From Microbacterium sp. 1S1 (GTDB lineage: Bacteria > Actinomycetota > Actinomycetes > Actinomycetales > Microbacteriaceae), in assembly GCF_008271365.1 (NCBI RefSeq), contig NZ_CP043430.1:868001-932000 (forward strand): DNA of 64,000 bases, written 5' to 3'. The notes below the pieces were generated by a model. That model saw only the letters and a list, made by a program, of their open reading frames with translations, was not told where the DNA came from and did not search any database. The position numbers and the translations under genes are program-made. Within the stretch, counting starts at the first letter, position 1. Each line of letters opens with the position of its first letter. Shown here piece by piece: positions 1 through 64,000 of this stretch.

Positions 1-504
1 TTCGGGACCGGCATCGGCGAGGAGTTCGACATCGAGAAGGCCCGCTATCACAAGATCGTGCTGATGGCCGATGCCGACGTCGACGGTCAGCACATCACCA
101 CCCTGCTGCTGACCCTGCTGTTCCGGTACATGCGCGGGCTCATCGAGGCCGGGTTCGTGTACCTCGCGATGCCGCCGCTCTACCGCCTGAAGTGGTCCAA
201 CGCCGCGCACGAGTACGTGTTCAGCGACGCCGAGCGCGACGCCCTGCTGGCCTACGGGCTGGAGAACGGCAAGCGCATCCCGAAGGACGCGGGCATCCAG
301 CGCTACAAGGGTCTCGGCGAGATGAACGCCAAGGAGCTGTGGGAGACGACGATGGACCACACCACGCGGACGCTCCGCCAGGTGACCATCGAGGATGCCG
401 CTGCGGCGGACGAGATCTTCAGCGTGCTGATGGGCGAGGACGTGGAGTCGCGCCGGAGCTTCATCCAGCGCAACGCCAAGGACGTCCGCTTCCTCGACAT
501 CTGA
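1..504 (+). CDS. gyrB: DNA gyrase subunit B, C-terminal part (5' truncated by window edge)
   Basis: The reading frame is open from base 1, so this is the last 167 codons of a longer gene. GyrB supplies the ATPase and TOPRIM parts of the A2B2 gyrase, which introduces negative supercoils. The metal-binding TOPRIM motif DADVDG is visible early in the fragment, followed by the GyrB tail signature [10 protein letters not shown]. The C-terminus ends normally ([10 protein letters not shown]). gyrA follows after a 72-nt spacer, so co-transcription is likely. The identification rests on family motifs and synteny and is very secure. Confidence 0.98.
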
Positions 505-545
505 TGACCACGGGTCCCTTCGCTCGTCGTCGGGAACCCGGATGC

Positions 546-568
546 TTCGACAAGCTCAGCCAACCAGG
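546..568. repeat. REP-like repeat copy between gyrB and gyrA
   Basis: The segment contains TTCGACAAGCTCAGCCAACC followed by AGG, ending directly in the gyrA ribosome binding site (AGGAAAG). A related copy, with core TCGACGAGCTCAGGGACCC, lies at 4671-4696 inside a histidine kinase gene. Sequences of this kind (the complement reads GAGCTTGTCGAA) are abundant dispersed repeats in Microbacterium and relatives; that point is from general knowledge. Only two copies were spotted in this window. Confidence 0.6.
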
Positions 569-576
569 AAAGACAC

Positions 577-3132
577 ATGACTGACGAAGAACGCCCCGAC
601 ATCACCGAGGGCCACGAGCACGGCAAGATCGACCAGGTCGATCTGCAGTCGGAGATGCAGCGCAGCTATCTCGACTACGCCATGGCGGTCATCGTCGGCC
701 GCGCGCTTCCCGACGTCCGCGACGGTCTCAAGCCGGTGCACCGCCGCGTGATCTACGGCATGTACGACGGCGGCTTCCGTCCCGACAAGTCGTTCTCGAA
801 GTGCGCCCGCGTCGTCGGCGAGGTGATGGGTCAGTATCACCCCCACGGCGACTCCGCGATCTACGATGCCCTCGTCCGGCTCGTGCAGCCGTGGTCGCTG
901 CGCTACCCGCTCGCGCTAGGTCAGGGCAACTTCGGCTCCCCCGGCAACATGGGCGCGGCTGCACCGCGGTACACCGAGACGAAGATGGCCCCGCTCGCGC
1001 TCGAGATGGTGCGCGACATCGAAGAGGACACGGTCGACTTCGCCGACAACTACGACGGCCAGACCCAGGAGCCGACGGTACTCCCGTCGCGATTCCCGAA
1101 CCTCCTCGTCAACGGCTCCGTCGGCATCGCGGTCGGCATGGCGACGAACATCCCCCCGCACAACCTGCGTGAGATCTCCGACGCCGCGCTCTGGGCGCTG
1201 GACAATCCGGATCTCCCCCGCGAGCAGCTGCTCGACGGCCTGATCCAGCGCATCCCCGGCCCCGACTTCCCGACCGGCGCGCAGATCCTCGGCACCAAGG
1301 GGATCCACGAGGCGTACCGGACGGGCCGCGGCTCCATCACGATGCGCGCGGTCGTCAACGTCGAGGAGATCCAGGGCCGCACGTGCCTGGTCATCACCGA
1401 GCTTCCGTACCAGGTGAACCCGGACAACGTCGCGGTCAAGATCGGCGACCTCGCGCGCGACGGCAAGATCACCGGCATCGCCGACATCCGTGACGAGTCC
1501 TCCGACCGCACGGGTCAGCGTCTCGTCGTCGTGCTCAAGCGCGACGCCGTGGCGAAGGTCGTGCTGAACAACCTGTACAAGCACACGCAGCTGCAGGAGA
1601 ACTTCGGCGCGAACATGCTCGCGATCGTCGACGGCGTTCCGCGCACCCTGGCGATCGACGGCTTCATCACGAACTGGATCGCACACCAGATCGACGTCAT
1701 CGTGCGACGGACGCAGTTCCGCCTGAACGAGGCCGAGAAGCGGATGCACATCCTCCGCGGCTATCTGAAGGCGCTCGACGCGCTCGACGAGGTCATCGCG
1801 CTCATCCGTCGGTCCCAGACGACCCAGGATGCGAACGAGGGTCTGCAGAAGCTGCTCGACATCGACGAGATCCAGGCCGACGCGATCCTGCAGATGCAGC
1901 TCCGTCGCCTCGCCGCCCTCGAGCGTCAGAAGATCATCGACCAGGCGAACGAGCTCGAAGCGCTCATCGCGGACTACAAGGCGATCCTCGCCGACGAGGG
2001 CCGGCAGCGGACCATCATCCGCGAGGAGCTCACCGCGATCGTCGACCGGTTCGGTGACGAGCGGCGCACGCACATCCTGCACGGCTTCGACGGCGACGTC
2101 TCGATGGAAGACCTCATCGCCGAAGAGGAGATGGTCGTCACCGTCACGCGTGAGGGCTACATCAAGCGGACCCGTAGCGACAACTACCGCTCACAGCACC
2201 GCGGTGGCAAGGGCGTGAAGGGTGCGCAACTCCGCGCCGACGACATCGTGGAGCACTTCTTCGTCACGACGACGCACCACTGGCTGCTGTTCTTCACCGA
2301 CAAGGGCCGCGTCTACCGCGCGAAGACCTACGAGGTGCCGGAGGCCGGGCGCGACGCGAAGGGGACCCATGTCGCGAACCTCCTCGCGCTGCAGCCGGAC
2401 GAGAGTATCGCCCAGGTGCTCGACATCCGCGACTACGCGGTGGCCGACTATCTCGTCCTCGCCACGCGGGACGGTCTCGTCAAGAAGACCCGTCTGGACA
2501 ACTACGACACCAACCGCCAGGGCGGTGTGATCGCGATCCGGCTGAACGACGAGGACGAGCTCGTCAGCGCCCTGCTCGTCAACGCCGAGGACGACATCCT
2601 GCTCATCAGCTGCAAGGGCATGTCGGTGCGGTTCCAGGCCACCGATGACGCCCTGCGCCCGATGGGTCGCGCCACCGCCGGCGTGAAGGGCATGAAGTTC
2701 CGCGAGGGCGACAGCCTGCTCTCGGCTTCGGTGGCCGCACCGGGAAAGTACGTGTTCGTCGTGACCGATGGGGGCTACGCGAAGCGCACCGCCGTCGAGG
2801 AATACCGTGTCCAGGGACGCGGCGGATACGGCATCAAGGTCGCCAAGTTGAACGACGATCGGGGCACGCTCGCGGGCGGTCTGATCGTCTCCGAGGACGA
2901 CGAGGTCTTGGTGGTTCTGTCCAGCGGCAAGGTGGTACGCTCTGCCGTGGCCGAGGTCCCCGCCAAGGGTCGCGACACCATGGGAGTGGTGTTCGCCCGC
3001 ACGACGGAGGCCGACCGCATCCTCGCCATCGCCCGGAACGGCGAGCGTGGTCTCACCGAAGAGGAGACCGAGGCGGATGCCGAAGCCGCGGCCCCCGACA
3101 CGACTGAGACACCCGAGGATACAGACGCATGA
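577..3132 (+). CDS. gyrA: DNA gyrase subunit A
   Basis: This 851-residue protein is the DNA breakage-reunion subunit of gyrase. The catalytic tyrosine is Tyr132 in APRYTE. The quinolone-determining segment reads [10 protein letters not shown], with Ser93 and Asp97 at the positions equivalent to E. coli Ser83 and Asp87, so the usual resistance changes are absent. The C-terminal beta-pinwheel carries a GyrA box at 540-546 reading QHRGGKG; the second position deviates from the usual QRRGGKG. An acidic tail rich in E, D and T ends the protein. The start is the ATG preceded by AGGAAAG. The last 4 nt (ATGA) overlap the next gene. Confidence 0.98.
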
Positions 3133-3533
3133 GCACAGTGGCCGACAAGCTGGCGAAGAAGTCGACACGGAAGACCAGCGGCAAGCAGGTCCGCCTGCGT
3201 CTCGTCTACGTCGACTTCTGGTCCGCGGTGAAGCTGTCGTTCCTCGGAGCGGTCGCCCTCGCCGTGGTCACCATGGTGTCGTTCTTCCTCATCTTCCTCG
3301 TCCTGCAGGCCACGAGCATCATGTCCACCGCGGATGAGTTCGTCCGCAGCTTCACCGACGGTGCCATCCCGCTGTCCGAGCTGGTGGGCCTGCCGCAGGT
3401 CATGGCGTTCGCGGCCGTCGTCGCGATCCTCAACCTCATCGTGTTCACGGTGCTCGGCGCCGTCGTCGCGGGCATCTACAACCTGGCGGTGAAGGTCACC
3501 GGCGGGCTGCTCGTCGGCTTCATGTCGAACTGA
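3129..3533 (+). CDS. DUF3566 membrane protein
   Basis: This 134-residue protein has a basic N-terminus, a membrane segment at about residues 35-60, a middle loop, and a second hydrophobic block at about 95-130. It matches the small DUF3566 transmembrane family that sits immediately downstream of gyrA in many Actinobacteria. The ATGA overlap with gyrA shows translational coupling. The function is unknown. The position is the main support for the family call. Confidence 0.85.
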
Positions 3534-3534
3534 C

Positions 3535-3616
3535 CCGAGACCCCGTCTTTCCGCCGAGACCCCGCCCCGCACACCGATGCAGGCCGGGGTCTCGGCGATA
3601 GGGCGGGGTTTCGGCG
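3535..3616. repeat. Nested inverted repeat downstream of the gyrA operon (terminator or REP-like)
   Basis: A perfect 13-nt arm CGCCGAGACCCCG (3552-3564) is mirrored by CGGGGTCTCGGCG (3585-3597). A second, outer pair (CCGAGACCCCGTC near 3536-3548 and GGCGGGGTTTCGG near 3602-3614) matches with two mismatches, so the same unit appears four times in alternating orientation. No T-tract follows. It could terminate the gyrBA-DUF3566 transcript, but the doubled design also resembles a REP/BIME element. Confidence 0.6.
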
Positions 3617-3684
3617 TACCGGGGTAGGGAAAACCCGAACGGTAGTGTCCGGCTGACTCGGTGGGCGGCATCGCGGCACGGCCC

Positions 3685-3690
3685 TACCGT
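3685..3690 (+). promoter_or_regulatory. -10 box of a leaderless promoter for the sensor kinase
   Basis: TACCGT lies 6 nt before the ATG at 3697. No spaced Shine-Dalgarno sequence is present for that ATG. This is the usual arrangement for leaderless actinobacterial transcripts and is the reason the start at 3697 was chosen over an in-frame upstream codon at 3661. Confidence 0.6.
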
Positions 3691-3696
3691 GGAAGC

Positions 3697-5007
3697 ATGA
3701 CCACACAGACTGCGACCCCGGGCACCGCCTCCGCGGCGAAACCGCCGTTGCGTATCCCGCTCACGATCCTGCATCTCGCCGGCGTCGGCGTGCTCGGCGG
3801 GGCCCTCTTCGGGATGCTCGCCGGACTCCTCGGCACCGGACTCGGCCTCCTCTTCGTCTTCGGCATCGGGATCGTCGTCCTCGTCGGGCTGGTGTACGCG
3901 CTGTTCGGCATCGGCTGGTTCGAGATCGCTCGGGTCGCCGCACTGTATCGGGTACCGAACACCCCGCTGCGGCTGCAGCCGCGCGACCGCCCCGGCTTCG
4001 GCGGCTGGCTCCGCGCGCTCGGTCGACAGGCGATCGACGGACGCATGTGGCGCGCGGTCGCGAACGTCGCGATCACCGCGGTCCTCGGCTTCGTGGTGCT
4101 CCGGCTGTTCTGGGCGCTCCTCTGGTCGATCATCATCGCATTCGCCCCGCTGACGCCTGCCGAGACGATCGTCGGACCGTTCGGCGGCGGACAGATCCCG
4201 GTCTCCTGGGCGCCGCTGATCGGCATCCTCGGTGCCCTGGTCTCGGCAGCCGGCATCATCGGTCTCGCCCTCCTGGGCCGCACGCTCGCCCTCGCGATCG
4301 TCGCCCGCGCACGAGAGGTGGAACTCACCGCCCGAGTGCAGGCGTCCACGGCCCAGCGCGAGGGTGCCGTCCGCGCGGCGGACGTGGAGCGTACGCGGAT
4401 CGAGCGTGATCTGCACGACGGCGTCCAGCCCCGGCTCGTGTCCGTCGGCATGACGCTCGGCCTCGCCCAGCAGAAGATCGACACGGACCCTGCCGCTGCG
4501 AAGGAGCTCATCACCGAGGCGCACACATCGACGAAGGCGGCGATCACCGAGCTGCGTCAGCTCGCCCGCGGGATCCACGCCTCCGTACTCGACGACCGCG
4601 GACTGGATGCGGCACTGTCCGCGCTGGCCAGCCGCTCCCCCATCCCGGTGCAGTTGGACGTGCGGATGGACCCGTCGACGAGCTCAGGGACCCAGGGTGG
4701 TGGCTCCGCGAGCCCGCGGGCAGGGCGCACCGCGGAGGCGGCGGTGTACTTCGCGATCGCCGAATCGTTGACGAATGCGGCGAAGCACTCTCGCGCCAGC
4801 GAAGCACGGGTCACCGTCCGCCTCCGTGAGGGGAACACGCTCTGGGCGCGGGTCGAGGACAACGGTATGGGCGGCGCGCAGGTGCTCCCGGGCGGCGGCC
4901 TCGACGGTATCGCCAACCGGATCCTCGCCGCCGGCGGGACCTTCCGTCTCGACAGCCCGCAGGGCGGTCCGACCAGCCTGGAGGTGAATGTGCCATGCGC
5001 ATCCTGA
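3697..5007 (+). CDS. Two-component sensor histidine kinase (HisKA_3/NarL class)
   Basis: This 436-residue membrane kinase probably senses envelope state. The first 190 residues hold four hydrophobic helices in two pairs, resembling the putative-sensor domain (PF13796-like) of actinobacterial kinases. The HisKA_3 box is ERDLHDGVQPR with phospho-acceptor His240, followed by QLARGIHASVLDDRG. The ATPase N-box is ESLTNAAKHS and the G-box lies near the end (GGGLDGIANR). Between the dimerisation domain and the N-box, residues about 325-345 (DPSTSSGTQGG and onward) look like a read-through repeat insert. The gene overlaps the next regulator by 13 nt. Confidence 0.9.
   Translation: MTTQTATPGTASAAKPPLRIPLTILHLAGVGVLGGALFGMLAGLLGTGLGLLFVFGIGIVVLVGLVYALFGIGWFEIARVAALYRVPNTPLRLQPRDRPGFGGWLRALGRQAIDGRMWRAVANVAITAVLGFVVLRLFWALLWSIIIAFAPLTPAETIVGPFGGGQIPVSWAPLIGILGALVSAAGIIGLALLGRTLALAIVARAREVELTARVQASTAQREGAVRAADVERTRIERDLHDGVQPRLVSVGMTLGLAQQKIDTDPAAAKELITEAHTSTKAAITELRQLARGIHASVLDDRGLDAALSALASRSPIPVQLDVRMDPSTSSGTQGGGSASPRAGRTAEAAVYFAIAESLTNAAKHSRASEARVTVRLREGNTLWARVEDNGMGGAQVLPGGGLDGIANRILAAGGTFRLDSPQGGPTSLEVNVPCAS
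4671..4696. repeat. REP-like repeat copy inside the histidine kinase gene
   Basis: CCGTCGACGAGCTCAGGGAC followed by CCAGG matches the intergenic copy at 546-568 over the core TCGACRAGCTCAG and the terminal CCAGG. Translated in the kinase frame it gives STSSGTQ, a peptide typical of read-through of this repeat family. The open frame is preserved on both sides. Confidence 0.6.
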
Positions 5008-5684
5008 TCTGCGAAGACTCCGTCCTGCTGCGCGAGGGCCTCGCGCGACTGCTCGAGGACGCCGGCCACGAGGTGGTCGCCGCTCTCACCGACACGGCCG
5101 GACTCCGCGAGTCCGTGGCGTCCGCGACACCGGACCTCTGCATCCTGGATGTGCGGCTGCCCCCGACGTACACCGACGAGGGCATCCGGGCGGCGCTCGA
5201 CCTCCGGGTGGTGCACCCGTCGCTCGCGATCCTCGTGCTGTCGCAGTATGTGGAGGAGCGTTACGCTTCCGACCTCATCGCCGCACAGGGCGGACCCCTG
5301 GGCTACCTGCTCAAGGACAGGGTGGCCGATGTCGCCGAGTTCGTCGATTCGGTGCAGCGCATCGCCGACGGCGCGACCGTGCTCGACCCGGAGGTCGTCG
5401 CGCAGCTGCTCACCCGACGCAACCGCGACGACCGCATGATGCGGCTCACCGAGCGGGAGCGCACGGTGCTCGCCCTCATCGCCGAGGGCAAGTCGAACCA
5501 GGCGATCGCCGGTCTCCTCTTCCTCTCGGAGGCGAGCGTCGAGAAGCACATCACCTCCATCTTCCAGAAGCTGGGCTTCGAGCAGGACGAATCCGGCAAC
5601 CGCCGGGTCCTCGCCGCTCTCGCTCACCTCGAGAACAGGGGCGGCACGACGCCGTCGAACGGCCAGACAGGAGCCTCACGATGA
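4995..5684 (+). CDS. Response regulator, NarL/FixJ (LuxR) family
   Basis: This 229-residue cytoplasmic transcription factor is the partner of the kinase it overlaps. The receiver domain covers residues 1-120, with acidic residues in ICEDS, phospho-acceptor Asp52 in CILDVRLPP and the conserved Lys in YLLKDR. A LuxR-type helix-turn-helix occupies about 150-210 (LTERERTVLALIAEGKSNQA then SVEKHITSIFQKLG). It probably controls its own operon, including the DUF4097-like gene that follows with an ATGA overlap. Confidence 0.93.
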   Translation: MRILICEDSVLLREGLARLLEDAGHEVVAALTDTAGLRESVASATPDLCILDVRLPPTYTDEGIRAALDLRVVHPSLAILVLSQYVEERYASDLIAAQGGPLGYLLKDRVADVAEFVDSVQRIADGATVLDPEVVAQLLTRRNRDDRMMRLTERERTVLALIAEGKSNQAIAGLLFLSEASVEKHITSIFQKLGFEQDESGNRRVLAALAHLENRGGTTPSNGQTGASR

Positions 5685-6595
5685 CCACCGAGAACACCGG
5701 AGCGCACGGCGGGCACACCCCGCTGACGCCCCCGCCGTCGCAGCCCACGTCGCCTGCGCCGACAGCGGCGCCGGGCGCCCCCGAGCCCGCGCGCTCGCCC
5801 GGGGCAACCGCCATCCTGGTCGTCACCGCCGTCGTCGGTGGAATCGCGCTTCTGGGCGCCGGCGGCACGGCGGCCGTGGCGGCGACGGGTAACCTCCTGT
5901 CGTCGAGCCGTCCGGACTCCATGCAGACCGTGGACGTGGACGGCGTCGACACGATCGATCTCGACGCTGACGCGAGCATGGTGCGCATCGAGTTCGGAGA
6001 CGTCGACGAGGCCGAGCTCTCCGTGACGAACGGGCGGGACACCGCCTGGACGTTCGAGCGCGAGGGCGACGAGCTCGTCGTCCGAAGCCCTCGGCCCGTC
6101 TTCGGGTGGTGGTTCGGCAACTGGTTCGGCGAGGAGGAACGGGTCGTCCTGACTCTGCCCGAAGAGCTGGGTGGGTCCGGTCTGGATGCGAACCTGACGC
6201 TCGATGCGGGTTCCCTCGACGTCTCCGGTGACTTCGGCACCCTGGAGGTGCAGGTGAATGCCGGGTCGCTCGACGTCGAGGGCGCGGCTGTCACCCTGGA
6301 CGTGCAGATGAACGCCGGCCGTGCGGATGTGCTCCTCGACGGGGTCACCGAGTCGGATCTCGGCATCGCCGCGGGCGATCTGACGGTCGAGCTCACCGGC
6401 GAAGGCCCGACGGCGACGACCATCGACGTGAGCGCGGGCTCGCTGGATCTCACTCTTCCCGATGTCGAATACCGGATCACCCAGGATGTGAACGCCGGCT
6501 CGCTGGATGCGCGCGTGGACGAGTCCTCCAGCGCTCGCCGGACGATCGACGTCTCGCTGTCGGCCGGAAGCGTGAACATCGAGCCCGGGCGGTGA
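5681..6595 (+). CDS. DUF4097-like beta-repeat membrane protein
   Basis: This 304-residue protein has a Pro/Ala-rich cytoplasmic N-terminus (to about residue 40), one membrane segment (about 44-70), and an extracytoplasmic region of short beta repeats with recurrent NAGSLDV/SAGSLDL motifs, as in the DUF4097 (putative adhesin/envelope stress) family. A segment at about 140-160 contains WWFGNWFGEEER. The ATG is preceded by AGGAG and overlaps the regulator stop (ATGA), so the earlier in-frame codons are not used. In related systems such proteins are encoded with PspC/LiaF-type envelope sensors; that role is inferred here. Confidence 0.8.
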   Translation: MTTENTGAHGGHTPLTPPPSQPTSPAPTAAPGAPEPARSPGATAILVVTAVVGGIALLGAGGTAAVAATGNLLSSSRPDSMQTVDVDGVDTIDLDADASMVRIEFGDVDEAELSVTNGRDTAWTFEREGDELVVRSPRPVFGWWFGNWFGEEERVVLTLPEELGGSGLDANLTLDAGSLDVSGDFGTLEVQVNAGSLDVEGAAVTLDVQMNAGRADVLLDGVTESDLGIAAGDLTVELTGEGPTATTIDVSAGSLDLTLPDVEYRITQDVNAGSLDARVDESSSARRTIDVSLSAGSVNIEPGR

Positions 6596-6601
6596 ACCGG
6601 C

Positions 6602-6634
6602 GAGGGCGGGGGCCCGTACCGGGTCTCCGCCCTC
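6602..6634 (+). terminator. Hairpin terminator after the DUF4097-like gene
   Basis: Outer arms GAGGGCGG (6602-6609) and CCGCCCTC (6627-6634) enclose an inner CCCG-TAC-CGGG hairpin. It begins 7 nt after the stop codon. There is no strong T-run. Confidence 0.6.
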
Positions 6635-6679
6635 GATTCGGATTTTCGCCGAATCTCCGGTAAAGTTCTGGAGGTTGAC

Positions 6680-6753
6680 GGGGCTATAGCTCAGGCGGTT
6701 AGAGCGCTTCACTGATAATGAAGAGGTCCCAGGTTCAAGTCCTGGTAGCCCCA
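6680..6753 (+). tRNA. tRNA-Ile (GAT)
   Basis: A full cloverleaf is visible. The acceptor GGGGCTA pairs with TAGCCCC, the anticodon loop CTGATAA carries GAT at 6714-6716, and the T-arm contains GGTTCAAGTCC. The 3' CCA is not encoded. A TAAAGT -10-like box lies at 6661-6666. A 7-nt inverted repeat GATTCGG/CCGAATC (6635-6641, 6649-6655) sits upstream of it. Confidence 0.97.
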
Positions 6754-6779
6754 CCCTTTCAATTCAAGAATTCCCTCAC

Positions 6780-6852
6780 GGGGCCTTAGCTCAGTTGGTA
6801 GAGCGCCTGCTTTGCAAGCAGGATGTCAGGAGTTCGAATCTCCTAGGCTCCA
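6780..6852 (+). tRNA. tRNA-Ala (TGC)
   Basis: The acceptor GGGGCCT pairs with AGGCTCC (one G-U pair). The anticodon loop TTTGCAA has TGC at 6813-6815, and the T-arm is AGGAGTTCGAATCTCCT. It lies 26 nt after tRNA-Ile and probably shares its transcript. CCA is not encoded. Confidence 0.97.
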
Positions 6853-6869
6853 CCCTCCTCTCCCCTGCC

Positions 6870-7991
6870 TCACCGGCCGGATGCCGTGAGCTCGTGCGGT
6901 GCCGTGTTGAGGCGCTCGGCGCCGTCGGCGGTCACGACCACGATGTCCTCGATGCGCGCGCCCCACTCACCGGCGAAGTAGATCCCCGGCTCGATGCTGA
7001 ACGCCATGCCCTCGCGCAACACGAGGTCGTTGCCGGGGGCGATGTAGGGCTCCTCATGCACGGAGACGCCGATGCCGTGACCGGTGCGGTGCAGGAAGGC
7101 CTCGCCGAGCCCGGAGTCCGTCAGTACCGAGCGGGCAGCCGCGTCGACCTCTGCCGCCGTGACACCGGGGCGCACCGCGTCGACCGCCGCCTGCTGTGCC
7201 CGCACGAGCGTGGCGATGCGGTCCGCGGCAGTCGGATCAGGCGTACCCACGACGTACGTCCTCGTGCTGTCCGAGTTGTAGCCGCTCGGGACGGCGCCAC
7301 CGATGTCGACGACCACGATATCGCCGTCCTCGATCACGCGGTCGGACACCTCATGGTGCGGGTCCGCCCCGTTCGGCCCCGAGCCGACGATCACGAACTC
7401 GACGGTCCGATGGCCCTCCGCCACGATCGCCTCGGCGATGTCGGCGGCGACCTCGCGCTCGGTGCGTCCGGCGCGCAGCCACGAGGGCACGCGTCGGTGC
7501 ACGGCATCGATCGCCGCGCCCGCTCGGCGCAGCTCGGCGATCTCGTTGGCATCCTTGATCATCCGTCCCTCGCGGAGAACGGGCGTCGCGAGCTCGAGCC
7601 GCACCCCGAGCCGCTCGCCGATCGGCACGACGTGCAGGGCCGGGAGCGCGTCCGACACGCCGACGCGGGACACGGCTCCGGCGGCGTCCGCGAGCAGGGC
7701 ATACGGGTCTTCGCCGTCGACCCAGTCCGCGAGGTCGAGGCTCAGCTCTCCGACAGCCGTGTCGCGCACCTTCGCGAGTTCCATCCGCGGGACCACGACC
7801 GTCGCCGCACCGTCGGCCGGAACCACGAGGGCGGTCAGCCGCTCGATGGTGTCCCCTTGGACGCCGGTGAGGTACTGGAGGTCGGGACCCGGGCCGACGA
7901 TGACCGCGTCGAGACCCGCTTCCCTCGCGAGGTCCCGTGCGCGATCGAGGCGGATGGCGTATACGGAGGCGGGGAAGGGAGGGGTGCTCAC
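6870..7991 (-). CDS. M24-family metallopeptidase (Xaa-Pro aminopeptidase/dipeptidase type)
   Basis: This 373-residue cytosolic peptidase probably removes N-terminal residues from proline-containing peptides. The first 130 residues form a creatinase-like N-domain (VYAIRLDRARDLA...). The pita-bread catalytic domain shows metal ligands in VVDIGGAV and YNSDSTRTYV, then His in RTGHGIGVSVHEEP and Glu residues in FSIEPGIYF and RIEDIVVVT. It starts with GTG and has a TAGCGT box 6 nt upstream, suggesting a leaderless message. Length and motifs fit the family; exact substrate choice is unknown. Confidence 0.93.
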   Translation of the reverse strand: MSTPPFPASVYAIRLDRARDLAREAGLDAVIVGPGPDLQYLTGVQGDTIERLTALVVPADGAATVVVPRMELAKVRDTAVGELSLDLADWVDGEDPYALLADAAGAVSRVGVSDALPALHVVPIGERLGVRLELATPVLREGRMIKDANEIAELRRAGAAIDAVHRRVPSWLRAGRTEREVAADIAEAIVAEGHRTVEFVIVGSGPNGADPHHEVSDRVIEDGDIVVVDIGGAVPSGYNSDSTRTYVVGTPDPTAADRIATLVRAQQAAVDAVRPGVTAAEVDAAARSVLTDSGLGEAFLHRTGHGIGVSVHEEPYIAPGNDLVLREGMAFSIEPGIYFAGEWGARIEDIVVVTADGAERLNTAPHELTASGR

Positions 7992-7997
7992 AGCACC

Positions 7998-8003
7998 ACG
8001 CTA
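7998..8003 (-). promoter_or_regulatory. -10 box for the leaderless M24 peptidase gene
   Basis: On the minus strand TAGCGT is followed by GGTGCT and the GTG start at 7991. Confidence 0.55.
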
Positions 8004-8040
8004 GTCCGCGAGCCCCCTGCCTGTCCCGTCCGTCTCCGGA

Positions 8041-8487
8041 TCAGCTGATCGCCTGACGGATGCGACCGGCGAGGAAGTCGAGGTCCTTCTCGGTGAGGTC
8101 GGTCACCGCGTACGCGGTCGGCCAGACGGTGCCGTCGTCGAGGTTGGAGATCGGCTCGAACCCGAAGGTGCCGTAGCGGACCTTGAACTTGCTGGCCGGC
8201 TGGAAGAAGCACAGCACCTTCCCGTCACGACCCCACGCGGGCATGCCGTAGTACGTGCGCGGCACGAGGTCGGGAGCCACCTCGGAGACCAGCGCGTGCA
8301 GCTTCTCAGCGAGGGCCCTGTCCTCGTCGGTGAGCTTGGCGACCGCCTCCTTGAGGTCCGCCTCTCCGGCTGCCCGCAGTTCCTCCGGCGATTTCTTCGC
8401 GCGGGAGCGGCGGGTGCGCGCCTCCTTCGCGGCGGCCTGCATGGCCTCGCGTTCCTCGGCGGTGAAGTTCTTCTCAGTGTCGGCCAT
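8041..8487 (-). CDS. DUF1801-like (YdhG/frataxin-fold) protein
   Basis: This 148-residue soluble protein has an Ala/Arg/Lys-rich N-terminal third (MADTEKNFTAEEREAM...), then a DUF1801-type domain. Recognisable parts are VPRTYYGMPAWGRDGKVLCF, FKVRYGTFGF and the end segment DLDFLAGRIRQA. Proteins of this fold are sometimes annotated as iron chaperones, with thin support. The start is the ATG at 8487, whose GAGAGGACC leader serves as the ribosome binding site; upstream in-frame codons are ignored. Confidence 0.75.
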   Translation of the reverse strand: MADTEKNFTAEEREAMQAAAKEARTRRSRAKKSPEELRAAGEADLKEAVAKLTDEDRALAEKLHALVSEVAPDLVPRTYYGMPAWGRDGKVLCFFQPASKFKVRYGTFGFEPISNLDDGTVWPTAYAVTDLTEKDLDFLAGRIRQAIS

Positions 8488-8611
8488 GATGGTCCTCTCG
8501 TGCGGCCTCGATGATGCTCCCAGCGTAGGGACGCCAAGCGACGTGGTGCTTCTCGATTCGTGATCGATCGGCGGTGACGCTCGCGGGGCGAGACGCCCGC
8601 CGAGACCCGGA

Positions 8612-8617
8612 TAGGGT
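8612..8617 (+). promoter_or_regulatory. -10 box for the leaderless Nudix gene
   Basis: TAGGGT is followed by GTGACCC and the ATG at 8625. Confidence 0.6.
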
Positions 8618-8624
8618 GTGACCC

Positions 8625-9047
8625 ATGGACCTGCGCGTCGCGGCATACGGGGTCGTCACCGACGAGGGTGGACGTCTCCTGCTGGCGCGATGGACGGAGG
8701 GGCGACGGCTGGCCTGGACCCTGCCCGGTGGCGGGCTGGAGCCGGGCGAGGCGCCCGAGGACGCGGTGCGGCGGGAGATCCGTGAGGAGACCGGCTACAC
8801 GGTCCGCGTCGGGGAGCTTCTCGGCATCCACTCGCGGGTGATCCCGGCCGGACGGCGGGTGCAGAAGGCGTCCGAACCCCTGCACACCCTGCGCGTCGTG
8901 TACCGCGCCGAGGTGACCGGCGGGAAACTGCGGTACGAGACCGAGGGGTCCACCGACCGCGCCGAGTGGTTCTCGCTCCCCGCTGTGGCCGAACTGCAGC
9001 GGGTACGACTGGTCGACATCGCCCTGCGGATGGCCGGCATCCTCTGA
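8625..9047 (+). CDS. Nudix hydrolase
   Basis: This 140-residue enzyme hydrolyses a nucleoside diphosphate linked to another group. The Nudix box is nearly canonical: GGGLEPGEAPEDAVRREI followed by REETGY, giving the metal-binding REXXEE core at about residues 48-55. The protein is a single domain of ordinary length. The sequence does not reveal the substrate. It is transcribed alone, divergent from the DUF1801 gene. Confidence 0.92.
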   Translation: MDLRVAAYGVVTDEGGRLLLARWTEGRRLAWTLPGGGLEPGEAPEDAVRREIREETGYTVRVGELLGIHSRVIPAGRRVQKASEPLHTLRVVYRAEVTGGKLRYETEGSTDRAEWFSLPAVAELQRVRLVDIALRMAGIL

Positions 9048-9066
9048 GGACGCGACGGGAAGGAGC

Positions 9067-9549
9067 TCAGCGCTCCTCCGGCACGGAGATGTCCGCCACC
9101 GTAGCGTCGTACGCGGCGATGAGGTCGTCCGCGTCGACAAACAGGCTGTACCCGTGCGTGCCGGCGCCCATCGCCACGCGTTGACCGACGATGGACTCGT
9201 CCGCGTAGACGGGCCAGTCGGTCGTGCTGCCGATCGGGACGATGGTGCCGCGCTCGTAGCCGGTCGCGGCGAGAGCCAGTTCGGGCTCCGGCAGGCGCAG
9301 CTTGTTCACGCCGACGAGGGCGCGCAGCTTGGGCCACGAGATGGCCCGTCCGCCGGGGACGAGCGCGAACAGGTAGGTGTCGTCCGCCCGCTTCACCACG
9401 AGGGTCTTCACGATGCCGGATGGTGGGATGCCGAGGATCTCGGCGGCCTCGACCAGGCTACGCGCCTGCGGCCGCTCGCGGATCTCGATGTCGAGTCCGC
9501 GGGCGGCCGCAGCATCCCTCACCCGCGCGTGCGGGTCGGGAGCGGTCAC
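9067..9549 (-). CDS. YbaK/EbsC-family aminoacyl-tRNA deacylase
   Basis: This 160-residue protein belongs to the YbaK/ProX fold that hydrolyses misacylated tRNA such as Cys-tRNA(Pro). Visible family features are SLVEAAEILGIPPSGIVKTL near residue 35, VPGGRAISWPKL near 75, and VYADESIVGQRVAMGAG near 125. The GTG start at 9549 overlaps the TGA of the upstream gene (GTGA), which fixes the start and shows coupling to the membrane protein before it. Confidence 0.88.
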   Translation of the reverse strand: MTAPDPHARVRDAAAARGLDIEIRERPQARSLVEAAEILGIPPSGIVKTLVVKRADDTYLFALVPGGRAISWPKLRALVGVNKLRLPEPELALAATGYERGTIVPIGSTTDWPVYADESIVGQRVAMGAGTHGYSLFVDADDLIAAYDATVADISVPEER

Positions 9550-10043
9550 GCGTCGGGAGCCGACAGCGGGTCGTCGGCAACCCACAGCTCGTCATCGGCA
9601 CGCAGCGCCTGCCAGGCGGCGTAGAGCACGCCCACCGCGGCGGCGGCACCGAGGACGATGGCGATGACAGACCCGAGACCCGGGCCCTTCTTCTGCGGGG
9701 TGGCCTTGCGCGCCTTGTAGGCGACACCGTGACGCTTCGCGTTCGCGACGTCCCAGGCGGTCAGTGCGGTGCCCACGACACCACCGACGATCGGGACGAC
9801 CTTGTCGTCCACGACGTGCTTGCCCATCTTCACCGAGCGGTCCACGACCGGCGCGACGCGACGGTTGTAGGTGTCCTGAACCACCGGCACGATCTGCTCG
9901 CGGTTGAAGTTGCCGAGCTGCCGGCCCGCCTCACGCGCGACGTCGGCGGCGTGACCGACGAGCACCTGCTGGTCTTCCCAGAGCTGGTTCGCGTCCTTCT
10001 GAAGACGACGAAGCTGCTTCTTCCGCTTGCGGCTGAGGCTCAC
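9546..10043 (-). CDS. Small membrane protein of unknown function
   Basis: This 165-residue protein starts with a basic stretch (SLSRKRKKQLRRLQKDANQL), continues with a helical amphipathic region, a glycine/valine-rich segment (VVPIVGGVVGTALTAW) and a C-terminal membrane helix at about residues 130-150 (VIAIVLGAAAAVGVLYAAW). The GTG start at 10043 is chosen because AGGAG lies 7 nt upstream; an ATG 37 nt earlier has no such signal. I do not recognise a family. It is co-translated with the YbaK-type deacylase. Confidence 0.75.
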   Translation of the reverse strand: MSLSRKRKKQLRRLQKDANQLWEDQQVLVGHAADVAREAGRQLGNFNREQIVPVVQDTYNRRVAPVVDRSVKMGKHVVDDKVVPIVGGVVGTALTAWDVANAKRHGVAYKARKATPQKKGPGLGSVIAIVLGAAAAVGVLYAAWQALRADDELWVADDPLSAPDA

Positions 10044-10177
10044 GATGCTCTCCTGTCCATTGGAGTACGGGTTCCCCATCTTGCCACGAGAGGCTGGATG
10101 CGGCGAGGGAATCGCCCGCCCCTTGCACGATCGGCCCAGGGGATGTACGCACCCGGCCCGCTCCCCGGAAGCTCTGC

Positions 10178-10183
10178 GAGAAT
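10178..10183 (+). promoter_or_regulatory. Extended -10 box for the leaderless cyclophilin gene
   Basis: TGCGAGAAT forms an extended -10 element (GAGAAT at 10178-10183), followed by GAACGC and the ATG at 10190. Confidence 0.6.
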
Positions 10184-10189
10184 GAACGC

Positions 10190-10747
10190 ATGGTTCACGC
10201 TTCCCACGTCGCAACTCTGCACACCAACCACGGTGACATCGTCATCAACCTCTTCGGCGACCACGCCCCGAAGACGGTCAAGAACTTCGTCGGTCTCGCC
10301 GACGGCTCCCAGGAGTGGACGCACCCCGCCACCGGCAAGCCGGGCGAGGGTCCTCTCTACAAGGACGTCATCTTCCACCGCATCATCCCGAACTTCATGA
10401 TCCAGGGCGGCGACCCGCTCGGCCAGGGCGTCGGCGGCCCCGGCTACAACTTCGACGACGAGATCAACAACGAGCTCAACTTCAACGAGCCCTACATCCT
10501 GGCGATGGCCAACGCGGGTCTCCGCCGCAACGCCATCACCGGCAAGGTCGAGGGCACCAACGGCTCGCAGTTCTTCATCACGACCGACCCGACCCCGTGG
10601 CTGCAGGGCAAGCACACGATCTTCGGCGAGGTCGCCGACGAGGCGTCCCGCAAGGTCGTCGACGCGATCTCCGCGGTCCCGACGGCGGCGGGCGACCGTC
10701 CCATCGAGCCCGTTGTGCTGCAGTCGATCGACATCGTCGCCGCCTGA
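10190..10747 (+). CDS. ppiA: Peptidyl-prolyl cis-trans isomerase, cyclophilin type
   Basis: This 185-residue cytoplasmic foldase isomerises X-Pro bonds. Cyclophilin landmarks are present: FHRIIPNFMIQGGDP (catalytic Arg in FHR), then MANAGLRRN and TNGSQFFITT, and a conserved Trp in PTPWLQGKHTIFGEV. No signal peptide is seen. The position next to a rhomboid gene and crgA matches the conserved actinobacterial origin-proximal gene order. Confidence 0.96.
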   Translation: MVHASHVATLHTNHGDIVINLFGDHAPKTVKNFVGLADGSQEWTHPATGKPGEGPLYKDVIFHRIIPNFMIQGGDPLGQGVGGPGYNFDDEINNELNFNEPYILAMANAGLRRNAITGKVEGTNGSQFFITTDPTPWLQGKHTIFGEVADEASRKVVDAISAVPTAAGDRPIEPVVLQSIDIVAA

Positions 10748-10768
10748 CGACAGCGACGGCCGATCCGG

Positions 10769-11662
10769 ATGACGACGCCCGAGTTCACGAACAATCGTGA
10801 GAACTTCTGCTACCGGCATCCGGATCGGCAGAGCTTCGTGCTCTGCCAGCGGTGCCTGCGCACCATCTGTCCCGAGTGCCAGACGCCGGCCCCGGTCGGC
10901 GTCATCTGCCCGGAGTGCATGAACGCGGAGCGCAAGAACCGCACCCCGGCGCAGAAGAAGGCTGCGCGACGGTGGCGCGGCGGCGGTGCCACGACCATGG
11001 GCACCGTGCGCAGCGGCAAGCCCGTCGTCACCTACGTGCTGCTGGCGATGACGTCGTTCATCGGGTTGGTGCAGCTGATCCCCGGGCTCAACGCACCGAT
11101 CATCCAGGCCCTCGGGTTCTATGCCCCGTTCCTGTACCCGAACCTCTCCCTCCTGCCGTTCGAACCGTGGCGACTTCTGACCGTGCTGTTCGTGCACGGG
11201 AGCTTCGTGCATCTCGCCCTGAACATGCTCGCCCTGTGGATGCTCGGACAAAGCCTCGAACCGATGCTCGGTCGCGTCCGGTATCTCGCGCTGTACCTCA
11301 TCAGCGGCCTGGGCGGATCCGTCGCGGTGGCCCTCCTCGCGCCCACCACGTGGACGGTCGGCGCCTCGGGCGCGATCTTCGGGCTCCTGGCATCGCTGCT
11401 GATCATCGGGCGCCATATCGGGGCGAACGTCACCGGCATCCTCGTGATCCTCGGCATCAACTTCGCCTTCGGATTCTTCGCCGGCGGCATCTCGTGGCAG
11501 GCCCACCTCGGCGGAGCGATCACGGGTGCTCTCGTGGCCCTGATCTACGTCCGCACGAAGCGTCGGGATCAGCGGACCTGGCAGATCGTCGCCCTCGCGG
11601 CGCTGGTGATCCTGTTGATCGTCGTCGTGGCGGTGGTTCCCCCCGTGCTCCTTTTGGCCTGA
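10769..11662 (+). CDS. Rhomboid-family intramembrane serine protease with N-terminal zinc-binding segment
   Basis: This 297-residue protein begins with a B-box-like cysteine/histidine cluster (CYRHPDRQSFVLCQRCLRTI, then CPEC and CPECMN) over residues 11-50, which probably binds zinc. Six membrane helices follow. The catalytic Ser is in GASGAIFG (about residue 212) and the catalytic His in WQAHLGGAITG (about 246). The His/Asn pair of helix 2 is seen in HLALNMLALW. It cleaves membrane-anchored substrates; the target is unknown. It starts 21 nt after ppiA. Confidence 0.93.
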   Translation: MTTPEFTNNRENFCYRHPDRQSFVLCQRCLRTICPECQTPAPVGVICPECMNAERKNRTPAQKKAARRWRGGGATTMGTVRSGKPVVTYVLLAMTSFIGLVQLIPGLNAPIIQALGFYAPFLYPNLSLLPFEPWRLLTVLFVHGSFVHLALNMLALWMLGQSLEPMLGRVRYLALYLISGLGGSVAVALLAPTTWTVGASGAIFGLLASLLIIGRHIGANVTGILVILGINFAFGFFAGGISWQAHLGGAITGALVALIYVRTKRRDQRTWQIVALAALVILLIVVVAVVPPVLLLA

Positions 11663-11669
11663 TCCCGAG

Positions 11670-11744
11670 TTGTTAACAGGGTTGTTAACCCCTGTGAATA
11701 ACATCGGTGTAATTCTCCCCAGTGTGGGGATAACCTGTGGATAA
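11670..11744. promoter_or_regulatory. Cluster of DnaA-box-like sites
   Basis: The spacer holds TGTGGATAA (11736-11744, perfect complement of the TTATCCACA box), TGGGGATAA (11725-11733) and TGTGAATAA (11693-11701), each one mismatch from consensus. Two TTGTTAAC words lie 12 nt apart (11670-11677 and 11682-11689); the first, TTGTTAACA, is two changes from the actinobacterial box TTGTCCACA. The stretch is AT-richer than its surroundings. It lies between two convergent genes, where no promoter is needed. Confidence 0.6.
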
Positions 11745-11765
11745 CTGTGTCTTCCCGCAGAGACG

Positions 11766-11797
11766 AAGAACCCCTCACCGGCAGGTGAGGGGTTCTT
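11766..11797. terminator. Bidirectional terminator between rhomboid gene and crgA
   Basis: A perfect 14-bp stem (AAGAACCCCTCACC at 11766-11779 and GGTGAGGGGTTCTT at 11784-11797) has a 4-nt loop. The A-rich and T-rich ends serve both directions. Confidence 0.9.
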
Positions 11798-11811
11798 GTG
11801 TCGTGAGGTGG

Positions 11812-12051
11812 TCAGCGCCAGCGGGTGGTCATGAGGAACCCGATGAGGGCGATGCCCAGGCCGATGGCCAGGTTCCAGTTGTCGAGCCCGGGGATGGGGA
11901 ACTGCATGCCCGAGATGTAGAAGACGAGGATCCACGCGAGGCCGAGCAGCATGAAGCCGATCATCACCGGCTTGAACCATACGGCGTTGGGAGCGGCGTC
12001 GCCTTCGGCGCGCTCGACGGCGGGTTCTTCGGTCTTGCGGTCACGTGCCAT
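11812..12051 (-). CDS. crgA: Cell division protein CrgA
   Basis: This 79-residue protein has two membrane helices (about 26-48 and 57-75) and ends in TTRWR, typical of CrgA. In Mycobacterium and Streptomyces CrgA binds FtsZ, FtsI and other septal proteins and restrains or coordinates septation. The location beside ppiA/rhomboid and the serine/threonine kinase operon matches the conserved order. A TACAAT box 6 nt before the ATG suggests a leaderless mRNA. Confidence 0.93.
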   Translation of the reverse strand: MARDRKTEEPAVERAEGDAAPNAVWFKPVMIGFMLLGLAWILVFYISGMQFPIPGLDNWNLAIGLGIALIGFLMTTRWR

Positions 12052-12057
12052 GCCGTC

Positions 12058-12063
12058 ATTGTA
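12058..12063 (-). promoter_or_regulatory. -10 box for leaderless crgA
   Basis: Minus-strand TACAAT is followed by GACGGC and the crgA ATG at 12051. Confidence 0.65.
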
Positions 12064-12130
12064 CCCGGCAGACCCTGGCGGCGACGAGGCGCGGGCGGTT
12101 CCCCGACCCGTGCCGCACAGACTGGGCCGC

Positions 12131-12136
12131 TATGAT
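12131..12136 (+). promoter_or_regulatory. -10 box for the leaderless sortase gene
   Basis: TATGAT is followed by 7 nt and the ATG at 12144. It is the closest match to consensus among the leaderless promoters in this window. Confidence 0.65.
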
Positions 12137-12143
12137 CGCGCCC

Positions 12144-12938
12144 ATGACTGCATCTGTCGTGCCTGGGGGGCGACGCGGACGGCGGCAGCGACCACGGTCG
12201 CGGGCCACGTTCGCGAGCGTGCTCGGCGAACTCCTGCTGACGGCCGGCGTGGTCGTCCTCCTCTTCGTCGCCTGGCAGATGTGGATCGGCGACATCATCA
12301 TCGCCGCGCAGAAGAACGAAGAGGGCGCGGCCATTTCTCAGCGGCTCGCCGCGGCCGAGGCTCCCGAGCCGCCGCCGCTGGTCGAGACGGACGATGGCGA
12401 GACGGTCTATCAGGCACCCGTCCCCACCGCTCCCGGCGACGGCGAGTGGTTCGGCCAGATGCACATCCCGCGCTTCGGGGATGACTACAACTTCGGTATC
12501 TACGGAGGGACGAGCCGTGCGCGCACCCTCGACCAGAAGGGGATCGGCGTCTACACACAGTCGAAGATGCCCGGAGAGGTGGGCAACTTCTCGCTCGCCG
12601 GTCACCGCACCACCTGGGGAAAGCCGTTCAACCAGCTCGACAAACTGCACGTGGGCGACGCGATCGTCGTGGAGACCCCCGACGGCTGGTACACCTATCG
12701 TTTCCGGACATTGGAGTACGTGAAGCCGAGCCAGACCGACGTGCTCGCCGACGTGCCGCAGATGCCGGCGCAACAGACAGGGGAGCAGTACATCACGCTG
12801 ACGGCGTGCTCGCCGCTGTACTCGCTCGCCGAGCGCATCGTCGCGTACGGGGTGTTCGAGAGCTTCCAACCGCGGGCCGAGGGTCCTCCGTCCGCCCTCA
12901 CCGATCCGCCACCGCCGCCGGCCGCGCCGTCCGTGTGA
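12144..12938 (+). CDS. Class E sortase
   Basis: This 264-residue membrane-anchored transpeptidase joins sorting-signal proteins to the cell wall. An N-terminal helix lies at about residues 25-48 (SVLGELLLTAGVVVLLFVAW). The sortase domain contains the catalytic His in AGHRTTWG, Cys in ITLTACSP and Arg in LAERIV. The TLTACSP context is that of class E enzymes, which prefer LAXTG signals; a protein at 23102 ends in LAVTG. A proline-rich tail closes the protein. The start at 12144 is set by the TATGAT box and the position of the membrane anchor. Confidence 0.92.
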   Translation: MTASVVPGGRRGRRQRPRSRATFASVLGELLLTAGVVVLLFVAWQMWIGDIIIAAQKNEEGAAISQRLAAAEAPEPPPLVETDDGETVYQAPVPTAPGDGEWFGQMHIPRFGDDYNFGIYGGTSRARTLDQKGIGVYTQSKMPGEVGNFSLAGHRTTWGKPFNQLDKLHVGDAIVVETPDGWYTYRFRTLEYVKPSQTDVLADVPQMPAQQTGEQYITLTACSPLYSLAERIVAYGVFESFQPRAEGPPSALTDPPPPPAAPSV

Positions 12939-12963
12939 CCCGCCTCCAGGAGAGAGAAGACCC

Positions 12964-13119
12964 ATGTACGCCGCACTCTGGCGCCTGCTCCCCGGTCCGT
13001 GGTGGCTGCGGGTGATCATCCTGCTCGTGCTGCTCGCCGCCGTGCTCTACGCGCTGTTCTGGTTCGTGTTCCCCTGGGTGAGCCCGATCATCGCCCCGGG
13101 TGAGGTCGACGTCGAATGA
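12964..13119 (+). CDS. Small single-span membrane protein
   Basis: This 51-residue protein (MYAALWRLLPGPWWLRV...) consists largely of one membrane helix (about residues 15-38) with a short acidic C-terminus ending in VDVE. It has a strong ribosome binding site (AGGAGAGAG) 9 nt before the ATG, and its stop overlaps the trpG/pabA start (ATGA), so it is clearly translated. It lies where other Actinobacteria have small membrane genes between crgA and trpG. The function is unknown. Confidence 0.85.
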   Translation: MYAALWRLLPGPWWLRVIILLVLLAAVLYALFWFVFPWVSPIIAPGEVDVE

Positions 13120-13748
13120 CACGCGTGCTCGTCGTGGACAATCACGACAGTTTCGTGCACACCCTCGTCGGTTACCTCCAGGAACTGGGTGCCGCCACCA
13201 CGCTGGTGGAATCGGACGCCACGAGCCCTGCCGAGATCGAGCGGCTGCTGCACACGCATGACGCGCTCCTCCTCTCGCCAGGACCCGGGGCGCCCGCGGA
13301 TGCCGGAGTCTCCGTCGAGGCTGTCGGGATCGCGATGCGGCGGGGCGTGCCGACCCTCGGCGTGTGCCTCGGTCATCAGGTCATCGGCGCGGCGCTCGGC
13401 ACCGTCGTCGGGCCGGCCCCCGAGGTGATGCACGGAATGGTCTCTCCGGTCCGCCACGACGGGTCTGCGCTGTTCGAGGGCATCCCTTCGCCCTTCCAGG
13501 TCGGCCGCTATCACTCGCTCGCCCTGGCTGCGGGCGACCTCCCCGCCGAACTCACCGTCACCGCGGTCACTCCCGAGGGCACCGTCATGGCCCTCGCGCA
13601 CCGGACGCTTCCGCTGCTCGGAGTGCAGTTCCACCCGGAGAGCGTTCTCACACAGCAGGGGTACCGGCTGCTCGCGAACTGGCTTGTGCTCTGCGGCGAC
13701 GAGGAAGCCGTGACCCGATCCACGCACCTCGACCCCCTGGCGCGCTGA
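13116..13748 (+). CDS. Glutamine amidotransferase of anthranilate/aminodeoxychorismate synthase
   Basis: This 210-residue class I amidotransferase transfers ammonia from glutamine to a chorismate-using partner. The nucleophile Cys is in LGVCLGHQVIGAA (about residue 84), and His and Glu are in FHPESVL near 173-175. The oxyanion motif is SPGPGAP. Sequence alone does not separate TrpG from PabA. The location upstream of the kinase operon matches the gene called trpG/pabA in other Actinobacteria. No synthase partner gene is nearby. Confidence 0.92.
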   Translation: MTRVLVVDNHDSFVHTLVGYLQELGAATTLVESDATSPAEIERLLHTHDALLLSPGPGAPADAGVSVEAVGIAMRRGVPTLGVCLGHQVIGAALGTVVGPAPEVMHGMVSPVRHDGSALFEGIPSPFQVGRYHSLALAAGDLPAELTVTAVTPEGTVMALAHRTLPLLGVQFHPESVLTQQGYRLLANWLVLCGDEEAVTRSTHLDPLAR

Positions 13749-13769
13749 GCCGCAGGTGGGCGTCGCGCG

Positions 13770-15461
13770 TCAGGATCCGCTGCAGTAACGGAGCTCGACG
13801 GACGAGCCGACGGGCACATCGCCCGGAGCCACCGACATCGAGTGGACGGTCGCCGGATCCGTCGCCGGGCATTCCGGTGCCTCCGTCGGCACCGGCGTGA
13901 GCCCGAGGTCCTCGAGCGCCTGTGTCGCCGAGTCCATCGACCAGCCGACGACGTTGTTGAGCGTCACCTTGCCGCTGGCGACCTCCAGGTTCACCACGGT
14001 GCCCGGCGCGACCTCGGCGTCCGCCTCCTCGCTCGCCAGCATGACCGTGTTGGCGGCGAGACCCTTGTCGTTGCGCTGTGTGACCGTGCCGAGTTCCAGC
14101 CCCGCGGTCTTCAGCGCCTTGGTGGCCGCATCCAAGGACATGCCTTCGAGCTTCGGGACCACCACGGTCTCCTCGCCCGACGACACGTAGAGCGTGACGG
14201 TCGAGCCCTGCTCCACGGACACTCCTCCCTCGGGGTCGGTGCGGATGACGTTGCCCTCAGCGATGGTGGGACTGGACTCGATGACGATCTTGGAGGAGAG
14301 GTCGAGTTCCGCGAGGTCGTCCTGGGCGCGCTCGGAGGCGACGTTGGTCAGATCGGGGACCACCCGCGAGGTGCTGGGCACGTCGGACGGCCGCATGCTG
14401 ATCGTCCAGACCCAGAACAGTACGGAAGCCAGGAGCACCGCCAGCAGCGCGACGCCTGCCCAGATCCAGGCCACCGGCGGCCCTGACTGCGTGCGAGCCA
14501 TCGTGGTGTCGGTGCTGAGCTGTCGGAGCGACCGCGCGGTCTCCTGCGCCTGGCGCGGGCTTGGGCCGTAGAGCTCGCTGGTCAGGGCCCCGATCTGCTT
14601 GCGCGTGGGCGCGGCGCCGGTCACCGCGGTGTCGAGGGCGGCGCGGAAGTGCGCGGCATCCGGATACCGCTGGTACGGGTCCTTCGCCAGGGCGCGCAGC
14701 ACGATCGGGTCGAGAGCGGCGGGCGATGCCTCGTTGACCTCGGACGGCGGCACCGGTGTCTCGCTGACGTGCTGGTACGCGACGGCCACGGGGGACTCGC
14801 CGCGGAACGGCTGCCGTCCCGTCAGGAGCTCGTAGAGCACGACTCCGGTGGAGTACAGGTCGGCACGCGCGTCGACCGGTTCACCCTTGGCCTGCTCGGG
14901 GGAGAAGTACGCCGCCGTGCCGATGATCTGCGTGGTCTCGGCGACGGTCGAGGATGAGTCGGACACGGCACGCGCGATGCCGAAGTCCATGACCTTCACC
15001 TGGCCCTTGTCGGTGACCATGACGTTGCCGGGCTTGATGTCACGGTGCACCACGCCCGCGCGGTGCGAGTAGTCCAGCGCTTCGAGGATCCCGTCGACGT
15101 AGCGGACGGCGTCTTCGACGGGAACGGGCCCGTCGGCGATGATCTTCTTGAGGAGCGTGCCCTTGACCAGCTCCATCACGATGTACGGCGGTTCGGCCGA
15201 GGAGCTGTCGACCGTGGAGGGGTCGCCGGCGTCGTACACGCGGACGATCGACGGGTGGGACATGCGCGACGCCGCTTGCGCCTCCAGCCGGAACCGCGTC
15301 CGGAAGCTGGTGTCCCGCGCGAGCTCCGGGTCGAGGATCTTGATCGCGATCTCGCGGCCCAGAGTCAGGTCGTACCCGCGGTAGACCTTCGCCATCCCGC
15401 CGTGCCCGATGAGCTCGTCGACGCGGTACCGGCCCGCGATGACTTGTGGCTCTGTGGACAC
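13770..15461 (-). CDS. pknB: Serine/threonine protein kinase with three PASTA domains (PknB type)
   Basis: This 563-residue type I membrane kinase regulates cell-wall growth and division. Kinase domain features at 11-270 are the P-loop ELIGHGGMAKVY, Lys in AIKIL, catalytic VHRDIKPGN and DFGIAR. The membrane helix is at about 337-357. Three extracellular PASTA domains follow (about 372-435, 436-502 and 503-563), the last with two cysteines that could form a disulphide. Mycobacterial PknB has four PASTA units, so this is one shorter. The domains would bind muropeptides or lipid II. It is the last gene of the minus-strand operon. Confidence 0.94.
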   Translation of the reverse strand: MSTEPQVIAGRYRVDELIGHGGMAKVYRGYDLTLGREIAIKILDPELARDTSFRTRFRLEAQAASRMSHPSIVRVYDAGDPSTVDSSSAEPPYIVMELVKGTLLKKIIADGPVPVEDAVRYVDGILEALDYSHRAGVVHRDIKPGNVMVTDKGQVKVMDFGIARAVSDSSSTVAETTQIIGTAAYFSPEQAKGEPVDARADLYSTGVVLYELLTGRQPFRGESPVAVAYQHVSETPVPPSEVNEASPAALDPIVLRALAKDPYQRYPDAAHFRAALDTAVTGAAPTRKQIGALTSELYGPSPRQAQETARSLRQLSTDTTMARTQSGPPVAWIWAGVALLAVLLASVLFWVWTISMRPSDVPSTSRVVPDLTNVASERAQDDLAELDLSSKIVIESSPTIAEGNVIRTDPEGGVSVEQGSTVTLYVSSGEETVVVPKLEGMSLDAATKALKTAGLELGTVTQRNDKGLAANTVMLASEEADAEVAPGTVVNLEVASGKVTLNNVVGWSMDSATQALEDLGLTPVPTEAPECPATDPATVHSMSVAPGDVPVGSSVELRYCSGS

Positions 15462-15506
15462 GGATGACCCCCTGGAAAACGACTGTGGCTGAACTGGAAC
15501 TTCAGG

Positions 15507-17258
15507 CTACCCTTCGGTGCCCTCTCCGCCGTCACCCTCGCCGTCCTGCGGAGCGACGATGGTGACCGACAGCGGCGGGGAGGCGTTCGACGTGCGCTGG
15601 TCGCCCCCGGAGCACAGGCCCTGGTAGGTGGCGATGAGCTGCTGCCCGACCGCGTCGCCGACGACGACCTGCGCATTGCGCTGGGTCGGCTGGAAGTTCG
15701 GGCCACCCGAGGCGAACGTGCCGTTCTGCAGCGAGACGACGTATCCGGAGAGGGTCGTGCCGCTGGGGCAGGTGAAGCCGGTACCCCAGGAGATCGTCAC
15801 CGTGCTTCCCGCGATCGGGTCGCCGGTGATCGTCGGCTGATCGGTGGGCGTGGGAAGCGGCGTGCGGCCGGCGTAGACGGTGAGCGCGATCGGGGTGGTC
15901 GTCTCGACGTTGCCCGTGGGCTGCACCCGGTAGACCTTGCCGACGTCGCCGTCGGTCGGCGCGGGGTCACCGTCGCCGCACGTGATGTCGCTGAACCCGG
16001 CGTCCTTGAGTGTGGTCGTCGCCGTGGCGCAGTCCATCCCGTTCAGGTTGAGCGCCGTCACGTCGACGCGTGTCTCCTCCGGGGTGGGCTCCTGGGAGGG
16101 TGTCTGCGTCTGGGTCTGCGTGGGCGTACGGGTCGCCGATCCCGTGGGGGCCGGGTCGGCGTCCTTGCCCTGGTTGCCGAACAGCGCCCACAGCGTGCCG
16201 GCGACGACGATGAGCAGCAGCACGAGCAGGGCGATGAGCGGCCACGTCCACGCGCTGCGCTTCTTCTTCTTCTTCTCCTCCTCTTCCGCGGCCGCCGCGT
16301 CGGTGGGCAGCTGTGCGGTGGTGGGAAGGATGCGGGTCGTGCCGTCGTCTCCCGTGGAGGTGAGCATCCGGGTGGCGTCGTCGTCGCCGGCGATGCCCCC
16401 GGTCGCGATGGCGGGCACGGCGATGGCGGCGGAGTTGAGGTCGCCGCGGCGCAGCGCTTGGGCCGCGCGCGCCACCGTGGCCGACGAGGACGGACGGTCC
16501 GCCGGCTTCTTGGCGATCATCGCCATGACGAGGTTCTGCACGGGGATCGGGACCGTCGGCGGCAGCGGCGGCGGCTGCTCGTTGATCTGCGCCATCGCGA
16601 TCGCGACCTGCGACTCGCCGGTGAAGGGACGCTTGCCCGCCAGGCACTCGTACGCGACGATGCCGAGCGAGTACGTGTCGGTCGCGGGGGAGGCCGGGTG
16701 ACCTGACGCCTGCTCCGGCGACAGGTACTGGACGGTTCCCATCACCTGACCGGTCGCGGTGAGCGGCACCTGGTCGGCGATGCGAGCGATGCCGAAGTCG
16801 GTGATCTTCACACGGCCGTCGGGGGTGATCAGGAGGTTGCCCGGCTTGATGTCGCGGTGTACGAGGCCCGCCGCGTGAGCGGCCTGGAGGGCGGAGGCGG
16901 TCTGCGCGACGATGTCGAGGGTCTTGTCGGCGCTCAGCGAGCCGTCGCGCTCCAGGATCGTCGAGAGCGCCTCGCCGGGAACGAGCTCCATGACGAGGTA
17001 GGCGCTGCCGTTCTCCTCGCCGTAATCGAACACGCTGGCGATGCCCTCGTGGTTGACGAGCGCGGCGTGACGCGCCTCCGCACGGAAGCGCTCGAGGAAC
17101 CCGGGGTCCCCCATGTACTCGTCCTTGAGGATCTTGATGGCGACCGTGCGTCCGATGACGTGATCCGTCGCCTCCCACACTTCGCCCATGCCGCCGATCG
17201 CAATCCGCGACTGCAGCTCGTAGCGACCACCGAACGACACACCCTGCGTCGGTCTCAT
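15507..17258 (-). CDS. pknA: Serine/threonine protein kinase (PknA position) with extracellular PASTA-like region
   Basis: This 583-residue membrane kinase has its kinase domain at about 10-270 ([42 protein letters not shown]). A juxtamembrane linker with EEEEKKKKK near 325-333 precedes the helix at about 337-360. The outside part holds a [12 protein letters not shown] linker, one PASTA-like unit and an extra beta-rich C-terminal segment with paired cysteines. Classical mycobacterial PknA lacks such an ectodomain. The start at 17258 overlaps the pbpA stop (ATGA), which excludes the longer open frame. Confidence 0.9.
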
Positions 17259-18709
17259 CTGCCCAGCACCGCCTCTATGACCTTCTTCGCAATCGGAGCG
17301 GCGATGGTGTCCCCGCTTCCTGATTGACCCTGTCCGCCGCCGTTCTCGACGACGACCGCTACTGCGACCGCGGGGTCGTCCGCGGGGGCGAACCCCGTGA
17401 ACCACAGCGTGTGCGGCCTGTTTCCGTTCTCCGCCGTTCCCGTCTTACCGGCCACGTCGACCCCGTCTATTCTTGCACCCTGTGCTGCGCCGTTTGAGAC
17501 GCTGGCGACCATGGCGGAGGTGACCTCGTCGGCCACGTCGGCCTCCATCGCGCGGCCGAACTCGGTGCTCTCGAACGACCGGACCACCGAGAGGTCGTTG
17601 CCGATCACGGCGTCCACCATCTGCGGGTTCATGACCACGCCGTCGTTGGCGATTCCCGCCGACACCATGGCGATCTGGAGCGGCGTCGCGGTGACCTGAC
17701 CCTGCCCGAACCCGGTGAGGGCGGTCTGCGCGTCGTCGAGACCCTGGGGGTAGCTCGACGGCGTCGAGGTGAGCGGCGTGTCGAAGCTGCGGTTGAACCC
17801 GAACTTCTCCGCCATCTCCCGAATCCTGTCGTCGCCGAGCTCGACCGCGAGCTCGGCCATGGGGATGTTGCAGCTCAGGCGGATGGCCTCGGCGATCGTG
17901 ACCGTCGGGCCGGAGCCGCAAGTGCCGCCCCACGCGTTCGAGACGCGGCTCGAGGATCCGGGGAGCGTGTACGAGGCCGGGTTCGGCAGGGTGGACTCCG
18001 GGGTCCACTCGCCGCTCGCGTACGCGGCCGCCGCCACGACGAGCTTGAACGTCGAGCCCGGCGGGTTGAGGTCACCGGCGATCGCGCGGTTCGACAGCGG
18101 CTTGCCGGGATCCGCGACGAGCTGATCGTACGTGGCGTTGGCCGCGTTCGCGTCGTGGGTGGCCATGAGGTTGGTGTCGAAGCCGGGCGTGGAGGCCATC
18201 GCGAGAATGCGCCCGGTCTTCGGGTCCATCGCGACGACGGCACCCTGCAGCCCGTCCAGCGCCTCGGTGGCAGCGCGCTGCGCAGCGGTGTCCAGGGACA
18301 GCTCGACGCTGAACCCGCGCTGGGGCTGACCGGAGAGGATGCGCTCGATCTCCGCGAAGAAGGCGTTGGAGCCGGTGCCGGACAGGTCGGCGTTCATCGC
18401 CTCCTCGATCCCGGTGCTGGAGCCGAGTGCGGGGTTGAAGTAGCCGGTGACGGGCTCCCACATCGCCGGGTCGGTGTAGACGCGCTGGAACCGGTACGTG
18501 TCGTCGCTCGGGACCGAGCTGGCGATCGCGTTGCCGTCCACGATGATCGCGCCGCGCTGGATCTCGTAGCTGTCCAGCCGCGTGCGCTTGTTGTGGGGGT
18601 TCTGGGCCAGCCCGTCCGTCTCGACGACCTGGATCCAGCTCGTCGCGGCGAACAGCGCGATGAACATGAACAGCATGACGATGCTGAGTCTGCGGAGCTC
18701 TTTGGTCAT
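17255..18709 (-). CDS. pbpA: Penicillin-binding protein PbpA (class B transpeptidase)
   Basis: This 484-residue peptidoglycan transpeptidase is anchored by an N-terminal helix (about 10-28). The active-site motifs are all present: Ser in PGSTFKLVV (SxxK), SCN (SxN) and AGKTGTAE (KTG). It forms the elongation or septal pair with the RodA-type glycosyltransferase encoded one nucleotide upstream. Length is normal for the actinobacterial PbpA family. Confidence 0.95.
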
Positions 18710-18710
18710 G

Positions 18711-20096
18711 TCAGCCGATCACCACCCGGGGCTGACGGCGGACGCCGTCGGAGATGCGGAGCAGGAGCGCGACGATGAGCCAGTTCGCGACGAGGGAGGA
18801 CCCTCCCGCGGCGAGGAACGGCGTGGTCAGACCCGTCAGCGGGATGAGCCGCGTGACGCCCCCGACCATGATGAACACCTGCAGGGCGATCGTGAACGAC
18901 AGGCCCGTCGCGAGCAGCTTGCCGAAGTCGTCCTGGCCGGCGAGGCCGATGCGGACTCCGCGGCTGACGAACACCATGTAGAGACAGAGGATGGCGAAGA
19001 GGCCGATGAGGCCGAGCTCCTCGCCGAGGCTCGTGATGATGTAGTCGCTGTGCGCGAGGGGGGTGATCTCGGGGCGGCCCTGACCCCAGCCCGTGCCGAT
19101 GAGGCCGCCACGGGCGAGGCCGAACAGACCCTGCATGGGCTGATAGCCGGGTCCGTCCGGGTCGACCTGCGAGGAGTCGAACAGGAACAGCCAGTTGACG
19201 AACCGCCCCTGGACGTAGCTGAGGACCTGGGTCGCCGCCGCGACACCGGCCACCACCAGGCCGAGACCGATGAGCACCCAGCTCGTCTTGCCGGTGGCGA
19301 CGTAGAGCATGGCGACGAACATGCCGAAGATCAGTGTTCCGGTGCCGAGGTCGCGCTGGAAGACGATGATGCCGAGCGAGACGAGCCACACGACGAGGAC
19401 CGGTCCCAGTTCGCGCATGCGCGGCCAGGTGATGCCGAGCACCCGCTTGCCGACCGAGGTGAGGCTCTCCCGCGTGCGGACGAGGTAACCGGCGAAGAAG
19501 ATCGCGAGGCAGATCTTGGCGAGCTCGCCCGGCTGGAAGGCGAACATACCGCCGAGGGACACCCAGACCTGGGCGTTCGCGTCCGGGATCCGCAGTCCGG
19601 GAACGAACGGCAGCAGAAGCAGGAGGATTCCGGCGAGGCCGAAGATGTAGGTGTACCGGAAGAGGATCCGATAGTTGCGCAGCAGGATGACCACGGTGAT
19701 CGCCCCGGCCAGCGAGATGGCCGTCCAGGCGAGCTGCTTGGTGGAGTACGCGTTCCACCCCGTGTTCCCGTAGGCGATGTCGATCCGGTAGATCATCGCC
19801 ACGCCCAGTCCGGTGAGCAGCGTGGCGATCGGCACGACGAAGGGGTCGGCGTCGGCGGCGACGAAACGGAGCACGATGTGCAGGGCGAAGGCGAGAGCAG
19901 CGAGTCCGCCGCCGATCGCCAGGATCATGGGGTCGATCGTGCCCAGGGCGCCCAGTTGGACGAGGGTGAGGGCCGCGCCGCTGATCGCGCAGGCGAACAG
20001 CAGCAGCCAGAACTCGCGGTTGCGCTGCGTCTGCGGCATCCGCAAGCGCCGCAGTGCCTTGATGACGGTGGTGTCCGCCTGCACATCGGTGCTCAT
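18711..20096 (-). CDS. rodA: SEDS-family peptidoglycan glycosyltransferase RodA/FtsW
   Basis: This 461-residue polytopic membrane protein polymerises lipid II glycan strands. It shows about ten to twelve helices and SEDS hallmarks: the large extracellular loop with GPGYQPMQGLFGLARGGLIG, and the C-terminal LIPLTGLTTPFLAAGGSSL segment. The start at 20096 overlaps the pstP stop (ATGA) and matches the N-terminus MSTDVQADTTV; the longer open frame runs antisense-like through pstP and is ignored. Confidence 0.95.
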   Translation of the reverse strand: MSTDVQADTTVIKALRRLRMPQTQRNREFWLLLFACAISGAALTLVQLGALGTIDPMILAIGGGLAALAFALHIVLRFVAADADPFVVPIATLLTGLGVAMIYRIDIAYGNTGWNAYSTKQLAWTAISLAGAITVVILLRNYRILFRYTYIFGLAGILLLLLPFVPGLRIPDANAQVWVSLGGMFAFQPGELAKICLAIFFAGYLVRTRESLTSVGKRVLGITWPRMRELGPVLVVWLVSLGIIVFQRDLGTGTLIFGMFVAMLYVATGKTSWVLIGLGLVVAGVAAATQVLSYVQGRFVNWLFLFDSSQVDPDGPGYQPMQGLFGLARGGLIGTGWGQGRPEITPLAHSDYIITSLGEELGLIGLFAILCLYMVFVSRGVRIGLAGQDDFGKLLATGLSFTIALQVFIMVGGVTRLIPLTGLTTPFLAAGGSSLVANWLIVALLLRISDGVRRQPRVVIG

Positions 20097-21397
20097 CCGG
20101 CACCTCCCGACGGTGTGGCGCTCGGGGAGGGGAGCGGTGTGGGCAGCGGGGTCTGCTCGATGACGTTGGCCTCCGCGCCGGTGCGGAGGCGGTCCACGAT
20201 GGCCATCGCGTCCGAGAGCGACCGGGCGCTGATCGTGCGCTCGACCGATGCCCGCTGGTACGGCGGGAGGTCGGCGAGGAGGATGTCGGTGTCCTCGACC
20301 GGGGTGGACAGGGTGATCGGACCGATGTTCTGCTGCACGCCCTGGAAGATCACGACGCTGTCCTCGTCGGCGCCGATGAAGTACCGCGTCTGCGTCCAGC
20401 TGTAGGCGGCGAACGCGGCGAAGCCCAGCATCGCGAGCACGACGAGGGTTCCGGCGATCCAGCCGAGCCGGCGGCGCTTGGCGCGACGCCGGTCCTCTTC
20501 GATCAGCTCTTCGAGGTATTCCGGCGCCGGCTCGAAGTGGCTCGGCTCGTTCGCGGCCTGTCGCACCGGGTGCAGCCAGTTGCTGCGCGGCGCCCGGACC
20601 GGCGGCACGTAGACGCCGGACGGGTTCGACGCGGCGCCGACGATCGTCGCGGTGCCGGAGTGGACGGGGTGCTGGCCGCCGACGTCGACGATGACGATCG
20701 TCACGTTGTCGGGGGCGCCGCCGTCGAGAGCCTGCTTGAGGAGGTTGTCTGCCGTGCGGCCAGGGGCGAGCCCGAGTTGCATGGTCTTGAGGATGCGCGC
20801 CTCGTCCACGACACCGGACAGGCCGTCCGAGCACAGCAGCCACCGGTCGCCCGGCTGCGCGTGCATGACGAACATGTCGAGCTCGGGGTCGGCGTCCATG
20901 TCGCTCAGCACTCGCATGAGCACGGAGCGGCGGGGGTGGTAGCGGGCCTCTTCGGGCGTGATCCGGCCGGAGTCGACGAGCCGCTGCACGAAGGTGTGGT
21001 CCGCGGTGATCTGCGTGAGGGCGTCGTCGCGGTAGAGGTAGATGCGCGAGTCGCCGATGTGCCCGATGACCGCGTACTCGTCGACCATGATGATGGCGCT
21101 GAGCGTGGTGCCGAGGCCGGCGAGCTCCGGCCGGTCCTTGGCGGCGCGGATGAGGTCGCCGGCGGCGGTCGTGGCGGCCGCCTGGAGCGCGGCCTGCGCG
21201 TCTTCCGTGGAGGAGTAGGGGTGGTCCAGCGGCTCCATGCGCTGGATCGCGAGGCTCGAGGCGACGTCGCCGCCCGCGTGACCGCCCATGCCGTCGGCGA
21301 CGACGAACAGGTTCGCCCCGGAGTACCCGGAGTCCTGGTTGTTGGAGCGGACCTTCCCGGTGTGGGAGATCGCGGCGCTCGAGCCTTCGAAGACCAT
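20093..21397 (-). CDS. pstP: PP2C-type protein phosphatase PstP
   Basis: This 434-residue membrane phosphatase dephosphorylates PknA/PknB and their targets. The PPM-family catalytic domain (residues 1-235) has metal-binding motifs VVADGMGGHAGG, SDGLSGVVD and DNVTIVIVD. A membrane helix lies at about 310-330, followed by an extracytoplasmic domain of about 90 residues and a Pro/Ser-rich tail. It lies 7 nt after fhaB. Confidence 0.94.
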   Translation of the reverse strand: MVFEGSSAAISHTGKVRSNNQDSGYSGANLFVVADGMGGHAGGDVASSLAIQRMEPLDHPYSSTEDAQAALQAAATTAAGDLIRAAKDRPELAGLGTTLSAIIMVDEYAVIGHIGDSRIYLYRDDALTQITADHTFVQRLVDSGRITPEEARYHPRRSVLMRVLSDMDADPELDMFVMHAQPGDRWLLCSDGLSGVVDEARILKTMQLGLAPGRTADNLLKQALDGGAPDNVTIVIVDVGGQHPVHSGTATIVGAASNPSGVYVPPVRAPRSNWLHPVRQAANEPSHFEPAPEYLEELIEEDRRRAKRRRLGWIAGTLVVLAMLGFAAFAAYSWTQTRYFIGADEDSVVIFQGVQQNIGPITLSTPVEDTDILLADLPPYQRASVERTISARSLSDAMAIVDRLRTGAEANVIEQTPLPTPLPSPSATPSGGAG

Positions 21398-21404
21398 GCC
21401 GGCG

Positions 21405-21920
21405 TCAGGCCCTCAACTCGAACGTCGTGGCGCCCACCTTGACCGGGGTCCCGAGGCTGAGGGACACAGGGCCGCCGGTCACGCGCTGGCCGGCCACGAA
21501 CGTGCCGTTCGTCGAGTCGAGGTCCTGGATCGCCCATGTGTCGCCGCGGAGCAGGAGCCGGGCGTGATGGCTGGACGTGTAGTCGTCGCGGATCACGAGA
21601 GCCGATTCGCTCGAGCGGCCGATCGTCATCGCCTCCGACCCGAGGGGGAGCTCGAGACCCGCCTTCGGCCCGGACGTGATCACGAGGCGCTTCGCGGTGG
21701 CGACGGTCGCCGGGCCGGACGACGGCCGTGACGACGAGGGGCGCGGGGGCGCGGCCGGTGCCGCTGCGGCAGCCGGCGCTCCGGCGGTGGCCTCGACCGG
21801 AAGCTTGCGCGCGCGGACGCCGAACAGGTCGGCGCGGAGGGAGTAGACGACGCCGAAGACGAAGAACCACATCAGCACGAGGAAGCCGATGCGGAGCAGG
21901 AGCAGGACCAGTTCACTCAT
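21405..21920 (-). CDS. fhaB: FHA-domain membrane protein FhaB (FipA/FhaB position)
   Basis: This 171-residue protein has an N-terminal membrane helix (about 4-27), an Ala/Pro-rich linker, and a C-terminal FHA domain (about 80-165) with GRSSESALVI, SSHHARL and STNGTFV, the residues that recognise phosphothreonine. It is a reader of PknA/PknB phosphorylation. The start at 21920 overlaps the fhaA stop (ATGA). Confidence 0.93.
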   Translation of the reverse strand: MSELVLLLLRIGFLVLMWFFVFGVVYSLRADLFGVRARKLPVEATAGAPAAAAAPAAPPRPSSSRPSSGPATVATAKRLVITSGPKAGLELPLGSEAMTIGRSSESALVIRDDYTSSHHARLLLRGDTWAIQDLDSTNGTFVAGQRVTGGPVSLSLGTPVKVGATTFELRA

Positions 21921-22642
21921 CCGAGGGCTCCGAACGCGCGGGTCGCGTCGTCGCCAGGGCGCGAAGACCGGGACGGGGTGGCGACGGGGACGATGCGGAA
22001 CACGAGGTCGGTGCGACCGATCGTGATCGTGGTGTCGGAGGGGAGGGCGGCCTCGCGGAGCTTCTGCCCGTCGACCTTCGTACCGTTGGTGGAGCCCATG
22101 TCCCGGAGCATGGCGCGCTCGCCGTCCCAAAGGATCTCGGCGTGGCGCCGGCTCGACCCCGCATCGGCGATGGTGATGTCGGCGTCCGACCCGCGACCGA
22201 TGACGGTGCGCGCACGGGTCAGCGCGTGCCGGCGTCCGTCGACGTCGACCACGGCCTGCCAGTTCACCCGTCCCTCGACGGCGCCCGACGTGACACGCAC
22301 GGTTCCGGTGGCGACCTTCTCATCCGCGTCGAGCGTGATCGACAGCGGTCCGGCGAAGCTGTATCCCTGCGACTTCGCGTGCTTCGTGACGAGGGCATGC
22401 AGTTCGTCCGTCAGTGCGCCACCGAGCCCGCGCATGCGCTCCGCGTCGTCGGGGCTGAGGCGCACGACGAAGTTGTTCGGCGCGATGATGCGGTCACGGC
22501 TCACCACGGCCGCCGTCGTGTCCGCCTCGCGACGCAGCGCGGAAGCGATCTCCACGGGCTGGATGCCGCTGCGGAAGGTCTTCGCGAACGCGCTGTTCAC
22601 CGCGCGCTCGAGACCCTTCTCAAAGCTGTCAAGTAGTCCCAC
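21917..22642 (-). CDS. fhaA: FHA-domain protein FhaA (DUF3662 plus FHA)
   Basis: This 241-residue cytosolic protein starts with a DUF3662 domain (about 1-120, MGLLDSFEKGLERAVN...), then carries an FHA domain (about 145-225) with GRGSDADITI, SRRHAEI and STNGTKV. In mycobacteria FhaA binds phosphorylated MurJ and other division proteins. It begins with GTG, preceded by GAGGAG, and is the first gene of the minus-strand fhaA-fhaB-pstP-rodA-pbpA-pknA-pknB operon. Confidence 0.93.
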   Translation of the reverse strand: MGLLDSFEKGLERAVNSAFAKTFRSGIQPVEIASALRREADTTAAVVSRDRIIAPNNFVVRLSPDDAERMRGLGGALTDELHALVTKHAKSQGYSFAGPLSITLDADEKVATGTVRVTSGAVEGRVNWQAVVDVDGRRHALTRARTVIGRGSDADITIADAGSSRRHAEILWDGERAMLRDMGSTNGTKVDGQKLREAALPSDTTITIGRTDLVFRIVPVATPSRSSRPGDDATRAFGALG

Positions 22643-22786
22643 TGGGCTCCTCTGGCATGCCGACCGTTAGCGACATCGTAGCCAGGTGACCTGGGGGAAC
22701 GCCGCCGACGCCCCTTCCGGGGTGTGCATCGGGGGCGAAAACGCGTGATATCCTCGGAAAGTTGAGTTCTTCGGAACGAGACACTC

Positions 22787-22869
22787 GCGCGAGTGGCGGA
22801 ATGGTAGACGCGCTGGCTTCAGGTGCCAGTGTCCGTATGGACGTGGGGGTTCAAGTCCCCCCTCGCGCA
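22787..22869 (+). tRNA. tRNA-Leu (CAG)
   Basis: This 83-nt class II tRNA has acceptor GCGCGAG/CTCGCGC, anticodon loop TTCAGGT with CAG, a long variable arm (TGTCCGTATGGACGT) and T-arm GGGGGTTCAAGTCCCCC. Its place next to fhaA is conserved in Actinobacteria. Confidence 0.97.
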
Positions 22870-22872
22870 CAG

Positions 22873-22946
22873 CGGGGCTGTCTAGATGAAGACAGCCCGT
22901 AGTGGTCCTCGAGGGAAAAGGCCGGTCAGACATGACCGGCTTTTTT
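22873..22946 (+). terminator. Two hairpins terminating the tRNA-Leu transcript
   Basis: A first hairpin GGGCTGTCT/AGACAGCCC lies at about 22874-22898. A second, GCCGGTCA-GACA-TGACCGGC (22921-22940), is followed by TTTTTT (22941-22946) and is a textbook intrinsic terminator. The bases up to 23101 contain nothing else recognisable. Confidence 0.92.
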
Positions 22947-23101
22947 CGTTGCCGGCGTCGACCGAGGCAGCCCTCGCCGCCGTGACGAAAGTCGGCGCGC
23001 TCTAGACGAAAGTCACCCTGGTGTCCGGCTGGACCCTCCAATAATCTCTCCGGTATCTCAGTTCGGAGGGCGGGCCGACTGAGCGATGCGCGGGAGTGCT
23101 C

Positions 23102-26100
23102 ATGCGGTTTTCACTGCGTCTGCTGTCGGACGACCGAGAAGGGGAGAAGGGCCGGAGGCGGCGGAAATCGCCATCCCGGCGCGCACCGTGGGCGGTGGCG
23201 ACGATGCTCGCTCTCGTCCTCGGATCGCTCGTCGCACCGGCGATGCCGGCGGTCGCGGCTCCCGGCGACCCGGCGCAGCTCTATCTCGGACCCTCGTACG
23301 AGGGGACGACGATCGGCTCCGACAAGGACTTCAACGCCCCGACGGAGTGTCCGGCGAACTCGCTGCTCACCGGTGTGCAGACGGAGAACCGGCAGAACGT
23401 CAGTCCGACGAACGCCAACTCGATCCTCGTGCGGATGAGTCTCCAGTGCGCCACGATCACCGTCTCAAACGCCGGTGCGATCACCCCGGTCGTGAACCCC
23501 ACGTGGATCACCGGGCCCACGTTCGACGAGGGGCGAGGCGACCTCCAGACCGCGGTGTGCCCGGCGAACACCTACGTCCACCGCATCACGGGCACCACCT
23601 TCGTCGGCGACGGGACCAACCGGTGGCCCTCGTCCGTGCAGATCACCTGTCGGCCGCTCGTGTTCACGGCGGCGGGCGAACTCCGCATCGACCTCTCGGC
23701 CACGCCGACGGTGCTCACGGCGGGCGAGAACCTCAACACGACCGGAGGTCTGGACACGCCTGCACCGCAGTGCGGCCCCGGAGGGACCACCGGCACGAGT
23801 GACATCCTCGTCCGCGGCTATCGGGCACAGGGCGGTGGCGAGGGCATCGACGGGTTCACTCCCTCCTGCACGACGATCGCCGACGACTTCGGTGACGCCC
23901 CGGCGAGCTATGGCTCGGTGTCTCAGGAGCTGAATGCCGCGACCTACCTCGGCTGGTCGGCCGACGCCGAGACGGCGATGCAGTCGAACGGCTCGGCCAC
24001 CGGCGACGACGCCGTCGGGGGAACGGCTCCGAACCAGACCATCGACGATGAGACCGCCGTCTCCGCGTTCGGGGAGATCATCGCGGGCGTCACCGATTCC
24101 TACTCGGTCTCCGTGCTGGCCTCGAACAAGCTCTCCGGGGTTCCAGCCACCCTGGTCGGTTGGGTGGACTTCAACCGCAACGGCGTCTTCGACGCGAACG
24201 AGGGCGCATCCGTCGTGGTGCCGGCGGGGACGCCGGACGGGTCGTCGTTCACGCTGACGTGGTCGGGCATCGCTCCGCAGACGGTCGCCGGACAGACGTT
24301 CGCGCGATTCCGGATCGGCGCGGGTTCGACCCTCACGACCTCGACGCCTACCGGCACCGGCGGCCCCGGTGAGGTGGAGGACTACGCCCTCTCGATCACC
24401 GCTGCGGCGCCCGTGCTGGAGTTGACGAAGACGGCGTCCCCGACGACGATCGCCGCCGCCGGCCAGACCGTCACCTACAGCTTCGCCGTCGCCAACACGG
24501 GGAACGTGGCGATCTCGGACATCGGCATCACGGAGACGTCTTTCAGCGGCACCGGTACGCTCGGCCCGATCACCTGCGCGGCCACGGCACTCGCGGTGGG
24601 GGAGAGCACGACGTGCACGGCCACGTACGCCCCGACGCAGGCAGATGTCGACGCCGGCACCATCACGAACTCCGCGCTCGCCACGGGAACCTCCGCCGCG
24701 GGGAGCGGCGTGGAGAGCAATGTGAGCAGCGCGGTCGTCACGGCGTCGCAGTCCACCTCGCTCACCGTCGTGAAGTCCGCGACCCCGTCCGGCCCGGACG
24801 ACTTCGTGGTCGGCCAGGTGATCGACTACTCCTTCGTCGTCACCAACACCGGAAACGTGACGGTGACGAACGTCTCGATCGACGAGACCGCGTTCGACGG
24901 ATCGGGCTCCCTCTCACCCGCGGTGTGCCCGACGACGCCGCTCGCGCCCGGGGCGCAGGTGACCTGTACGGCCAGCTACACCCTGACCCAGGCTGACGTG
25001 GACAACGGATCGGTCAGCAACACCGCCACCGCGACCGGCGTGCCCCCCGGGTCGCTGGTCCCGCCCGTCTCCCCACCGTCGACCGTCCGCGTGCCGGTCG
25101 ACCCGGCGCCGGCGATCACCCTCGCGAAGTCCGCCGACACGACGGCCATCACGGAGGCGGGACAGGTCATCGCCTACTCCTTCCTCGTGACCAACACCGG
25201 CAACGTGACGCTGACCGACGTCACCGTCGATGAGGGCGCCTTCACGGGAACCGGACCCCTTGAGGTCACGTGCCCGGCCGGTGCGGCGTCGCTGGCCCCG
25301 GGTGCGCAGGTGACCTGCACGGCGGACTACACCGTGACCGCAGCGGACTACAACACGGCCGCCCTGACGAACACGGCGACCGCCACGGGGACCCCGCCGG
25401 ACGGCACGCCGCCTGTCTCCCCGCCATCGACCGTCGAGATCCCGGTCACGCCCGCTCCGGCACTGACGGTCGCGAAGACCGCCGACCGCAGCGAGATCAC
25501 CACGGCAGGGCAGACCATCACGTACTCCTTCCTGCTCACCAACACGGGCAACGTGACGCTCACCGACGTCGGGGTCGACGAGGTGTCCTTCTCCGGCACG
25601 GGGACGCCGCCCGTGGTGACCTGCCCCGCGGGTGCCGCGTCGCTCGCTCCCGGTGACACGGTCACCTGCACGGCTCCGTACGTGGTGACCCAGGCCGACA
25701 TCGATGCGGGACAGCTGACGAACACGGCCACGGGCACCGGCAACCCGCCTGGAGGCGGTGAACCGCCGGTGTCACCCCCGTCCACCGTCGTGGTGCCGGC
25801 CATCGAGTCGCCCGCCATCACGGTCGTGAAGTCGGCCGATCCCGCCACCGTGGCGACGGTCGGCACGCCCATCACCTACTCCTTCCTCGTGACGAACACA
25901 GGCAATGTGACGCTCACCGACGTGACCGTGACCGAGACGGCCTTCACCGGGACGGGAACGGCGCCGGCCATCACCTGTCCTGCGGGTGCGGCGTCTCTCG
26001 CGCCCTCTGCGCAGATCACCTGCACGGCGACGTACACCACCACGCAGGCTGACATCGATGCGGGCCAGATCACGAACACCGCGACCGCCACCGGCACGCC

Positions 26101-28420
26101 TCCCGGGGAGATCGAACCGCCGGTCTCGCCGCCGTCGACCGCGATCGTCACGGTCCCGCCCGCTCCGTCCCTGACCGTCGCCAAGACCGCCGACCGGACG
26201 GAGATCACGGCCGCCGGACAGACGATCACCTACTCCTTCCTCATCACGAACACGGGCAACGTGACCCTGACCGATGTCGGCGTCACCGAGGTGACGTTCA
26301 CCGGGACGGGGACGGCACCGGTCGTGACGTGCCCGGCGGGGGCGGCGTCACTCGCTCCGGGAGCCACGGTCACGTGTACCGCCCCGTACGTGGTGACGCA
26401 GGAGGACGTGGACGCCGGTGGCGTCACGAACACCGCCACGGTGACGGGCGACCCGCCCGGTCCCGGCACGCCGCCGGTGTCGCCGCCGTCGACCGTGGTC
26501 GTGCCCTCGATCGAGTCGCCGGGCATCACGGTCGTGAAGTCGGCGTCTCCGAACACCGCGGCAGACTACGACGTGGGCCAGGAGATCACCTACTCGTTCG
26601 TGGTGACCAACACGGGCAACGTCACGCTCACCGACGTGACCGTGGACGAGACGGCGTTCTCCGGGTCCGGCGACTTGTCGCCGATCACCTGTCCTGCCGG
26701 TGCGGCGTCGCTCGCTCCGGGCGCACAGGTGACCTGCACCGCTAGCTACACGCTGACCCAGGCCGACGTGGATGCCGGGCGACTCACCAACACGGCGACG
26801 GCGACGGGCACGCCGCCGTCCGGTGAGCCCCCGGTGTCGCCCCCGTCGACGGTGGAGCTCCCTGGCGACCCGGAGCCGGGCCTGTCGGTCGTGAAGAGCG
26901 CGGATCGGGCGACGATCACCGCCGCGGGTCAGACCATCACCTACTCGTTCCTCGTGACGAACACCGGCAACGTGACGATCACGGATGCCACGGTGACGGA
27001 GACCGCCTTCACCGGGACGGGGACGCCGCCGGTGGTGGAGTGCCCCGCCGGAATCGCCTCGATGGCTCCGGGCGCGCAGGTGACCTGTACCGCCGAGTAC
27101 GTGGTGACACAAGCGGACCTGGATGCCGGGCAGATCACGAACGCCGCCACCGTCACCGGCAACCCGCCGGGCGGTGGGGAGCCTCCGGTGTCGCCCCCGT
27201 CGACCGTGGTGGTCCCCGGTGAGCGGACGCCGGCGATCAGCCTGGTCAAGTCGGCGAGCCCGGACAGCCCCGACACCTACGAGGTCGGTCAGGAGGTGAC
27301 GTACTCGTTCGTCGTCACGAACACGGGCAACGTCACGCTCACCGACGTCACGGTCGAGGAGGGATCCTTCTCGGGAACGGGCACGCTGTCCGCCATCGAC
27401 TGCCCGGCCGGCGCGGCATCCATGACCCCGGGAGCCCAGGTCATCTGCACGGCCACATATGAACTGACCCAGGCCGACATCGATGCGGGACAGGTGACGA
27501 ACACGGCCACGGCGACCGGCGTGCCACCGGGAGATCTCGAGCCGCCGGTGTCCCCGCCTGCGGAGGCCAGGGTGCCCGCACTTCCGGCTCCGGGCCTGAG
27601 CATCGTCAAGTCCGCGACGCCGGCCGCGATGACCACGGTCGGGCAGGTGTTGCAGTACAACTTCGTCGTGACCAACACGGGCAACGTCACCCTGACGGAT
27701 GTCGCGATCGACGAGGGCGAGTTCTCCGGAACGGGCGACCTGTCGCCCGTGGACTGCCCGGCGGAGGCCAGCAGCATGCTCCCCGGGCAGACGGTGACCT
27801 GTACCGCGAGCTACACGACCACGCAGGCCGATGTGGACTCGGGCGCGCTCACGAACACGGCGACGGCGACCGGAGACCCGCCGGGGGAGGGAGAGCCGCC
27901 GGTATCCCCGCCGTCGACGGTGCGCGTGCCCTTCGAGGGGACGAACGGGCTGGACATCGAGAAGAGAGCCATCGCCGTCGACGTGAACGGCAACGGGCGC
28001 ACGGATCTCGGTGACCGCGTGGAGTGGACGATCATCGTCACGAACATCGGGGCGCAGACCGTCGACGACATCGCCGTCACCGATCCGACCGCCGGACCCG
28101 TGACCTGCCCGGCGACGAGTCTCGCCTCCGGAGCGCAGATGACGTGCACGGTGCCTCCCCACACCATCGACGAGGACGACGTCCGCCGCGGCGGGGTTCG
28201 CAACGTCGCCACGGTCACGGGGAACACTCCCGGAGGCCCCATCGATCCGCCGTCATCGGAGGTCTTCACCCGAGTCCTTCCTCCGCCGCCGACCGGACTC
28301 GCGGTCACCGGCGGCACGCTCTCGGCAGGCGGGTTGCTCCTCGGCGGGGTCATGGTCCTCGCCGGGCTCGGCCTCGGACTCACCCGAGGCGTGCGACGAC
28401 GGGACCAGGAGCAGCAGTAG
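23102..28420 (+). CDS. Giant sortase-anchored surface protein with DUF7507/DUF11-type tandem repeats
   Basis: This protein of about 1772 residues has a long basic N-region and a signal helix (WAVATMLALVLGSLVAPAMP, cleavage near AVAAPG). A unique N-terminal domain of about 200 residues is followed by a GEVED-like domain (from DDFGDAPASYG to PGEVEDYALSI, with FNRNGVFDANEG). Ten repeats of about 117 residues follow, each with YSFxVTNTGNVTLTDV, CPAGAASLAPG and TQADxDAG motifs, then one divergent repeat. The C-terminus has the LAVTGG sorting signal, a membrane helix and RGVRRRDQEQQ. The ATG at 23102 has GGGAG 6 nt upstream; a GTG at 23096 is possible. It probably acts in adhesion or as an S-layer-like stalk. 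Confidence 0.9.
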   Translation: MRFSLRLLSDDREGEKGRRRRKSPSRRAPWAVATMLALVLGSLVAPAMPAVAAPGDPAQLYLGPSYEGTTIGSDKDFNAPTECPANSLLTGVQTENRQNVSPTNANSILVRMSLQCATITVSNAGAITPVVNPTWITGPTFDEGRGDLQTAVCPANTYVHRITGTTFVGDGTNRWPSSVQITCRPLVFTAAGELRIDLSATPTVLTAGENLNTTGGLDTPAPQCGPGGTTGTSDILVRGYRAQGGGEGIDGFTPSCTTIADDFGDAPASYGSVSQELNAATYLGWSADAETAMQSNGSATGDDAVGGTAPNQTIDDETAVSAFGEIIAGVTDSYSVSVLASNKLSGVPATLVGWVDFNRNGVFDANEGASVVVPAGTPDGSSFTLTWSGIAPQTVAGQTFARFRIGAGSTLTTSTPTGTGGPGEVEDYALSITAAAPVLELTKTASPTTIAAAGQTVTYSFAVANTGNVAISDIGITETSFSGTGTLGPITCAATALAVGESTTCTATYAPTQADVDAGTITNSALATGTSAAGSGVESNVSSAVVTASQSTSLTVVKSATPSGPDDFVVGQVIDYSFVVTNTGNVTVTNVSIDETAFDGSGSLSPAVCPTTPLAPGAQVTCTASYTLTQADVDNGSVSNTATATGVPPGSLVPPVSPPSTVRVPVDPAPAITLAKSADTTAITEAGQVIAYSFLVTNTGNVTLTDVTVDEGAFTGTGPLEVTCPAGAASLAPGAQVTCTADYTVTAADYNTAALTNTATATGTPPDGTPPVSPPSTVEIPVTPAPALTVAKTADRSEITTAGQTITYSFLLTNTGNVTLTDVGVDEVSFSGTGTPPVVTCPAGAASLAPGDTVTCTAPYVVTQADIDAGQLTNTATGTGNPPGGGEPPVSPPSTVVVPAIESPAITVVKSADPATVATVGTPITYSFLVTNTGNVTLTDVTVTETAFTGTGTAPAITCPAGAASLAPSAQITCTATYTTTQADIDAGQITNTATATGTPPGEIEPPVSPPSTAIVTVPPAPSLTVAKTADRTEITAAGQTITYSFLITNTGNVTLTDVGVTEVTFTGTGTAPVVTCPAGAASLAPGATVTCTAPYVVTQEDVDAGGVTNTATVTGDPPGPGTPPVSPPSTVVVPSIESPGITVVKSASPNTAADYDVGQEITYSFVVTNTGNVTLTDVTVDETAFSGSGDLSPITCPAGAASLAPGAQVTCTASYTLTQADVDAGRLTNTATATGTPPSGEPPVSPPSTVELPGDPEPGLSVVKSADRATITAAGQTITYSFLVTNTGNVTITDATVTETAFTGTGTPPVVECPAGIASMAPGAQVTCTAEYVVTQADLDAGQITNAATVTGNPPGGGEPPVSPPSTVVVPGERTPAISLVKSASPDSPDTYEVGQEVTYSFVVTNTGNVTLTDVTVEEGSFSGTGTLSAIDCPAGAASMTPGAQVICTATYELTQADIDAGQVTNTATATGVPPGDLEPPVSPPAEARVPALPAPGLSIVKSATPAAMTTVGQVLQYNFVVTNTGNVTLTDVAIDEGEFSGTGDLSPVDCPAEASSMLPGQTVTCTASYTTTQADVDSGALTNTATATGDPPGEGEPPVSPPSTVRVPFEGTNGLDIEKRAIAVDVNGNGRTDLGDRVEWTIIVTNIGAQTVDDIAVTDPTAGPVTCPATSLASGAQMTCTVPPHTIDEDDVRRGGVRNVATVTGNTPGGPIDPPSSEVFTRVLPPPPTGLAVTGGTLSAGGLLLGGVMVLAGLGLGLTRGVRRRDQEQQ
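24412..27938 (+). repeat. Ten-fold coding tandem repeat, unit about 350 bp
   Basis: Each unit encodes one beta-sandwich repeat of the surface protein. DNA-level conservation is highest around the codons for VTNTGNVTLTDV and for the Pro-rich junction EPPVSPPSTV. Neighbouring units can be aligned by eye, so unit number could vary by recombination. Confidence 0.85.
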
Positions 28421-28426
28421 TCGAGT

Positions 28427-28469
28427 CCGCCGTCCGTGACGAGTCCACGGCACTCGTCACGGACGGCGG
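28427..28469 (+). terminator. Perfect 18-bp hairpin between surface protein and lipoprotein genes
   Basis: Arms CCGCCGTCCGTGACGAGT (28427-28444) and its exact complement (28452-28469) flank a 7-nt loop. There is no T-tract, and the next gene's ribosome binding site starts 5 nt later, so it may act as a partial terminator or an mRNA-stabilising intercistronic hairpin. Confidence 0.75.
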
Positions 28470-28486
28470 CACCGAGAGGAGGACCC

Positions 28487-28957
28487 GTGTCTCGCAGAGC
28501 CCGGCCCCGCAGGACGGCGGCAGCACTCGTGGCGCTCGTGGCCACCGGGATCGCGCTCGCCGCCTGCACCGGGGAGCCGACCGAGCCGGAGCCCACGCCC
28601 ACGATCGCCTCCGGTGCGCCGCAGATCCCCGGCGAGAAGCCCGGTGTGGTCGCCGCCACCAGCGTCCCGGACGAGGTGCCCGACAGCCCCGCGGTGCGCG
28701 CGGGCACGCAGATCACCTCGTGCGAGTCCGGCGGCGGTGCGGGAACGGCCCAGGGCGTGGTCGGCAACGCGACGGACGACGACGCCACCTATGTCGTGAC
28801 GGTGTTCTTCACGACCGATGCCGCCACGGTCGTCGGCTCCGGCCAGACCACGGTCGATGTCGCCCCGGGAGAGGAGGCGGAGTGGACGGTCACCGCCGAC
28901 TTCACCGCGCCGAGCACGACCCTCTGCGCCCTCCGCGGCGTCGGCCCGGCATCGTGA
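28487..28957 (+). CDS. Predicted lipoprotein
   Basis: This 156-residue protein has a twin-arginine-containing basic start (VSRRARPRR), a hydrophobic stretch and the lipobox ALAAC (lipidated Cys at about 25). A Thr/Pro-rich linker leads to a small beta domain with two further cysteines (SCESGG and TTLCALRG) that could be disulphide-linked. It begins with GTG preceded by GAGAGGAGGA, and follows the surface-protein gene in the same direction. No family is recognised. Confidence 0.82.
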   Translation: MSRRARPRRTAAALVALVATGIALAACTGEPTEPEPTPTIASGAPQIPGEKPGVVAATSVPDEVPDSPAVRAGTQITSCESGGGAGTAQGVVGNATDDDATYVVTVFFTTDAATVVGSGQTTVDVAPGEEAEWTVTADFTAPSTTLCALRGVGPAS

Positions 28958-28964
28958 CCCCGCC

Positions 28965-30116
28965 TCAGCTGAACAGGACGAGGACGTAGACCCCGAAGGT
29001 CACCAGGTGGGCGGCACCGTGCATCGCGGTGACCCGCTTCGCCGCGAAGGTGGTGACGGAGAGCAGCAGCGTCACGGCGAGCATGAGGAGGTTCGCCGGC
29101 GACTCGGCGAGCACGACCTCCTGCCCGGTGAGCATGCCGATCAGGAGGACCGCCGGGATGGTCAGGCCGACCGTCGACACGAGCGCGCCGTGGCAGAGGT
29201 TGTTCACTCGTTGCGCCTCGCCGTTCAGGGCCGCGCGGATCGAGGTGATCGACTCCGGGAGGAACACGATGCCTGCGATCAGGAGGCCCGCCAGAGCGAC
29301 GGGGGCGCCGAGCCGTCCGAGACCGTCGTCGAGGAGCGCCGCCATGTCGTGCGAGAGCAGCACGATGGGGAGGACCGTCACGACGAGGAGGGCGAGGCGG
29401 GTCAGCACTTCGACACGATGGGTGGCGAGCACCTGCCGGACGGGGACCCGCGGCTCCGCTGTCGCGGTCGGACGGCCCGCGGACCGCAGCCGCTCGTCGA
29501 CCTCGGTGAAGTCATCGGCCTGCGGACCCATCTGGCGGATGAGGAAGAACGCGTACAGCGCGAGCGTGAGGACGATGATCGGGATCTCCTGGCCGACCGT
29601 GTACGCACCCGCGTCGCCGATGAGCCCAGGGAGCCCGAACGCCAGAGCGACGAGGACCACGAGCATCGACAGGTACGCCGACGTGCCGGTACGGTTGTGC
29701 GCCATTCCGCGATGGCGCAGGCCGCCGAGGAGGAGGGCCAGACCGATGACGAGGTTGAGGATGATCATCGACACGGCCATGACCGAGTCGCGCGCGATCG
29801 TGGCGTGCTCGCCCGGGCCGAGCATCACCGCCGAGATGAGGATGACCTCGATCAGCACGATCGACAGGGTCAGCACCAGCGATCCGTAGGGATCCCCGAG
29901 CCGGTGCGCGAGAGCCTCGGCCTGCTTCACGACCCCGAACGCGCACACGAGGATGACCGCGACGATCGCCGCGAGGGTGAGGACCAGCAGCGGACCGGGG
30001 ACCGGGGGCGCGAGTACGGGGTGCAGGACGAGCAGGGCGACGAACGCCCCCCACCCCAGGGCCACACGCAGGAGATCGCTCGGTGCGATCAGCTGTCTCA
30101 TCGACGATCCGGACAT
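28965..30116 (-). CDS. ChaA-like Ca2+(Na+)/H+ antiporter
   Basis: This 383-residue protein has about eleven membrane helices in two inverted halves of the Ca2+/cation antiporter superfamily. The paired acidic motifs are visible as SIVLIEVILISAVML in the first half and IVFLPESITSIRAALNGEAQ in the second. A hydrophilic loop of about 50 residues separates the halves. It exports Ca2+ or Na+ in exchange for protons. It is convergent with the lipoprotein gene. Confidence 0.88.
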   Translation of the reverse strand: MSGSSMRQLIAPSDLLRVALGWGAFVALLVLHPVLAPPVPGPLLVLTLAAIVAVILVCAFGVVKQAEALAHRLGDPYGSLVLTLSIVLIEVILISAVMLGPGEHATIARDSVMAVSMIILNLVIGLALLLGGLRHRGMAHNRTGTSAYLSMLVVLVALAFGLPGLIGDAGAYTVGQEIPIIVLTLALYAFFLIRQMGPQADDFTEVDERLRSAGRPTATAEPRVPVRQVLATHRVEVLTRLALLVVTVLPIVLLSHDMAALLDDGLGRLGAPVALAGLLIAGIVFLPESITSIRAALNGEAQRVNNLCHGALVSTVGLTIPAVLLIGMLTGQEVVLAESPANLLMLAVTLLLSVTTFAAKRVTAMHGAAHLVTFGVYVLVLFS

Positions 30117-30156
30117 GGAGCGCTCCTCGACGATCGGGGCCGTCCCCGAATGATCC

Positions 30157-30534
30157 TTACGTCAGGTCGTCCTGCTCGCAGCGCTGCGCGGGTGCGCAGA
30201 CTTCGATCGTACGCGCCGGGGTCTTCACGAGCTTGAGTCCGATGACGGCCGCCACGATCCCGGCGATGAACACGGCCTTGCCTGCGGAGAAGGTCTCCTC
30301 GCCGGTGAGCATCGCCCAGGAGACGGTGAGCACCGCCCCCAGGCCGACCCACACGGCATAGGCGGTGCCGATGGGGATCGTCTTCATCGCCGAGCCGAGG
30401 CCGATCATGCTCAGCGTCAGCGCCGCGAGGAAGACCACCGTCGGCAGGGGCTTCGTGAAACCGCCCGAGGCCCCCAGCGCCGTCGCCCAGACGGCTTCGA
30501 GGACGGCGCTGGTCACAAGGACCGCCCACGCCAT
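30157..30534 (-). CDS. Small multidrug resistance (SMR) transporter subunit, Gdx/YkkD-like
   Basis: This 125-residue protein has four membrane helices, the essential Glu in LEAVWATALGAS and the family motif IGTAYAVWVGLGAV. The final 20 residues, including two Cys, extend beyond the usual 105-110. It is encoded 1 nt after a second SMR gene, as in heterodimeric paired SMRs. A guanidine-III-like element upstream of the pair points to guanidinium export. Confidence 0.92.
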   Translation of the reverse strand: MAWAVLVTSAVLEAVWATALGASGGFTKPLPTVVFLAALTLSMIGLGSAMKTIPIGTAYAVWVGLGAVLTVSWAMLTGEETFSAGKAVFIAGIVAAVIGLKLVKTPARTIEVCAPAQRCEQDDLT

Positions 30535-30535
30535 C

Positions 30536-30850
30536 TCAGCTCACCACCTTGAGTCCGACCACGCTTCCGACCAGCAGCAGGAGGAGCAGGATGCGGGGGA
30601 GCGAGGCCCGCTCCGTGCCGGTCACCATGGCCCAGATGACGGTGAGCGAGGCTCCGATCCCCACCCACACCGCATAGGCGGTCCCCGTCGGCAGGTCGGT
30701 CATGGCCCACGCGAGGCCCAGCATGCTGAGGGTGAGCGCGACGACGAACAGCACCGTGGGCCGGGGCCTCTTCAGCCCCTTCGAGGCGGACAGCGCGGTG
30801 GCCCACACCGCCTCGAGGACGCCGGATGCGACGAGGATCACCCAGGACAT
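30536..30850 (-). CDS. Small multidrug resistance (SMR) transporter subunit, Gdx/YkkC-like
   Basis: This 104-residue, four-helix protein carries Glu in LEAVWATALSAS and the motif TGTAYAVWVGIGAS. It is the first gene of the pair. Its Shine-Dalgarno AGAAGGAG lies in a hairpin (GACTC-AGAAG-GAGTC, 30854-30868 on the minus strand) that overlaps the 3' strand of the riboswitch pseudoknot, so translation is probably ligand-controlled. Confidence 0.93.
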   Translation of the reverse strand: MSWVILVASGVLEAVWATALSASKGLKRPRPTVLFVVALTLSMLGLAWAMTDLPTGTAYAVWVGIGASLTVIWAMVTGTERASLPRILLLLLLVGSVVGLKVVS

Positions 30851-30853
30851 GAC

Positions 30854-30902
30854 GACTCCTTCTGAGTCAGTCGTCGTGTGCGGGTACTGCTCCCTCGTCC
30901 GC
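30854..30902 (-). promoter_or_regulatory. Guanidine-III (ykkC-III)-like riboswitch upstream of the SMR pair
   Basis: Read on the minus strand the element has GCGGACGAGG (30902-30893) and GTACCCGC (30887-30880), and ends with ACTGACTC (30871-30864). Helix P1 is GCGG/CCGC. The pseudoknot helix P2 is GAGCAGT with ACTG-A-CTC (one bulged A). The conserved GGACGAGG and GTACCC words match the guanidine-III class as remembered from the literature. The P2 3' strand can alternatively pair with the Shine-Dalgarno of the SMR gene, which gives a simple translational switch. Confidence 0.78.
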
Positions 30903-31003
30903 TGCTCCGGGGGCCGGAGTACCGCCAGGCTAGCTCGTGAACCACAACATCACCTGTGCAGGCGCGCGCGGGCTGTGGCTGGCGACGGCGAAGCGCTCTC
31001 TGC

Positions 31004-31075
31004 TACGGTGGCCCCAGGTTCGCAATCCGAACCTGCGGACGAGGGCGCAGTACCCGCAGAGCGACAAGACTGACC
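31004..31075 (+). promoter_or_regulatory. Second guanidine-III (ykkC-III)-like riboswitch, plus strand, no clear target
   Basis: A TACGGT -10 box (31004-31009) is followed by an 8-bp hairpin CAGGTTCG/CGAACCTG (31015-31035), then by the motif: CTGCGG (31033-31038), ACGAGG, CAGT, CCGCAG (31054-31059), GACAAGAC, ACTG (31069-31072). P1 is a perfect 6-bp CTGCGG/CCGCAG helix, and the GACAAGAC word is intact. A GACC-AAGAA-GGTC hairpin covers a Shine-Dalgarno-like AGAAGG, 7 nt before a GTG at 31090. The frame from that GTG conflicts with the gene at 31208. Confidence 0.72.
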
Positions 31076-31207
31076 AAGAAGGTCGTCTCGTGTCGCATCT
31101 CGCCGGTGGAACCGCCCCCGCAGCCTCCGCCCCTCCGTGCATGCCGGCCTTCTCGGTTTCCCGCCCTTCCGCCGACCGCATCGCCGCATCCTCGGAAGGG
31201 AGGTTCC

Positions 31208-31465
31208 GTGGACGCGCTCTTCGGAACGATCATCGGGCTGGCCATCCTCACCGTCATCCTCGGGCTGGCGCGTGCCTTCACGCGCGGGTACGACCACGCC
31301 GTCCGCTACGACGACCTGAGCCACGAACGGCTGCACGCGCTGACGGAGGGCGACCTGGCAGCGCTCGAGATCCGCGATGTCGATGCCTGGCTCGAGCTGC
31401 GCCGGGTGGAGCGTCGGATGACGGCCCTGCGCGCGCGGGCCGCGTCCGTGCGCAGCGAGCGCTGA
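31208..31465 (+). CDS. Small membrane protein upstream of cytochrome b
   Basis: This 85-residue protein has an N-terminal membrane helix (about 4-25) and a charged cytoplasmic helix (YDDLSHERLHALTEGDL, then ELRRVERRMTALRARAASVR). The GTG start has GGGAGG 5-10 nt upstream. It lies 74 nt before the cytochrome b gene and probably shares its transcript, downstream of the orphan riboswitch. No family is recognised. Confidence 0.75.
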   Translation: MDALFGTIIGLAILTVILGLARAFTRGYDHAVRYDDLSHERLHALTEGDLAALEIRDVDAWLELRRVERRMTALRARAASVRSER

Positions 31466-31539
31466 CGCCGCTCGAGCCGTTTCCCGACACCACCCCGACC
31501 CCGACCATCTCCTGACCGATCCCGAAGAGGACACGCATC

Positions 31540-33237
31540 ATGGCCACGACCGGCACTCGCGACCAGACCCCGCCCGACGCCCCGCCGAAGCGGGGTGCAC
31601 GCTTCGTCGGTGCCGCGTCGAACTACATCGACGAGCGCACCAGCATCTCCGGGCTCGTGAAGGAGCTGGGGCGGAAGGTGTTCCCCGATCACTGGTCGTT
31701 CATGCTGGGGGAGATCGCGCTCTGGGCGTTCGTGGTCGTCTTCATCACCGGCACGTTCCTGACCTTCTTCTTCCAGGCGTCCATGGTGCCGACCCACTAC
31801 ACCGGCGCCTACGCCCCGATGCGCGGCATGGAGATGACGGCCGCGTTCGACTCCGCTCTCCGGATCTCCTTCGATATCCGGGGCGGGCTGCTCGTTCGAC
31901 AGATGCACCACTGGGCCGCGCTGGTCTTCGTCGCGGGCATCGGACTGCACATGCTGCGCGTGTTCTTCACGGGCGCGTTCCGCAAGCCGCGTGAGTTGAA
32001 CTGGGTGATCGGCTTCGTCCTGTTCATCCTCGCGATGGCCGAGGGCTTCACCGGCTACTCGCTGCCCGATGACCTGCTCTCGGGCAACGGCCTCCGCATC
32101 ATCGACGGCATGATCAAGGGCCTTCCGCTGATCGGCACCTGGACCTCGTTCCTCCTCTTCGGCGGCGAGTTCCCCGGTACCGACATCGTCGGGCGCCTGT
32201 ACACCCTGCACATCCTCATCCTGCCGATGCTGGTGATCGCACTCATCGCGGTGCACATGCTCCTGATGATCGTGAACAAGCACACGCAGTTCGCGGGCCC
32301 CGGCCGCACGAACGCGAACGTTGTCGGCTACCCGATCATGCCGGTGTACGCGGCGAAGATGGGCGGGTTCTTCTTCCTCGTCTTCGGGGTGATCGCGGTG
32401 CTGGGAACCTTCTTCCAGATCCTGCCGTTCTGGATCTACGGCCCGTACGACCCGTCACCGATCTCGGCGGGGACGCAGCCGGACTGGTACATCGGGTTCG
32501 CGGACGGCGCGCTCCGTCTCGCTCCGCCGAACTGGGACATCGTGCTGTTCGATCGCACCTGGTCGTTCGGCATCATCGTCCCGGTAGCCGTGATGGGTCT
32601 CTTCATCCTCACGGTGCTCTTCTACCCGTTCATCGAGGCGTGGGTCACCGGCGACAAGCGCGAGCACCACATCGCCCAGCGTCCGCGCAACGCGGCCACG
32701 CGCACGGCGATCGGCGTCGCCGGCGTCATCTTCTACGCAGTCCTGTGGGCGGCGGCGTCGTCCGACCTCATCGCGACGCACTTCATGCTCACCATGGAAG
32801 GCGTCATCCACACGCTGCAGGCGCTGCTGTTCCTCGGGCCGATCATCGGCTACTTCGTCACGAAGCGCATCTGTATCGCACTTCAGAAGAAGGACCGTGA
32901 GATCGTCCTCCACGGCTTCGAGTCCGGGCACATCGTCCGCCTCCCCGGCGGCGAGTTCATCGAGGTGCACCAGCCGGTCGACACCTACGACCGCTGGAAG
33001 CTCATCGACGTCGACGGCTACGAGCCCCTCGTGGTGCGCCCGAACGCCAAGGGCCGAATCCCGTGGACGGAGAACCTCCGCTCGGCGATGTCGCGCTGGT
33101 TCTTCGAGGACCGTCTCGCCCCGCTCACACAGGCCGACATCGACCGCATCGATGCCGGGCACACGTCGCAGGCCCCCGAGCCGGACGGCGAGATCGAGAG
33201 GGACGGCCGGACGCATGGGTCGCTCGAGGACCGCTGA
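31540..33237 (+). CDS. Cytochrome b subunit of a bc1-type complex (QcrB-like)
   Basis: This 565-residue integral membrane protein carries the two b-haems of a quinol:cytochrome c oxidoreductase. Haem-ligand histidines are seen in RQMHHWAA, GLHMLR, LYTLHILI and AVHMLLM. The Qo-site region (the PEWY equivalent) is altered, reading SAGTQPDWYIGF. A hydrophilic C-terminal extension of about 130 residues follows the last helix, as in actinobacterial QcrB. Unusually, qcrC, qcrA and cta genes are absent around it, so it may be a second, stand-alone copy. The ATG is preceded by GAAGAGGA. Confidence 0.9.
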   Translation: MATTGTRDQTPPDAPPKRGARFVGAASNYIDERTSISGLVKELGRKVFPDHWSFMLGEIALWAFVVVFITGTFLTFFFQASMVPTHYTGAYAPMRGMEMTAAFDSALRISFDIRGGLLVRQMHHWAALVFVAGIGLHMLRVFFTGAFRKPRELNWVIGFVLFILAMAEGFTGYSLPDDLLSGNGLRIIDGMIKGLPLIGTWTSFLLFGGEFPGTDIVGRLYTLHILILPMLVIALIAVHMLLMIVNKHTQFAGPGRTNANVVGYPIMPVYAAKMGGFFFLVFGVIAVLGTFFQILPFWIYGPYDPSPISAGTQPDWYIGFADGALRLAPPNWDIVLFDRTWSFGIIVPVAVMGLFILTVLFYPFIEAWVTGDKREHHIAQRPRNAATRTAIGVAGVIFYAVLWAAASSDLIATHFMLTMEGVIHTLQALLFLGPIIGYFVTKRICIALQKKDREIVLHGFESGHIVRLPGGEFIEVHQPVDTYDRWKLIDVDGYEPLVVRPNAKGRIPWTENLRSAMSRWFFEDRLAPLTQADIDRIDAGHTSQAPEPDGEIERDGRTHGSLEDR

Positions 33238-33820
33238 GCCTCTCGCGGGCCGCAGGGTCGGCGCGGGTGTCGGACTCGCCGTCGTCGTGGTCGCCTTCCT
33301 CCTCGCGGGGCTCCCCTGGGCCGGAGGTGCGCTCGCCGTGGCCGCGGGGATCGCCATCGTCCGCCGCTCCTCTCCGTCGCAGCGGGCGGAAGGCAGAGAG
33401 CCGACATTTCTGTTCGTCCTCGTCGCCCACGGCGATCGGCGCGCCCCCGGCTTGGTGCTGCGGCTCCCGGCAGGAGGAGGCGACGCCCGGCGGCTGCGGG
33501 CCGGCGGCTGGAGCGTGCTGGAGCCTCCGGTCAACGGTCCTCTGGCGCCGCCCGGGCGGGTGGCGGTGGAGTTCGACGGCGACGATCGCCTGCGGGTGCG
33601 CGACCTCGCGGAAGTGTGGGGCGCGCACACCGAGGCGGCGCGGGAGAACGCGGTACCGCACGGGTGGGGGAACGCGGCGGAGGAGCTCGGCTACGTCGTG
33701 CTGCTCGCGGTGCACGAGGGGGAGGAGCACCCGCTCCGGCAGGACGGGGCGGTGCGGTCCCCCACCCTCGGGGCCTACGCCATCCTCCGCGGAACGCCGT
33801 CCGGGCGTCGGCGAGGATGA
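33215..33820 (+). CDS. Membrane-anchored protein of unknown function
   Basis: This 201-residue protein overlaps the cytochrome b gene by 23 nt. It has one or two membrane helices near residues 15-48 (VGLAVVVVAFLLAGLPWAGG) and a soluble remainder of about 150 residues rich in Gly, Arg and Pro. No family is recognised. The overlap and shared direction suggest co-translation with cytochrome b. Other long frames here look like compositional shadows, so the call is moderately secure. Confidence 0.6.
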   Translation: MGRSRTAEPLAGRRVGAGVGLAVVVVAFLLAGLPWAGGALAVAAGIAIVRRSSPSQRAEGREPTFLFVLVAHGDRRAPGLVLRLPAGGGDARRLRAGGWSVLEPPVNGPLAPPGRVAVEFDGDDRLRVRDLAEVWGAHTEAARENAVPHGWGNAAEELGYVVLLAVHEGEEHPLRQDGAVRSPTLGAYAILRGTPSGRRRG

Positions 33821-33830
33821 CCGGGCGGGC

Positions 33831-34634
33831 TCAGCTCCGCGGGGCGTCGTTCCAGGACCAGATGTCGTCGCCGCGCAGCACGGCATCCGCCCCGCCGTCG
33901 CAGTAGATCGTCTGGCCCGCCATGTGGGTGTTGACCGGGCTGGTCAGCCACACGAGGAGCTCGGCGATCGAGGACGCCGGCTGGTGGTAGTTGAGGGGCA
34001 TGGGCACGGCGGCGTCCACCATCGCCAGGCCTTCGGGCGAGTCGAGCAGACCGGCGGTCATGGCCGTGGTGACCGTGCCGGGTGCGACGGCGTTGAGGGG
34101 GATGCCCGCGCCCGCCCACGCCGGGGTCACGCTCTCGCGACGGACCCAGCGCGACAGAGCGCGCTTGCTGGACGAGTAGTTCAGGAAGCCGGCTTCCGGC
34201 GACGCGGCCAGCCGGTCGCCGATCTCGATCGCACGCGCCTCGTCGCCGGCGAGGGCGGCCTCGACGAGTTCTGGCGAGACCGGCTGCAGCGAGGCCATCG
34301 ACGACACCACGGCGGCGCGCGGCGCGTCTGCCAGGCTCAGGGTGGGCTGCAGTGCTGACAGGAACTCGGTGACGCCGAAGAAGTTGATGGACATCGTCTT
34401 GGAGATCGGGGCCGAGATGCCGGCACAGGCGATGACGGCGTCGATCCCGTCGTCGGCCATCTCGACGGCGGCGCTCGCCGCAGCCAGGCGCCCTCCGTGA
34501 GTCGACAGATCGCCCTCGACTTCGGCACCGGCGAGGTCGACGCCGATGACGGTGTGGCCCTGCGAGCGGAGCAGTTCGGTGGTGGCGGCGCCGATGCCGG
34601 ATGCGGATCCGGTGACGACATAGGTGCGGGTCAT
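33831..34634 (-). CDS. Short-chain dehydrogenase/reductase
   Basis: This 267-residue NAD(P)-dependent oxidoreductase has the Rossmann motif TGSASGIG (residues 8-15), Asp34 in GVDLAG favouring NAD, SSMASL for the catalytic Ser, and YSSSK for Tyr/Lys. The pattern with a truncated middle resembles 3-alpha-hydroxysteroid dehydrogenase-like SDRs, but the substrate is unknown. It overlaps the MarR-type regulator upstream (ATGA), which probably controls it. Confidence 0.93.
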   Translation of the reverse strand: MTRTYVVTGSASGIGAATTELLRSQGHTVIGVDLAGAEVEGDLSTHGGRLAAASAAVEMADDGIDAVIACAGISAPISKTMSINFFGVTEFLSALQPTLSLADAPRAAVVSSMASLQPVSPELVEAALAGDEARAIEIGDRLAASPEAGFLNYSSSKRALSRWVRRESVTPAWAGAGIPLNAVAPGTVTTAMTAGLLDSPEGLAMVDAAVPMPLNYHQPASSIAELLVWLTSPVNTHMAGQTIYCDGGADAVLRGDDIWSWNDAPRS

Positions 34635-35104
34635 GGGGTTTCCTCCTTGATGGACATCACCGGCGGCGTGCCGGACAGTGCGGTGACGAAGCGAGTGAGC
34701 TGACGACGGAAACCGTCGATCTCGTCCGGCGACCAGCCGCTGAGTGCGTCGTCGACCATGCGGTGGCCGGCATCGACGAGCCGCGAATAGGCGCGTCGGC
34801 CCGCGTCCGTCAGCCGCACCTCGACCGTGCGCCCCGAGCGCACCGGGTCGACGACACCCTGGGTCGCCATGCGGGCGACGAGCTTCGACGTGGTGGGCCG
34901 CGACAGCGTCGCATGCGTGGCCAGATCGCCGAAGCCCATCGCCCCCCCGTTCACCCCGAGGAGGTAGAGCGCGCGGATGGTGGACGGATCGAGAGCGACG
35001 TCGACGGCCTCCGCGACCTGGCGCTGCAGGTCGCTCTCGCTCCATTCCGAGACCACCCGGACGAGCGCCACGTGGATGTGGGCGACGTCTTCGCGGGTGG
35101 TCAT
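34631..35104 (-). CDS. MarR-family transcriptional regulator
   Basis: This 157-residue winged-helix protein has a recognition-helix region at about 60-85 (GFGDLATHATLSRPTTSKLV) and the wing RSGRTVEVRLTDAGR. It probably represses itself and the coupled SDR gene, with a small aromatic or lipophilic ligand. A TACCCT box 6 nt before the ATG suggests a leaderless message. Confidence 0.92.
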   Translation of the reverse strand: MTTREDVAHIHVALVRVVSEWSESDLQRQVAEAVDVALDPSTIRALYLLGVNGGAMGFGDLATHATLSRPTTSKLVARMATQGVVDPVRSGRTVEVRLTDAGRRAYSRLVDAGHRMVDDALSGWSPDEIDGFRRQLTRFVTALSGTPPVMSIKEETP

Positions 35105-35110
35105 GCCTCC

Positions 35111-35116
35111 AGGGTA
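35111..35116 (-). promoter_or_regulatory. -10 box for the leaderless marR-SDR operon
   Basis: Minus-strand TACCCT is followed by GGAGGC and the ATG at 35104. Confidence 0.55.
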
Positions 35117-35131
35117 CGCCTCAAAGTTGCC

Positions 35132-35419
35132 TCAGGCAACAGTAGTGACGTATCCCTCGCTGGCCGTGTCCTCCGCGAGCGTGAAGAAGGGCCGGCCGCC
35201 CGCGCGCCGCGCGCGCCGCCACCGGCGCTGCTGTCCGTCGGCGTAGTCGAGCACGATCCACGCGGGCGGCGGAGTGCCCTGTGGACCGAGCACGAACGAG
35301 CATGCCCCGAGAGCGGGGGAGGCGAGCTCGGCGACGAAGCGGTCGCCTTCCGCGGCGAGCGGCGGGGTGGCATGCAGTTCCGCGGGATGCAGCCGCAGGA
35401 TGGCGTCGGTCTCTGACAT
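35132..35419 (-). CDS. Small protein of unknown function
   Basis: This 95-residue soluble protein starts MSETDAILRLHPAELHA and contains DYADGQQRRWRRARRAGGRP. It starts at the ATG at 35419, preceded by GAGAGGAA. No signal peptide or membrane segment is seen. It lies 27 nt upstream of marR in the same direction, but marR has its own promoter. No family is recognised. Confidence 0.65.
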   Translation of the reverse strand: MSETDAILRLHPAELHATPPLAAEGDRFVAELASPALGACSFVLGPQGTPPPAWIVLDYADGQQRRWRRARRAGGRPFFTLAEDTASEGYVTTVA

Positions 35420-35771
35420 CGGGATTCCTCTCTCGGGGTGGGCAGGCTCGCGCGGAGGGATGAGATCCCTCGCGGTGCGCGCACCCGAACGCGGGGCGGG
35501 TGCCCCGGTTTCGGTGTGCGGTCTGCGGCGGCGCGTCTCCACGGACGTCGGTCGGAGTCCTGCGGAGTGCTCGGCCTTGCCGTGCGCTGCCCTCCGACCG
35601 TACCACGTTATTTTTAGTGATTCAAAATAACGCGGAACAGGGAACGCTCGGCGGGACCCGTCGAGCGGCGCGACCACGTACGCTTTTCCCCCGTTCAGCG
35701 GGAAATTTGACTTCTCTGTGCTTCCGGGTATGGTCGGGGGTTACGCCAGCCAGTCACAAAGGGGAAGCGCC
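35420..35771. other. Gene-free divergent spacer with AT-rich palindrome and a sigma70-type promoter
   Basis: CGTTATTTT (35606-35614) and AAAATAACG (35624-35632) form a perfect 9-nt inverted repeat with a 9-nt spacer, in an AT-rich island unlike its surroundings. Downstream, TTGACT (35707-35712) and TATGGT (35729-35734), 16 nt apart, form a good housekeeping promoter for the small gene at 35772. No coding signal is seen. Confidence 0.65.
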
Positions 35772-35906
35772 ATGTCAGGAAAGTCCACACCGGGTCGCGC
35801 AGGGAAGAAGGCGCCGCAGCTCTCGCTCAAGGAGAAGCGGGCGGCGAAGCGCGCGAAGAACGCCCCGGACGAGTTCCTCAAGCCTCGCAAGGGCGCGAAG
35901 AGCTGA
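35772..35906 (+). CDS. Small basic protein
   Basis: This 44-residue protein (MSGKSTPGRAGKKAPQLSLK...) is one third Lys/Arg and looks like a nucleic-acid-binding or ribosome-associated peptide. It has a clear promoter (TTGACT-16-TATGGT) and a Shine-Dalgarno AAGGGGAAG before the ATG. Similar short KEKRAAKRAK-type proteins are widespread in Microbacteriaceae by my recollection. The function is unknown. Confidence 0.75.
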   Translation: MSGKSTPGRAGKKAPQLSLKEKRAAKRAKNAPDEFLKPRKGAKS

Positions 35907-36053
35907 GGACTCCGGCCCGGCGGGGCGGCGGTCTTCCGCTGCGCCCGCCGGTGCGCGGGACGGGGCTACCGGGGCGGCGGCGCCCTGTCAACGGGCCTTG
36001 TCCTGAGCGCGGATCCGACGCACGCTGGAGTCCTGCCACGAGAGGAGCGCGTC

Positions 36054-36365
36054 ATGTCGAATCCCGAAGCCTTCATGTACCCGGACGAGCCGTTGGAGCC
36101 GGAGGAGCCGTTGCGGCCGGAGGAGGAGGACCTCGTCGAGTCCGGCGACGGGCCCTCCAGGCAAGGCGTCGCAGCGCATCTCGCCGAACGCGGTGGCGAC
36201 GATCCGGACGGCCTGCAGGACGTGCCGGCCGGCGGTGCCGGGGCCGACGCCGGAGCCGGCAACGCCGCCCGCGTGGACCCCGCCTCGAAGAACCCTCCGG
36301 AGCCCGCGTACGAGTCGACCCACAGCCAGGAGCCGGGGATCGGTCCGCGGCACGAGGACGACTGA
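36054..36365 (+). CDS. Small acidic protein of unknown function
   Basis: This 103-residue protein is very acidic and Pro/Gly-rich, with PDEPLEPEEPLRPEEEDLVE near the start and a tail HSQEPGIGPRHEDD. It has no membrane helix and is probably disordered. The ATG at 36054 follows GAGAGGAGCG. It converges with the Clp_N/SRPBCC gene. Confidence 0.7.
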   Translation: MSNPEAFMYPDEPLEPEEPLRPEEEDLVESGDGPSRQGVAAHLAERGGDDPDGLQDVPAGGAGADAGAGNAARVDPASKNPPEPAYESTHSQEPGIGPRHEDD

Positions 36366-36373
36366 GGAGCCGG

Positions 36374-37348
36374 TCAGCGGAAGACGCGGCTGATCCCGCT
36401 GTCGATCTGGACGAGCTGGACGAACACCAACCCGCGAAGCAGGGGGAGCAGAAGTCTCCGCAGCGCACGCCGAAGCGGCCCGCGGCGACCCGTTTCCCAC
36501 GTCAGCTTCGCCCGGAGCTGGGTCCCGCCCGCAGCGGGTTCCAGCGCGAGGGTGAGGAGGCGGGGGTTCGAGCGCGGCGCGTCGGGGTACTCGAAGCGCC
36601 AGGTGACGAGCGCGGATTCCTCCCGCTCCACGCACAGCACGCGCTGACGCCGGAGCACCGGCTTGTGGCGGAGAGGTCGTCCGTCGGGGGCCGTCGTCGG
36701 AGCGAACGCCTCCCAGCCGCCGGAGCCCGGCGCGGGAGCCACGGCGCCGACGCTCTGTTCCCATTCCGGTAGGCGTTCGGCGACGCTGAGCAGAGCCCAG
36801 ACATCCTTCACGGCAGCCGGCACGAACATGGAGCGAGAGCCGCTGATCCCGGAGGCGCCCTTCGGTGGCTGGACGGCGGCGGCGGCTGCGACGTCGTCGA
36901 GCTGCCGCGCGAGTTCATCCGCCGTCACGGCGAGGCGGTCGAGGATGGCGGCGACGAGGCCGCTGGGCTCGGCGAGGAGCGCTCGGAGCACGGCGGCCGA
37001 GTCTCCGCGTCGCTCCCCGCTGGAGGCGGCGCGGAGCACCGCGAGGGCGCGGTCCGTCCAGTCGTAGCCCTCTGTCTCGTGGAACACGATGCGACCGGGG
37101 CCGACCGAGAGGGCGTCCACTCCCACCGTCTGAAGCTGTGCGGCGTGCTGTGCTTCGACCGCGGTCCGTGCCGCCTCGAGGTGGACACCCGCTCGCCGCA
37201 GCACCTGTCCGCCGGTATCCGCGTCCAGTGTGAGGGCGAGGAGCAGGTGGTCGATGTCCGCGTCGTGCATGCCGAGGCGCGACACCTCTTCCATCGCCGC
37301 AAGCGACAGGGTGTGCATGGTCGCGGCGGCCTGAGTGAAGCGGCTCAT
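36374..37348 (-). CDS. Clp N-terminal domain / SRPBCC fusion protein
   Basis: This 324-residue protein fuses two domains. Residues 1-150 form a double Clp_N-type repeat (MSRFTQAAATMHTLSLAAME..., HLLLALTLDADTGGQVLRRA, then VLRALLAEPSGLVAAILDRL), usually the substrate/adaptor-binding module of ClpC/ClpA but here without an AAA+ ATPase. Residues 170-310 are an SRPBCC (START-like) ligand-binding fold. It overlaps the upstream HTH gene by ATGA, so the two are co-translated. The role is unknown; a sensor or adaptor is plausible. Confidence 0.8.
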   Translation of the reverse strand: MSRFTQAAATMHTLSLAAMEEVSRLGMHDADIDHLLLALTLDADTGGQVLRRAGVHLEAARTAVEAQHAAQLQTVGVDALSVGPGRIVFHETEGYDWTDRALAVLRAASSGERRGDSAAVLRALLAEPSGLVAAILDRLAVTADELARQLDDVAAAAAVQPPKGASGISGSRSMFVPAAVKDVWALLSVAERLPEWEQSVGAVAPAPGSGGWEAFAPTTAPDGRPLRHKPVLRRQRVLCVEREESALVTWRFEYPDAPRSNPRLLTLALEPAAGGTQLRAKLTWETGRRGPLRRALRRLLLPLLRGLVFVQLVQIDSGISRVFR

Positions 37349-37590
37349 GCGTTCCTCCGCGGAACCGGGATGGTCGGATCGATGCGGCGACTGTGCTTCT
37401 TGTGCACGGCCTGCCGCGTGACGCCGAGCGCATCCGCGATGGTCTGCCAGCTCATCCCGGCGCGCAGCGCGGCTTCGACCTGCCGCAGTTCGAGCGCGTC
37501 GGCGAGCGTGCGCAGCGAGGCCACGGCGCGCAGTCCGGCGCGGGGATCGGCAGTATCCGCAGCGACGCGGGCGATGTCGAGGGACTCCAT
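37345..37590 (-). CDS. Small helix-turn-helix regulator
   Basis: This 81-residue DNA-binding protein has its helix-turn-helix at about 45-68 (MSWQTIADALGVTRQAVHKK). It is the first gene of a two-gene operon with the Clp_N/SRPBCC fusion. Its promoter box TAGGTT (6 nt before the ATG) lies inside a CAAC-N4-GTTG palindrome, which has a second copy 27 bp upstream, so autorepression is likely. Confidence 0.85.
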   Translation of the reverse strand: MESLDIARVAADTADPRAGLRAVASLRTLADALELRQVEAALRAGMSWQTIADALGVTRQAVHKKHSRRIDPTIPVPRRNA

Positions 37591-37595
37591 GCCGT

Positions 37596-37634
37596 CAACC
37601 TACGTTGCTATCGACGCGCTGTCAACTCAGGTTG
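37596..37634 (-). promoter_or_regulatory. Twin palindromic operator overlapping a leaderless -10 box
   Basis: CAACCTACGTTG (37596-37607) and CAACTCAGGTTG (37623-37634) are two CAAC-N4-GTTG palindromes in the longer context GTCAACNNNNGTTGCT. The proximal one contains the minus-strand -10 box TAGGTT (37602-37597), followed by GACGGC and the HTH gene's ATG. Start-to-start spacing is 27 bp. Confidence 0.75.
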
Positions 37635-37655
37635 CTCACGGAGTCCCTCGTCGCA

Positions 37656-38840
37656 TCACGCGGCGGACGGGTGCAGCACGACCTTGATGCAGCCGTCCTT
37701 CTTCTCCTGGAACGTCCGGTACAGCTCCGGTGCGTCTTCGAGGGCGGCGTGATGCGTCGTCAAGTCCATCACGCCGAGCGGGTCGGACGGGTCCTCGACG
37801 AGCGGCAGGATGTCGTCGATCCAGTTCTTCACGTTGCACTGCCCCATCCGCAGGCTGATCTGCTTGTCGAACAGGGTCTTCATGGGCAGGATGTCGGCGT
37901 CGCCCGCATACACACCGCTCAGCGAGACGGTCCCGCCACGACGGACCGCGTCGATCGAGGCGTACACGGCCGCGAGCCGGTCGACCCCGGCCTTGTCGAG
38001 CATCTGCCGCGCGGCGGGGTCGGGAAGCAGGCCGACTGCCTTCTGCACGAACTCCACGCCGCTGTTGCCGTGTGCCTCCAGGCCCACCGCGTCCACCACG
38101 GCGTCGGCCCCCCGCCCCTCGGTAGCGTCGCGGATCTCCTCGACGGCCGTGTCCGTGAGGTCGAGAGTCTCGATCCCGTGCCGTTCTGCCATGGCACGGC
38201 GCTCCGCGACAGGCTCGACGGCGATGACACGGTGGCCGCGGTGCCGGGCGATGCGGCTCACGAACTGCCCGACGGGGCCGAGCCCCATCACCGCGAGGGT
38301 ACCGCGCTCCGGAAGCTGCGCGTACTCGACGCCCTGCCACGCGGTCGGCAGGATGTCGCTGAGGAAGAGGTACCGCTCATCGGGAAGGTCCGGCGCGACC
38401 GGGATGTGGTTGTAGTCCGCCAGCGGTACGCGCAGGTACTCGGCCTGCCCGCCCGGGACCTGGCCGTAGAGCTTCGTGTAGCCGAACAGCGCCGCTCCGC
38501 TGCCGTACTTGCGCACCTGCGTCGTCTCACACTGCGACTGCAGGCCCCGGAGGCAGAAGAAGCACACCCCACAGGAGATGGTGAAGGGGATGACGACCCG
38601 GTCGCCCGGCTTCAGCTTCGTGACGTTGGCGCCGACTTCCACGACGACTCCCATCGGCTCGTGGCCGAGGATGTCCCCGCGGTCGAGGAACGGGCCGAGG
38701 AGCTCATAGAGGTGGAGGTCGGACCCGCAGATGGCCGACGACGTGATGCGGATGATGGCGTCTGCCGGCTGCTGGATGACCGGATCGGCGACCTCCTCGA
38801 CCGTCACGTTCCGCTTGCCCTGCCAGGTGAGTGCCTTCAT
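37656..38840 (-). CDS. Zinc-dependent alcohol/formaldehyde dehydrogenase family
   Basis: This 394-residue medium-chain dehydrogenase has catalytic-zinc motifs AICGSDLHLY and GHEPMGVVVEVG, four structural-zinc cysteines in SCGVCFFCLRGLQSQC, and the NAD-binding GLGPVGQ near residue 195. Length and the SGVYAG region recall glutathione-independent formaldehyde dehydrogenase-like enzymes. The ATG at 38840 is preferred because GGAGGA lies 5 nt before it; two codons upstream are alternatives. It lies about 100 nt downstream of the P450 gene in the same direction. Confidence 0.9.
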   Translation of the reverse strand: MKALTWQGKRNVTVEEVADPVIQQPADAIIRITSSAICGSDLHLYELLGPFLDRGDILGHEPMGVVVEVGANVTKLKPGDRVVIPFTISCGVCFFCLRGLQSQCETTQVRKYGSGAALFGYTKLYGQVPGGQAEYLRVPLADYNHIPVAPDLPDERYLFLSDILPTAWQGVEYAQLPERGTLAVMGLGPVGQFVSRIARHRGHRVIAVEPVAERRAMAERHGIETLDLTDTAVEEIRDATEGRGADAVVDAVGLEAHGNSGVEFVQKAVGLLPDPAARQMLDKAGVDRLAAVYASIDAVRRGGTVSLSGVYAGDADILPMKTLFDKQISLRMGQCNVKNWIDDILPLVEDPSDPLGVMDLTTHHAALEDAPELYRTFQEKKDGCIKVVLHPSAA

Positions 38841-38939
38841 CATGTCCTCCACGTCTCGATGTCTGTCGTCCCTCCACGCTCTCCGGCGTGCGCCGGCCTG
38901 GCCACCGGGTTGACAGCTCGCGGGCGACGTGCGACCCGG

Positions 38940-40268
38940 TCAGTGGAAGGGGCAGCCGCGCCCCGAGCCCGCCGCGCGCACGCGTCCGCCGGAGGAGGGC
39001 TTGGTGGGAAGGCGGCGGCGGTTGACCTCGAGACCCTCATCGAGCACCGTCAGTTCCGGTTCGCTCAGTACGGCGACGGCAGCGGAGAGGCCGGCGATGA
39101 CGAGCTTTTCCCCGGGGCATCGGTGCCCGGTGACCACGTCGCCTCCACCCTGGGGGATGAAGGTCACGAGCTCCTCGTAGTCGTCCACGTCGGCGAATCG
39201 CTCCGGAGCGAAGCGCTCCGGATGCGACCACGACCGCGCGTCGGTGTCGGTGCCGAGGATGTCCAGCACGACACGGCCGCCTTCCGGGACGGTGAGGCCC
39301 TCGATCTCGACCTCCGTGGTGGTCCGGCCGGGCAGCATCGGCACGAACAGCCCGGTTCGCCGGACCTCCTGAGCGAACATCGTCGCGAGCGGTCCGCCGA
39401 CGAGGGCGCCACGCTCGGCCGTCTCCGCGGCGATCCGCGTACGCCACTCCGGGTGATCGTGCAGCTGCTTCGCAGCGAAGGCCACGAAGCGCGCAGCGGC
39501 GATCATCGGCCGGATGCTGTTCTGCAGCTCGACACCGGCGACCTCGGCGGGCAGCACCGCGCCGTTCTCGTCGCGGTGCGCTGCCCACAGGGCGAGAGCC
39601 GTGCCGTCGGGAGCGGTGAGGGCCCCCGAGCGGACTGCTTCGATGAGGCGCCGTGCGTGACGGTTCGAGAAGATCCGGTTCGCGAAGGCCTCGAGATAGG
39701 CGGGGGAGTACGGCGCACCGAAACCGTCGACGATCTGCGCCAGTCGGGAGGCCCAGCGCGTCTGCGCGGCGGCCGTCCCGGGGAGGCCGGCCCAGCGCAT
39801 CATGGCCCGTCCGAAGGCACCGACGGCCGCGTCGTACGCGCTCCGGGTGCCACCCGCCCGCCAGGCAGTCCGTTCCGCGGCCCATTCCTCCTCGAGGTAC
39901 GGAACGAGCCGCTCGACCTGTGCATCCTCGTACGCCGCTTCCACGAAGGTGGCTTTACGGTGACGGTGCGCGGCGCCGTCGAGGGCGTGCACCGAGCCGT
40001 GCCCGAACAGCGGCTCGCGGATGACTCCCGGCATGGCCCCGACCCTGGCGATGCGACTCTCGTCATAGAACAGTTCCACGCCCTCGGCGCCGCGGACGAA
40101 GACGGCCGGATGGCCCAAAAGCCGCAGCGGGGCGGCGCGGGCGCCCGGGCGAGCGCGCCGCCAGATGCGCTCGCCGAAGTCATAGCCGCGGGTCAGCAGC
40201 GAGGGCGAGTCCTCGTGGAGCACCGCGTCGACGCTGTGGGACAGTCGGGACGTCAATCGCTCAAGCAT
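38940..40268 (-). CDS. CYP152-type cytochrome P450 (fatty-acid peroxygenase)
   Basis: This 442-residue soluble P450 has the haem-thiolate motif FIPQGGGDVVTGHRCPGE and the CYP152-type I-helix segment NSIRPMIAAARFVAF, where Arg replaces the usual acid/Thr pair and holds the fatty-acid carboxylate. Such enzymes use hydrogen peroxide to alpha/beta-hydroxylate or decarboxylate fatty acids without a redox partner; none is encoded nearby. Length matches the family. The adjacent zinc dehydrogenase could oxidise hydroxylated products, which is inference. Confidence 0.9.
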   Translation of the reverse strand: MLERLTSRLSHSVDAVLHEDSPSLLTRGYDFGERIWRRARPGARAAPLRLLGHPAVFVRGAEGVELFYDESRIARVGAMPGVIREPLFGHGSVHALDGAAHRHRKATFVEAAYEDAQVERLVPYLEEEWAAERTAWRAGGTRSAYDAAVGAFGRAMMRWAGLPGTAAAQTRWASRLAQIVDGFGAPYSPAYLEAFANRIFSNRHARRLIEAVRSGALTAPDGTALALWAAHRDENGAVLPAEVAGVELQNSIRPMIAAARFVAFAAKQLHDHPEWRTRIAAETAERGALVGGPLATMFAQEVRRTGLFVPMLPGRTTTEVEIEGLTVPEGGRVVLDILGTDTDARSWSHPERFAPERFADVDDYEELVTFIPQGGGDVVTGHRCPGEKLVIAGLSAAVAVLSEPELTVLDEGLEVNRRRLPTKPSSGGRVRAAGSGRGCPFH

Positions 40269-40436
40269 GGCTCGACCCTGTCACGGCACGGCGACGGCTC
40301 CCAAGGGGGAGGCGTGCTCCCGTGGAGTGTGCTAGCCCGAGGGCCTGCCGCCGTGTCGGGCCGTCACGGACGCCGATGTCAAGCACCTGTGCGACGGATA
40401 CCGGCCCGCGGAGGATGGGCGCGGAACGGAGGAACC

Positions 40437-40874
40437 ATGGCCACCAACACCCGCGACCTGACGTGCACCACCCATGACGTGTTCCGCGTGCTGGCGAACG
40501 GCTGGCTCTACCCCTCGTGGGTGGTCGGCGCCTCGCGAATGCGTGACGTGGACGACTCCTGGCCGGCTGCCGGCGCACGACTGCACCACTCGGTCGGTAC
40601 CTGGCCCGCGCTTCTCGACGACACCACGGAGCTCCTGGAATGGCATCCGCCCCACCGCGCGGTGCTGCGGGCCCGAGGGTGGCCGGTCGGCGAAGCCCAG
40701 GTGACGATCCGAGCGCGCACGACCCCCACCGGGTGCCAGGTGCGAATCGACGAGGAACCCGTGAAGGGTCCCGCCACCGTCGTGCCCCGGTTCCTCGCCA
40801 CGCCGATGCTCCGCTGGCGCAACGCCGAGACCCTGCAGCGCCTCGGTTTCCTGGCCGAGGGGCGGGCGACCTGA
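40437..40874 (+). CDS. SRPBCC-family protein
   Basis: This 145-residue protein fits the START/Bet v1-like polyketide cyclase or lipid-transport fold: an N-terminal strand (TRDLTCTTHDVFRVLANGWL), SWVVGASRMRDVD, and a C-terminal helix (RFLATPMLRWRNAETLQRL). The ATG follows GGAGGAA. It is divergent from the P450 gene and could bind a hydrophobic ligand. It is one of two SRPBCC proteins within 4 kb. Confidence 0.82.
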   Translation: MATNTRDLTCTTHDVFRVLANGWLYPSWVVGASRMRDVDDSWPAAGARLHHSVGTWPALLDDTTELLEWHPPHRAVLRARGWPVGEAQVTIRARTTPTGCQVRIDEEPVKGPATVVPRFLATPMLRWRNAETLQRLGFLAEGRAT

Positions 40875-40885
40875 GCCGCCGCGCT

Positions 40886-41707
40886 TCAGGCTCCGGAGCG
40901 CATGAACTCCTCGGCGGCGCGCACCTGCTCCGCGGTCGGACGGATGCCGGTGTAGAGGACGAACTGCTCCAGCGCCTGCCGCGTCGCGACCTCCGCGCCT
41001 GAGATCACGGTCGCGCCGGCGGCGCGGGCGGCGGCGATGAGCGGTGTCTCCGCGGGAAGCGCGACCACGTCGAACACCACGGTCGCCGCCTGAATCGCCG
41101 TCGTGGGGAAGGCGAGCTCGTTCTCCTCTTCGCCTCCGGCCATGCCGATCGGCGTGACGTTGACGAGCACCTCCGCCGTCGATCGTCCGACGTCGGGCCG
41201 CCAGGCGAAGTCGTACAGGTCGGCGAGAGCGCGGCCCGCGGTCTCGTTGCGGGCCACGATCGTCACCTCTGCGAAGCCGGCATCGCGGAACGCCGCCGCC
41301 GTGGCCTTGGCCATGCCGCCCGAGCCGCGCAGGAGCACCGAGGAGGCGGGATCGATTCCCCTGCTCGCGATGAGCTGCGCGATCGCGGAGTAGTCCGTGT
41401 TGTACGCGGTGAGCACGCCGTCGTCGTTCACGATCGTGTTGACCGAGTCGATGGCCCGGGCGGAGGGATCCATGCGGTCGACGAGCGCGATGACATCCTC
41501 TTTGTACGGCATCGAGATCGCGCACCCGCGGATGCCGAGTCCGCGAACACCCGCGATCGCCTGCGCCAGGTCGGTCGGGGCGAAGGCCTTGTAGATCCAG
41601 TTCAGCCCGAGGGCCTGATACAGGTGATTGTGGAAGCGCGTGCCGTTGTTGCTCGGCCGGGCCGACAACGAGATGCACAGCGTCATGTCCTTGTTCAACA
41701 TGGTCAC
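40886..41707 (-). CDS. Shikimate 5-dehydrogenase-like protein
   Basis: This 273-residue enzyme belongs to the AroE/YdiB family that reduces 3-dehydroshikimate with NAD(P)H. Substrate-binding features are LSARPSNNGTRFHN (the first Ser as in SxS), the catalytic Lys in ISMPYKEDV, Asn in NTIVNDDG and Asp in NTDYSA. The nucleotide-binding motif RGSGGMAKA differs from GxGGxxxA only slightly. It may be a paralogue acting on quinate or a related acid. GTG start, with a TAGCCT box 6 nt upstream. Confidence 0.88.
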   Translation of the reverse strand: MTMLNKDMTLCISLSARPSNNGTRFHNHLYQALGLNWIYKAFAPTDLAQAIAGVRGLGIRGCAISMPYKEDVIALVDRMDPSARAIDSVNTIVNDDGVLTAYNTDYSAIAQLIASRGIDPASSVLLRGSGGMAKATAAAFRDAGFAEVTIVARNETAGRALADLYDFAWRPDVGRSTAEVLVNVTPIGMAGGEEENELAFPTTAIQAATVVFDVVALPAETPLIAAARAAGATVISGAEVATRQALEQFVLYTGIRPTAEQVRAAEEFMRSGA

Positions 41708-42188
41708 GGCTTCAGGCTACCGGCGTCGCTGTCAAGGTCCATGGCGGGAGCCACCGACCTCCTCTAGGGTGAAGGTGCGTGCACAGGGGATCGATCGTCT
41801 TCGCCTCTCCCCAGGAGGCGGCGGCCCTCCCCACGGGCCAGACGATCCGTGCATGCGACTGGGCCCTCTCGAGTAGTTCAGTCCCCAATGGGCTACTCGA
41901 GGGGGCCGCTCTCTGGCCGATCGTCCGGCGATTTTCGAGATTTGTCCCCCAAAAGGGGGACAAGAAGGCTGTGGAGGGGTTAGGCTGTTCTTGACGCACC
42001 CTCCGGTCGTCTTCGGCCCTCATCGCTCCCCCCGCGGTGAGGGCCACACCATTTTCCGGACCCAGGTCCTCATGCAACATTTGGATTACCTTCTCGCGAC
42101 GTCTATTCCGCGGGGGGTCCCCTCCACTAGCGTTAGCGATGTCGGTGCACCCCTGCGTCGGCTTCTACATCAGCAGAACAGGCAGTAC
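41708..42188. other. Gene-free spacer: candidate small RNA and long cspA leader
   Basis: A TAGCCT -10 box (minus strand, 41719-41714) serves the shikimate dehydrogenase gene. On the plus strand a TAGGGT box (41765-41770) precedes about 190 nt containing a 15-bp stem (41862-41876 with 41893-41907, one G-U) and a perfect hairpin TTGTCCCCC-AAAA-GGGGGACAA (41942-41963). A second plus-strand promoter is suggested by GGACAA (41958-41963) and TAGGCT (41981-41986), giving cspA a 5' leader of about 195 nt. No convincing protein is encoded. Confidence 0.5.
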
Positions 42189-42395
42189 ATGAGCACCCAG
42201 GGCACGGTCAAGTGGTTCAACTCGGAGAAGGGCTTCGGCTTCATCTCCCCCGACGACGGAGGCGCTGACGTCTTCGCGCACTACTCCGCCATCCAGTCAT
42301 CCGGCTACCGCTCTCTCGAAGAGAACCAGCGGGTCGAGTTCGATGTGGCGCAGGGTCCCAAGGGCCTGCAGGCAGAGAACATCCGCCCCGTCTGA
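42189..42395 (+). CDS. cspA: Cold shock protein, CspA family
   Basis: This 68-residue single-stranded nucleic acid-binding protein has both RNP motifs: KGFGFI (RNP1) and DVFAHYSAI (RNP2), after the start [11 protein letters not shown]. It acts as an RNA chaperone. The long leader before it suggests post-transcriptional control, as for E. coli cspA. The upstream in-frame TTG at 41991 would add an unlikely 66-residue extension and is rejected. Confidence 0.95.
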
Positions 42396-42412
42396 GGCGG
42401 ACGGAACACCGG

Positions 42413-42464
42413 GAACTCCCCGTCGGATTCACGCGCAGGCGCTGATCCGGCGGGGAGTTTCGTC
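42413..42464. terminator. Terminator hairpin after cspA
   Basis: AACTCCCCGTCGGAT pairs with ATCCGGCGGGGAGTT (one mismatch in the stem, 16-nt loop), followed by TCGTCTTCCCC. It lies between convergent cspA and the HAD gene and may serve both. Confidence 0.8.
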
Positions 42465-42487
42465 TTCCCCTGACGGACGGAGGCCGG

Positions 42488-43153
42488 TCAGGGCAGCAGG
42501 AGTGCGCGCAGCTCGTCGACGCTCGCGACCCGGAACGCCGCGTCGTCGCCCTCGTGCGGATCGCTGAAGCCCCAGCCGACGAAGATCACGGGCACGCCGT
42601 TCGCGTTCCCGCCTTCGACATCGTGATGCCGGTCGCCGACGAGGACGGGGCGCGAGATATCGACGCCGAGTTCCCGGAGCCGTCGGAGCGCCTCGGCCAC
42701 GATGTCCGTCTTGGAGGCGAGCGTCGCCTCGTCCGGCGTGGCGCCCACCGTCGTGAGGAACGACGGCCGCAGTCCGAAATGGTCGACCAGGGCGTCGACC
42801 TGGTTCTCCGGCTTCGAACTCGCCGTGGCCTGGGGCACCCCGGCGGCGTGCAGGTCGTGAATCAGCTCGGGGACGCCCGGGTACGTCTGCACGTCGGTCG
42901 TGTACCCGTCGGCTTTGCCGAGGGTGCGGTAGAACGCGACGGCCTCGGTCGACTGCTCCGGCGTCATCCCCGCCTGCTCCTGGAAGGACTGGAACATGGG
43001 AGGGCCGATCCAGTGCACGAGCTCCTCCCGCGTCGGCGCCGGGTGGCCGAAGTGCGTCAGGGCGATGTTCAGGCGACGCAAGATCCCGACCGAGGCGTCG
43101 ACGATGGTCCCGTCGACGTCCCAGAGCACACACGAGTAAGGCGAAGAGGGCAT
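42488..43153 (-). CDS. HAD-family phosphatase (phosphoglycolate phosphatase-like)
   Basis: This 221-residue hydrolase shows HAD motif I LWDVDGTIVD, motif II in ATASSKPENQVD, and motifs III/IV in RPVLVGDRHHDVEGG. The C1 helical cap follows motif I, as in Gph-type phosphatases. Substrate unknown. The TAGGCT box 6 nt before the ATG (43165-43160 on the minus strand) suggests a leaderless message. Confidence 0.9.
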   Translation of the reverse strand: MPSSPYSCVLWDVDGTIVDASVGILRRLNIALTHFGHPAPTREELVHWIGPPMFQSFQEQAGMTPEQSTEAVAFYRTLGKADGYTTDVQTYPGVPELIHDLHAAGVPQATASSKPENQVDALVDHFGLRPSFLTTVGATPDEATLASKTDIVAEALRRLRELGVDISRPVLVGDRHHDVEGGNANGVPVIFVGWGFSDPHEGDDAAFRVASVDELRALLLP

Positions 43154-43159
43154 GCTTCC

Positions 43160-43165
43160 AGCCTA
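43160..43165 (-). promoter_or_regulatory. -10 box for the leaderless HAD gene
   Basis: Minus-strand TAGGCT is followed by GGAAGC and the ATG at 43153. Confidence 0.6.
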
Positions 43166-43285
43166 GGCTCCCGCGAACGGGTGCCCGCCCGTGCTGCACA
43201 GGTGTGCATGGAATGGGTTTATCCACCGACCACGGGAACGCCCTTCGCGCCGATCTAGAGTCGTGACAGCAGCGGGTTCACAGGT

Positions 43286-43291
43286 GAGAAT
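43286..43291 (+). promoter_or_regulatory. Extended -10 box for the small coiled-coil gene
   Basis: GGTGAGAAT gives an extended -10 (GAGAAT), followed by GGGGGC and the ATG at 43298. Confidence 0.55.
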
Positions 43292-43297
43292 GGGGGC

Positions 43298-43546
43298 ATG
43301 TACGTGTCGGTGGAAGTCATCACGATGCTGGCGACGGCCGCGACGACTCTCGTCGCGATCATCAGCGGGTTCGGCTGGATGATCGGTCGGATGGACGCGC
43401 GGTTCGCCGCGATGGAGACGAAGGTCGATGCGAGGTTCGCGATCCAGGACGCGAAGTTCGACCGGATCGAGCACGAGCTCACCGAGGTGAAGATCGCGAT
43501 CGCGCGGCTGGAGGGTCCGCGGCCGCGCCTGGTCCCGACGCGCTGA
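43298..43546 (+). CDS. Small membrane-anchored coiled-coil protein
   Basis: This 82-residue protein has an N-terminal helix (VEVITMLATAATTLVAIISG) and a heptad-rich helix (RMDARFAAMETKVDARFAIQ then DAKFDRIEHELTEVKIAIAR). Similar short proteins resemble phage or DUF1640-like coiled coils. It is a single leaderless gene. No defined function. Confidence 0.75.
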   Translation: MYVSVEVITMLATAATTLVAIISGFGWMIGRMDARFAAMETKVDARFAIQDAKFDRIEHELTEVKIAIARLEGPRPRLVPTR

Positions 43547-43549
43547 GGA

Positions 43550-44245
43550 TCAGAAGAGGCGGGGAATGCCCGACTCGATGCCCTTCATGTCGTCGTAGTC
43601 GAGCACGAGGCAGCGGATCCCGCGATCCTCGGCGAGGACGCGGGCCTGCGGCTTGATCTCCTGGGCGGCGAACACGCCCTGCACCGGGGCGAGGTGGGGG
43701 TCGCGACCCAGGAGCTCGAGGTAGCGGGTGAGCTGCTCGACGCCGTCGATGTCGCCGCGGCGCTTGACCTCGACCGCGATCGCCACGCCGTTCGCATCGC
43801 GGACGAGCAGGTCGACCGGGCCGATGGCCGTGGGGTACTCGCGACGGACGAGCGTGGCCCCGTCGGAGATGCGCTCCACCTGCTCCGCCAGGAGACGCTG
43901 CAGGTCGGCTTCGACGCCGTCCTTCTGCAGGCCGGGGTCGATGCCGAGTTCGTGGCTGGAGTCGTGGATGACCTCGTAGATCTGCACGCGGAGGGCATCG
44001 CCGGTCTTCTTGTGGGTGACGCGCCACACCTCGACGACGCCGGCGCCGGCCTCCTCCTCGCCGGGCTCCTCGGTCGAGAGGGCGCACGGCGGGCTCATCC
44101 AGTTCAGCGGCTTGTAACTGCCGCCGTCGGAGTGCACGAGCAGGCTCCCGTCACCCTTGTGCACGAGCAGGCGGGTGGCGAGCGGAAGATGGGCGTTGAG
44201 TCGGCCGGTGTAGTCGACCGAGCAGCGGGCGATGACGAGACGCAC
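43550..44245 (-). CDS. nucS: Mismatch-specific endonuclease NucS/EndoMS
   Basis: This 231-residue nuclease performs the non-canonical mismatch repair of Actinobacteria, cutting both strands at G-T, G-G and T-T mispairs. The N-terminal dimerisation domain starts [16 protein letters not shown]. The C-terminal RecB-like nuclease has GPVDLLVRD and [11 protein letters not shown]. The last residues GIPRLF form the sliding-clamp-binding motif. It starts with GTG, 6 nt after a TAGGCT box. Confidence 0.95.
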
Positions 44246-44251
44246 CCGACG

Positions 44252-44257
44252 AGCCTA
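44252..44257 (-). promoter_or_regulatory. -10 box for leaderless nucS
   Basis: Minus-strand TAGGCT is followed by CGTCGG and the GTG at 44245. Confidence 0.6.
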
Positions 44258-44280
44258 CTTCGTCGTCGCCGGTGCGACGG

Positions 44281-45117
44281 TCAGAGGAGCGCGTCGAAGA
44301 GCCCGAGCTCGGTGGCGGCCGAGCGGGCGATGAGGAAGCCGATGATGCCGATGATCCAGGCGGTGTTCTCGGCACCCGTCCGCTCCATCCAGGCGGCGAA
44401 GCGCTCCAGCGGTCGCTGCACGAGCGGGGCGGCCACGAGTCGGAGCAGGAGGAGAACGAGTGCCGGGGCGATCATGAGTGCGCAGTACCCGGCCAGCGAC
44501 AGCACCCGGAGCGGCGTGTCGACGCCGGCGTCCGCGAGCATCGTCATCGCCACGATGTAGGGGAGCATGGTCGCGACCTCCACGAGGCCGGCGGCGATGG
44601 CGACGGCCATCACCGCGAACCCGCGCGTCTTCGGATCCAGTAGGCGCTCCCGCCAGCGGGTGATCCGGCCGGGGCGTGCGGCCGTCGCGGTGGTGGCGGA
44701 CGGAGCGAGAGGGCGTGGCTGCGCAGCCGCCGCTGACGCGGGATCACCGCCCGGCATGCCGGGGTCGGTCGCCCCGCCCGGCGCCGCTTCCGCGGGTTTC
44801 GTCGGCATCACGAACGCGGTGATGAGCAGGGCGGCGCCGACCACGAGGCGGGTGATCATCCCCGCCGGCGAGCTCAGGAAGTCCGAGGCGACGTCGACGA
44901 GGTTTACCAGCCCCCACAGGAAGAGGAGTCCGATCACGAGATAGAAGACCGCGATCGTCGCGAGATAGAGGAGGATCCGTCCCGCGCGGACCCGTCCCGG
45001 GTGCAGCAGGAGGAAGACCGGGATGAGCAGTGTGCCGACGCTCAGGCCGTCGATGAGCGCGAGCACGGCGAGAGAGAGGGGCAGCGGCAGCCCGCCGAAG
45101 AGTTCCATGATGTCCAC
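44281..45117 (-). CDS. GAP-family (Sap/LysE-like) membrane protein
   Basis: This 278-residue protein has six membrane helices split by a hydrophilic loop (about 108-150). It starts MDIMELFGGLPLPLSLAVLA, with DGLSVGTLLIPVFLLL typical of the Sap/GAP (sulfolipid-addressing, LysE-fold) family found in mycobacteria and relatives. It may help export a glycopeptidolipid or other envelope component, which is inference. It is divergent from the second two-component system. Confidence 0.8.
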   Translation of the reverse strand: MDIMELFGGLPLPLSLAVLALIDGLSVGTLLIPVFLLLHPGRVRAGRILLYLATIAVFYLVIGLLFLWGLVNLVDVASDFLSSPAGMITRLVVGAALLITAFVMPTKPAEAAPGGATDPGMPGGDPASAAAAQPRPLAPSATTATAARPGRITRWRERLLDPKTRGFAVMAVAIAAGLVEVATMLPYIVAMTMLADAGVDTPLRVLSLAGYCALMIAPALVLLLLRLVAAPLVQRPLERFAAWMERTGAENTAWIIGIIGFLIARSAATELGLFDALL

Positions 45118-45224
45118 GATCCCGGTGCTCGACGCGGGACGGATCGGGCGAAAGTCGCGGCTGTGAGGGCGCCCTCATCCTTTCGTCGGATGCGATGCGC
45201 TCCTCGCCGTGATTGCATGAGGAC

Positions 45225-46421
45225 ATGCACGATCCGGCCGACGGAGGGCCCGCCGCCTGGTACCGGCGGCATCGGCGGTGGGCGGACCCGCTCGGGATGG
45301 CCGCCCTCGCGACGGTCATGGCGGCGCTCGGCTTCCACGGGATCTGGGGACCGTTCTCGCTGTTGCCCGAGGACGTCTCGCCGTGGTGGGCGTTGGTGCT
45401 CGCCCTCCCCGCCTGCGCGCTCGCGCTCGGCAAGCAGCGGCACCCGTGGACCGTGCTCGCCCTCGTCGCCGTGCTCTTCGTCACGGACCTCCTCACCGTC
45501 GGCGGTGTCGGGACGCTCGTGGTGCTGCTGGACGTCCTATGGACGGCGGCCTTCCTCGCCGGGCCCCGGGGGCGGCGCGTGCTGCTCGTGCTGCTCGGTG
45601 CGGCGACCGTCGCGCTGTTCTTCGCCGCGCTGCTCTTCTCGGAGGCGGAACCGCCGGTCGCGGTGCTGTTCGCTGTGCAGTTCGGGGCGATCTTCGGCAC
45701 CGACTACTGGTGGGCTGTCGCGGTGTCCCAGGCGCACGAACTGGCCGAGCTGCACCGGCAACGCGCGGAAGACGCCGCGGCGACCGCCGCCAGGGAGCGG
45801 GCGAGGGCCGTGCAGACCGAACGCGAGGCGATGGCCAGGGAGCTGCACGACGTGGTGGCGGGGCACGTGATGGCGATGGCCATCAGGGCGGAGGCGGCCC
45901 TCGCCGCTCCGCCTGACCGGTCGGACGATCGCGCCGCGCTGCAAGCGGTGCGGGATGCCGGGCTGGACGCGCACGGCGCCCTGCGCACGATGATCGGAGT
46001 GCTGCGCCGCGGCGACGGCGCGCTGGCTCCGACGCCGGGGTGGGCCGACATCGACCATCTCGCCGCGGAGGCCCGTCGCTCCGGGCTCGACGTCCGGCTC
46101 ATCGTCGAGGACCCGGGTGAGCTCGGGGGTGGCGGAGAGCAGGCGGTGGTGCGGGTGGTGCGGGAGGCCCTCGGCAACTGCGTTCGCCATGCGAACGGTG
46201 CTGCCGTGGACGTCACCATCGGCCGGGTGGGAGGAGCGGCCCGCGTCACGGTGCAGTCGCGGGGCGGCGTGCCGACCGCGACCGCCGGACAGGGCGGAGG
46301 GGGCTGGGGGCTGCAGATGCTGCGGGAGCGTGTCACCGCGCTGGGGGGGACTTTCGAGGCGGGGCCCGAGGCGGACGGCTGGCTCGTCGAGGCATGGCTG
46401 CCTGCGGGGGCACACGCATGA
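45225..46421 (+). CDS. Two-component sensor histidine kinase (HisKA_3)
   Basis: This 398-residue kinase has five or six N-terminal membrane helices (about 20-165) with short loops and no obvious extracellular sensor domain. The H-box is EREAMARELHDVVAGH, followed by LDAHGALRTMIGVLRRG and an ATPase domain with VREALGNCVRHANG and GGGWGLQMLRERV. The ATG at 45225 was chosen over a TTG at 45213 for lack of a signal at the latter. It overlaps the regulator gene by ATGA. Confidence 0.92.
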   Translation: MHDPADGGPAAWYRRHRRWADPLGMAALATVMAALGFHGIWGPFSLLPEDVSPWWALVLALPACALALGKQRHPWTVLALVAVLFVTDLLTVGGVGTLVVLLDVLWTAAFLAGPRGRRVLLVLLGAATVALFFAALLFSEAEPPVAVLFAVQFGAIFGTDYWWAVAVSQAHELAELHRQRAEDAAATAARERARAVQTEREAMARELHDVVAGHVMAMAIRAEAALAAPPDRSDDRAALQAVRDAGLDAHGALRTMIGVLRRGDGALAPTPGWADIDHLAAEARRSGLDVRLIVEDPGELGGGGEQAVVRVVREALGNCVRHANGAAVDVTIGRVGGAARVTVQSRGGVPTATAGQGGGGWGLQMLRERVTALGGTFEAGPEADGWLVEAWLPAGAHA

Positions 46422-47059
46422 CCGCGCCGACCGTGCTGCTCGCCGACGACCACGGGGCGATCAGGGCGGGCCTGCGCATCATGCTGGAAACGCACGACAT
46501 CGTGGTCGTCGGCGAGGCGGCCGACGGCGATGTCGCCGTGCGCAATGCCGCAGCGCTCCGGCCGGACGTCGTGCTCATGGATCTGCGGATGCCGGGTCGC
46601 GACGGCGTCTCCGCCACCGAAGAGATCGTGCAGCGGGGGCTCGGCGACGTGCTCGTGCTGACGAGCTTCGACGAGGACGAGCTCGTGCTCGCCGCGCTTC
46701 GCGCCGGCGCCGTCGGGTTCCTCCTGAAGACCGTCGACGCGCCGACTCTCGTCCAGGCGGTGCGCGCCGTCGCCGCCGGAGACGGCGCGCTGGACCCCCG
46801 CGTCACCCGGCGTGCGCTCGCCGCGGTGGCTGCTTCCGCCCCGCAGCCGCCGTCGACCTCGTTCATGTTGCCCGAGTTGACTCCGCGGGAACGCGACGTC
46901 CTCGACGGCATCCTCCAGGGGTGGTCGAACGCCCAGCTCGCCGCGCGTCTGCGGATCTCCGTCCCGACGGTGAAGACCCACGTCTCCAACGTCCTCACCA
47001 AGCTCGGGGCGCGCAGCCGGTCGCACGCGGCGGCACTGGTCCGCGGCGTCGAGGACTGA
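46418..47059 (+). CDS. Response regulator, NarL/LuxR family
   Basis: This 213-residue partner of the preceding kinase has receiver motifs LLADDHGAIR, phospho-acceptor Asp in VLMDLRMPGRDG (about 53) and Lys in FLLKTVDA. The helix-turn-helix is LTPRERDVLDGILQGWSNAQ with SVPTVKTHVSNVLTKLG. Its targets may include the divergent GAP-family gene. Confidence 0.93.
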   Translation: MTAPTVLLADDHGAIRAGLRIMLETHDIVVVGEAADGDVAVRNAAALRPDVVLMDLRMPGRDGVSATEEIVQRGLGDVLVLTSFDEDELVLAALRAGAVGFLLKTVDAPTLVQAVRAVAAGDGALDPRVTRRALAAVAASAPQPPSTSFMLPELTPRERDVLDGILQGWSNAQLAARLRISVPTVKTHVSNVLTKLGARSRSHAAALVRGVED

Positions 47060-47061
47060 GG

Positions 47062-48300
47062 TCAGCCCTCCGTCCTCGACACCGCCGGCGCCTTCTCCTC
47101 CGCGCGGAGCGGTCGGGCGGCCCCGGAGAAGAGGCCGGAGAGGACCACGAGCGCGACGAGGATGAAGAGCGTGTTGAGCAGACCGATGTGTTCGCTGATG
47201 ACGCCGAGGACGGGCGGGCCGCCGAGGAACGCCACATAGCCGATCGTCGCCGCCGCACTCACCCGCGCCGCGGCCTTGGCGGGGTCGTCCGCCGCCGCCG
47301 ACATGCCGAGGGGGAAGCCGAGCGAGGCGCCGATGCCCCACAGAGCGGCGCCGACGAGGACGAGCGGCAGCGTGGGAGCGAGGATGAACAGGAGGATTCC
47401 GGCGGCGGCGGTCGCGGCCAGGATGCGCAGCACGAGCACCCGGCCGAAGCGGTCGACGAGCGGGCCGCCGAAGAGCCGCACCACCGTCATGCCGACGGAG
47501 AAGACCGCGAGGGCGACGGCCCCCGAGCCCTCGGTGAAGCCGTGGCCCTGCTCGGTGCCGAGGGCGATCCAGTCGTTGGCCCCACCCTCCGCGAAGGACA
47601 TGCCGAGCATGACGGTTCCGAGCAAGTACGTGCGCGGTTCCCGCCAGGCCTCGAGCGCGCTGTGCAGCCGGTCGCGGAACGGGGGCTTCTCGTGCTGCTC
47701 CGGGTCGAGCGCCCCCTCGCGCACGGGCACCTGGAAGAAGCAGACGACGGCGATCGCCGCGATGAGGATGCCCATCGAGACGGCGTGCGTACCCACGTCC
47801 ACCTGAAGGGACGCCGCCAGGGCGCCGATCCCCGCGCCCAGGACGGTACCGAAGCTGAAGAAGGCGTGGAAGACCGGCAGGATCGTGCGGCCCATCTGCT
47901 GTTCGATGGCGGTCGCCTCAACGTTCATCATCACGTCGACGCAACCGTTGCCGAAGCCGAACAGCACCATGCCGACCAGCACGACGGGCACCGAACCGAA
48001 CACGGTGGCCCCGAGGCCCACGAGCGCGATGCCCGTGGCGAACGTCAGCATGGCCAGGAGCATGCCGCGACGCGCGCCCGTCCGGGCCATGACCGCGGGG
48101 CTCGTGGAGATGCCGAGGATGGAGGCGACGCCCATGCCGAGGAGGATCAGCCCGACCTGCGCGTTGTCGAGGTCGAGCGCTGCTTTGATCCCCGGCACCC
48201 GGGAGGCCCAGGTCGCGATCGAGAGGCCGCTGGCGAGGAAGATCGCGAAGATCGCGGCACGCCAGCGCACGAACTGCGAGCGGGTGAGGGCGGTGTCCAT
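47062..48300 (-). CDS. Major facilitator superfamily transporter
   Basis: This 412-residue protein has twelve membrane helices. The N-half contains WASRVPGIKAALDLDNAQVG and the loop MARTGARRGML. It resembles fucose/sugar-type MFS members (FucP/YbjJ group). It is divergent from a LacI-family regulator with a perfect palindrome between, so the two form a regulator-transporter pair. The substrate is unknown, possibly a sugar or nucleoside. Confidence 0.9.
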   Translation of the reverse strand: MDTALTRSQFVRWRAAIFAIFLASGLSIATWASRVPGIKAALDLDNAQVGLILLGMGVASILGISTSPAVMARTGARRGMLLAMLTFATGIALVGLGATVFGSVPVVLVGMVLFGFGNGCVDVMMNVEATAIEQQMGRTILPVFHAFFSFGTVLGAGIGALAASLQVDVGTHAVSMGILIAAIAVVCFFQVPVREGALDPEQHEKPPFRDRLHSALEAWREPRTYLLGTVMLGMSFAEGGANDWIALGTEQGHGFTEGSGAVALAVFSVGMTVVRLFGGPLVDRFGRVLVLRILAATAAAGILLFILAPTLPLVLVGAALWGIGASLGFPLGMSAAADDPAKAAARVSAAATIGYVAFLGGPPVLGVISEHIGLLNTLFILVALVVLSGLFSGAARPLRAEEKAPAVSRTEG

Positions 48301-48313
48301 GGTCGACAGCCTA

Positions 48314-48327
48314 TCGAATCGATTCGA
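48314..48327. promoter_or_regulatory. LacI-type operator TCGAATCGATTCGA
   Basis: This perfect 14-bp palindrome with a central CG lies 14 nt before the MFS start and 34 nt before the lacI-type start, well placed to control both. The regulator's -10 box TATCCT (48349-48354) stands 6 nt before its ATG at 48361. Confidence 0.75.
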
Positions 48328-48360
48328 CCTTGCGGAACCGAACCGGGCTATCCTCGGAGT

Positions 48361-49425
48361 ATGACCAGCAGGGAGACCCCGCGCCGACCCACCATCGCGG
48401 ACGTCGCGCGCGAGGCCGGGGTCGCGACGTCGACCGCCTCCGTCGTCTTCAGCGGCAAGGCCAAGGTCGCCCCCGCCACGCGCGACCGCGTCCTCGCCGC
48501 CGCGACCGACCTCGGCTACACGGGGCCGGATCCTCGCGCCGCCTCACTCCGCCGCGGACGCAGCGGCATCGTGGCGGTGGTCCTCGAAGGACACCTGCGC
48601 GCAGCCTTCCTCGACCCCGTGACCACCGCGATGATGGACGGCCTCACCGACGGTCTGGCAGAGCTGAGCGCCGGGATCCTCCTCATGCGGGACGAACCGG
48701 GCGAGGACGGCTCGGCCATCGCGAGCGCTCCGGTCGACGCGGTGGTGCTCATCGGCTGCTCCGGGCGCACCCGTGCGTCGCTGGAGATCGTGGTCGGCCG
48801 GGGGCTTCCGGTCGTCGTCATCGAGGGGGATGCGGGGCTCGACGTCCCTCGCATCACGCTCGACAACATCGCCGCCTCCGCCGACGTCGCACGCCATGTG
48901 CGCGACCTCGGCCACCGTGACGTGGCGCTCGTGACGCTCTCCCTCGACGCCGAGCGCGAGCGTGCGCTCATCACGCCGGAACGGCTGGCGAACGCCACCG
49001 TCGACGTCACGGTCGACCGCCTCGCCGGCATGCGGGAGATCTTCCCGGATGCGCCGGCGATCTCGGCATCGGGAAGCCTCATCGACGAAGGCATCCTCAT
49101 GGGACGGATGCTGCTGACCGATCCCGCCACCCGACCCACCGCCGTGCTCGCGCAGAGCGATCTGCTCGCGGTCGGCGTGATCCGCGCGGCGGAGGAGCTC
49201 GGGCTCCGCGTCCCCGAAGACCTGTCGGTCGCCGGCTTCGACGGGATCCCCCTCGACGGCCTCGGCGACCTCGCTCTCACCACGAGCGTGCAGCCTGCGG
49301 TCGAGAAGGGCAGGGCGGCCGGAGAGCAGGTCGCCCGGATGTTGCGCGGCGAACCCGGCGTCACGCAGGACCTGCACTGCGTCTTCCGCGCCGGCACGAC
49401 GACCGCACCCCCGCCGTCGCGGTGA
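48361..49425 (+). CDS. LacI-family transcriptional regulator
   Basis: This 354-residue regulator has its helix-turn-helix and hinge at 10-65 (TIADVAREAGVATSTASVVF then RVLAAATDLGYTGPDPRA), followed by a periplasmic-binding-like effector domain (about 70-350) with a C-terminal VAGFDGIPLDGLGDLALTT. The gene is leaderless by its TATCCT-N6-ATG start. It probably represses the divergent MFS gene and itself. Confidence 0.95.
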   Translation: MTSRETPRRPTIADVAREAGVATSTASVVFSGKAKVAPATRDRVLAAATDLGYTGPDPRAASLRRGRSGIVAVVLEGHLRAAFLDPVTTAMMDGLTDGLAELSAGILLMRDEPGEDGSAIASAPVDAVVLIGCSGRTRASLEIVVGRGLPVVVIEGDAGLDVPRITLDNIAASADVARHVRDLGHRDVALVTLSLDAERERALITPERLANATVDVTVDRLAGMREIFPDAPAISASGSLIDEGILMGRMLLTDPATRPTAVLAQSDLLAVGVIRAAEELGLRVPEDLSVAGFDGIPLDGLGDLALTTSVQPAVEKGRAAGEQVARMLRGEPGVTQDLHCVFRAGTTTAPPPSR

Positions 49426-49438
49426 TCGCTCGCGCCGA

Positions 49439-50944
49439 TCAGGAGTGGGCGGGACCGATCGGAAGCGACCCCGGGGCGTAGTCGAGGATGCGGTAGCGCC
49501 CGCACTCCACGATGGTGGTGGGTTCCGCGTCGACCGGGAGGTTCCAGGGGACGGTCTGCGCGTCGTCGACGAGGAACGACACCGCCCCCGCCGCGAAGTC
49601 GCGACGATCGACGAGCCACGCGTAACCGTGCAGCTCGTGGTCGACCTGCACGAGCCGGGCCGGATCAGCCGCGTGCAGCTTCGGGAGCCGGACCGTCCAA
49701 AACTGCCCTGCTCCGGTGCGGCCGGAGGCGTCCACCCAGTCCCTGACACAGGACAGGTCACGGTCGGGTGCGCTCGCCGCATGCACGATCCGGGGCACCG
49801 CCACGGTGCCGCCGATGGCGAGGATCGCGGCGACGGCGCCGGTCACGATCCGGACGGCGACTGCAGGCAGCGGGGCGGCGCGGGGGGGTGGCCACGAGTG
49901 CGAGGACGGGGGGGCGAAGGCGAGGGGCTGCAGGTACCGGGCAGCGTGGGTGCCCGCCGCGATGGCACCGACGAGCACGACGACCGGGAACGCCCAGGCC
50001 GTCAGCGCCACGACGCGACCGCCGGGATCCGTCGGCCGTATCGACCGGATGACGGCGAGCACGACGAGAGTCAGCCCGACGACTGTGCCGAGCGCCCCAG
50101 GGGGAGTGGACAGTCGCTCGACCGCGAGCCCGGCATAGTACTCCGCTGCGGAGAGCCACTCCGACGGCTGCACGTAGCCGGCGCCGGAGTTCGCGATCCA
50201 TGCCGAGAACGGAATGCGACCAAGGAAGCCGGCGGTGCTCCCACCCAGGAGGACGGCGATCAGCAGCAGCCCGCGGCGACGGACGGACGGCACGGCCGCC
50301 ACGAGGCCGCCGAGGACGAGAGCCAGAGGCACCGAGGCCCACGCGACGAACAGCGGATTGGACACGGTGGAGACGATCGCGGTCATGCCGAGGGCGACGG
50401 CAGCACCCGTGCCGCCGGCGACGCGGTCGAGGAATCGCCGGGACAGGCCGACGGCGAGGATCGTGGCGACGACCGTCGCGGAGTAGTAGGTCGTCGTGGG
50501 CAGCAACGACGCGAGCTCCAGCGCGTCGCGGGACGGAGAGGATTCCGTGACGACGAGGACCCCGAAGACCGCGAGCGCCGTGACCGACCAAGCGACGGGA
50601 GCCCCGCCGTCCCTTCGTCGTCCGGCAGCGACTCGGATCGCACCGTACAGCGCGAGCACGTTCACCACCGCGTTGACCGCCAGCAGGCCGTCCACGCCGA
50701 GGGGGAGCAGGGCATCGAGCGCCGTGAACACCGCGATCTCGGGGAGGAAGAGGACGCTGGACATCGCCCAGTCCCCGCCGCCCCCCTCCAGGAGAGACCG
50801 CGCCACGAGTACGACGATCAGCGAGTCCCCGTCGTCGAAGAGCAGGGTCGACCGCGGGGAGGCGGCGAGCTGCCCCACGACCACGAGCGCCAGTGCCAGG
50901 GCGGCCGTCCATCCCGCCAGCTCGCGCCCCCAGACCCGCCGCAT
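49439..50944 (-). CDS. Polytopic membrane protein (glycosyltransferase-like?), possible double frameshift
   Basis: This 501-residue protein has about ten membrane helices (GWTAALALALVVVGQL near the start) and a soluble C-terminal domain of about 110 residues with LSCVRDWVDASGRTGAG. The pattern is like actinobacterial GT-C-type membrane proteins of unknown function. Within it, two 7-base C runs (minus strand, near 49917-49911 and 49892-49886) flank a short stretch reading PSSHSWPP. A shift between them would instead read VLALVAT and restore a helix. The TM call is secure; the precise frame in that stretch is not. Confidence 0.75.
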   Translation of the reverse strand: MRRVWGRELAGWTAALALALVVVGQLAASPRSTLLFDDGDSLIVVLVARSLLEGGGGDWAMSSVLFLPEIAVFTALDALLPLGVDGLLAVNAVVNVLALYGAIRVAAGRRRDGGAPVAWSVTALAVFGVLVVTESSPSRDALELASLLPTTTYYSATVVATILAVGLSRRFLDRVAGGTGAAVALGMTAIVSTVSNPLFVAWASVPLALVLGGLVAAVPSVRRRGLLLIAVLLGGSTAGFLGRIPFSAWIANSGAGYVQPSEWLSAAEYYAGLAVERLSTPPGALGTVVGLTLVVLAVIRSIRPTDPGGRVVALTAWAFPVVVLVGAIAAGTHAARYLQPLAFAPPSSHSWPPPRAAPLPAVAVRIVTGAVAAILAIGGTVAVPRIVHAASAPDRDLSCVRDWVDASGRTGAGQFWTVRLPKLHAADPARLVQVDHELHGYAWLVDRRDFAAGAVSFLVDDAQTVPWNLPVDAEPTTIVECGRYRILDYAPGSLPIGPAHS

Positions 50945-51064
50945 GCGTCCACTCTGGCACGCCTCTAGAGACCGCCGGGGCGGACAGGCGTCCCGAGCCG
51001 GTAAACTGGACGGACATCGCCCGCCTGAGCCGCAAGGCCGACGAGCCCCCGAGGAGCCGCGTAT

Positions 51065-54037
51065 ATGCTGATGCTCCTCGCAGTGTTCCTCATCGGGTCG
51101 CTCTTGATGCCCGTTCTGGTGCGCTGGCTGGGAGCTCAGGCTTTCGCCGTCGCCGCCCTCGTCCCGGCTGCGGCGTTCATCCACGCGCTGGTGCTCACAC
51201 CGCACGTGCTCGACGGTCCGGTCCCGTACGTCTCCGTGCCGTGGATCCCGCAGCTCGGCCTGAATCTGTCGATGAACATGGACGTCCTGGGGTGGGTCCT
51301 CACCCTGATCGTCACGGGCGTCGGCGCGCTGGTGCTGCTCTACTGCCGCTGGTACTTCCACGACGAGGCGGCGGGCATCGGGCAGTTCGCCGGTGTGCTC
51401 CTCGCGTTCGCGGGGGCGATGTACGGCCTCGTCCTCACCGACGACCTCGTGATGCTCGTGATGTTCTGGGAGGCCACGAGCATTCTCTCCTACCTCCTCA
51501 TCGGTCACTACCGCCGCCGCGCCGCCAGCCGCCGTGCCGCCCTGCAGGCGCTCCTGGTGACCACGCTGGGCGGGCTCGTGATGTTCGTCGGCGTCGTGCT
51601 GCTCGTCGTCGACACCGGCACGTCGAGCATCCGGGAGATCCTCGCGATCGCGCCGACGGGCCCGATCGTGGACGCGGCGATCGTCATGCTCCTGATCGGT
51701 GCCATCAGCAAGTCGGCGCTGTTCCCCTTCCACTTCTGGCTTCCCGGCGCCATGGCGGCCCCGACCCCGGTCAGCGCCTACCTGCACGCGGCGGCCATGG
51801 TGAAGGCGGGGATCTACCTCATCGCGCGCTTCGCGCCGATCTTCGCGTTCAGCCCGACCTGGCGACCGATCATCCTCACCCTCGGCATCGTCACCATGCT
51901 CCTCGGCGGCATCCAGGCGCTGCGCGAGACCGACCTCAAGCGCGTGCTGGCGTTCGGCACCGTGAGCCAGCTCGGGTTCTTCGCCGTCGTCGTCGGGTAC
52001 GGGACGCAGGCCGCGGCACTGGCCGGCATCGCCCTGGTGATCGGCCACGCGCTGTTCAAGTCGGCGCTGTTCCTCATCGTCGGCATCATCGACCGTCAGC
52101 TCTCCACCCGAGACGTGACCGAACTGTCCGGCGTCGGTCGGCAGGCACCCGTCATGGCCACCGCGGCATTCATCGCCGTGGCGTCGATGGCGGGAGTCGC
52201 TCCGACGATCGGGTTCGTGGCGAAGGAGTCCACCCTCACGGCACTCCTCGACGATGCGCTCGGCGGCTCCGTCTGGGGTCTCGTCGCTCTCATCGGAGTC
52301 GCCCTCGGATCCATGCTCACCGCGGCATACGGCGTCCGCTTCCTGTGGGGAGCATTCTGGACCAAGCGGGACGCCGACGGCCGACGGCAGCCGGACACGC
52401 ACTGGCCCGACCCGCCGGTCGGCTTCCTGTCCGCGCCGATCATCCTCGCCGGTGTCACGATCGCCGCGGGGATCGGCGCCCCCGCCCTCGACGTCGCCCT
52501 CCAGCCCTACGCGCTCACCGCGACGCCCGGCCTCGACCACGACGGCGCGGCCGTCGAGGGCCCCGGCCACCTCGCGCTCTGGCACGGCCTCGAGCCTGCC
52601 CTCGGCATCTCGATCCTGTCGATCCTTCTGGGCATCGGTCTGTTCCTGCTGACCAGACGCACCGGGTGGGACCGTCGTCCGCGGATCCTGCCCTTCACCG
52701 CCGCCGACGCCTACTACGTCGTCGTCCGCGGGGTCGACCGGCTCTCGGTGCTGAGCACGTCTCTCACCCAGCGTGGTTCGCTGCCCGTCTACGTCGGAAC
52801 GATCTTCGTCGTGTTCGTCGCCGCCGAGGTCACGGCGCTCGTCGCGAGCGACATCGACCGCTATCAGCTCTCGCTGTGGCACACGCCGGCTCAACTGGCG
52901 GTCGCGCCCATCATGGCCGTCGCGGGCGTCGTCGCCGTCCGCGCCCGCAAGCGGTACACCGGCGTGGTCCTCGCCTCGGTCACCGGTCTGGGCATGGTCG
53001 TCCTCTTCGCCACGAGCGGGGCCCCGGATCTCGCCCTCACGCAGATCCTCGTCGAGACGGTGACGATGGTGACCTTCGCCCTGGTGCTGCGCCGGCTCCC
53101 GGCGCGGATGGGCGAGCACAACGCCTCGGTGAGCCGGATCCCGCGCGCCCTCCTCGGTATCGGTGTCGGTCTGACCATGGCCTTCGTCGCCGTCGTCGCG
53201 ACCCAGTCCCGCGTCGCCGACCCGATCTCGGCGATCTTCCCCGAGATCGCGTACGAGATCGGCCACGGCAAGAACGTCGTGAACGTGGCCCTGGTCGACC
53301 TCCGCGGCTGGGACACGATGGGGGAGCTGTCCGTGCTGGTGCTCGCGGCGACCGGTGTGGCCTCGCTCGTGTTCGTGACGCACCGGGCCGACCTGCTGGC
53401 CGCCACGAAGACCCTGCCACGATCGCTTCGCAAGTCCGCCCGCAGTCGACCGCTGGTGGAGACCACCGACGGCGTGCGCTTCCAGACCGCGGAGAACCGC
53501 TCGGCGCCCCGCGCCTGGCTCGTCGGCGGCCAGCGGATGAAGCCCGAGAACCGGTCGATCCTGCTCGAGGTCATCGTCCGGATCCTGTTCCACACGATCA
53601 TCGTCGTATCGATCTTCCTGCTCTTCGCCGGACACAACCTCCCCGGCGGCGGCTTCGCCGGCGGGCTGGTCGCGGGCATGGCGCTCGTCATGCGCTACAT
53701 CGCCGGCGGCCGCTGGGAACTCGGCGCGGCGGCCCCCACCGACGCCGGACGCCTGCTCGGCACCGGACTCATCCTCGCCGTCGGCACCGCCGTCGTCCCC
53801 CTGTTCTTCGGCATGGCTCCGCTCACCAGCACCTTCTGGGAGTGGGAGATCCCCGGCATCGGGCACATGGAATTCGTCACCTCGACGATCTTCGACATCG
53901 GCGTGTACCTCGTCGTCATCGGACTCGTCCTCGACGTGCTCCGCAGCCTCGGAGCGGAGGTCGACCGGCAGGCGGCGCTCCGCCCCGGTGAGAGCACCGC
54001 GGTCGACTTCTCCTCGCGGACCGGGGGGAACAACTGA
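51065..54037 (+). CDS. mrpA: Mrp Na+/H+ antiporter subunit A, fused with MrpB
   Basis: This 990-residue membrane protein is the NuoL/ND5-like proton-translocating subunit. The antiporter domain has YLHAAAMVKAGIYL and the Lys/Glu residues of the half-channel (about 100-420). The C-terminal part (about 835-980) is an MrpB-like domain (NRSILLEVIVRILFHTIIVV, GHNLPGGGFAGGLVAGMAL). No separate mrpB gene exists in the operon, as in other Actinobacteria. The complex exports Na+ for pH and salt tolerance. It overlaps mrpC by one base (TGATG). Confidence 0.95.
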   Translation: MLMLLAVFLIGSLLMPVLVRWLGAQAFAVAALVPAAAFIHALVLTPHVLDGPVPYVSVPWIPQLGLNLSMNMDVLGWVLTLIVTGVGALVLLYCRWYFHDEAAGIGQFAGVLLAFAGAMYGLVLTDDLVMLVMFWEATSILSYLLIGHYRRRAASRRAALQALLVTTLGGLVMFVGVVLLVVDTGTSSIREILAIAPTGPIVDAAIVMLLIGAISKSALFPFHFWLPGAMAAPTPVSAYLHAAAMVKAGIYLIARFAPIFAFSPTWRPIILTLGIVTMLLGGIQALRETDLKRVLAFGTVSQLGFFAVVVGYGTQAAALAGIALVIGHALFKSALFLIVGIIDRQLSTRDVTELSGVGRQAPVMATAAFIAVASMAGVAPTIGFVAKESTLTALLDDALGGSVWGLVALIGVALGSMLTAAYGVRFLWGAFWTKRDADGRRQPDTHWPDPPVGFLSAPIILAGVTIAAGIGAPALDVALQPYALTATPGLDHDGAAVEGPGHLALWHGLEPALGISILSILLGIGLFLLTRRTGWDRRPRILPFTAADAYYVVVRGVDRLSVLSTSLTQRGSLPVYVGTIFVVFVAAEVTALVASDIDRYQLSLWHTPAQLAVAPIMAVAGVVAVRARKRYTGVVLASVTGLGMVVLFATSGAPDLALTQILVETVTMVTFALVLRRLPARMGEHNASVSRIPRALLGIGVGLTMAFVAVVATQSRVADPISAIFPEIAYEIGHGKNVVNVALVDLRGWDTMGELSVLVLAATGVASLVFVTHRADLLAATKTLPRSLRKSARSRPLVETTDGVRFQTAENRSAPRAWLVGGQRMKPENRSILLEVIVRILFHTIIVVSIFLLFAGHNLPGGGFAGGLVAGMALVMRYIAGGRWELGAAAPTDAGRLLGTGLILAVGTAVVPLFFGMAPLTSTFWEWEIPGIGHMEFVTSTIFDIGVYLVVIGLVLDVLRSLGAEVDRQAALRPGESTAVDFSSRTGGNN

Positions 54038-54627
54038 TGGACGTCTCCCTCGCCCTCATCGCGATCATGGCCGTGCTCTTCGCCTGCGGTGTGTACGCGA
54101 TGCTGGAGCGCAGCCTCACGCGCGTCCTCATCGGTTTCCTGCTGCTCGGCAACGCGACGAACCTGCTGCTGCTCATCGTGATGGGCGTGCCGGGCAACGC
54201 GCCGTTCTTCGGCACCGAAGGCGACCTCAGCGACCCGCTGCCACAGGCGCTGACGCTCACCGCGATCGTCATCACGTTCGCGGTCTCCGCGTTCCTGCTC
54301 GCGCTCATCTACCGGTCGTGGCAGCTCGGTCAGGCGGACACGGTCGAGGACGACGAGGCGGACATCGCGCTGCGCGAGCGCACCGATGCCGACGAAGACC
54401 TCATGGACGACGAGTCCGAGACGGACGACGACGACGCCACGACCGACTTCGTGGGCGTACAGACCGCGCCCATCACGGTCCTGCACATGCGCGACAACCC
54501 CGCGATCCACGACGACGCCCCGTACGACGCGCCTTACGTGCCCGAAACGGAGCCCGAACCCGACCGTGCGGACGACGCCGCGGCGGACCGAGACGACGAG
54601 ACCACAGACGGGGAGGGCAGGCCATGA
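54037..54627 (+). CDS. mrpC: Mrp antiporter subunit C
   Basis: This 196-residue protein is NuoK-like, with three helices in the first 95 residues (ALIAIMAVLFACGVYAMLE and GFLLLGNATNLLLLI). A long, very acidic tail of about 95 residues (EDDEADIALRERTDADEDL...) is unusual for the family and might modulate assembly. It overlaps mrpD by ATGA. Confidence 0.93.
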   Translation: MDVSLALIAIMAVLFACGVYAMLERSLTRVLIGFLLLGNATNLLLLIVMGVPGNAPFFGTEGDLSDPLPQALTLTAIVITFAVSAFLLALIYRSWQLGQADTVEDDEADIALRERTDADEDLMDDESETDDDDATTDFVGVQTAPITVLHMRDNPAIHDDAPYDAPYVPETEPEPDRADDAAADRDDETTDGEGRP

Positions 54628-56177
54628 CCACGCTCGTCCCGCTCCTCGTCGCCCTGCCGCTCCTCGGTGCCGCGATCACCCTCGTCTTCGGTCGCAATCC
54701 ACGACTGCAGGTGTTCGTCTCCGTCGCCACGCTCGCGGTGGTGTCGGTCATCGCCGCAGTGCTGCTCGTGGTCGTCGACGCCGGCTCACCCCTCGCGGTC
54801 TCGGTCGGCGGGTGGCCGGTACCGTTCGGCATCGTCCTGTACGTCGATCGGCTCGCCGCGCTGCTGGTTCTCGTCTCCAGCATCGTGCTGCTCGCGGTCC
54901 TCCTCTTCTCGATCGGTCAGGGCGTCGCCGACGGCGCGGACGAGACCCCGATCTCGATCTTCAACCCCTCGTACCTGATCCTCGCCGCCGGCATCTTCAA
55001 CGCCTTCATCGCGGGCGACCTCTTCAACCTCTACGTCGGTTTCGAGATTCTCCTCGTGGCCTCGTACGTGCTGATCACCCTGGGCAGCACGGAGTCCCGC
55101 ATCCGCACCGGCGCGGTCTACATCGTCGTCTCGCTCGTGTCGTCGATCCTGTTCCTCGCCTCGATCGCGATGATCTACGGCGCCCTCGGCACGGTCAACA
55201 TGGCCCAGATCGCCGAGCGGATGTCGGAGCTCCCGCAGGACACCCAGCTCGTGCTGCACCTCATGCTCGTCGTCGCGTTCGGGATCAAGGCTGCGATCTT
55301 CCCCGTGTCCTTCTGGCTGCCGGACTCCTATCCGACAGCCCCCGCCCCGGTCACGGCCGTCTTCGCGGGCTTGCTGACCAAGGTCGGCGTCTACGCGCTG
55401 ATCCGCACGGAGACGCAGCTCTTCGCCTCGAACAGCATCGACACGCTGCTGCTGATCATCGCGCTGGCGACCATGATCGTCGGCGTCCTCGGAGCCGTCG
55501 CGCAGGCCGAGCTGAAACGGATCCTGTCCTTCACCCTGGTGAGCCACGTCGGGTACATGATCTTCGGTCTGGCGATCGCGACACCCGCGGCGATCGGCGC
55601 GACGGTGTACTACATCGTCCACCACATCGTCGTGCAGACCACCCTGTTCCTCGCGGTGGGACTCATCGAACGGCGGGCGGGGAGCACGTCCATCCTGCGC
55701 GTGAAGGGCCTGCTGAAGATCGCCCCCGTCATCGCGCTGCTGTACTTCATCCCCGCGATCAACCTCGGCGGACTGCCTCCGTTCTCCGGGTTCATCGGCA
55801 AGTTCGCGCTGTTCGAGGCCGCCGCCTCCGTGGGCACACCGCTCATGATCGTGCTCATCTTCGGTGGCATCGTCACCTCGCTGCTCACCCTCTACGCCCT
55901 CATGCGGGCCTGGAACCTCGCGTTCTGGCGCGAGGAGGAGGACTCGACAGAGACCGAGGGACGCATCTCCCACCTGACCGGGGCCCCCGCCGCGGACGAG
56001 CAGCAGGAGCGGCGGCACATCCCCAAGATCATGACCGTGGCCACCGCCGGCATGGTCACGGTCACGGTGGCCCTGACGATCTTCGCCGGACCGCTGTACG
56101 CTCTGTGCGATCGCATCGGGGCGGGCCTGCTGCAGCCGGTCAACCTCGTACAGCTGGAAGACGAGGTGGCGGGATGA
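54624..56177 (+). CDS. mrpD: Mrp antiporter subunit D
   Basis: This 517-residue NuoN/NuoM-like subunit has fourteen helices. The conserved Glu in the FNLYVGFEILLVASY segment, Lys in FGIKAAIFPVSFWLPDSYP and the LKRILSFTLVSHVGYMI segment are visible. It forms the second proton path next to MrpA. The start at 54624 overlaps the mrpC stop by ATGA. Confidence 0.95.
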   Translation: MTTLVPLLVALPLLGAAITLVFGRNPRLQVFVSVATLAVVSVIAAVLLVVVDAGSPLAVSVGGWPVPFGIVLYVDRLAALLVLVSSIVLLAVLLFSIGQGVADGADETPISIFNPSYLILAAGIFNAFIAGDLFNLYVGFEILLVASYVLITLGSTESRIRTGAVYIVVSLVSSILFLASIAMIYGALGTVNMAQIAERMSELPQDTQLVLHLMLVVAFGIKAAIFPVSFWLPDSYPTAPAPVTAVFAGLLTKVGVYALIRTETQLFASNSIDTLLLIIALATMIVGVLGAVAQAELKRILSFTLVSHVGYMIFGLAIATPAAIGATVYYIVHHIVVQTTLFLAVGLIERRAGSTSILRVKGLLKIAPVIALLYFIPAINLGGLPPFSGFIGKFALFEAAASVGTPLMIVLIFGGIVTSLLTLYALMRAWNLAFWREEEDSTETEGRISHLTGAPAADEQQERRHIPKIMTVATAGMVTVTVALTIFAGPLYALCDRIGAGLLQPVNLVQLEDEVAG

Positions 56178-56767
56178 GACCCGAGACCAAGCGCGTCTGG
56201 CGGGACATCGGCATGCAGCTGCCCTTCCTCGCCTGGCTGATCGTGCTGTGGATGCTGCTGTGGGCACAGTTCACGGTGCTGTCGTTCCTCACGGGACTCG
56301 TCGTGGCGATCTTCGTGACGCGGGTCTTCCGTCTTCCCACGGTCGAGCTCTCCGGGCGCATCAACCTCTGGTACGGGGCGCTGTTCGTCGCGCAGTTCCT
56401 GTTCGCGATCCTGCGAGGCGCGCTCTCCGTGACCGCCCAGGTGTTCGACTTCCGCCGTCAACCGGGAACCGCCATCATCGCGGTGCCGCTCCGGTATGCC
56501 GACGACCTCGTCATGACGCACGTCGCCGTCGTGTCGTCGCTCATCCCGGGGTCGCTCGTCGTCGAGGCGGACCGCGACCGAGGAATCCTGTACCTGCACG
56601 TGATCGGCGTGCGCAACAGGGAAGACGTCGAGAAGCAGCGGCAGGGCGTCCTCGGCTGGGAGAAGCGCATCGTCCGCGCGCTGGGGAATCCCACGCAGTA
56701 CCGGGCGCTCAAGGCCGACGAGCGCGCCGGCCGCATCGACCCCGCGACGATCGGCGGTGCCCGATGA
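56174..56767 (+). CDS. mrpE: Mrp antiporter subunit E
   Basis: This 197-residue protein has two to three N-terminal helices (PFLAWLIVLWMLLWAQFTVL, then LYGALFVAQFLFAILRGAL-like) and a cytoplasmic domain typical of MnhE (ITRV... HVIGVRNREDVEKQRQ). It overlaps mrpD by ATGA and is required for full antiport in family members. Confidence 0.93.
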   Translation: MRPETKRVWRDIGMQLPFLAWLIVLWMLLWAQFTVLSFLTGLVVAIFVTRVFRLPTVELSGRINLWYGALFVAQFLFAILRGALSVTAQVFDFRRQPGTAIIAVPLRYADDLVMTHVAVVSSLIPGSLVVEADRDRGILYLHVIGVRNREDVEKQRQGVLGWEKRIVRALGNPTQYRALKADERAGRIDPATIGGAR

Positions 56768-57033
56768 ACACCCTGCTCCTCATCATCCTCGCCGTGTTCG
56801 GTGTGGCCGCGATCCTCGCCGTCATCCGCATCGTCCGCGGTCCATCGATCCTCGACCGCGCCGTGGCCGCCGACGTGCTGCTGACCGAGGTCATGTGTGT
56901 GCTGGGTGCCGAGATGGCGATCAACGGCCACACCCGCAACATCCCCGTGCTCCTCATCATCGCGGCGGTCGGTGTGTTCGGGTCGATCGCGGTCGCCCGG
57001 TTCGTCGCGAGAAGGGACAACACGACACCATGA
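56764..57033 (+). CDS. mrpF: Mrp antiporter subunit F
   Basis: This 89-residue protein has three helices with the family signature RIVRGPSILDRAVAADVLL. The gene overlaps mrpE by ATGA and mrpG by ATGA. Confidence 0.93.
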   Translation: MNTLLLIILAVFGVAAILAVIRIVRGPSILDRAVAADVLLTEVMCVLGAEMAINGHTRNIPVLLIIAAVGVFGSIAVARFVARRDNTTP

Positions 57034-57419
57034 ACGTGTTCGGTCTGATGATCCCGGACGCCCTCGTCGACGGGGCGGTGCTCGTGCTGATCCTGCTCGG
57101 GGCGATCCTCTGCCTCTCGGCCTCCGTCGGGCTCCTGCACTTCCGCGATGTGCCCACGCGCCTGCACGCCGCGACGAAGCCGCAGGTGCTCGGGCTGCTG
57201 CTCATCTGCCTGGCGATCGCCCTGTCGCAGCGGTCGGTCGGGGGCGTGTTGCTCGGGCTGGTGCTCGTGGCCCCCGTGGTGCTCATGCAGTTCGCGACCG
57301 CGCCCCTGTCGGCGCACATGGTCGGGCGGCAGGCGTACCGCAACGGCACCATCGAGCAGCGGGGCCTCGTCGTCGACGAGCTCGCCGAGTCCAAACAGAC
57401 TCCGCCCGCCGCCGGCTGA
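57030..57419 (+). CDS. mrpG: Mrp antiporter subunit G
   Basis: This 129-residue protein has three helices and the MnhG signature LLHFRDVPTRLHAATKPQVL. It is the last gene of the six-gene mrp operon. The C-terminal 35 residues are hydrophilic. Confidence 0.93.
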   Translation: MNVFGLMIPDALVDGAVLVLILLGAILCLSASVGLLHFRDVPTRLHAATKPQVLGLLLICLAIALSQRSVGGVLLGLVLVAPVVLMQFATAPLSAHMVGRQAYRNGTIEQRGLVVDELAESKQTPPAAG

Positions 57420-57753
57420 CTCCGCTCCCCGGTCAATCGCTCGGACTGCCGCTCCATAACAGCCGAGCCTTCCACGAAGGATGGGCGAGCCAGCAGCGGG
57501 ACCGTGCGCGCGACATGGCGGCTGCCCGTCTCGGCTACGTCTCGGTTCGGCCGCTCGCCGCCGACATCCTCTCCGACCCGGTGGGGACGCGGGAGGCGCT
57601 CCGGGAGGTTCTGGACGTGCTCGGGCCGAAGTTCACCGGCGTTCACGGTTCACAACGCAGGAGAAACCGTCGGCAGACCGTCCTGTGACCGCCGAATCGG
57701 CCGTCCGAGCAGAGGAGTCCTGAGTTGTGAACCGCGAACGCGAGCGACTCGAA
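57420..57753. other. Spacer with MITE-like repeat and possible ORF remnant
   Basis: From 57515 a short open frame (MAAARLGYVSVRPLAADILS...) runs to 57688 and enters the inverted repeat, where it ends. It lacks a ribosome binding site and could be a gene fragment cut by the element. Nothing else is recognisable besides the inverted repeat itself. Confidence 0.35.
57641..57739. repeat. MITE-like 99-bp inverted-repeat element
   Basis: The left arm begins GTTCACGGTTCACAACGCAG (57641-57662 in full) and the right arm ends AGTTGTGAACCGCGAAC (57718-57739 in full). They are inverted copies, 22 bp each with 20 matches. The 55-bp interior shows no coding potential. The architecture suggests a non-autonomous mobile element or BIME; no target-site duplication is evident. 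Confidence 0.7.
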
Positions 57754-58515
57754 TCAGGTGCGGGCGGCGAAGGCCTCGATGAGGCGCGCGGCGGGCTCGG
57801 AGTCGCTGATGAGGGTGCCGTGGCCGTGGTCCGGGATCACGGCGAGCTCGGCCCCCGGAATCGCGTCGAGGATGTCCTGGCACCAGCTCATCGGTGCCAA
57901 CGGATCGTCCTCCCCGCGGAGCACGAGCACGGGGCACTCGATGCGGACGAAGGCCTTCTCGGGCTCATGCACGATGGTCGCGCGCATCTTGCGGATCAGG
58001 TGCGGGCCGCCACGGAGGTATTCGCGGGCGCCGCGCCAGATGACCAGGGGGCGCTCACCCAGGAGGTCCTGCAGGAGATACCGCGCCTGGGCGCCGATGT
58101 TCCGCTCGGCCTTGTCGACGGTGGGACCTGCCAGCACGACCCCCGCGACGAGGGAGGGGTGCCGGGCGGCGAGCTCCGCGGCGATCTGGCTCCCCATCGA
58201 GTGCCCGATCACCACGACCGGACCCGCGTCCACGTGGCGGAGGTATGCGGCCACGAGGTCGGCGTGCCGTGGCATCGTCAGGGTGCGCGTGGGCTCGGGG
58301 GCCTCGCCGAAGCCAGGGAGGTCGAGCGCGATCACCCGTCCCTGCAGGCGCTGGGTGAGGTCGAGGTAGACGCTGCGCCCCATGCCGATGCCGTGCAGCA
58401 GGAGGAAGGTGTGCGGTCCGTCGCCGAAGGTCTCGGCGATCAGGGTCGCTCCTGCGTGCTCGAACTCGAGGAGGGTGGCCGGCGTCCCCTTCGGGGCGAG
58501 GTAGCTGGTGGGCAC
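57754..58515 (-). CDS. Alpha/beta-fold hydrolase
   Basis: This 253-residue enzyme has the nucleophile elbow GHSMGSQ (Ser at about 101), an oxyanion motif LLHGIGMG, the acid in RGEDDPLAP and catalytic His in PDHGHGTL. It is a lipase/esterase-like hydrolase. It starts with GTG, 6 nt after a TAGCGT box (58527-58522). Substrate unknown. Confidence 0.92.
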   Translation of the reverse strand: MPTSYLAPKGTPATLLEFEHAGATLIAETFGDGPHTFLLLHGIGMGRSVYLDLTQRLQGRVIALDLPGFGEAPEPTRTLTMPRHADLVAAYLRHVDAGPVVVIGHSMGSQIAAELAARHPSLVAGVVLAGPTVDKAERNIGAQARYLLQDLLGERPLVIWRGAREYLRGGPHLIRKMRATIVHEPEKAFVRIECPVLVLRGEDDPLAPMSWCQDILDAIPGAELAVIPDHGHGTLISDSEPAARLIEAFAART

Positions 58516-58521
58516 CTGTCC

Positions 58522-58527
58522 ACGCTA
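58522..58527 (-). promoter_or_regulatory. -10 box for the leaderless hydrolase gene
   Basis: Minus-strand TAGCGT is followed by GGACAG and the GTG at 58515. Confidence 0.55.
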
Positions 58528-58550
58528 GCCGAGCACCCTCCGTGCTCCTG

Positions 58551-61193
58551 TCAGTCGGCGGGGGTCAGGGTGAGGGTGTCGACGGCTGCCGCCGTCACGG
58601 CCTTCGTGGTGAAGGACCACGGCCGCTGCACGCCCGTCGACCAGTCCTCCGTCTGGTCGACGTAGTGCTGGTGGAAGGCGTGGCCGGAGGCTCCGGTGAG
58701 GTGGATCCAGGTCGAGTCGTCGAAGTCGGACAGGTCGATGACCATCCGCATGGAGGGGACGGTGGTCGTCGCATACGAAACGCCGAGCTGCCAGCCGGTC
58801 GCATCGACCACCGACGCTCCGCCGCCGACGGGGTACGGGCCGCGGTTGAAGAGCGCCTCGATCGGGGCGATGCCGGACGAACCGAACGTGTCGCTGGTGA
58901 GCGTGAGCGCGTGCAGTCCGCCCCAGTTCCACCGCGCGACGTCCGTGCCCTGCAGCCCGGACAGCTCCTCGTACGCCTCCTCGGCGGACAGCGCGAGCAT
59001 GTCCTCCCTGCTGTCGACGTCGAGCCGCGGGTTGCTCCACAGGGGGTCTGCGGGGTCCTCCAGCATGGCGCCGACGACCGTGAACAGCCGCCCCTGGCCG
59101 TCGATCGGCAACGGCTGCTCGCGCTCGCTGAAGATGTTCTGCACGAGGTTGGACCACAGCACGTTCGCGTACGCCGCGGCGGGCGAGGACGCGCTGTTCT
59201 GCGCGCCCCACCCTCGGAGCAGCTCGACCGCCTGCTGCGGGCCCGCGCCCTCGACCTCGATGTCGGCCATCGCGGCGGCGAGCTGCTTGCCGATCCACAT
59301 CTCGCCGTCCATCTGGATCTCGCGCATGTCCTCGGAGGTCAGCGGGCCTGCGGCGGCACGGCGTTCGATGAGGTGCGCGATGCGGGCGGCACGGTAGCCC
59401 TGATCCCAGTCCCGGGAGAGGAAGTGCTCGTAGTCGTCGGTGACGATCGCGTTGTTGGCCGTGACGATGTACCCGGAGCTCGGGTTGTACGACACCGGCA
59501 GCTCCTCGAACGGGATGTAGCCGGACCAGTCGTAGCCGCTGTCCCATCCGGGCTGCGGCATCCAGCCGTCGCCCGCCCCGCGGATCGGAAGCCGACCGGG
59601 CGTCTGGTAGCCGATGTTGCCGTCGACATCCGCGTAGATGAGGTTCTGAGCCGGCACGTCGAACAGGGAGGCGGCTCGGCGGAAGTCCTCGAAGTCCTGC
59701 GCCGTGGACAGCGCGAAGATCGCGGTCGCGGTGGTGCCGGGGTCGAGCGCCGTCCATCGGAGGCTGACGGCGTACTCCGCGGCATCGGATCCGGGTGCGG
59801 CGGGGACGGACCCCTCGGCGGCGAGACCGGGGGTCGGGTTCTCCGCGATGCCGGTGAAGTCGTCGGTGAGGCCGGAGATGATCGGTCCGTGCACGGTGGA
59901 GCGGATCGTGAGCTCGATGTCGTCCCCGCCAGCGACCTCGATGGTCTCCGTGCTCTCCTCGAGCGGGACGAGCGCGCCGTCGCGCCAGTACGAGTCGCCC
60001 TCGATGCGTTCGACGTACAGGTCGGTCACGTCGGTGGTGAGGTTGGTGAAGCCCCACGCCACGCGCTGGTTGTGGCCGATGACGATACCGGGCAGCCCCG
60101 AGAACGAGAATCCGCCCACGTCGAACGGGCAGTCCTCGTCCACCGTCGAGCACTTGAGCTGCACCTGGTACCAGACCGAGGGGAGGGAGGCGCCGAGGTG
60201 CGGGTCGTTGGCCAGCAGCGGCATCCCGGACTCGGTGAGGTCGCCGGAGACGACCCAGGAGTTCGAGCCGATGCCCTCGCCGACGTCACCGACCAGCACG
60301 CTCGCCGCCTCGATCACGGAGGACGCCTCCTCCCACTCGACGGTGGTCATGGCCTGCTGCGCCTCACCGTCGTCCTCGGTCAGGGTGAAGGCGGCGGGCT
60401 CGGCGCCGGTGTCGAGCGGGGCGACGGTCGAGATCGTGGGGACGATCACGGGGTTCCGGTCGAAGGGGTAGTCCGGGTACAACGTCCCGAGAACGGACTC
60501 CACGTCCACCTCCGGATCCTCGGCGAGCTGCCCGGCGAGGAGCGCCCGCTCCGTCTCGTCCTCGACGTTGGTGCGGAGGTCCCAGGCCATCGCCTTCAGC
60601 CACGCCACCGAGTCCGCGGGCTCCCACGGCTCCGGTTCGTAGTCGGGGTTCTGCAGCCCGAGGACCGCGTACTCCAGGGACAGCTCGGCGCCGGACCGCG
60701 ACGACAGGTACGCGTTGACACCGTCCGCGTAGGCCTCGTAGTAGCCGCGGGTCACGTCGTCCATCGCCTCGACCTCGGCCTCGGCGGTCTTGCGCCAGCC
60801 CAGGGTGCGGAGGAACGCGTCGGTGCCGGCCTGGGAGGCGCCGAACAGCTCGGCGACCCGGCCCGAGGTCACGTGACGACGGAAGTCCATCTCGAAGAAC
60901 CGGTCCTGCGCGTGCACGAAACCCTCGGCGAAGAACAGGTCGTCCGAGGAGTCGGCGGTGATGGTGGGCACGCCGCTGGCATCGCGCTGCACCGTGACGT
61001 CGGCCGTCAGCCCCTCCAGCGCCGTCGAACCGGAGGTCTGGGGAAACGAGCGCTGGATCGTCCACGTGACGAAGAACGCGCCCGCGACGGCCACCACCAC
61101 CAGGGCGGCGACCACGACGAACGCGATGCGTCCGATGCGAGCACCCAGGGAGGGGCGCGGGGGAACGGCGGACGCCGGCGAATCGGTCATCAT
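58551..61193 (-). CDS. Penicillin acylase-family N-terminal nucleophile hydrolase
   Basis: This 880-residue protein has an N-terminal anchor helix (about 20-42, IAFVVVAALVVVAVAGAFFV) and the Ntn-hydrolase body. The mature beta-chain would start at Ser in GSNSWVVSGD (about residue 312), followed by LANDPHLGASLPSVWYQV, as in penicillin G acylase, acyl-homoserine lactone acylases and relatives. It is therefore a membrane-tethered amidase after self-cleavage. Substrate unknown: beta-lactam, AHL or cell-wall acyl amide are possible. Confidence 0.92.
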   Translation of the reverse strand: MMTDSPASAVPPRPSLGARIGRIAFVVVAALVVVAVAGAFFVTWTIQRSFPQTSGSTALEGLTADVTVQRDASGVPTITADSSDDLFFAEGFVHAQDRFFEMDFRRHVTSGRVAELFGASQAGTDAFLRTLGWRKTAEAEVEAMDDVTRGYYEAYADGVNAYLSSRSGAELSLEYAVLGLQNPDYEPEPWEPADSVAWLKAMAWDLRTNVEDETERALLAGQLAEDPEVDVESVLGTLYPDYPFDRNPVIVPTISTVAPLDTGAEPAAFTLTEDDGEAQQAMTTVEWEEASSVIEAASVLVGDVGEGIGSNSWVVSGDLTESGMPLLANDPHLGASLPSVWYQVQLKCSTVDEDCPFDVGGFSFSGLPGIVIGHNQRVAWGFTNLTTDVTDLYVERIEGDSYWRDGALVPLEESTETIEVAGGDDIELTIRSTVHGPIISGLTDDFTGIAENPTPGLAAEGSVPAAPGSDAAEYAVSLRWTALDPGTTATAIFALSTAQDFEDFRRAASLFDVPAQNLIYADVDGNIGYQTPGRLPIRGAGDGWMPQPGWDSGYDWSGYIPFEELPVSYNPSSGYIVTANNAIVTDDYEHFLSRDWDQGYRAARIAHLIERRAAAGPLTSEDMREIQMDGEMWIGKQLAAAMADIEVEGAGPQQAVELLRGWGAQNSASSPAAAYANVLWSNLVQNIFSEREQPLPIDGQGRLFTVVGAMLEDPADPLWSNPRLDVDSREDMLALSAEEAYEELSGLQGTDVARWNWGGLHALTLTSDTFGSSGIAPIEALFNRGPYPVGGGASVVDATGWQLGVSYATTTVPSMRMVIDLSDFDDSTWIHLTGASGHAFHQHYVDQTEDWSTGVQRPWSFTTKAVTAAAVDTLTLTPAD

Positions 61194-61283
61194 CGTCGAG
61201 AACTCTTTCGGGTAGCCAGGTGGAACTCAGTCCCACCGAGCCCCAGTGCGCGTTTCACGGGTGCGCGCCTTCGCATCATAGCC

Positions 61284-61312
61284 CCCCGCGCGCACGGCGG
61301 GTGCGCGCGGGG
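61284..61312. terminator. Hairpin terminator of the YhgE/Pip operon
   Basis: CCCCGCGCGCAC (61284-61295) and GTGCGCGCGGGG (61301-61312) pair perfectly around GGCGG. It stands 13 nt after the YhgE/Pip stop on the minus strand. Confidence 0.75.
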
Positions 61313-61324
61313 TGTGTGGCGGCC

Positions 61325-63160
61325 TCAGCCGATGAGACTCGGCTGCAGATCCCGAAGGGTCCGACGATGCGTCATGCGGGTGACTCCGATCATCGCGAGC
61401 AGCAGCGCGCCGGCCAGCCAGGTGCCGAGCACGGCCAGGTCCCATCCGGCACGGGCGTAGTCACCGCCGTACATGAGCTGACGCATCGCATCGACCACGT
61501 AGCCGAGCGGCAGCACGTGGTGCAGCGCCGCGAGTGGGGCAGGCAGGGTCTGCCACGGGAAGGTGCCGCCCGCGGTGACGAGCTGCAGCACCATGAGCAC
61601 GAGTCCGAGGAACTGCCCGACCGAGCCCAGCCAGACGTTGAGGGCCAGGATGATCGCGGCGAAGGTCGCCGAGGCGAACATCATCACCCCGAGCGTGCCG
61701 AGCGGGTGGTCGAACGCGAAGCCGAGGGTGAGTGCGAGGATCCCCATCAGCCCCAGCATCTGGACCGCGCCGAGCATCGCCGGGGTCAACCACCCCGCGA
61801 GCGTGATCCGGATCGGGGAGTGAAGCGCGGTGACGGCACGGCGCGAGATCGGCTTCACGATGAGGAACAGCGCGTAGATGCCGATCCAGGCCGAGAGGGC
61901 CGCGAAGAACGGGGCGAGGCCGGCGCCGTAGTCCTCGGCGGAGGCGACCTTGTCGCTGGACACCTTCACGGGGTCCGCGATGGTGTCGGCCTGCAGGGAG
62001 CGCAGGTCGGGAGTGGAGGCGGGGATGGCCTGGACGCCGTCGGCGAGGCCGTCCCGCAGCTCCGCGGTTCCGGAGGACAGGGTTTGCAGGCCGTCGCGCA
62101 GCTGGGCCGCGCCGGTGTTCGCCGCGGCGGCGCCGGTGGCGAGGGTGCCCGCGCCGCTGGCGAGCTCGCTCGCTCCGGACGCAACGGACGCGGAGCCGGC
62201 GGCGAGCTGATCGACCTTGTCGACGGCGTCCTGCACCTGCGCGTTTCCCTCCTCGATCCGAGTGCCCAGCGGATCCAGGCGGGCGAGCACCTCGTCGATC
62301 TCCTCCGGCGTGAGTCCCCGCTGCGTCAGGAGGTCGGCGATGTCCGACCGCACCTGCGGGAGAGCGTTCGTCGCCTCCTGCACCGCGGCTCCCGCGCGGT
62401 CGGCGACGTCGGCGAGCTGGCGGTTGCCTGCGCTCACCTGCTGGGCGCCGTCGGCGAGCGTCCGGGCGCCCGAGGCGAGCTGAGCCGAGCCGTCGGCCAG
62501 CTTCGCGGTCCCGTCGGCCAGGGTGGTGCTGCCGGAGGCGGCCGTGCTCGCGCCGTCGGCGAGCTGGGTGGCACCGTCGGTGGCCGAGACCAGGTTGTCC
62601 CGCACCTCGCTGAGGCCGGTCAGCAGTCGTTCCGCGGCCTCGCTGCCGACCATCTCGGCGACGGAGCTGCGGATCTTCTCGACGGCCTGCGATCCCATCG
62701 ACGAGGCGAGGTAGTTGTTCGCGTCGTTGGTCTCCAGCTCGATGCGGGCCTGATGCGGATCGTCGCCCGCGGCGGACGTGAGCGCGGCGGAGAAGTCGGC
62801 GGGAATGGTCACGGTGAAGTCGACGTCGCCGTGACGCAGCGCGTCCGCCGCCTGGTCCTCGTCCATCCGCTGCCAGTCGAAGGCGTTCCCCTCGATTAGA
62901 TTCTCCGCGACGTCCTCGCCGTAGTTGACGGTCTCGCCGCTTGCGGGCTCGGTTCCGGTCGTGGGGGCGGGCGCGCCCTCGTCGTCCACGACGAGGGCCA
63001 CGGGGACCTCGGAGAACTTCGCATACGGGTCCTGGTTCGCCCAGAGGTAGAGGCCGCCATAGAGGATGGGCACGCAGATGAGGGCCACGAGGGCGAGGAT
63101 GCCCATGCGGCTCGCGGTCAGGCGGCGGAGTTCGGCGGCGATCATGGCGGGAACCTTCAT
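61325..63160 (-). CDS. YhgE/Pip-family membrane protein
   Basis: This 611-residue ABC-2-like protein has a first helix (about 19-38, GILALVALICVPILYGGLYL), an extracellular region of about 380 residues with coiled tandem motifs (LADGTAKLADGSAQLASGAR and similar), and five C-terminal helices (about 415-600). The family includes the phage-infection protein Pip and type VII-associated YueB/EsaA relatives. It overlaps the next upstream gene (ATGA), an ABC-ATPase-like partner. The role is probably export or surface scaffolding. Confidence 0.9.
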   Translation of the reverse strand: MKVPAMIAAELRRLTASRMGILALVALICVPILYGGLYLWANQDPYAKFSEVPVALVVDDEGAPAPTTGTEPASGETVNYGEDVAENLIEGNAFDWQRMDEDQAADALRHGDVDFTVTIPADFSAALTSAAGDDPHQARIELETNDANNYLASSMGSQAVEKIRSSVAEMVGSEAAERLLTGLSEVRDNLVSATDGATQLADGASTAASGSTTLADGTAKLADGSAQLASGARTLADGAQQVSAGNRQLADVADRAGAAVQEATNALPQVRSDIADLLTQRGLTPEEIDEVLARLDPLGTRIEEGNAQVQDAVDKVDQLAAGSASVASGASELASGAGTLATGAAAANTGAAQLRDGLQTLSSGTAELRDGLADGVQAIPASTPDLRSLQADTIADPVKVSSDKVASAEDYGAGLAPFFAALSAWIGIYALFLIVKPISRRAVTALHSPIRITLAGWLTPAMLGAVQMLGLMGILALTLGFAFDHPLGTLGVMMFASATFAAIILALNVWLGSVGQFLGLVLMVLQLVTAGGTFPWQTLPAPLAALHHVLPLGYVVDAMRQLMYGGDYARAGWDLAVLGTWLAGALLLAMIGVTRMTHRRTLRDLQPSLIG

Positions 63161-63963
63161 CGCACTTCTCCTTCCTCGCCGGTGCCGGCGGTTTCGTCCT
63201 GGGAGTCCTCGGAGTCCTCGGACTCCTCGGGTGCCTCGGATTCGTCGGGGTCGGCGACGTCTTCGGGGTCGGCGACGTCTTCGGGGTCGGCGTCCTCTTC
63301 GGGGTCGGCGTGAGCGGGGCGCTCGAGGACGAGCGGCTCGATCGGGCCGGAGGCGTTGATCGCGTCGAACTCGTGCATGCGCTCGAGGGCGACCGCAGCC
63401 GAGCCGCCGACGATCACGAGCATCGCGTAGCCACGGTCAGCGAACTCGGCCGCGATGCGCCACCAGCCGTCCGGGCTGCCGCCGTGGCGGTCCGGGGCGA
63501 CGAGCACGATGCCGCCGACGCCCTCGCGGAGGACCGCAAGCTCACAGAGGATGCGCACGCGCGCGGCCGGGTCGACCGAGCCGATCGGCACGGCAGCGAG
63601 TTCCTCGAAGCCCATGCGGCCGAGCCAGCGGCGGGCGTGGAGCGGCGTCGCCCCGCGGCCCGCGAACATCAGCTCCTCGCCCACGACCCCCGCGAGGGTG
63701 ATGTCCGGGTGCGGGTCACTGACGTCCGGGGCGTCCACGAGGGCGACGCGACGGCGCAGCTCTTTCGGGCTCGCGGCGGCGTCGATCGTGACGCGGCCGG
63801 TGTCCGGGCGCATCCGCCCGCTCGCGATGAGGCCGAGGACGGTCGGTCGCTGCTCGGTCTCCGCGAGCGCGTACCGGACGGCGCCCGAATGGAACTCGAG
63901 ACTCATCGCCGGGAGCGCCTGGCCGGAGCGGCCCTTGCTCACGTCGTGCAGGGCGATCCTCAT
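63157..63963 (-). CDS. Degenerate ABC-ATPase-like partner of the YhgE/Pip protein
   Basis: This 268-residue protein aligns with ABC ATPase domains (MRIALHDVSKGRSGQALPAM at the start; a later IVLVAPDRHG in the Walker B region) but the Walker A position reads ETEQRPTVLG instead of GxxGxGK(S/T), and the signature LSGGQ is replaced by VDPAARVRI. The last 50 residues are an acidic tandem repeat (DPEDVADPEDVADPDE...). It may be a non-catalytic regulator. It overlaps both neighbours by ATGA. Confidence 0.75.
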   Translation of the reverse strand: MRIALHDVSKGRSGQALPAMSLEFHSGAVRYALAETEQRPTVLGLIASGRMRPDTGRVTIDAAASPKELRRRVALVDAPDVSDPHPDITLAGVVGEELMFAGRGATPLHARRWLGRMGFEELAAVPIGSVDPAARVRILCELAVLREGVGGIVLVAPDRHGGSPDGWWRIAAEFADRGYAMLVIVGGSAAVALERMHEFDAINASGPIEPLVLERPAHADPEEDADPEDVADPEDVADPDESEAPEESEDSEDSQDETAGTGEEGEVR

Positions 63964-64000
63964 GCGGGCACCTCCTGCTCCTCGGCCACGAGGTCGGGAT
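63960..64000 (-). CDS. 3' end of an upstream operon gene (truncated by window edge)
   Basis: On the minus strand the last codons read PDLVAEEQEVPA and a TGA at 63962-63960 overlaps the ATG of the ATPase-like gene. It belongs to the same operon, possibly another YhgE/Pip protein, but too little is visible to name it. Confidence 0.5.
   Translation of the reverse strand, partial: PDLVAEEQEVPA

Follow-up and report, generated by a model that had tools for sequence, protein, structure and literature searches.

The systems closest to the locus analysed here are Guanidine-III (ykkC-III) riboswitches in front of exporters of the small multidrug resistance (SMR/Gdx) family, the actinobacterial qcrCAB genes and transporters controlled by Guanidine-II. 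The 2010 description of ykkC-III names emrE and speB as associated genes (PMC2864571), and the SMR/Gdx arrangement was the commonest in our own survey, with 186 of 199 loci classified. The window, a stretch of 64,000 nucleotides (G000:C1:868001-932000) from the Microbacterium sp. 1S1 genome, shares with these exporter loci the aptamer and, by similar sequence, a start codon (ATGTC in the exporters) opposite GACA. In contrast to them, what begins at the start codon here is not an exporter but a leader frame, and the gene behind it encodes a respiratory cytochrome b, termed qcrB2. This gene resembles its counterpart in qcrCAB in being a full QcrB by NF050120 with its histidines retained, but it stands alone, whereas the canonical copy of the same genome sits behind ORFs that we read by eye as cytochrome oxidase subunit III (CtaE), QcrC and the Rieske protein QcrA. 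Guanidine-II, which according to a review occurs mostly in Proteobacteria (PMC12186494), precedes an antiporter in six of seven islands of the kind found here, in two of the six with a score under the cut-off, and differs from the reviewed cases in sharing one locus with Guanidine-III. Taking the comparative evidence together, we consider it quite probable that the locus holds a working Guanidine-III ON switch for a qcrB2 operon, which would keep bc1 respiration going under guanidine stress.

A covariance-model search (cmscan, Rfam 15) placed a Guanidine-III match (RF01763) at 31013-31078 on the plus strand, with 46.0 bits against a cut-off of 36 and an E value of 2.2e-6 over the whole window, bearing out the original prediction of a complete motif. 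When the entire genome (3.40 Mb, one contig) was scanned, this aptamer ranked first, followed by a divergent minus-strand one at 33.9 bits and a third match at 19.6 bits. The ACGA, GTACCC and GACAAGAC segments and the partner helix were all found in it, and GGACGAGG, GTACCC and GACAAGAC stand as they had first been read. Within the partner helix CAGU/ACUG is intact; two pairs of the model helix are non-standard. Two other details fared less well: the perfect 6-bp P1 helix (CTGCGG/CCGCAG) is present in the window, but two aligned relatives keep only its inner GCGG/CCGC whole, and the supposed extra competing hairpin in front of the motif is the ordinary 5' hairpin in the structure line of the family model. 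Just 5' of the aptamer we read a -10-like hexamer, TACGGT (31004-31009, plus strand), as a candidate promoter element; the remaining five qcrB2 leaders have TACGGT or TAGCTT at equal spacing. The aptamer itself scores 42.7-47.1 bits across all six qcrB2 loci, and we class the motif at 31013-31078 as a genuine Guanidine-III riboswitch.

The gene qcrB2 (31540-33237, plus strand) scored 726.5 bits with the model for actinobacterial QcrB, the cytochrome b subunit of bc1 (cut-off 500), and is 87% identical to the canonical qcrB of its own genome (G000:C1:2986334). Pfam and NCBIfam searches with nearby ORFs revealed neither qcrA nor qcrC, in agreement with the earlier reading of a stand-alone cytochrome b after a small protein. 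That small protein, of 85 aa (31208-31465, plus strand), has one hydrophobic N-terminal stretch, a strong SD of its own and no Pfam family over the cut-off. Its gene is also present in G345 and LCT-H2, and we did not detect it in the four loci of group A (G214, G127, G077 and G213); five database relatives were retrieved, and a search of 149 genus genomes, a draw outside which G345 fell, returned the protein itself and one weak match (37% identity, E 9.5e-4). Overlapping the end of qcrB2 lies a 201-aa protein (33215-33820, plus strand) with a hydrophobic N-terminal part and no Pfam match over the cut-off, which has three database matches, itself included, and relatives after qcrB2 in the other five genomes; it is a possible partner of QcrB2.

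We regard qcrB2 as an established gene under strong purifying selection, with dN/dS of 0.07-0.18 among the six paralogs (15 pairs) at dS of 0.41-0.61. An unrooted maximum-likelihood tree of 56 rows (the six paralogs and 50 canonical rows) separated the paralogs by a branch with 100/100 support from the canonical copies of the window genome, G214, G345 and G077. A version with an outgroup, in which the paralogs needed two changes, was discarded, as the outgroup was a wrong open frame with a branch length of 5.3. In the stretch from residue 51 to residue 419, the paralogs retain all 11 histidines; His 123, 124, 137, 224 and 239, which we take to be the heme ligands, are present in 6/6 paralogs and 47/47 canonical copies. 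Among 339 positions invariant in these 47 canonical copies, 317 are retained in all paralogs and five (47, 104, 271, 289 and 352) are changed in all six. By our own count along the alignment, position 352 corresponds to residue 342 of the mycobacterial chain, which one report places, by modelling, close to the site of quinol oxidation (PMC6178619). As this concerns only one of the five changed sites, we do not claim that the pocket is changed.

A search of 366 genus genomes with the window QcrB gave matches in 358 at E 1e-100 or better. At least five genomes besides that of the window (G345, G214, G127, G077 and G213) hold a QcrB 89-90% identical to it, the next matches reaching 87% and less. 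Among the matches listed from the 366 genomes, Guanidine-III lies upstream on the same strand at all six qcrB2 loci: four of them (G345, G214, G213 and the window) were positive in a scan in which none of nine canonical qcrB loci was, and G127 and G077, scanned separately, were positive too. A further QcrB in G116 (L073), 50% identical, had no guanidine riboswitch, and G213, a 94% complete assembly, had one QcrB and no canonical copy among the matches listed. A pattern scan of a contig collection yielded 13 loci, four in front of qcrB2 (MYb62, MYb54, BEL163 and LCT-H2), seven in front of SMR genes and two in front of another operon; of these four, Microbacterium sp. LCT-H2, with a QcrB fragment 98.7% identical to that of the window, adds a seventh case of riboswitch and qcrB2 together to the six above. 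The original prediction would have been refuted by relatives that keep the downstream gene and have lost the motif; we saw the opposite, with the motif present in 6/6. It had also found no recognised target gene, which is wrong on this evidence: qcrB2 is the likely target, although the leader in between is untypical. Its suggestion that guanidine controls a respiratory operon gains support from the comparison, the arrangement recurring in all six genomes found with the paralog, and guanidine control of the respiratory subunit is the reading we favour.

This target is unusual. In 159 Guanidine-III loci, 30 from the genus and 129 from the family (29 among the matches listed and 100 fetched stretches, from a search that matched 191 of 398 genomes), the next gene was SMR in 154; in the other five it encoded a small membrane protein with two helices. 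Another 40 genus loci, mostly from the weaker end, gave 32 SMR genes; the remaining eight (24.6-31.3 bits) matched none of five window proteins and were set aside. No qcrB was found behind any of the 199 loci so classified (186 SMR, five small membrane protein, eight none), and the association of riboswitch and qcrB stays within a single paralog group of a single genus. The genes on the qcrB2 side, encoding the 85-aa protein, the QcrB paralog and the 201-aa protein, are not among the known targets (emrE/SMR and speB), which are the usual association of Guanidine-III and not a structural requirement of the family. In the accessible parts of the open-licence literature searched, no guanidine riboswitch linked to cytochrome b or qcrB was found.

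Other loci in the survey also had uncommon genes behind Guanidine-III. In five from Microbacteriaceae (L106, L161, L181, L188 and L214), the riboswitch is followed by a two-helix membrane protein of 82-96 aa (GQVVQVVGSLLVLAGF type) and no SMR gene; the one such protein tested had a weak likeness to Pfam Imp-YgjV, under the cut-off. In M. sufflavum and LCT-H2 (L271:6840-6904 and L279:5118-5181, both minus strand), Guanidine-III is combined with the same GACTGACC platform and a GTG leader before two genes, one for a protein of roughly 50 aa that has a single hydrophobic stretch and one for a lipoprotein showing a weak BNR-like repeat; we read this as a further non-exporter guanidine operon.

The minus strand of the window carries an island of genes behind guanidine riboswitches, which the original prediction had overlooked. 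The divergent second Guanidine-III aptamer (30861-30924, minus strand; 33.9 bits, under the cut-off of 36, found with a lax threshold over 30400-31560) has the SD and ATG of SMR1 directly 3' of it. SMR1 (30536-30850, minus strand) is a SugE/Gdx-like SMR family transporter (PF00893, 74.4 bits; best NCBIfam model SugE with 90.5 bits, under its cut-off of 126), and SMR2 (30157-30534, minus strand; PF00893, 64.6 bits) is its probable partner subunit. A probable Guanidine-II riboswitch (mini-ykkC, RF01068; 30135-30174, minus strand; 31.2 bits against a cut-off of 32) overlaps the end of SMR2 and precedes a CaCA-family (ChaA-like) cation/proton antiporter (28965-30116, minus strand; PF01699, 80.6 bits; NF007895 ChaA, 164.6 bits, under its cut-off of 505). 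Adjoining the island, 23096-28420 encodes a 1774 aa protein with repeated 'VKSADP...VTNTGNVTLTDV' units and a hydrophobic C-terminal stretch.

A guanidine riboswitch lies directly 5' of the antiporter in all seven loci, of class II in the window, G214, G127, G077, G213 and LCT-H2 and of class III in G345, three of the seven scoring under the Rfam cut-off (the window; LCT-H2, 26 against 32 bits; G345, 34.4 against 36 bits). Guanidine-II is over the cut-off before the antiporter in four relatives, each of which carries two Guanidine-II copies in all (36.0-45.1 bits). On its antiporter side G345 lacks the SMR pair, and the antiporter frame extends without a stop back to the Guanidine-III's own ATG, twelve codons before the start that matches the relatives. 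In the stretch fetched for the group A loci no SMR gene was found; there, another Guanidine-II (36.0-37.4 bits; L071:10297-10341, plus strand, with matching places in L072, L098 and L099) precedes a membrane-type protein of 94 aa, divergent from qcrB2, whose ORF has 94 codons in 4/4 loci, two hydrophobic stretches and no Pfam match over the cut-off. Two further Guanidine-II matches, C1:821479 in the window's own genome (31.8 bits) and C1:916515 in G345 (29.8 bits), were dismissed as chance, with no fitting gene start close downstream. As the RNA class and the exporter vary while guanidine control stays, guanidine appears to be the signal that matters at the island.

How the riboswitch might reach qcrB2 is suggested by the leader. 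A predicted OFF-state hairpin (31061-31096, plus strand) pairs GACAAGACUGACC of the aptamer with the stretch around the SD, AGAAGG (31077-31082), and the start codon GUG (31090-31092), the aptamer segments GACAAGAC and GACC facing GGUC, GUCU and the region of the GUG. Its 33-nt core (31063-31095) folds at -13.6 kcal/mol (z -3.06; 1/200 shuffles as good), so that the SD-masking hairpin proposed ahead of the GTG at 31090 holds as a prediction: the expression platform would mask the SD without ligand, hiding AGAAGG and GUG. Because the GACAAGACUGACC strand also makes the partner helix of the aptamer, the predicted hairpin and aptamer states are mutually exclusive. In longer leader pieces of G127 and G077, a similar hairpin outdid shuffled sequences by a small margin only (z -2.04 and -1.16). 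Across nine loci, seven of them qcrB2 loci, which gave six distinct rows, the hairpin is largely intact, with pairing in 94% of 84 cells compared with 19-53% after a shift of 1 to 3 columns. Among the five relatives, one pair is broken in G077 and none in the other four; at least one is broken in each of G077, M. sufflavum and the second LCT-H2 locus. No covariation was found in the six distinct rows, where no pair changed on both sides, because the sequences are too alike.

The frame opened by the riboswitch GTG runs from 31090 to 31515 (plus strand) over 141 codons, its stop 24 nt 5' of the qcrB2 ATG, and is out of register with both the 85-aa protein and the cytochrome b, as had been stated. 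In G345 it has 138 codons and ends 18 nt before qcrB2, and in both genomes it crosses the 85-aa gene in a different register. The frame has 59 codons in all four group A loci, with a GTG-to-ATG distance of 169 nt and a stop 11 nt inside qcrB2, at 71-84% nucleotide identity of the leaders and without net length change. The proposal of an unannotated short peptide found no backing here: dN/dS of the frame is 0.58-1.92 (seven pairwise comparisons), and its openness is not significant, arising by chance in 44-64% of resampled leaders for the 59-codon form and in 16-18% for the long form, so that a coding role for the frame is not supported. With no selection on the peptide and no significant openness, we read the leader as a spacer that may pass ribosomes on or cover the mRNA. 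As the frame stops beside or over the qcrB2 start, its translation may serve as a coupling device or protect the mRNA. In the SMR arrangement the strand equivalent to GACAAGACUGACC is followed by the ATGTC of the exporter, which makes the GTG (GTGTC) the counterpart of the exporter start.

Put together, these elements outline a possible course of events. Without guanidine, GACAAGACUGACC of the aptamer would fold onto AGAAGG...GUG and hide the ribosome site and start of the leader frame. In the Guanidine-III class the same strand enters the aptamer pseudoknot when guanidine is present; at this locus, the move of GACAAGACUGACC into the pseudoknot would let ribosomes start at the GTG at 31090 and run to the qcrB2 start, leader translation keeping the mRNA alive, handing ribosomes on to qcrB2, or both. 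For this class, the review cited above describes both translational ON switching and mRNA stabilisation (PMC12186494). qcrB2 also carries an SD of its own, so some guanidine-independent translation is possible. The product would be a replacement cytochrome b for bc1, made while the neighbouring guanidine-controlled transporters expel the cation.

The likeliest purpose would be to keep the bc1 branch working under guanidine stress, through either a guanidinium-tolerant QcrB or added capacity for proton-driven exporters. In its specific form, that under control of the riboswitch a guanidine-tolerant paralog takes the place of the complex III cytochrome b and assembles with the resident QcrA and QcrC, the first idea is tentative. 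The second keeps the same wiring for another end, with qcrB2 not tolerant and simply adding bc1 capacity to pay for export; we hold it to be about as tentative as the first. The review gives an exchange of two protons per guanidinium for SMR exporters (PMC12186494), the adjoining antiporter resembles a proton-coupled family, and the shortness of the list of canonical-invariant positions altered in all six paralogs, five, also speaks for added capacity. Against it, the paralogs form a separate group, and at the window locus the b subunit alone is duplicated, without QcrA or QcrC, so that replacement suits the locus better than extra complexes.

That the switch is a relic or hitch-hiker, left before qcrB2 by happenstance after the loss of an SMR gene and governing nothing there, we consider improbable. 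The position of the GTG in the place of the SMR start codon (GTGTC against ATGTC), the leader frame free of peptide constraint and the SMR pair missing from G345 but present in the island of the window are what such a history would leave. The original prediction had offered a relic of a lost guanidine gene as one of its options, and we disfavour it because the arrangement is conserved, the switching hairpin is kept in relatives and the neighbours are guanidine-controlled: the riboswitch has been retained in 6/6 genomes at the qcrB2 dS given above, and the aptamer and most of the hairpin have persisted while the group A leaders diverged. Slightly less probable still is a riboswitch governing only the 85-aa membrane protein, or a leader peptide, with qcrB2 under its own promoter: the 85-aa gene does come first in the window, with its strong SD and apparent selection (dN/dS 0.36 against G345, one comparison), but it was not found in any of the four loci of group A, whose leaders continue directly into qcrB2, and the leader peptide shows no constraint.

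We therefore return to the preferred reading, a guanidine ON switch for qcrB2, and to what it would imply. It would exemplify a riboswitch that works by way of a leader frame without conservation at the peptide level. Guanide compounds are on record as mitochondrial inhibitors (PMC5609876); our limited search, covering parts of the literature, found no report of free guanidine inhibiting bc1. A guanidine riboswitch before a spare cytochrome b, also in the relatives found to carry that copy, suggests that guanidine alters the respiratory machinery of these cells besides their export pumps. Should the subunit swap be true, the quinol-oxidising bc1 complex would be a specific cellular target of guanidine, and target replacement would stand besides export and breakdown as a bacterial response to it. 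A spare cytochrome b read out by guanidine thus points to the respiratory chain as affected by this compound, an idea that is open to test.
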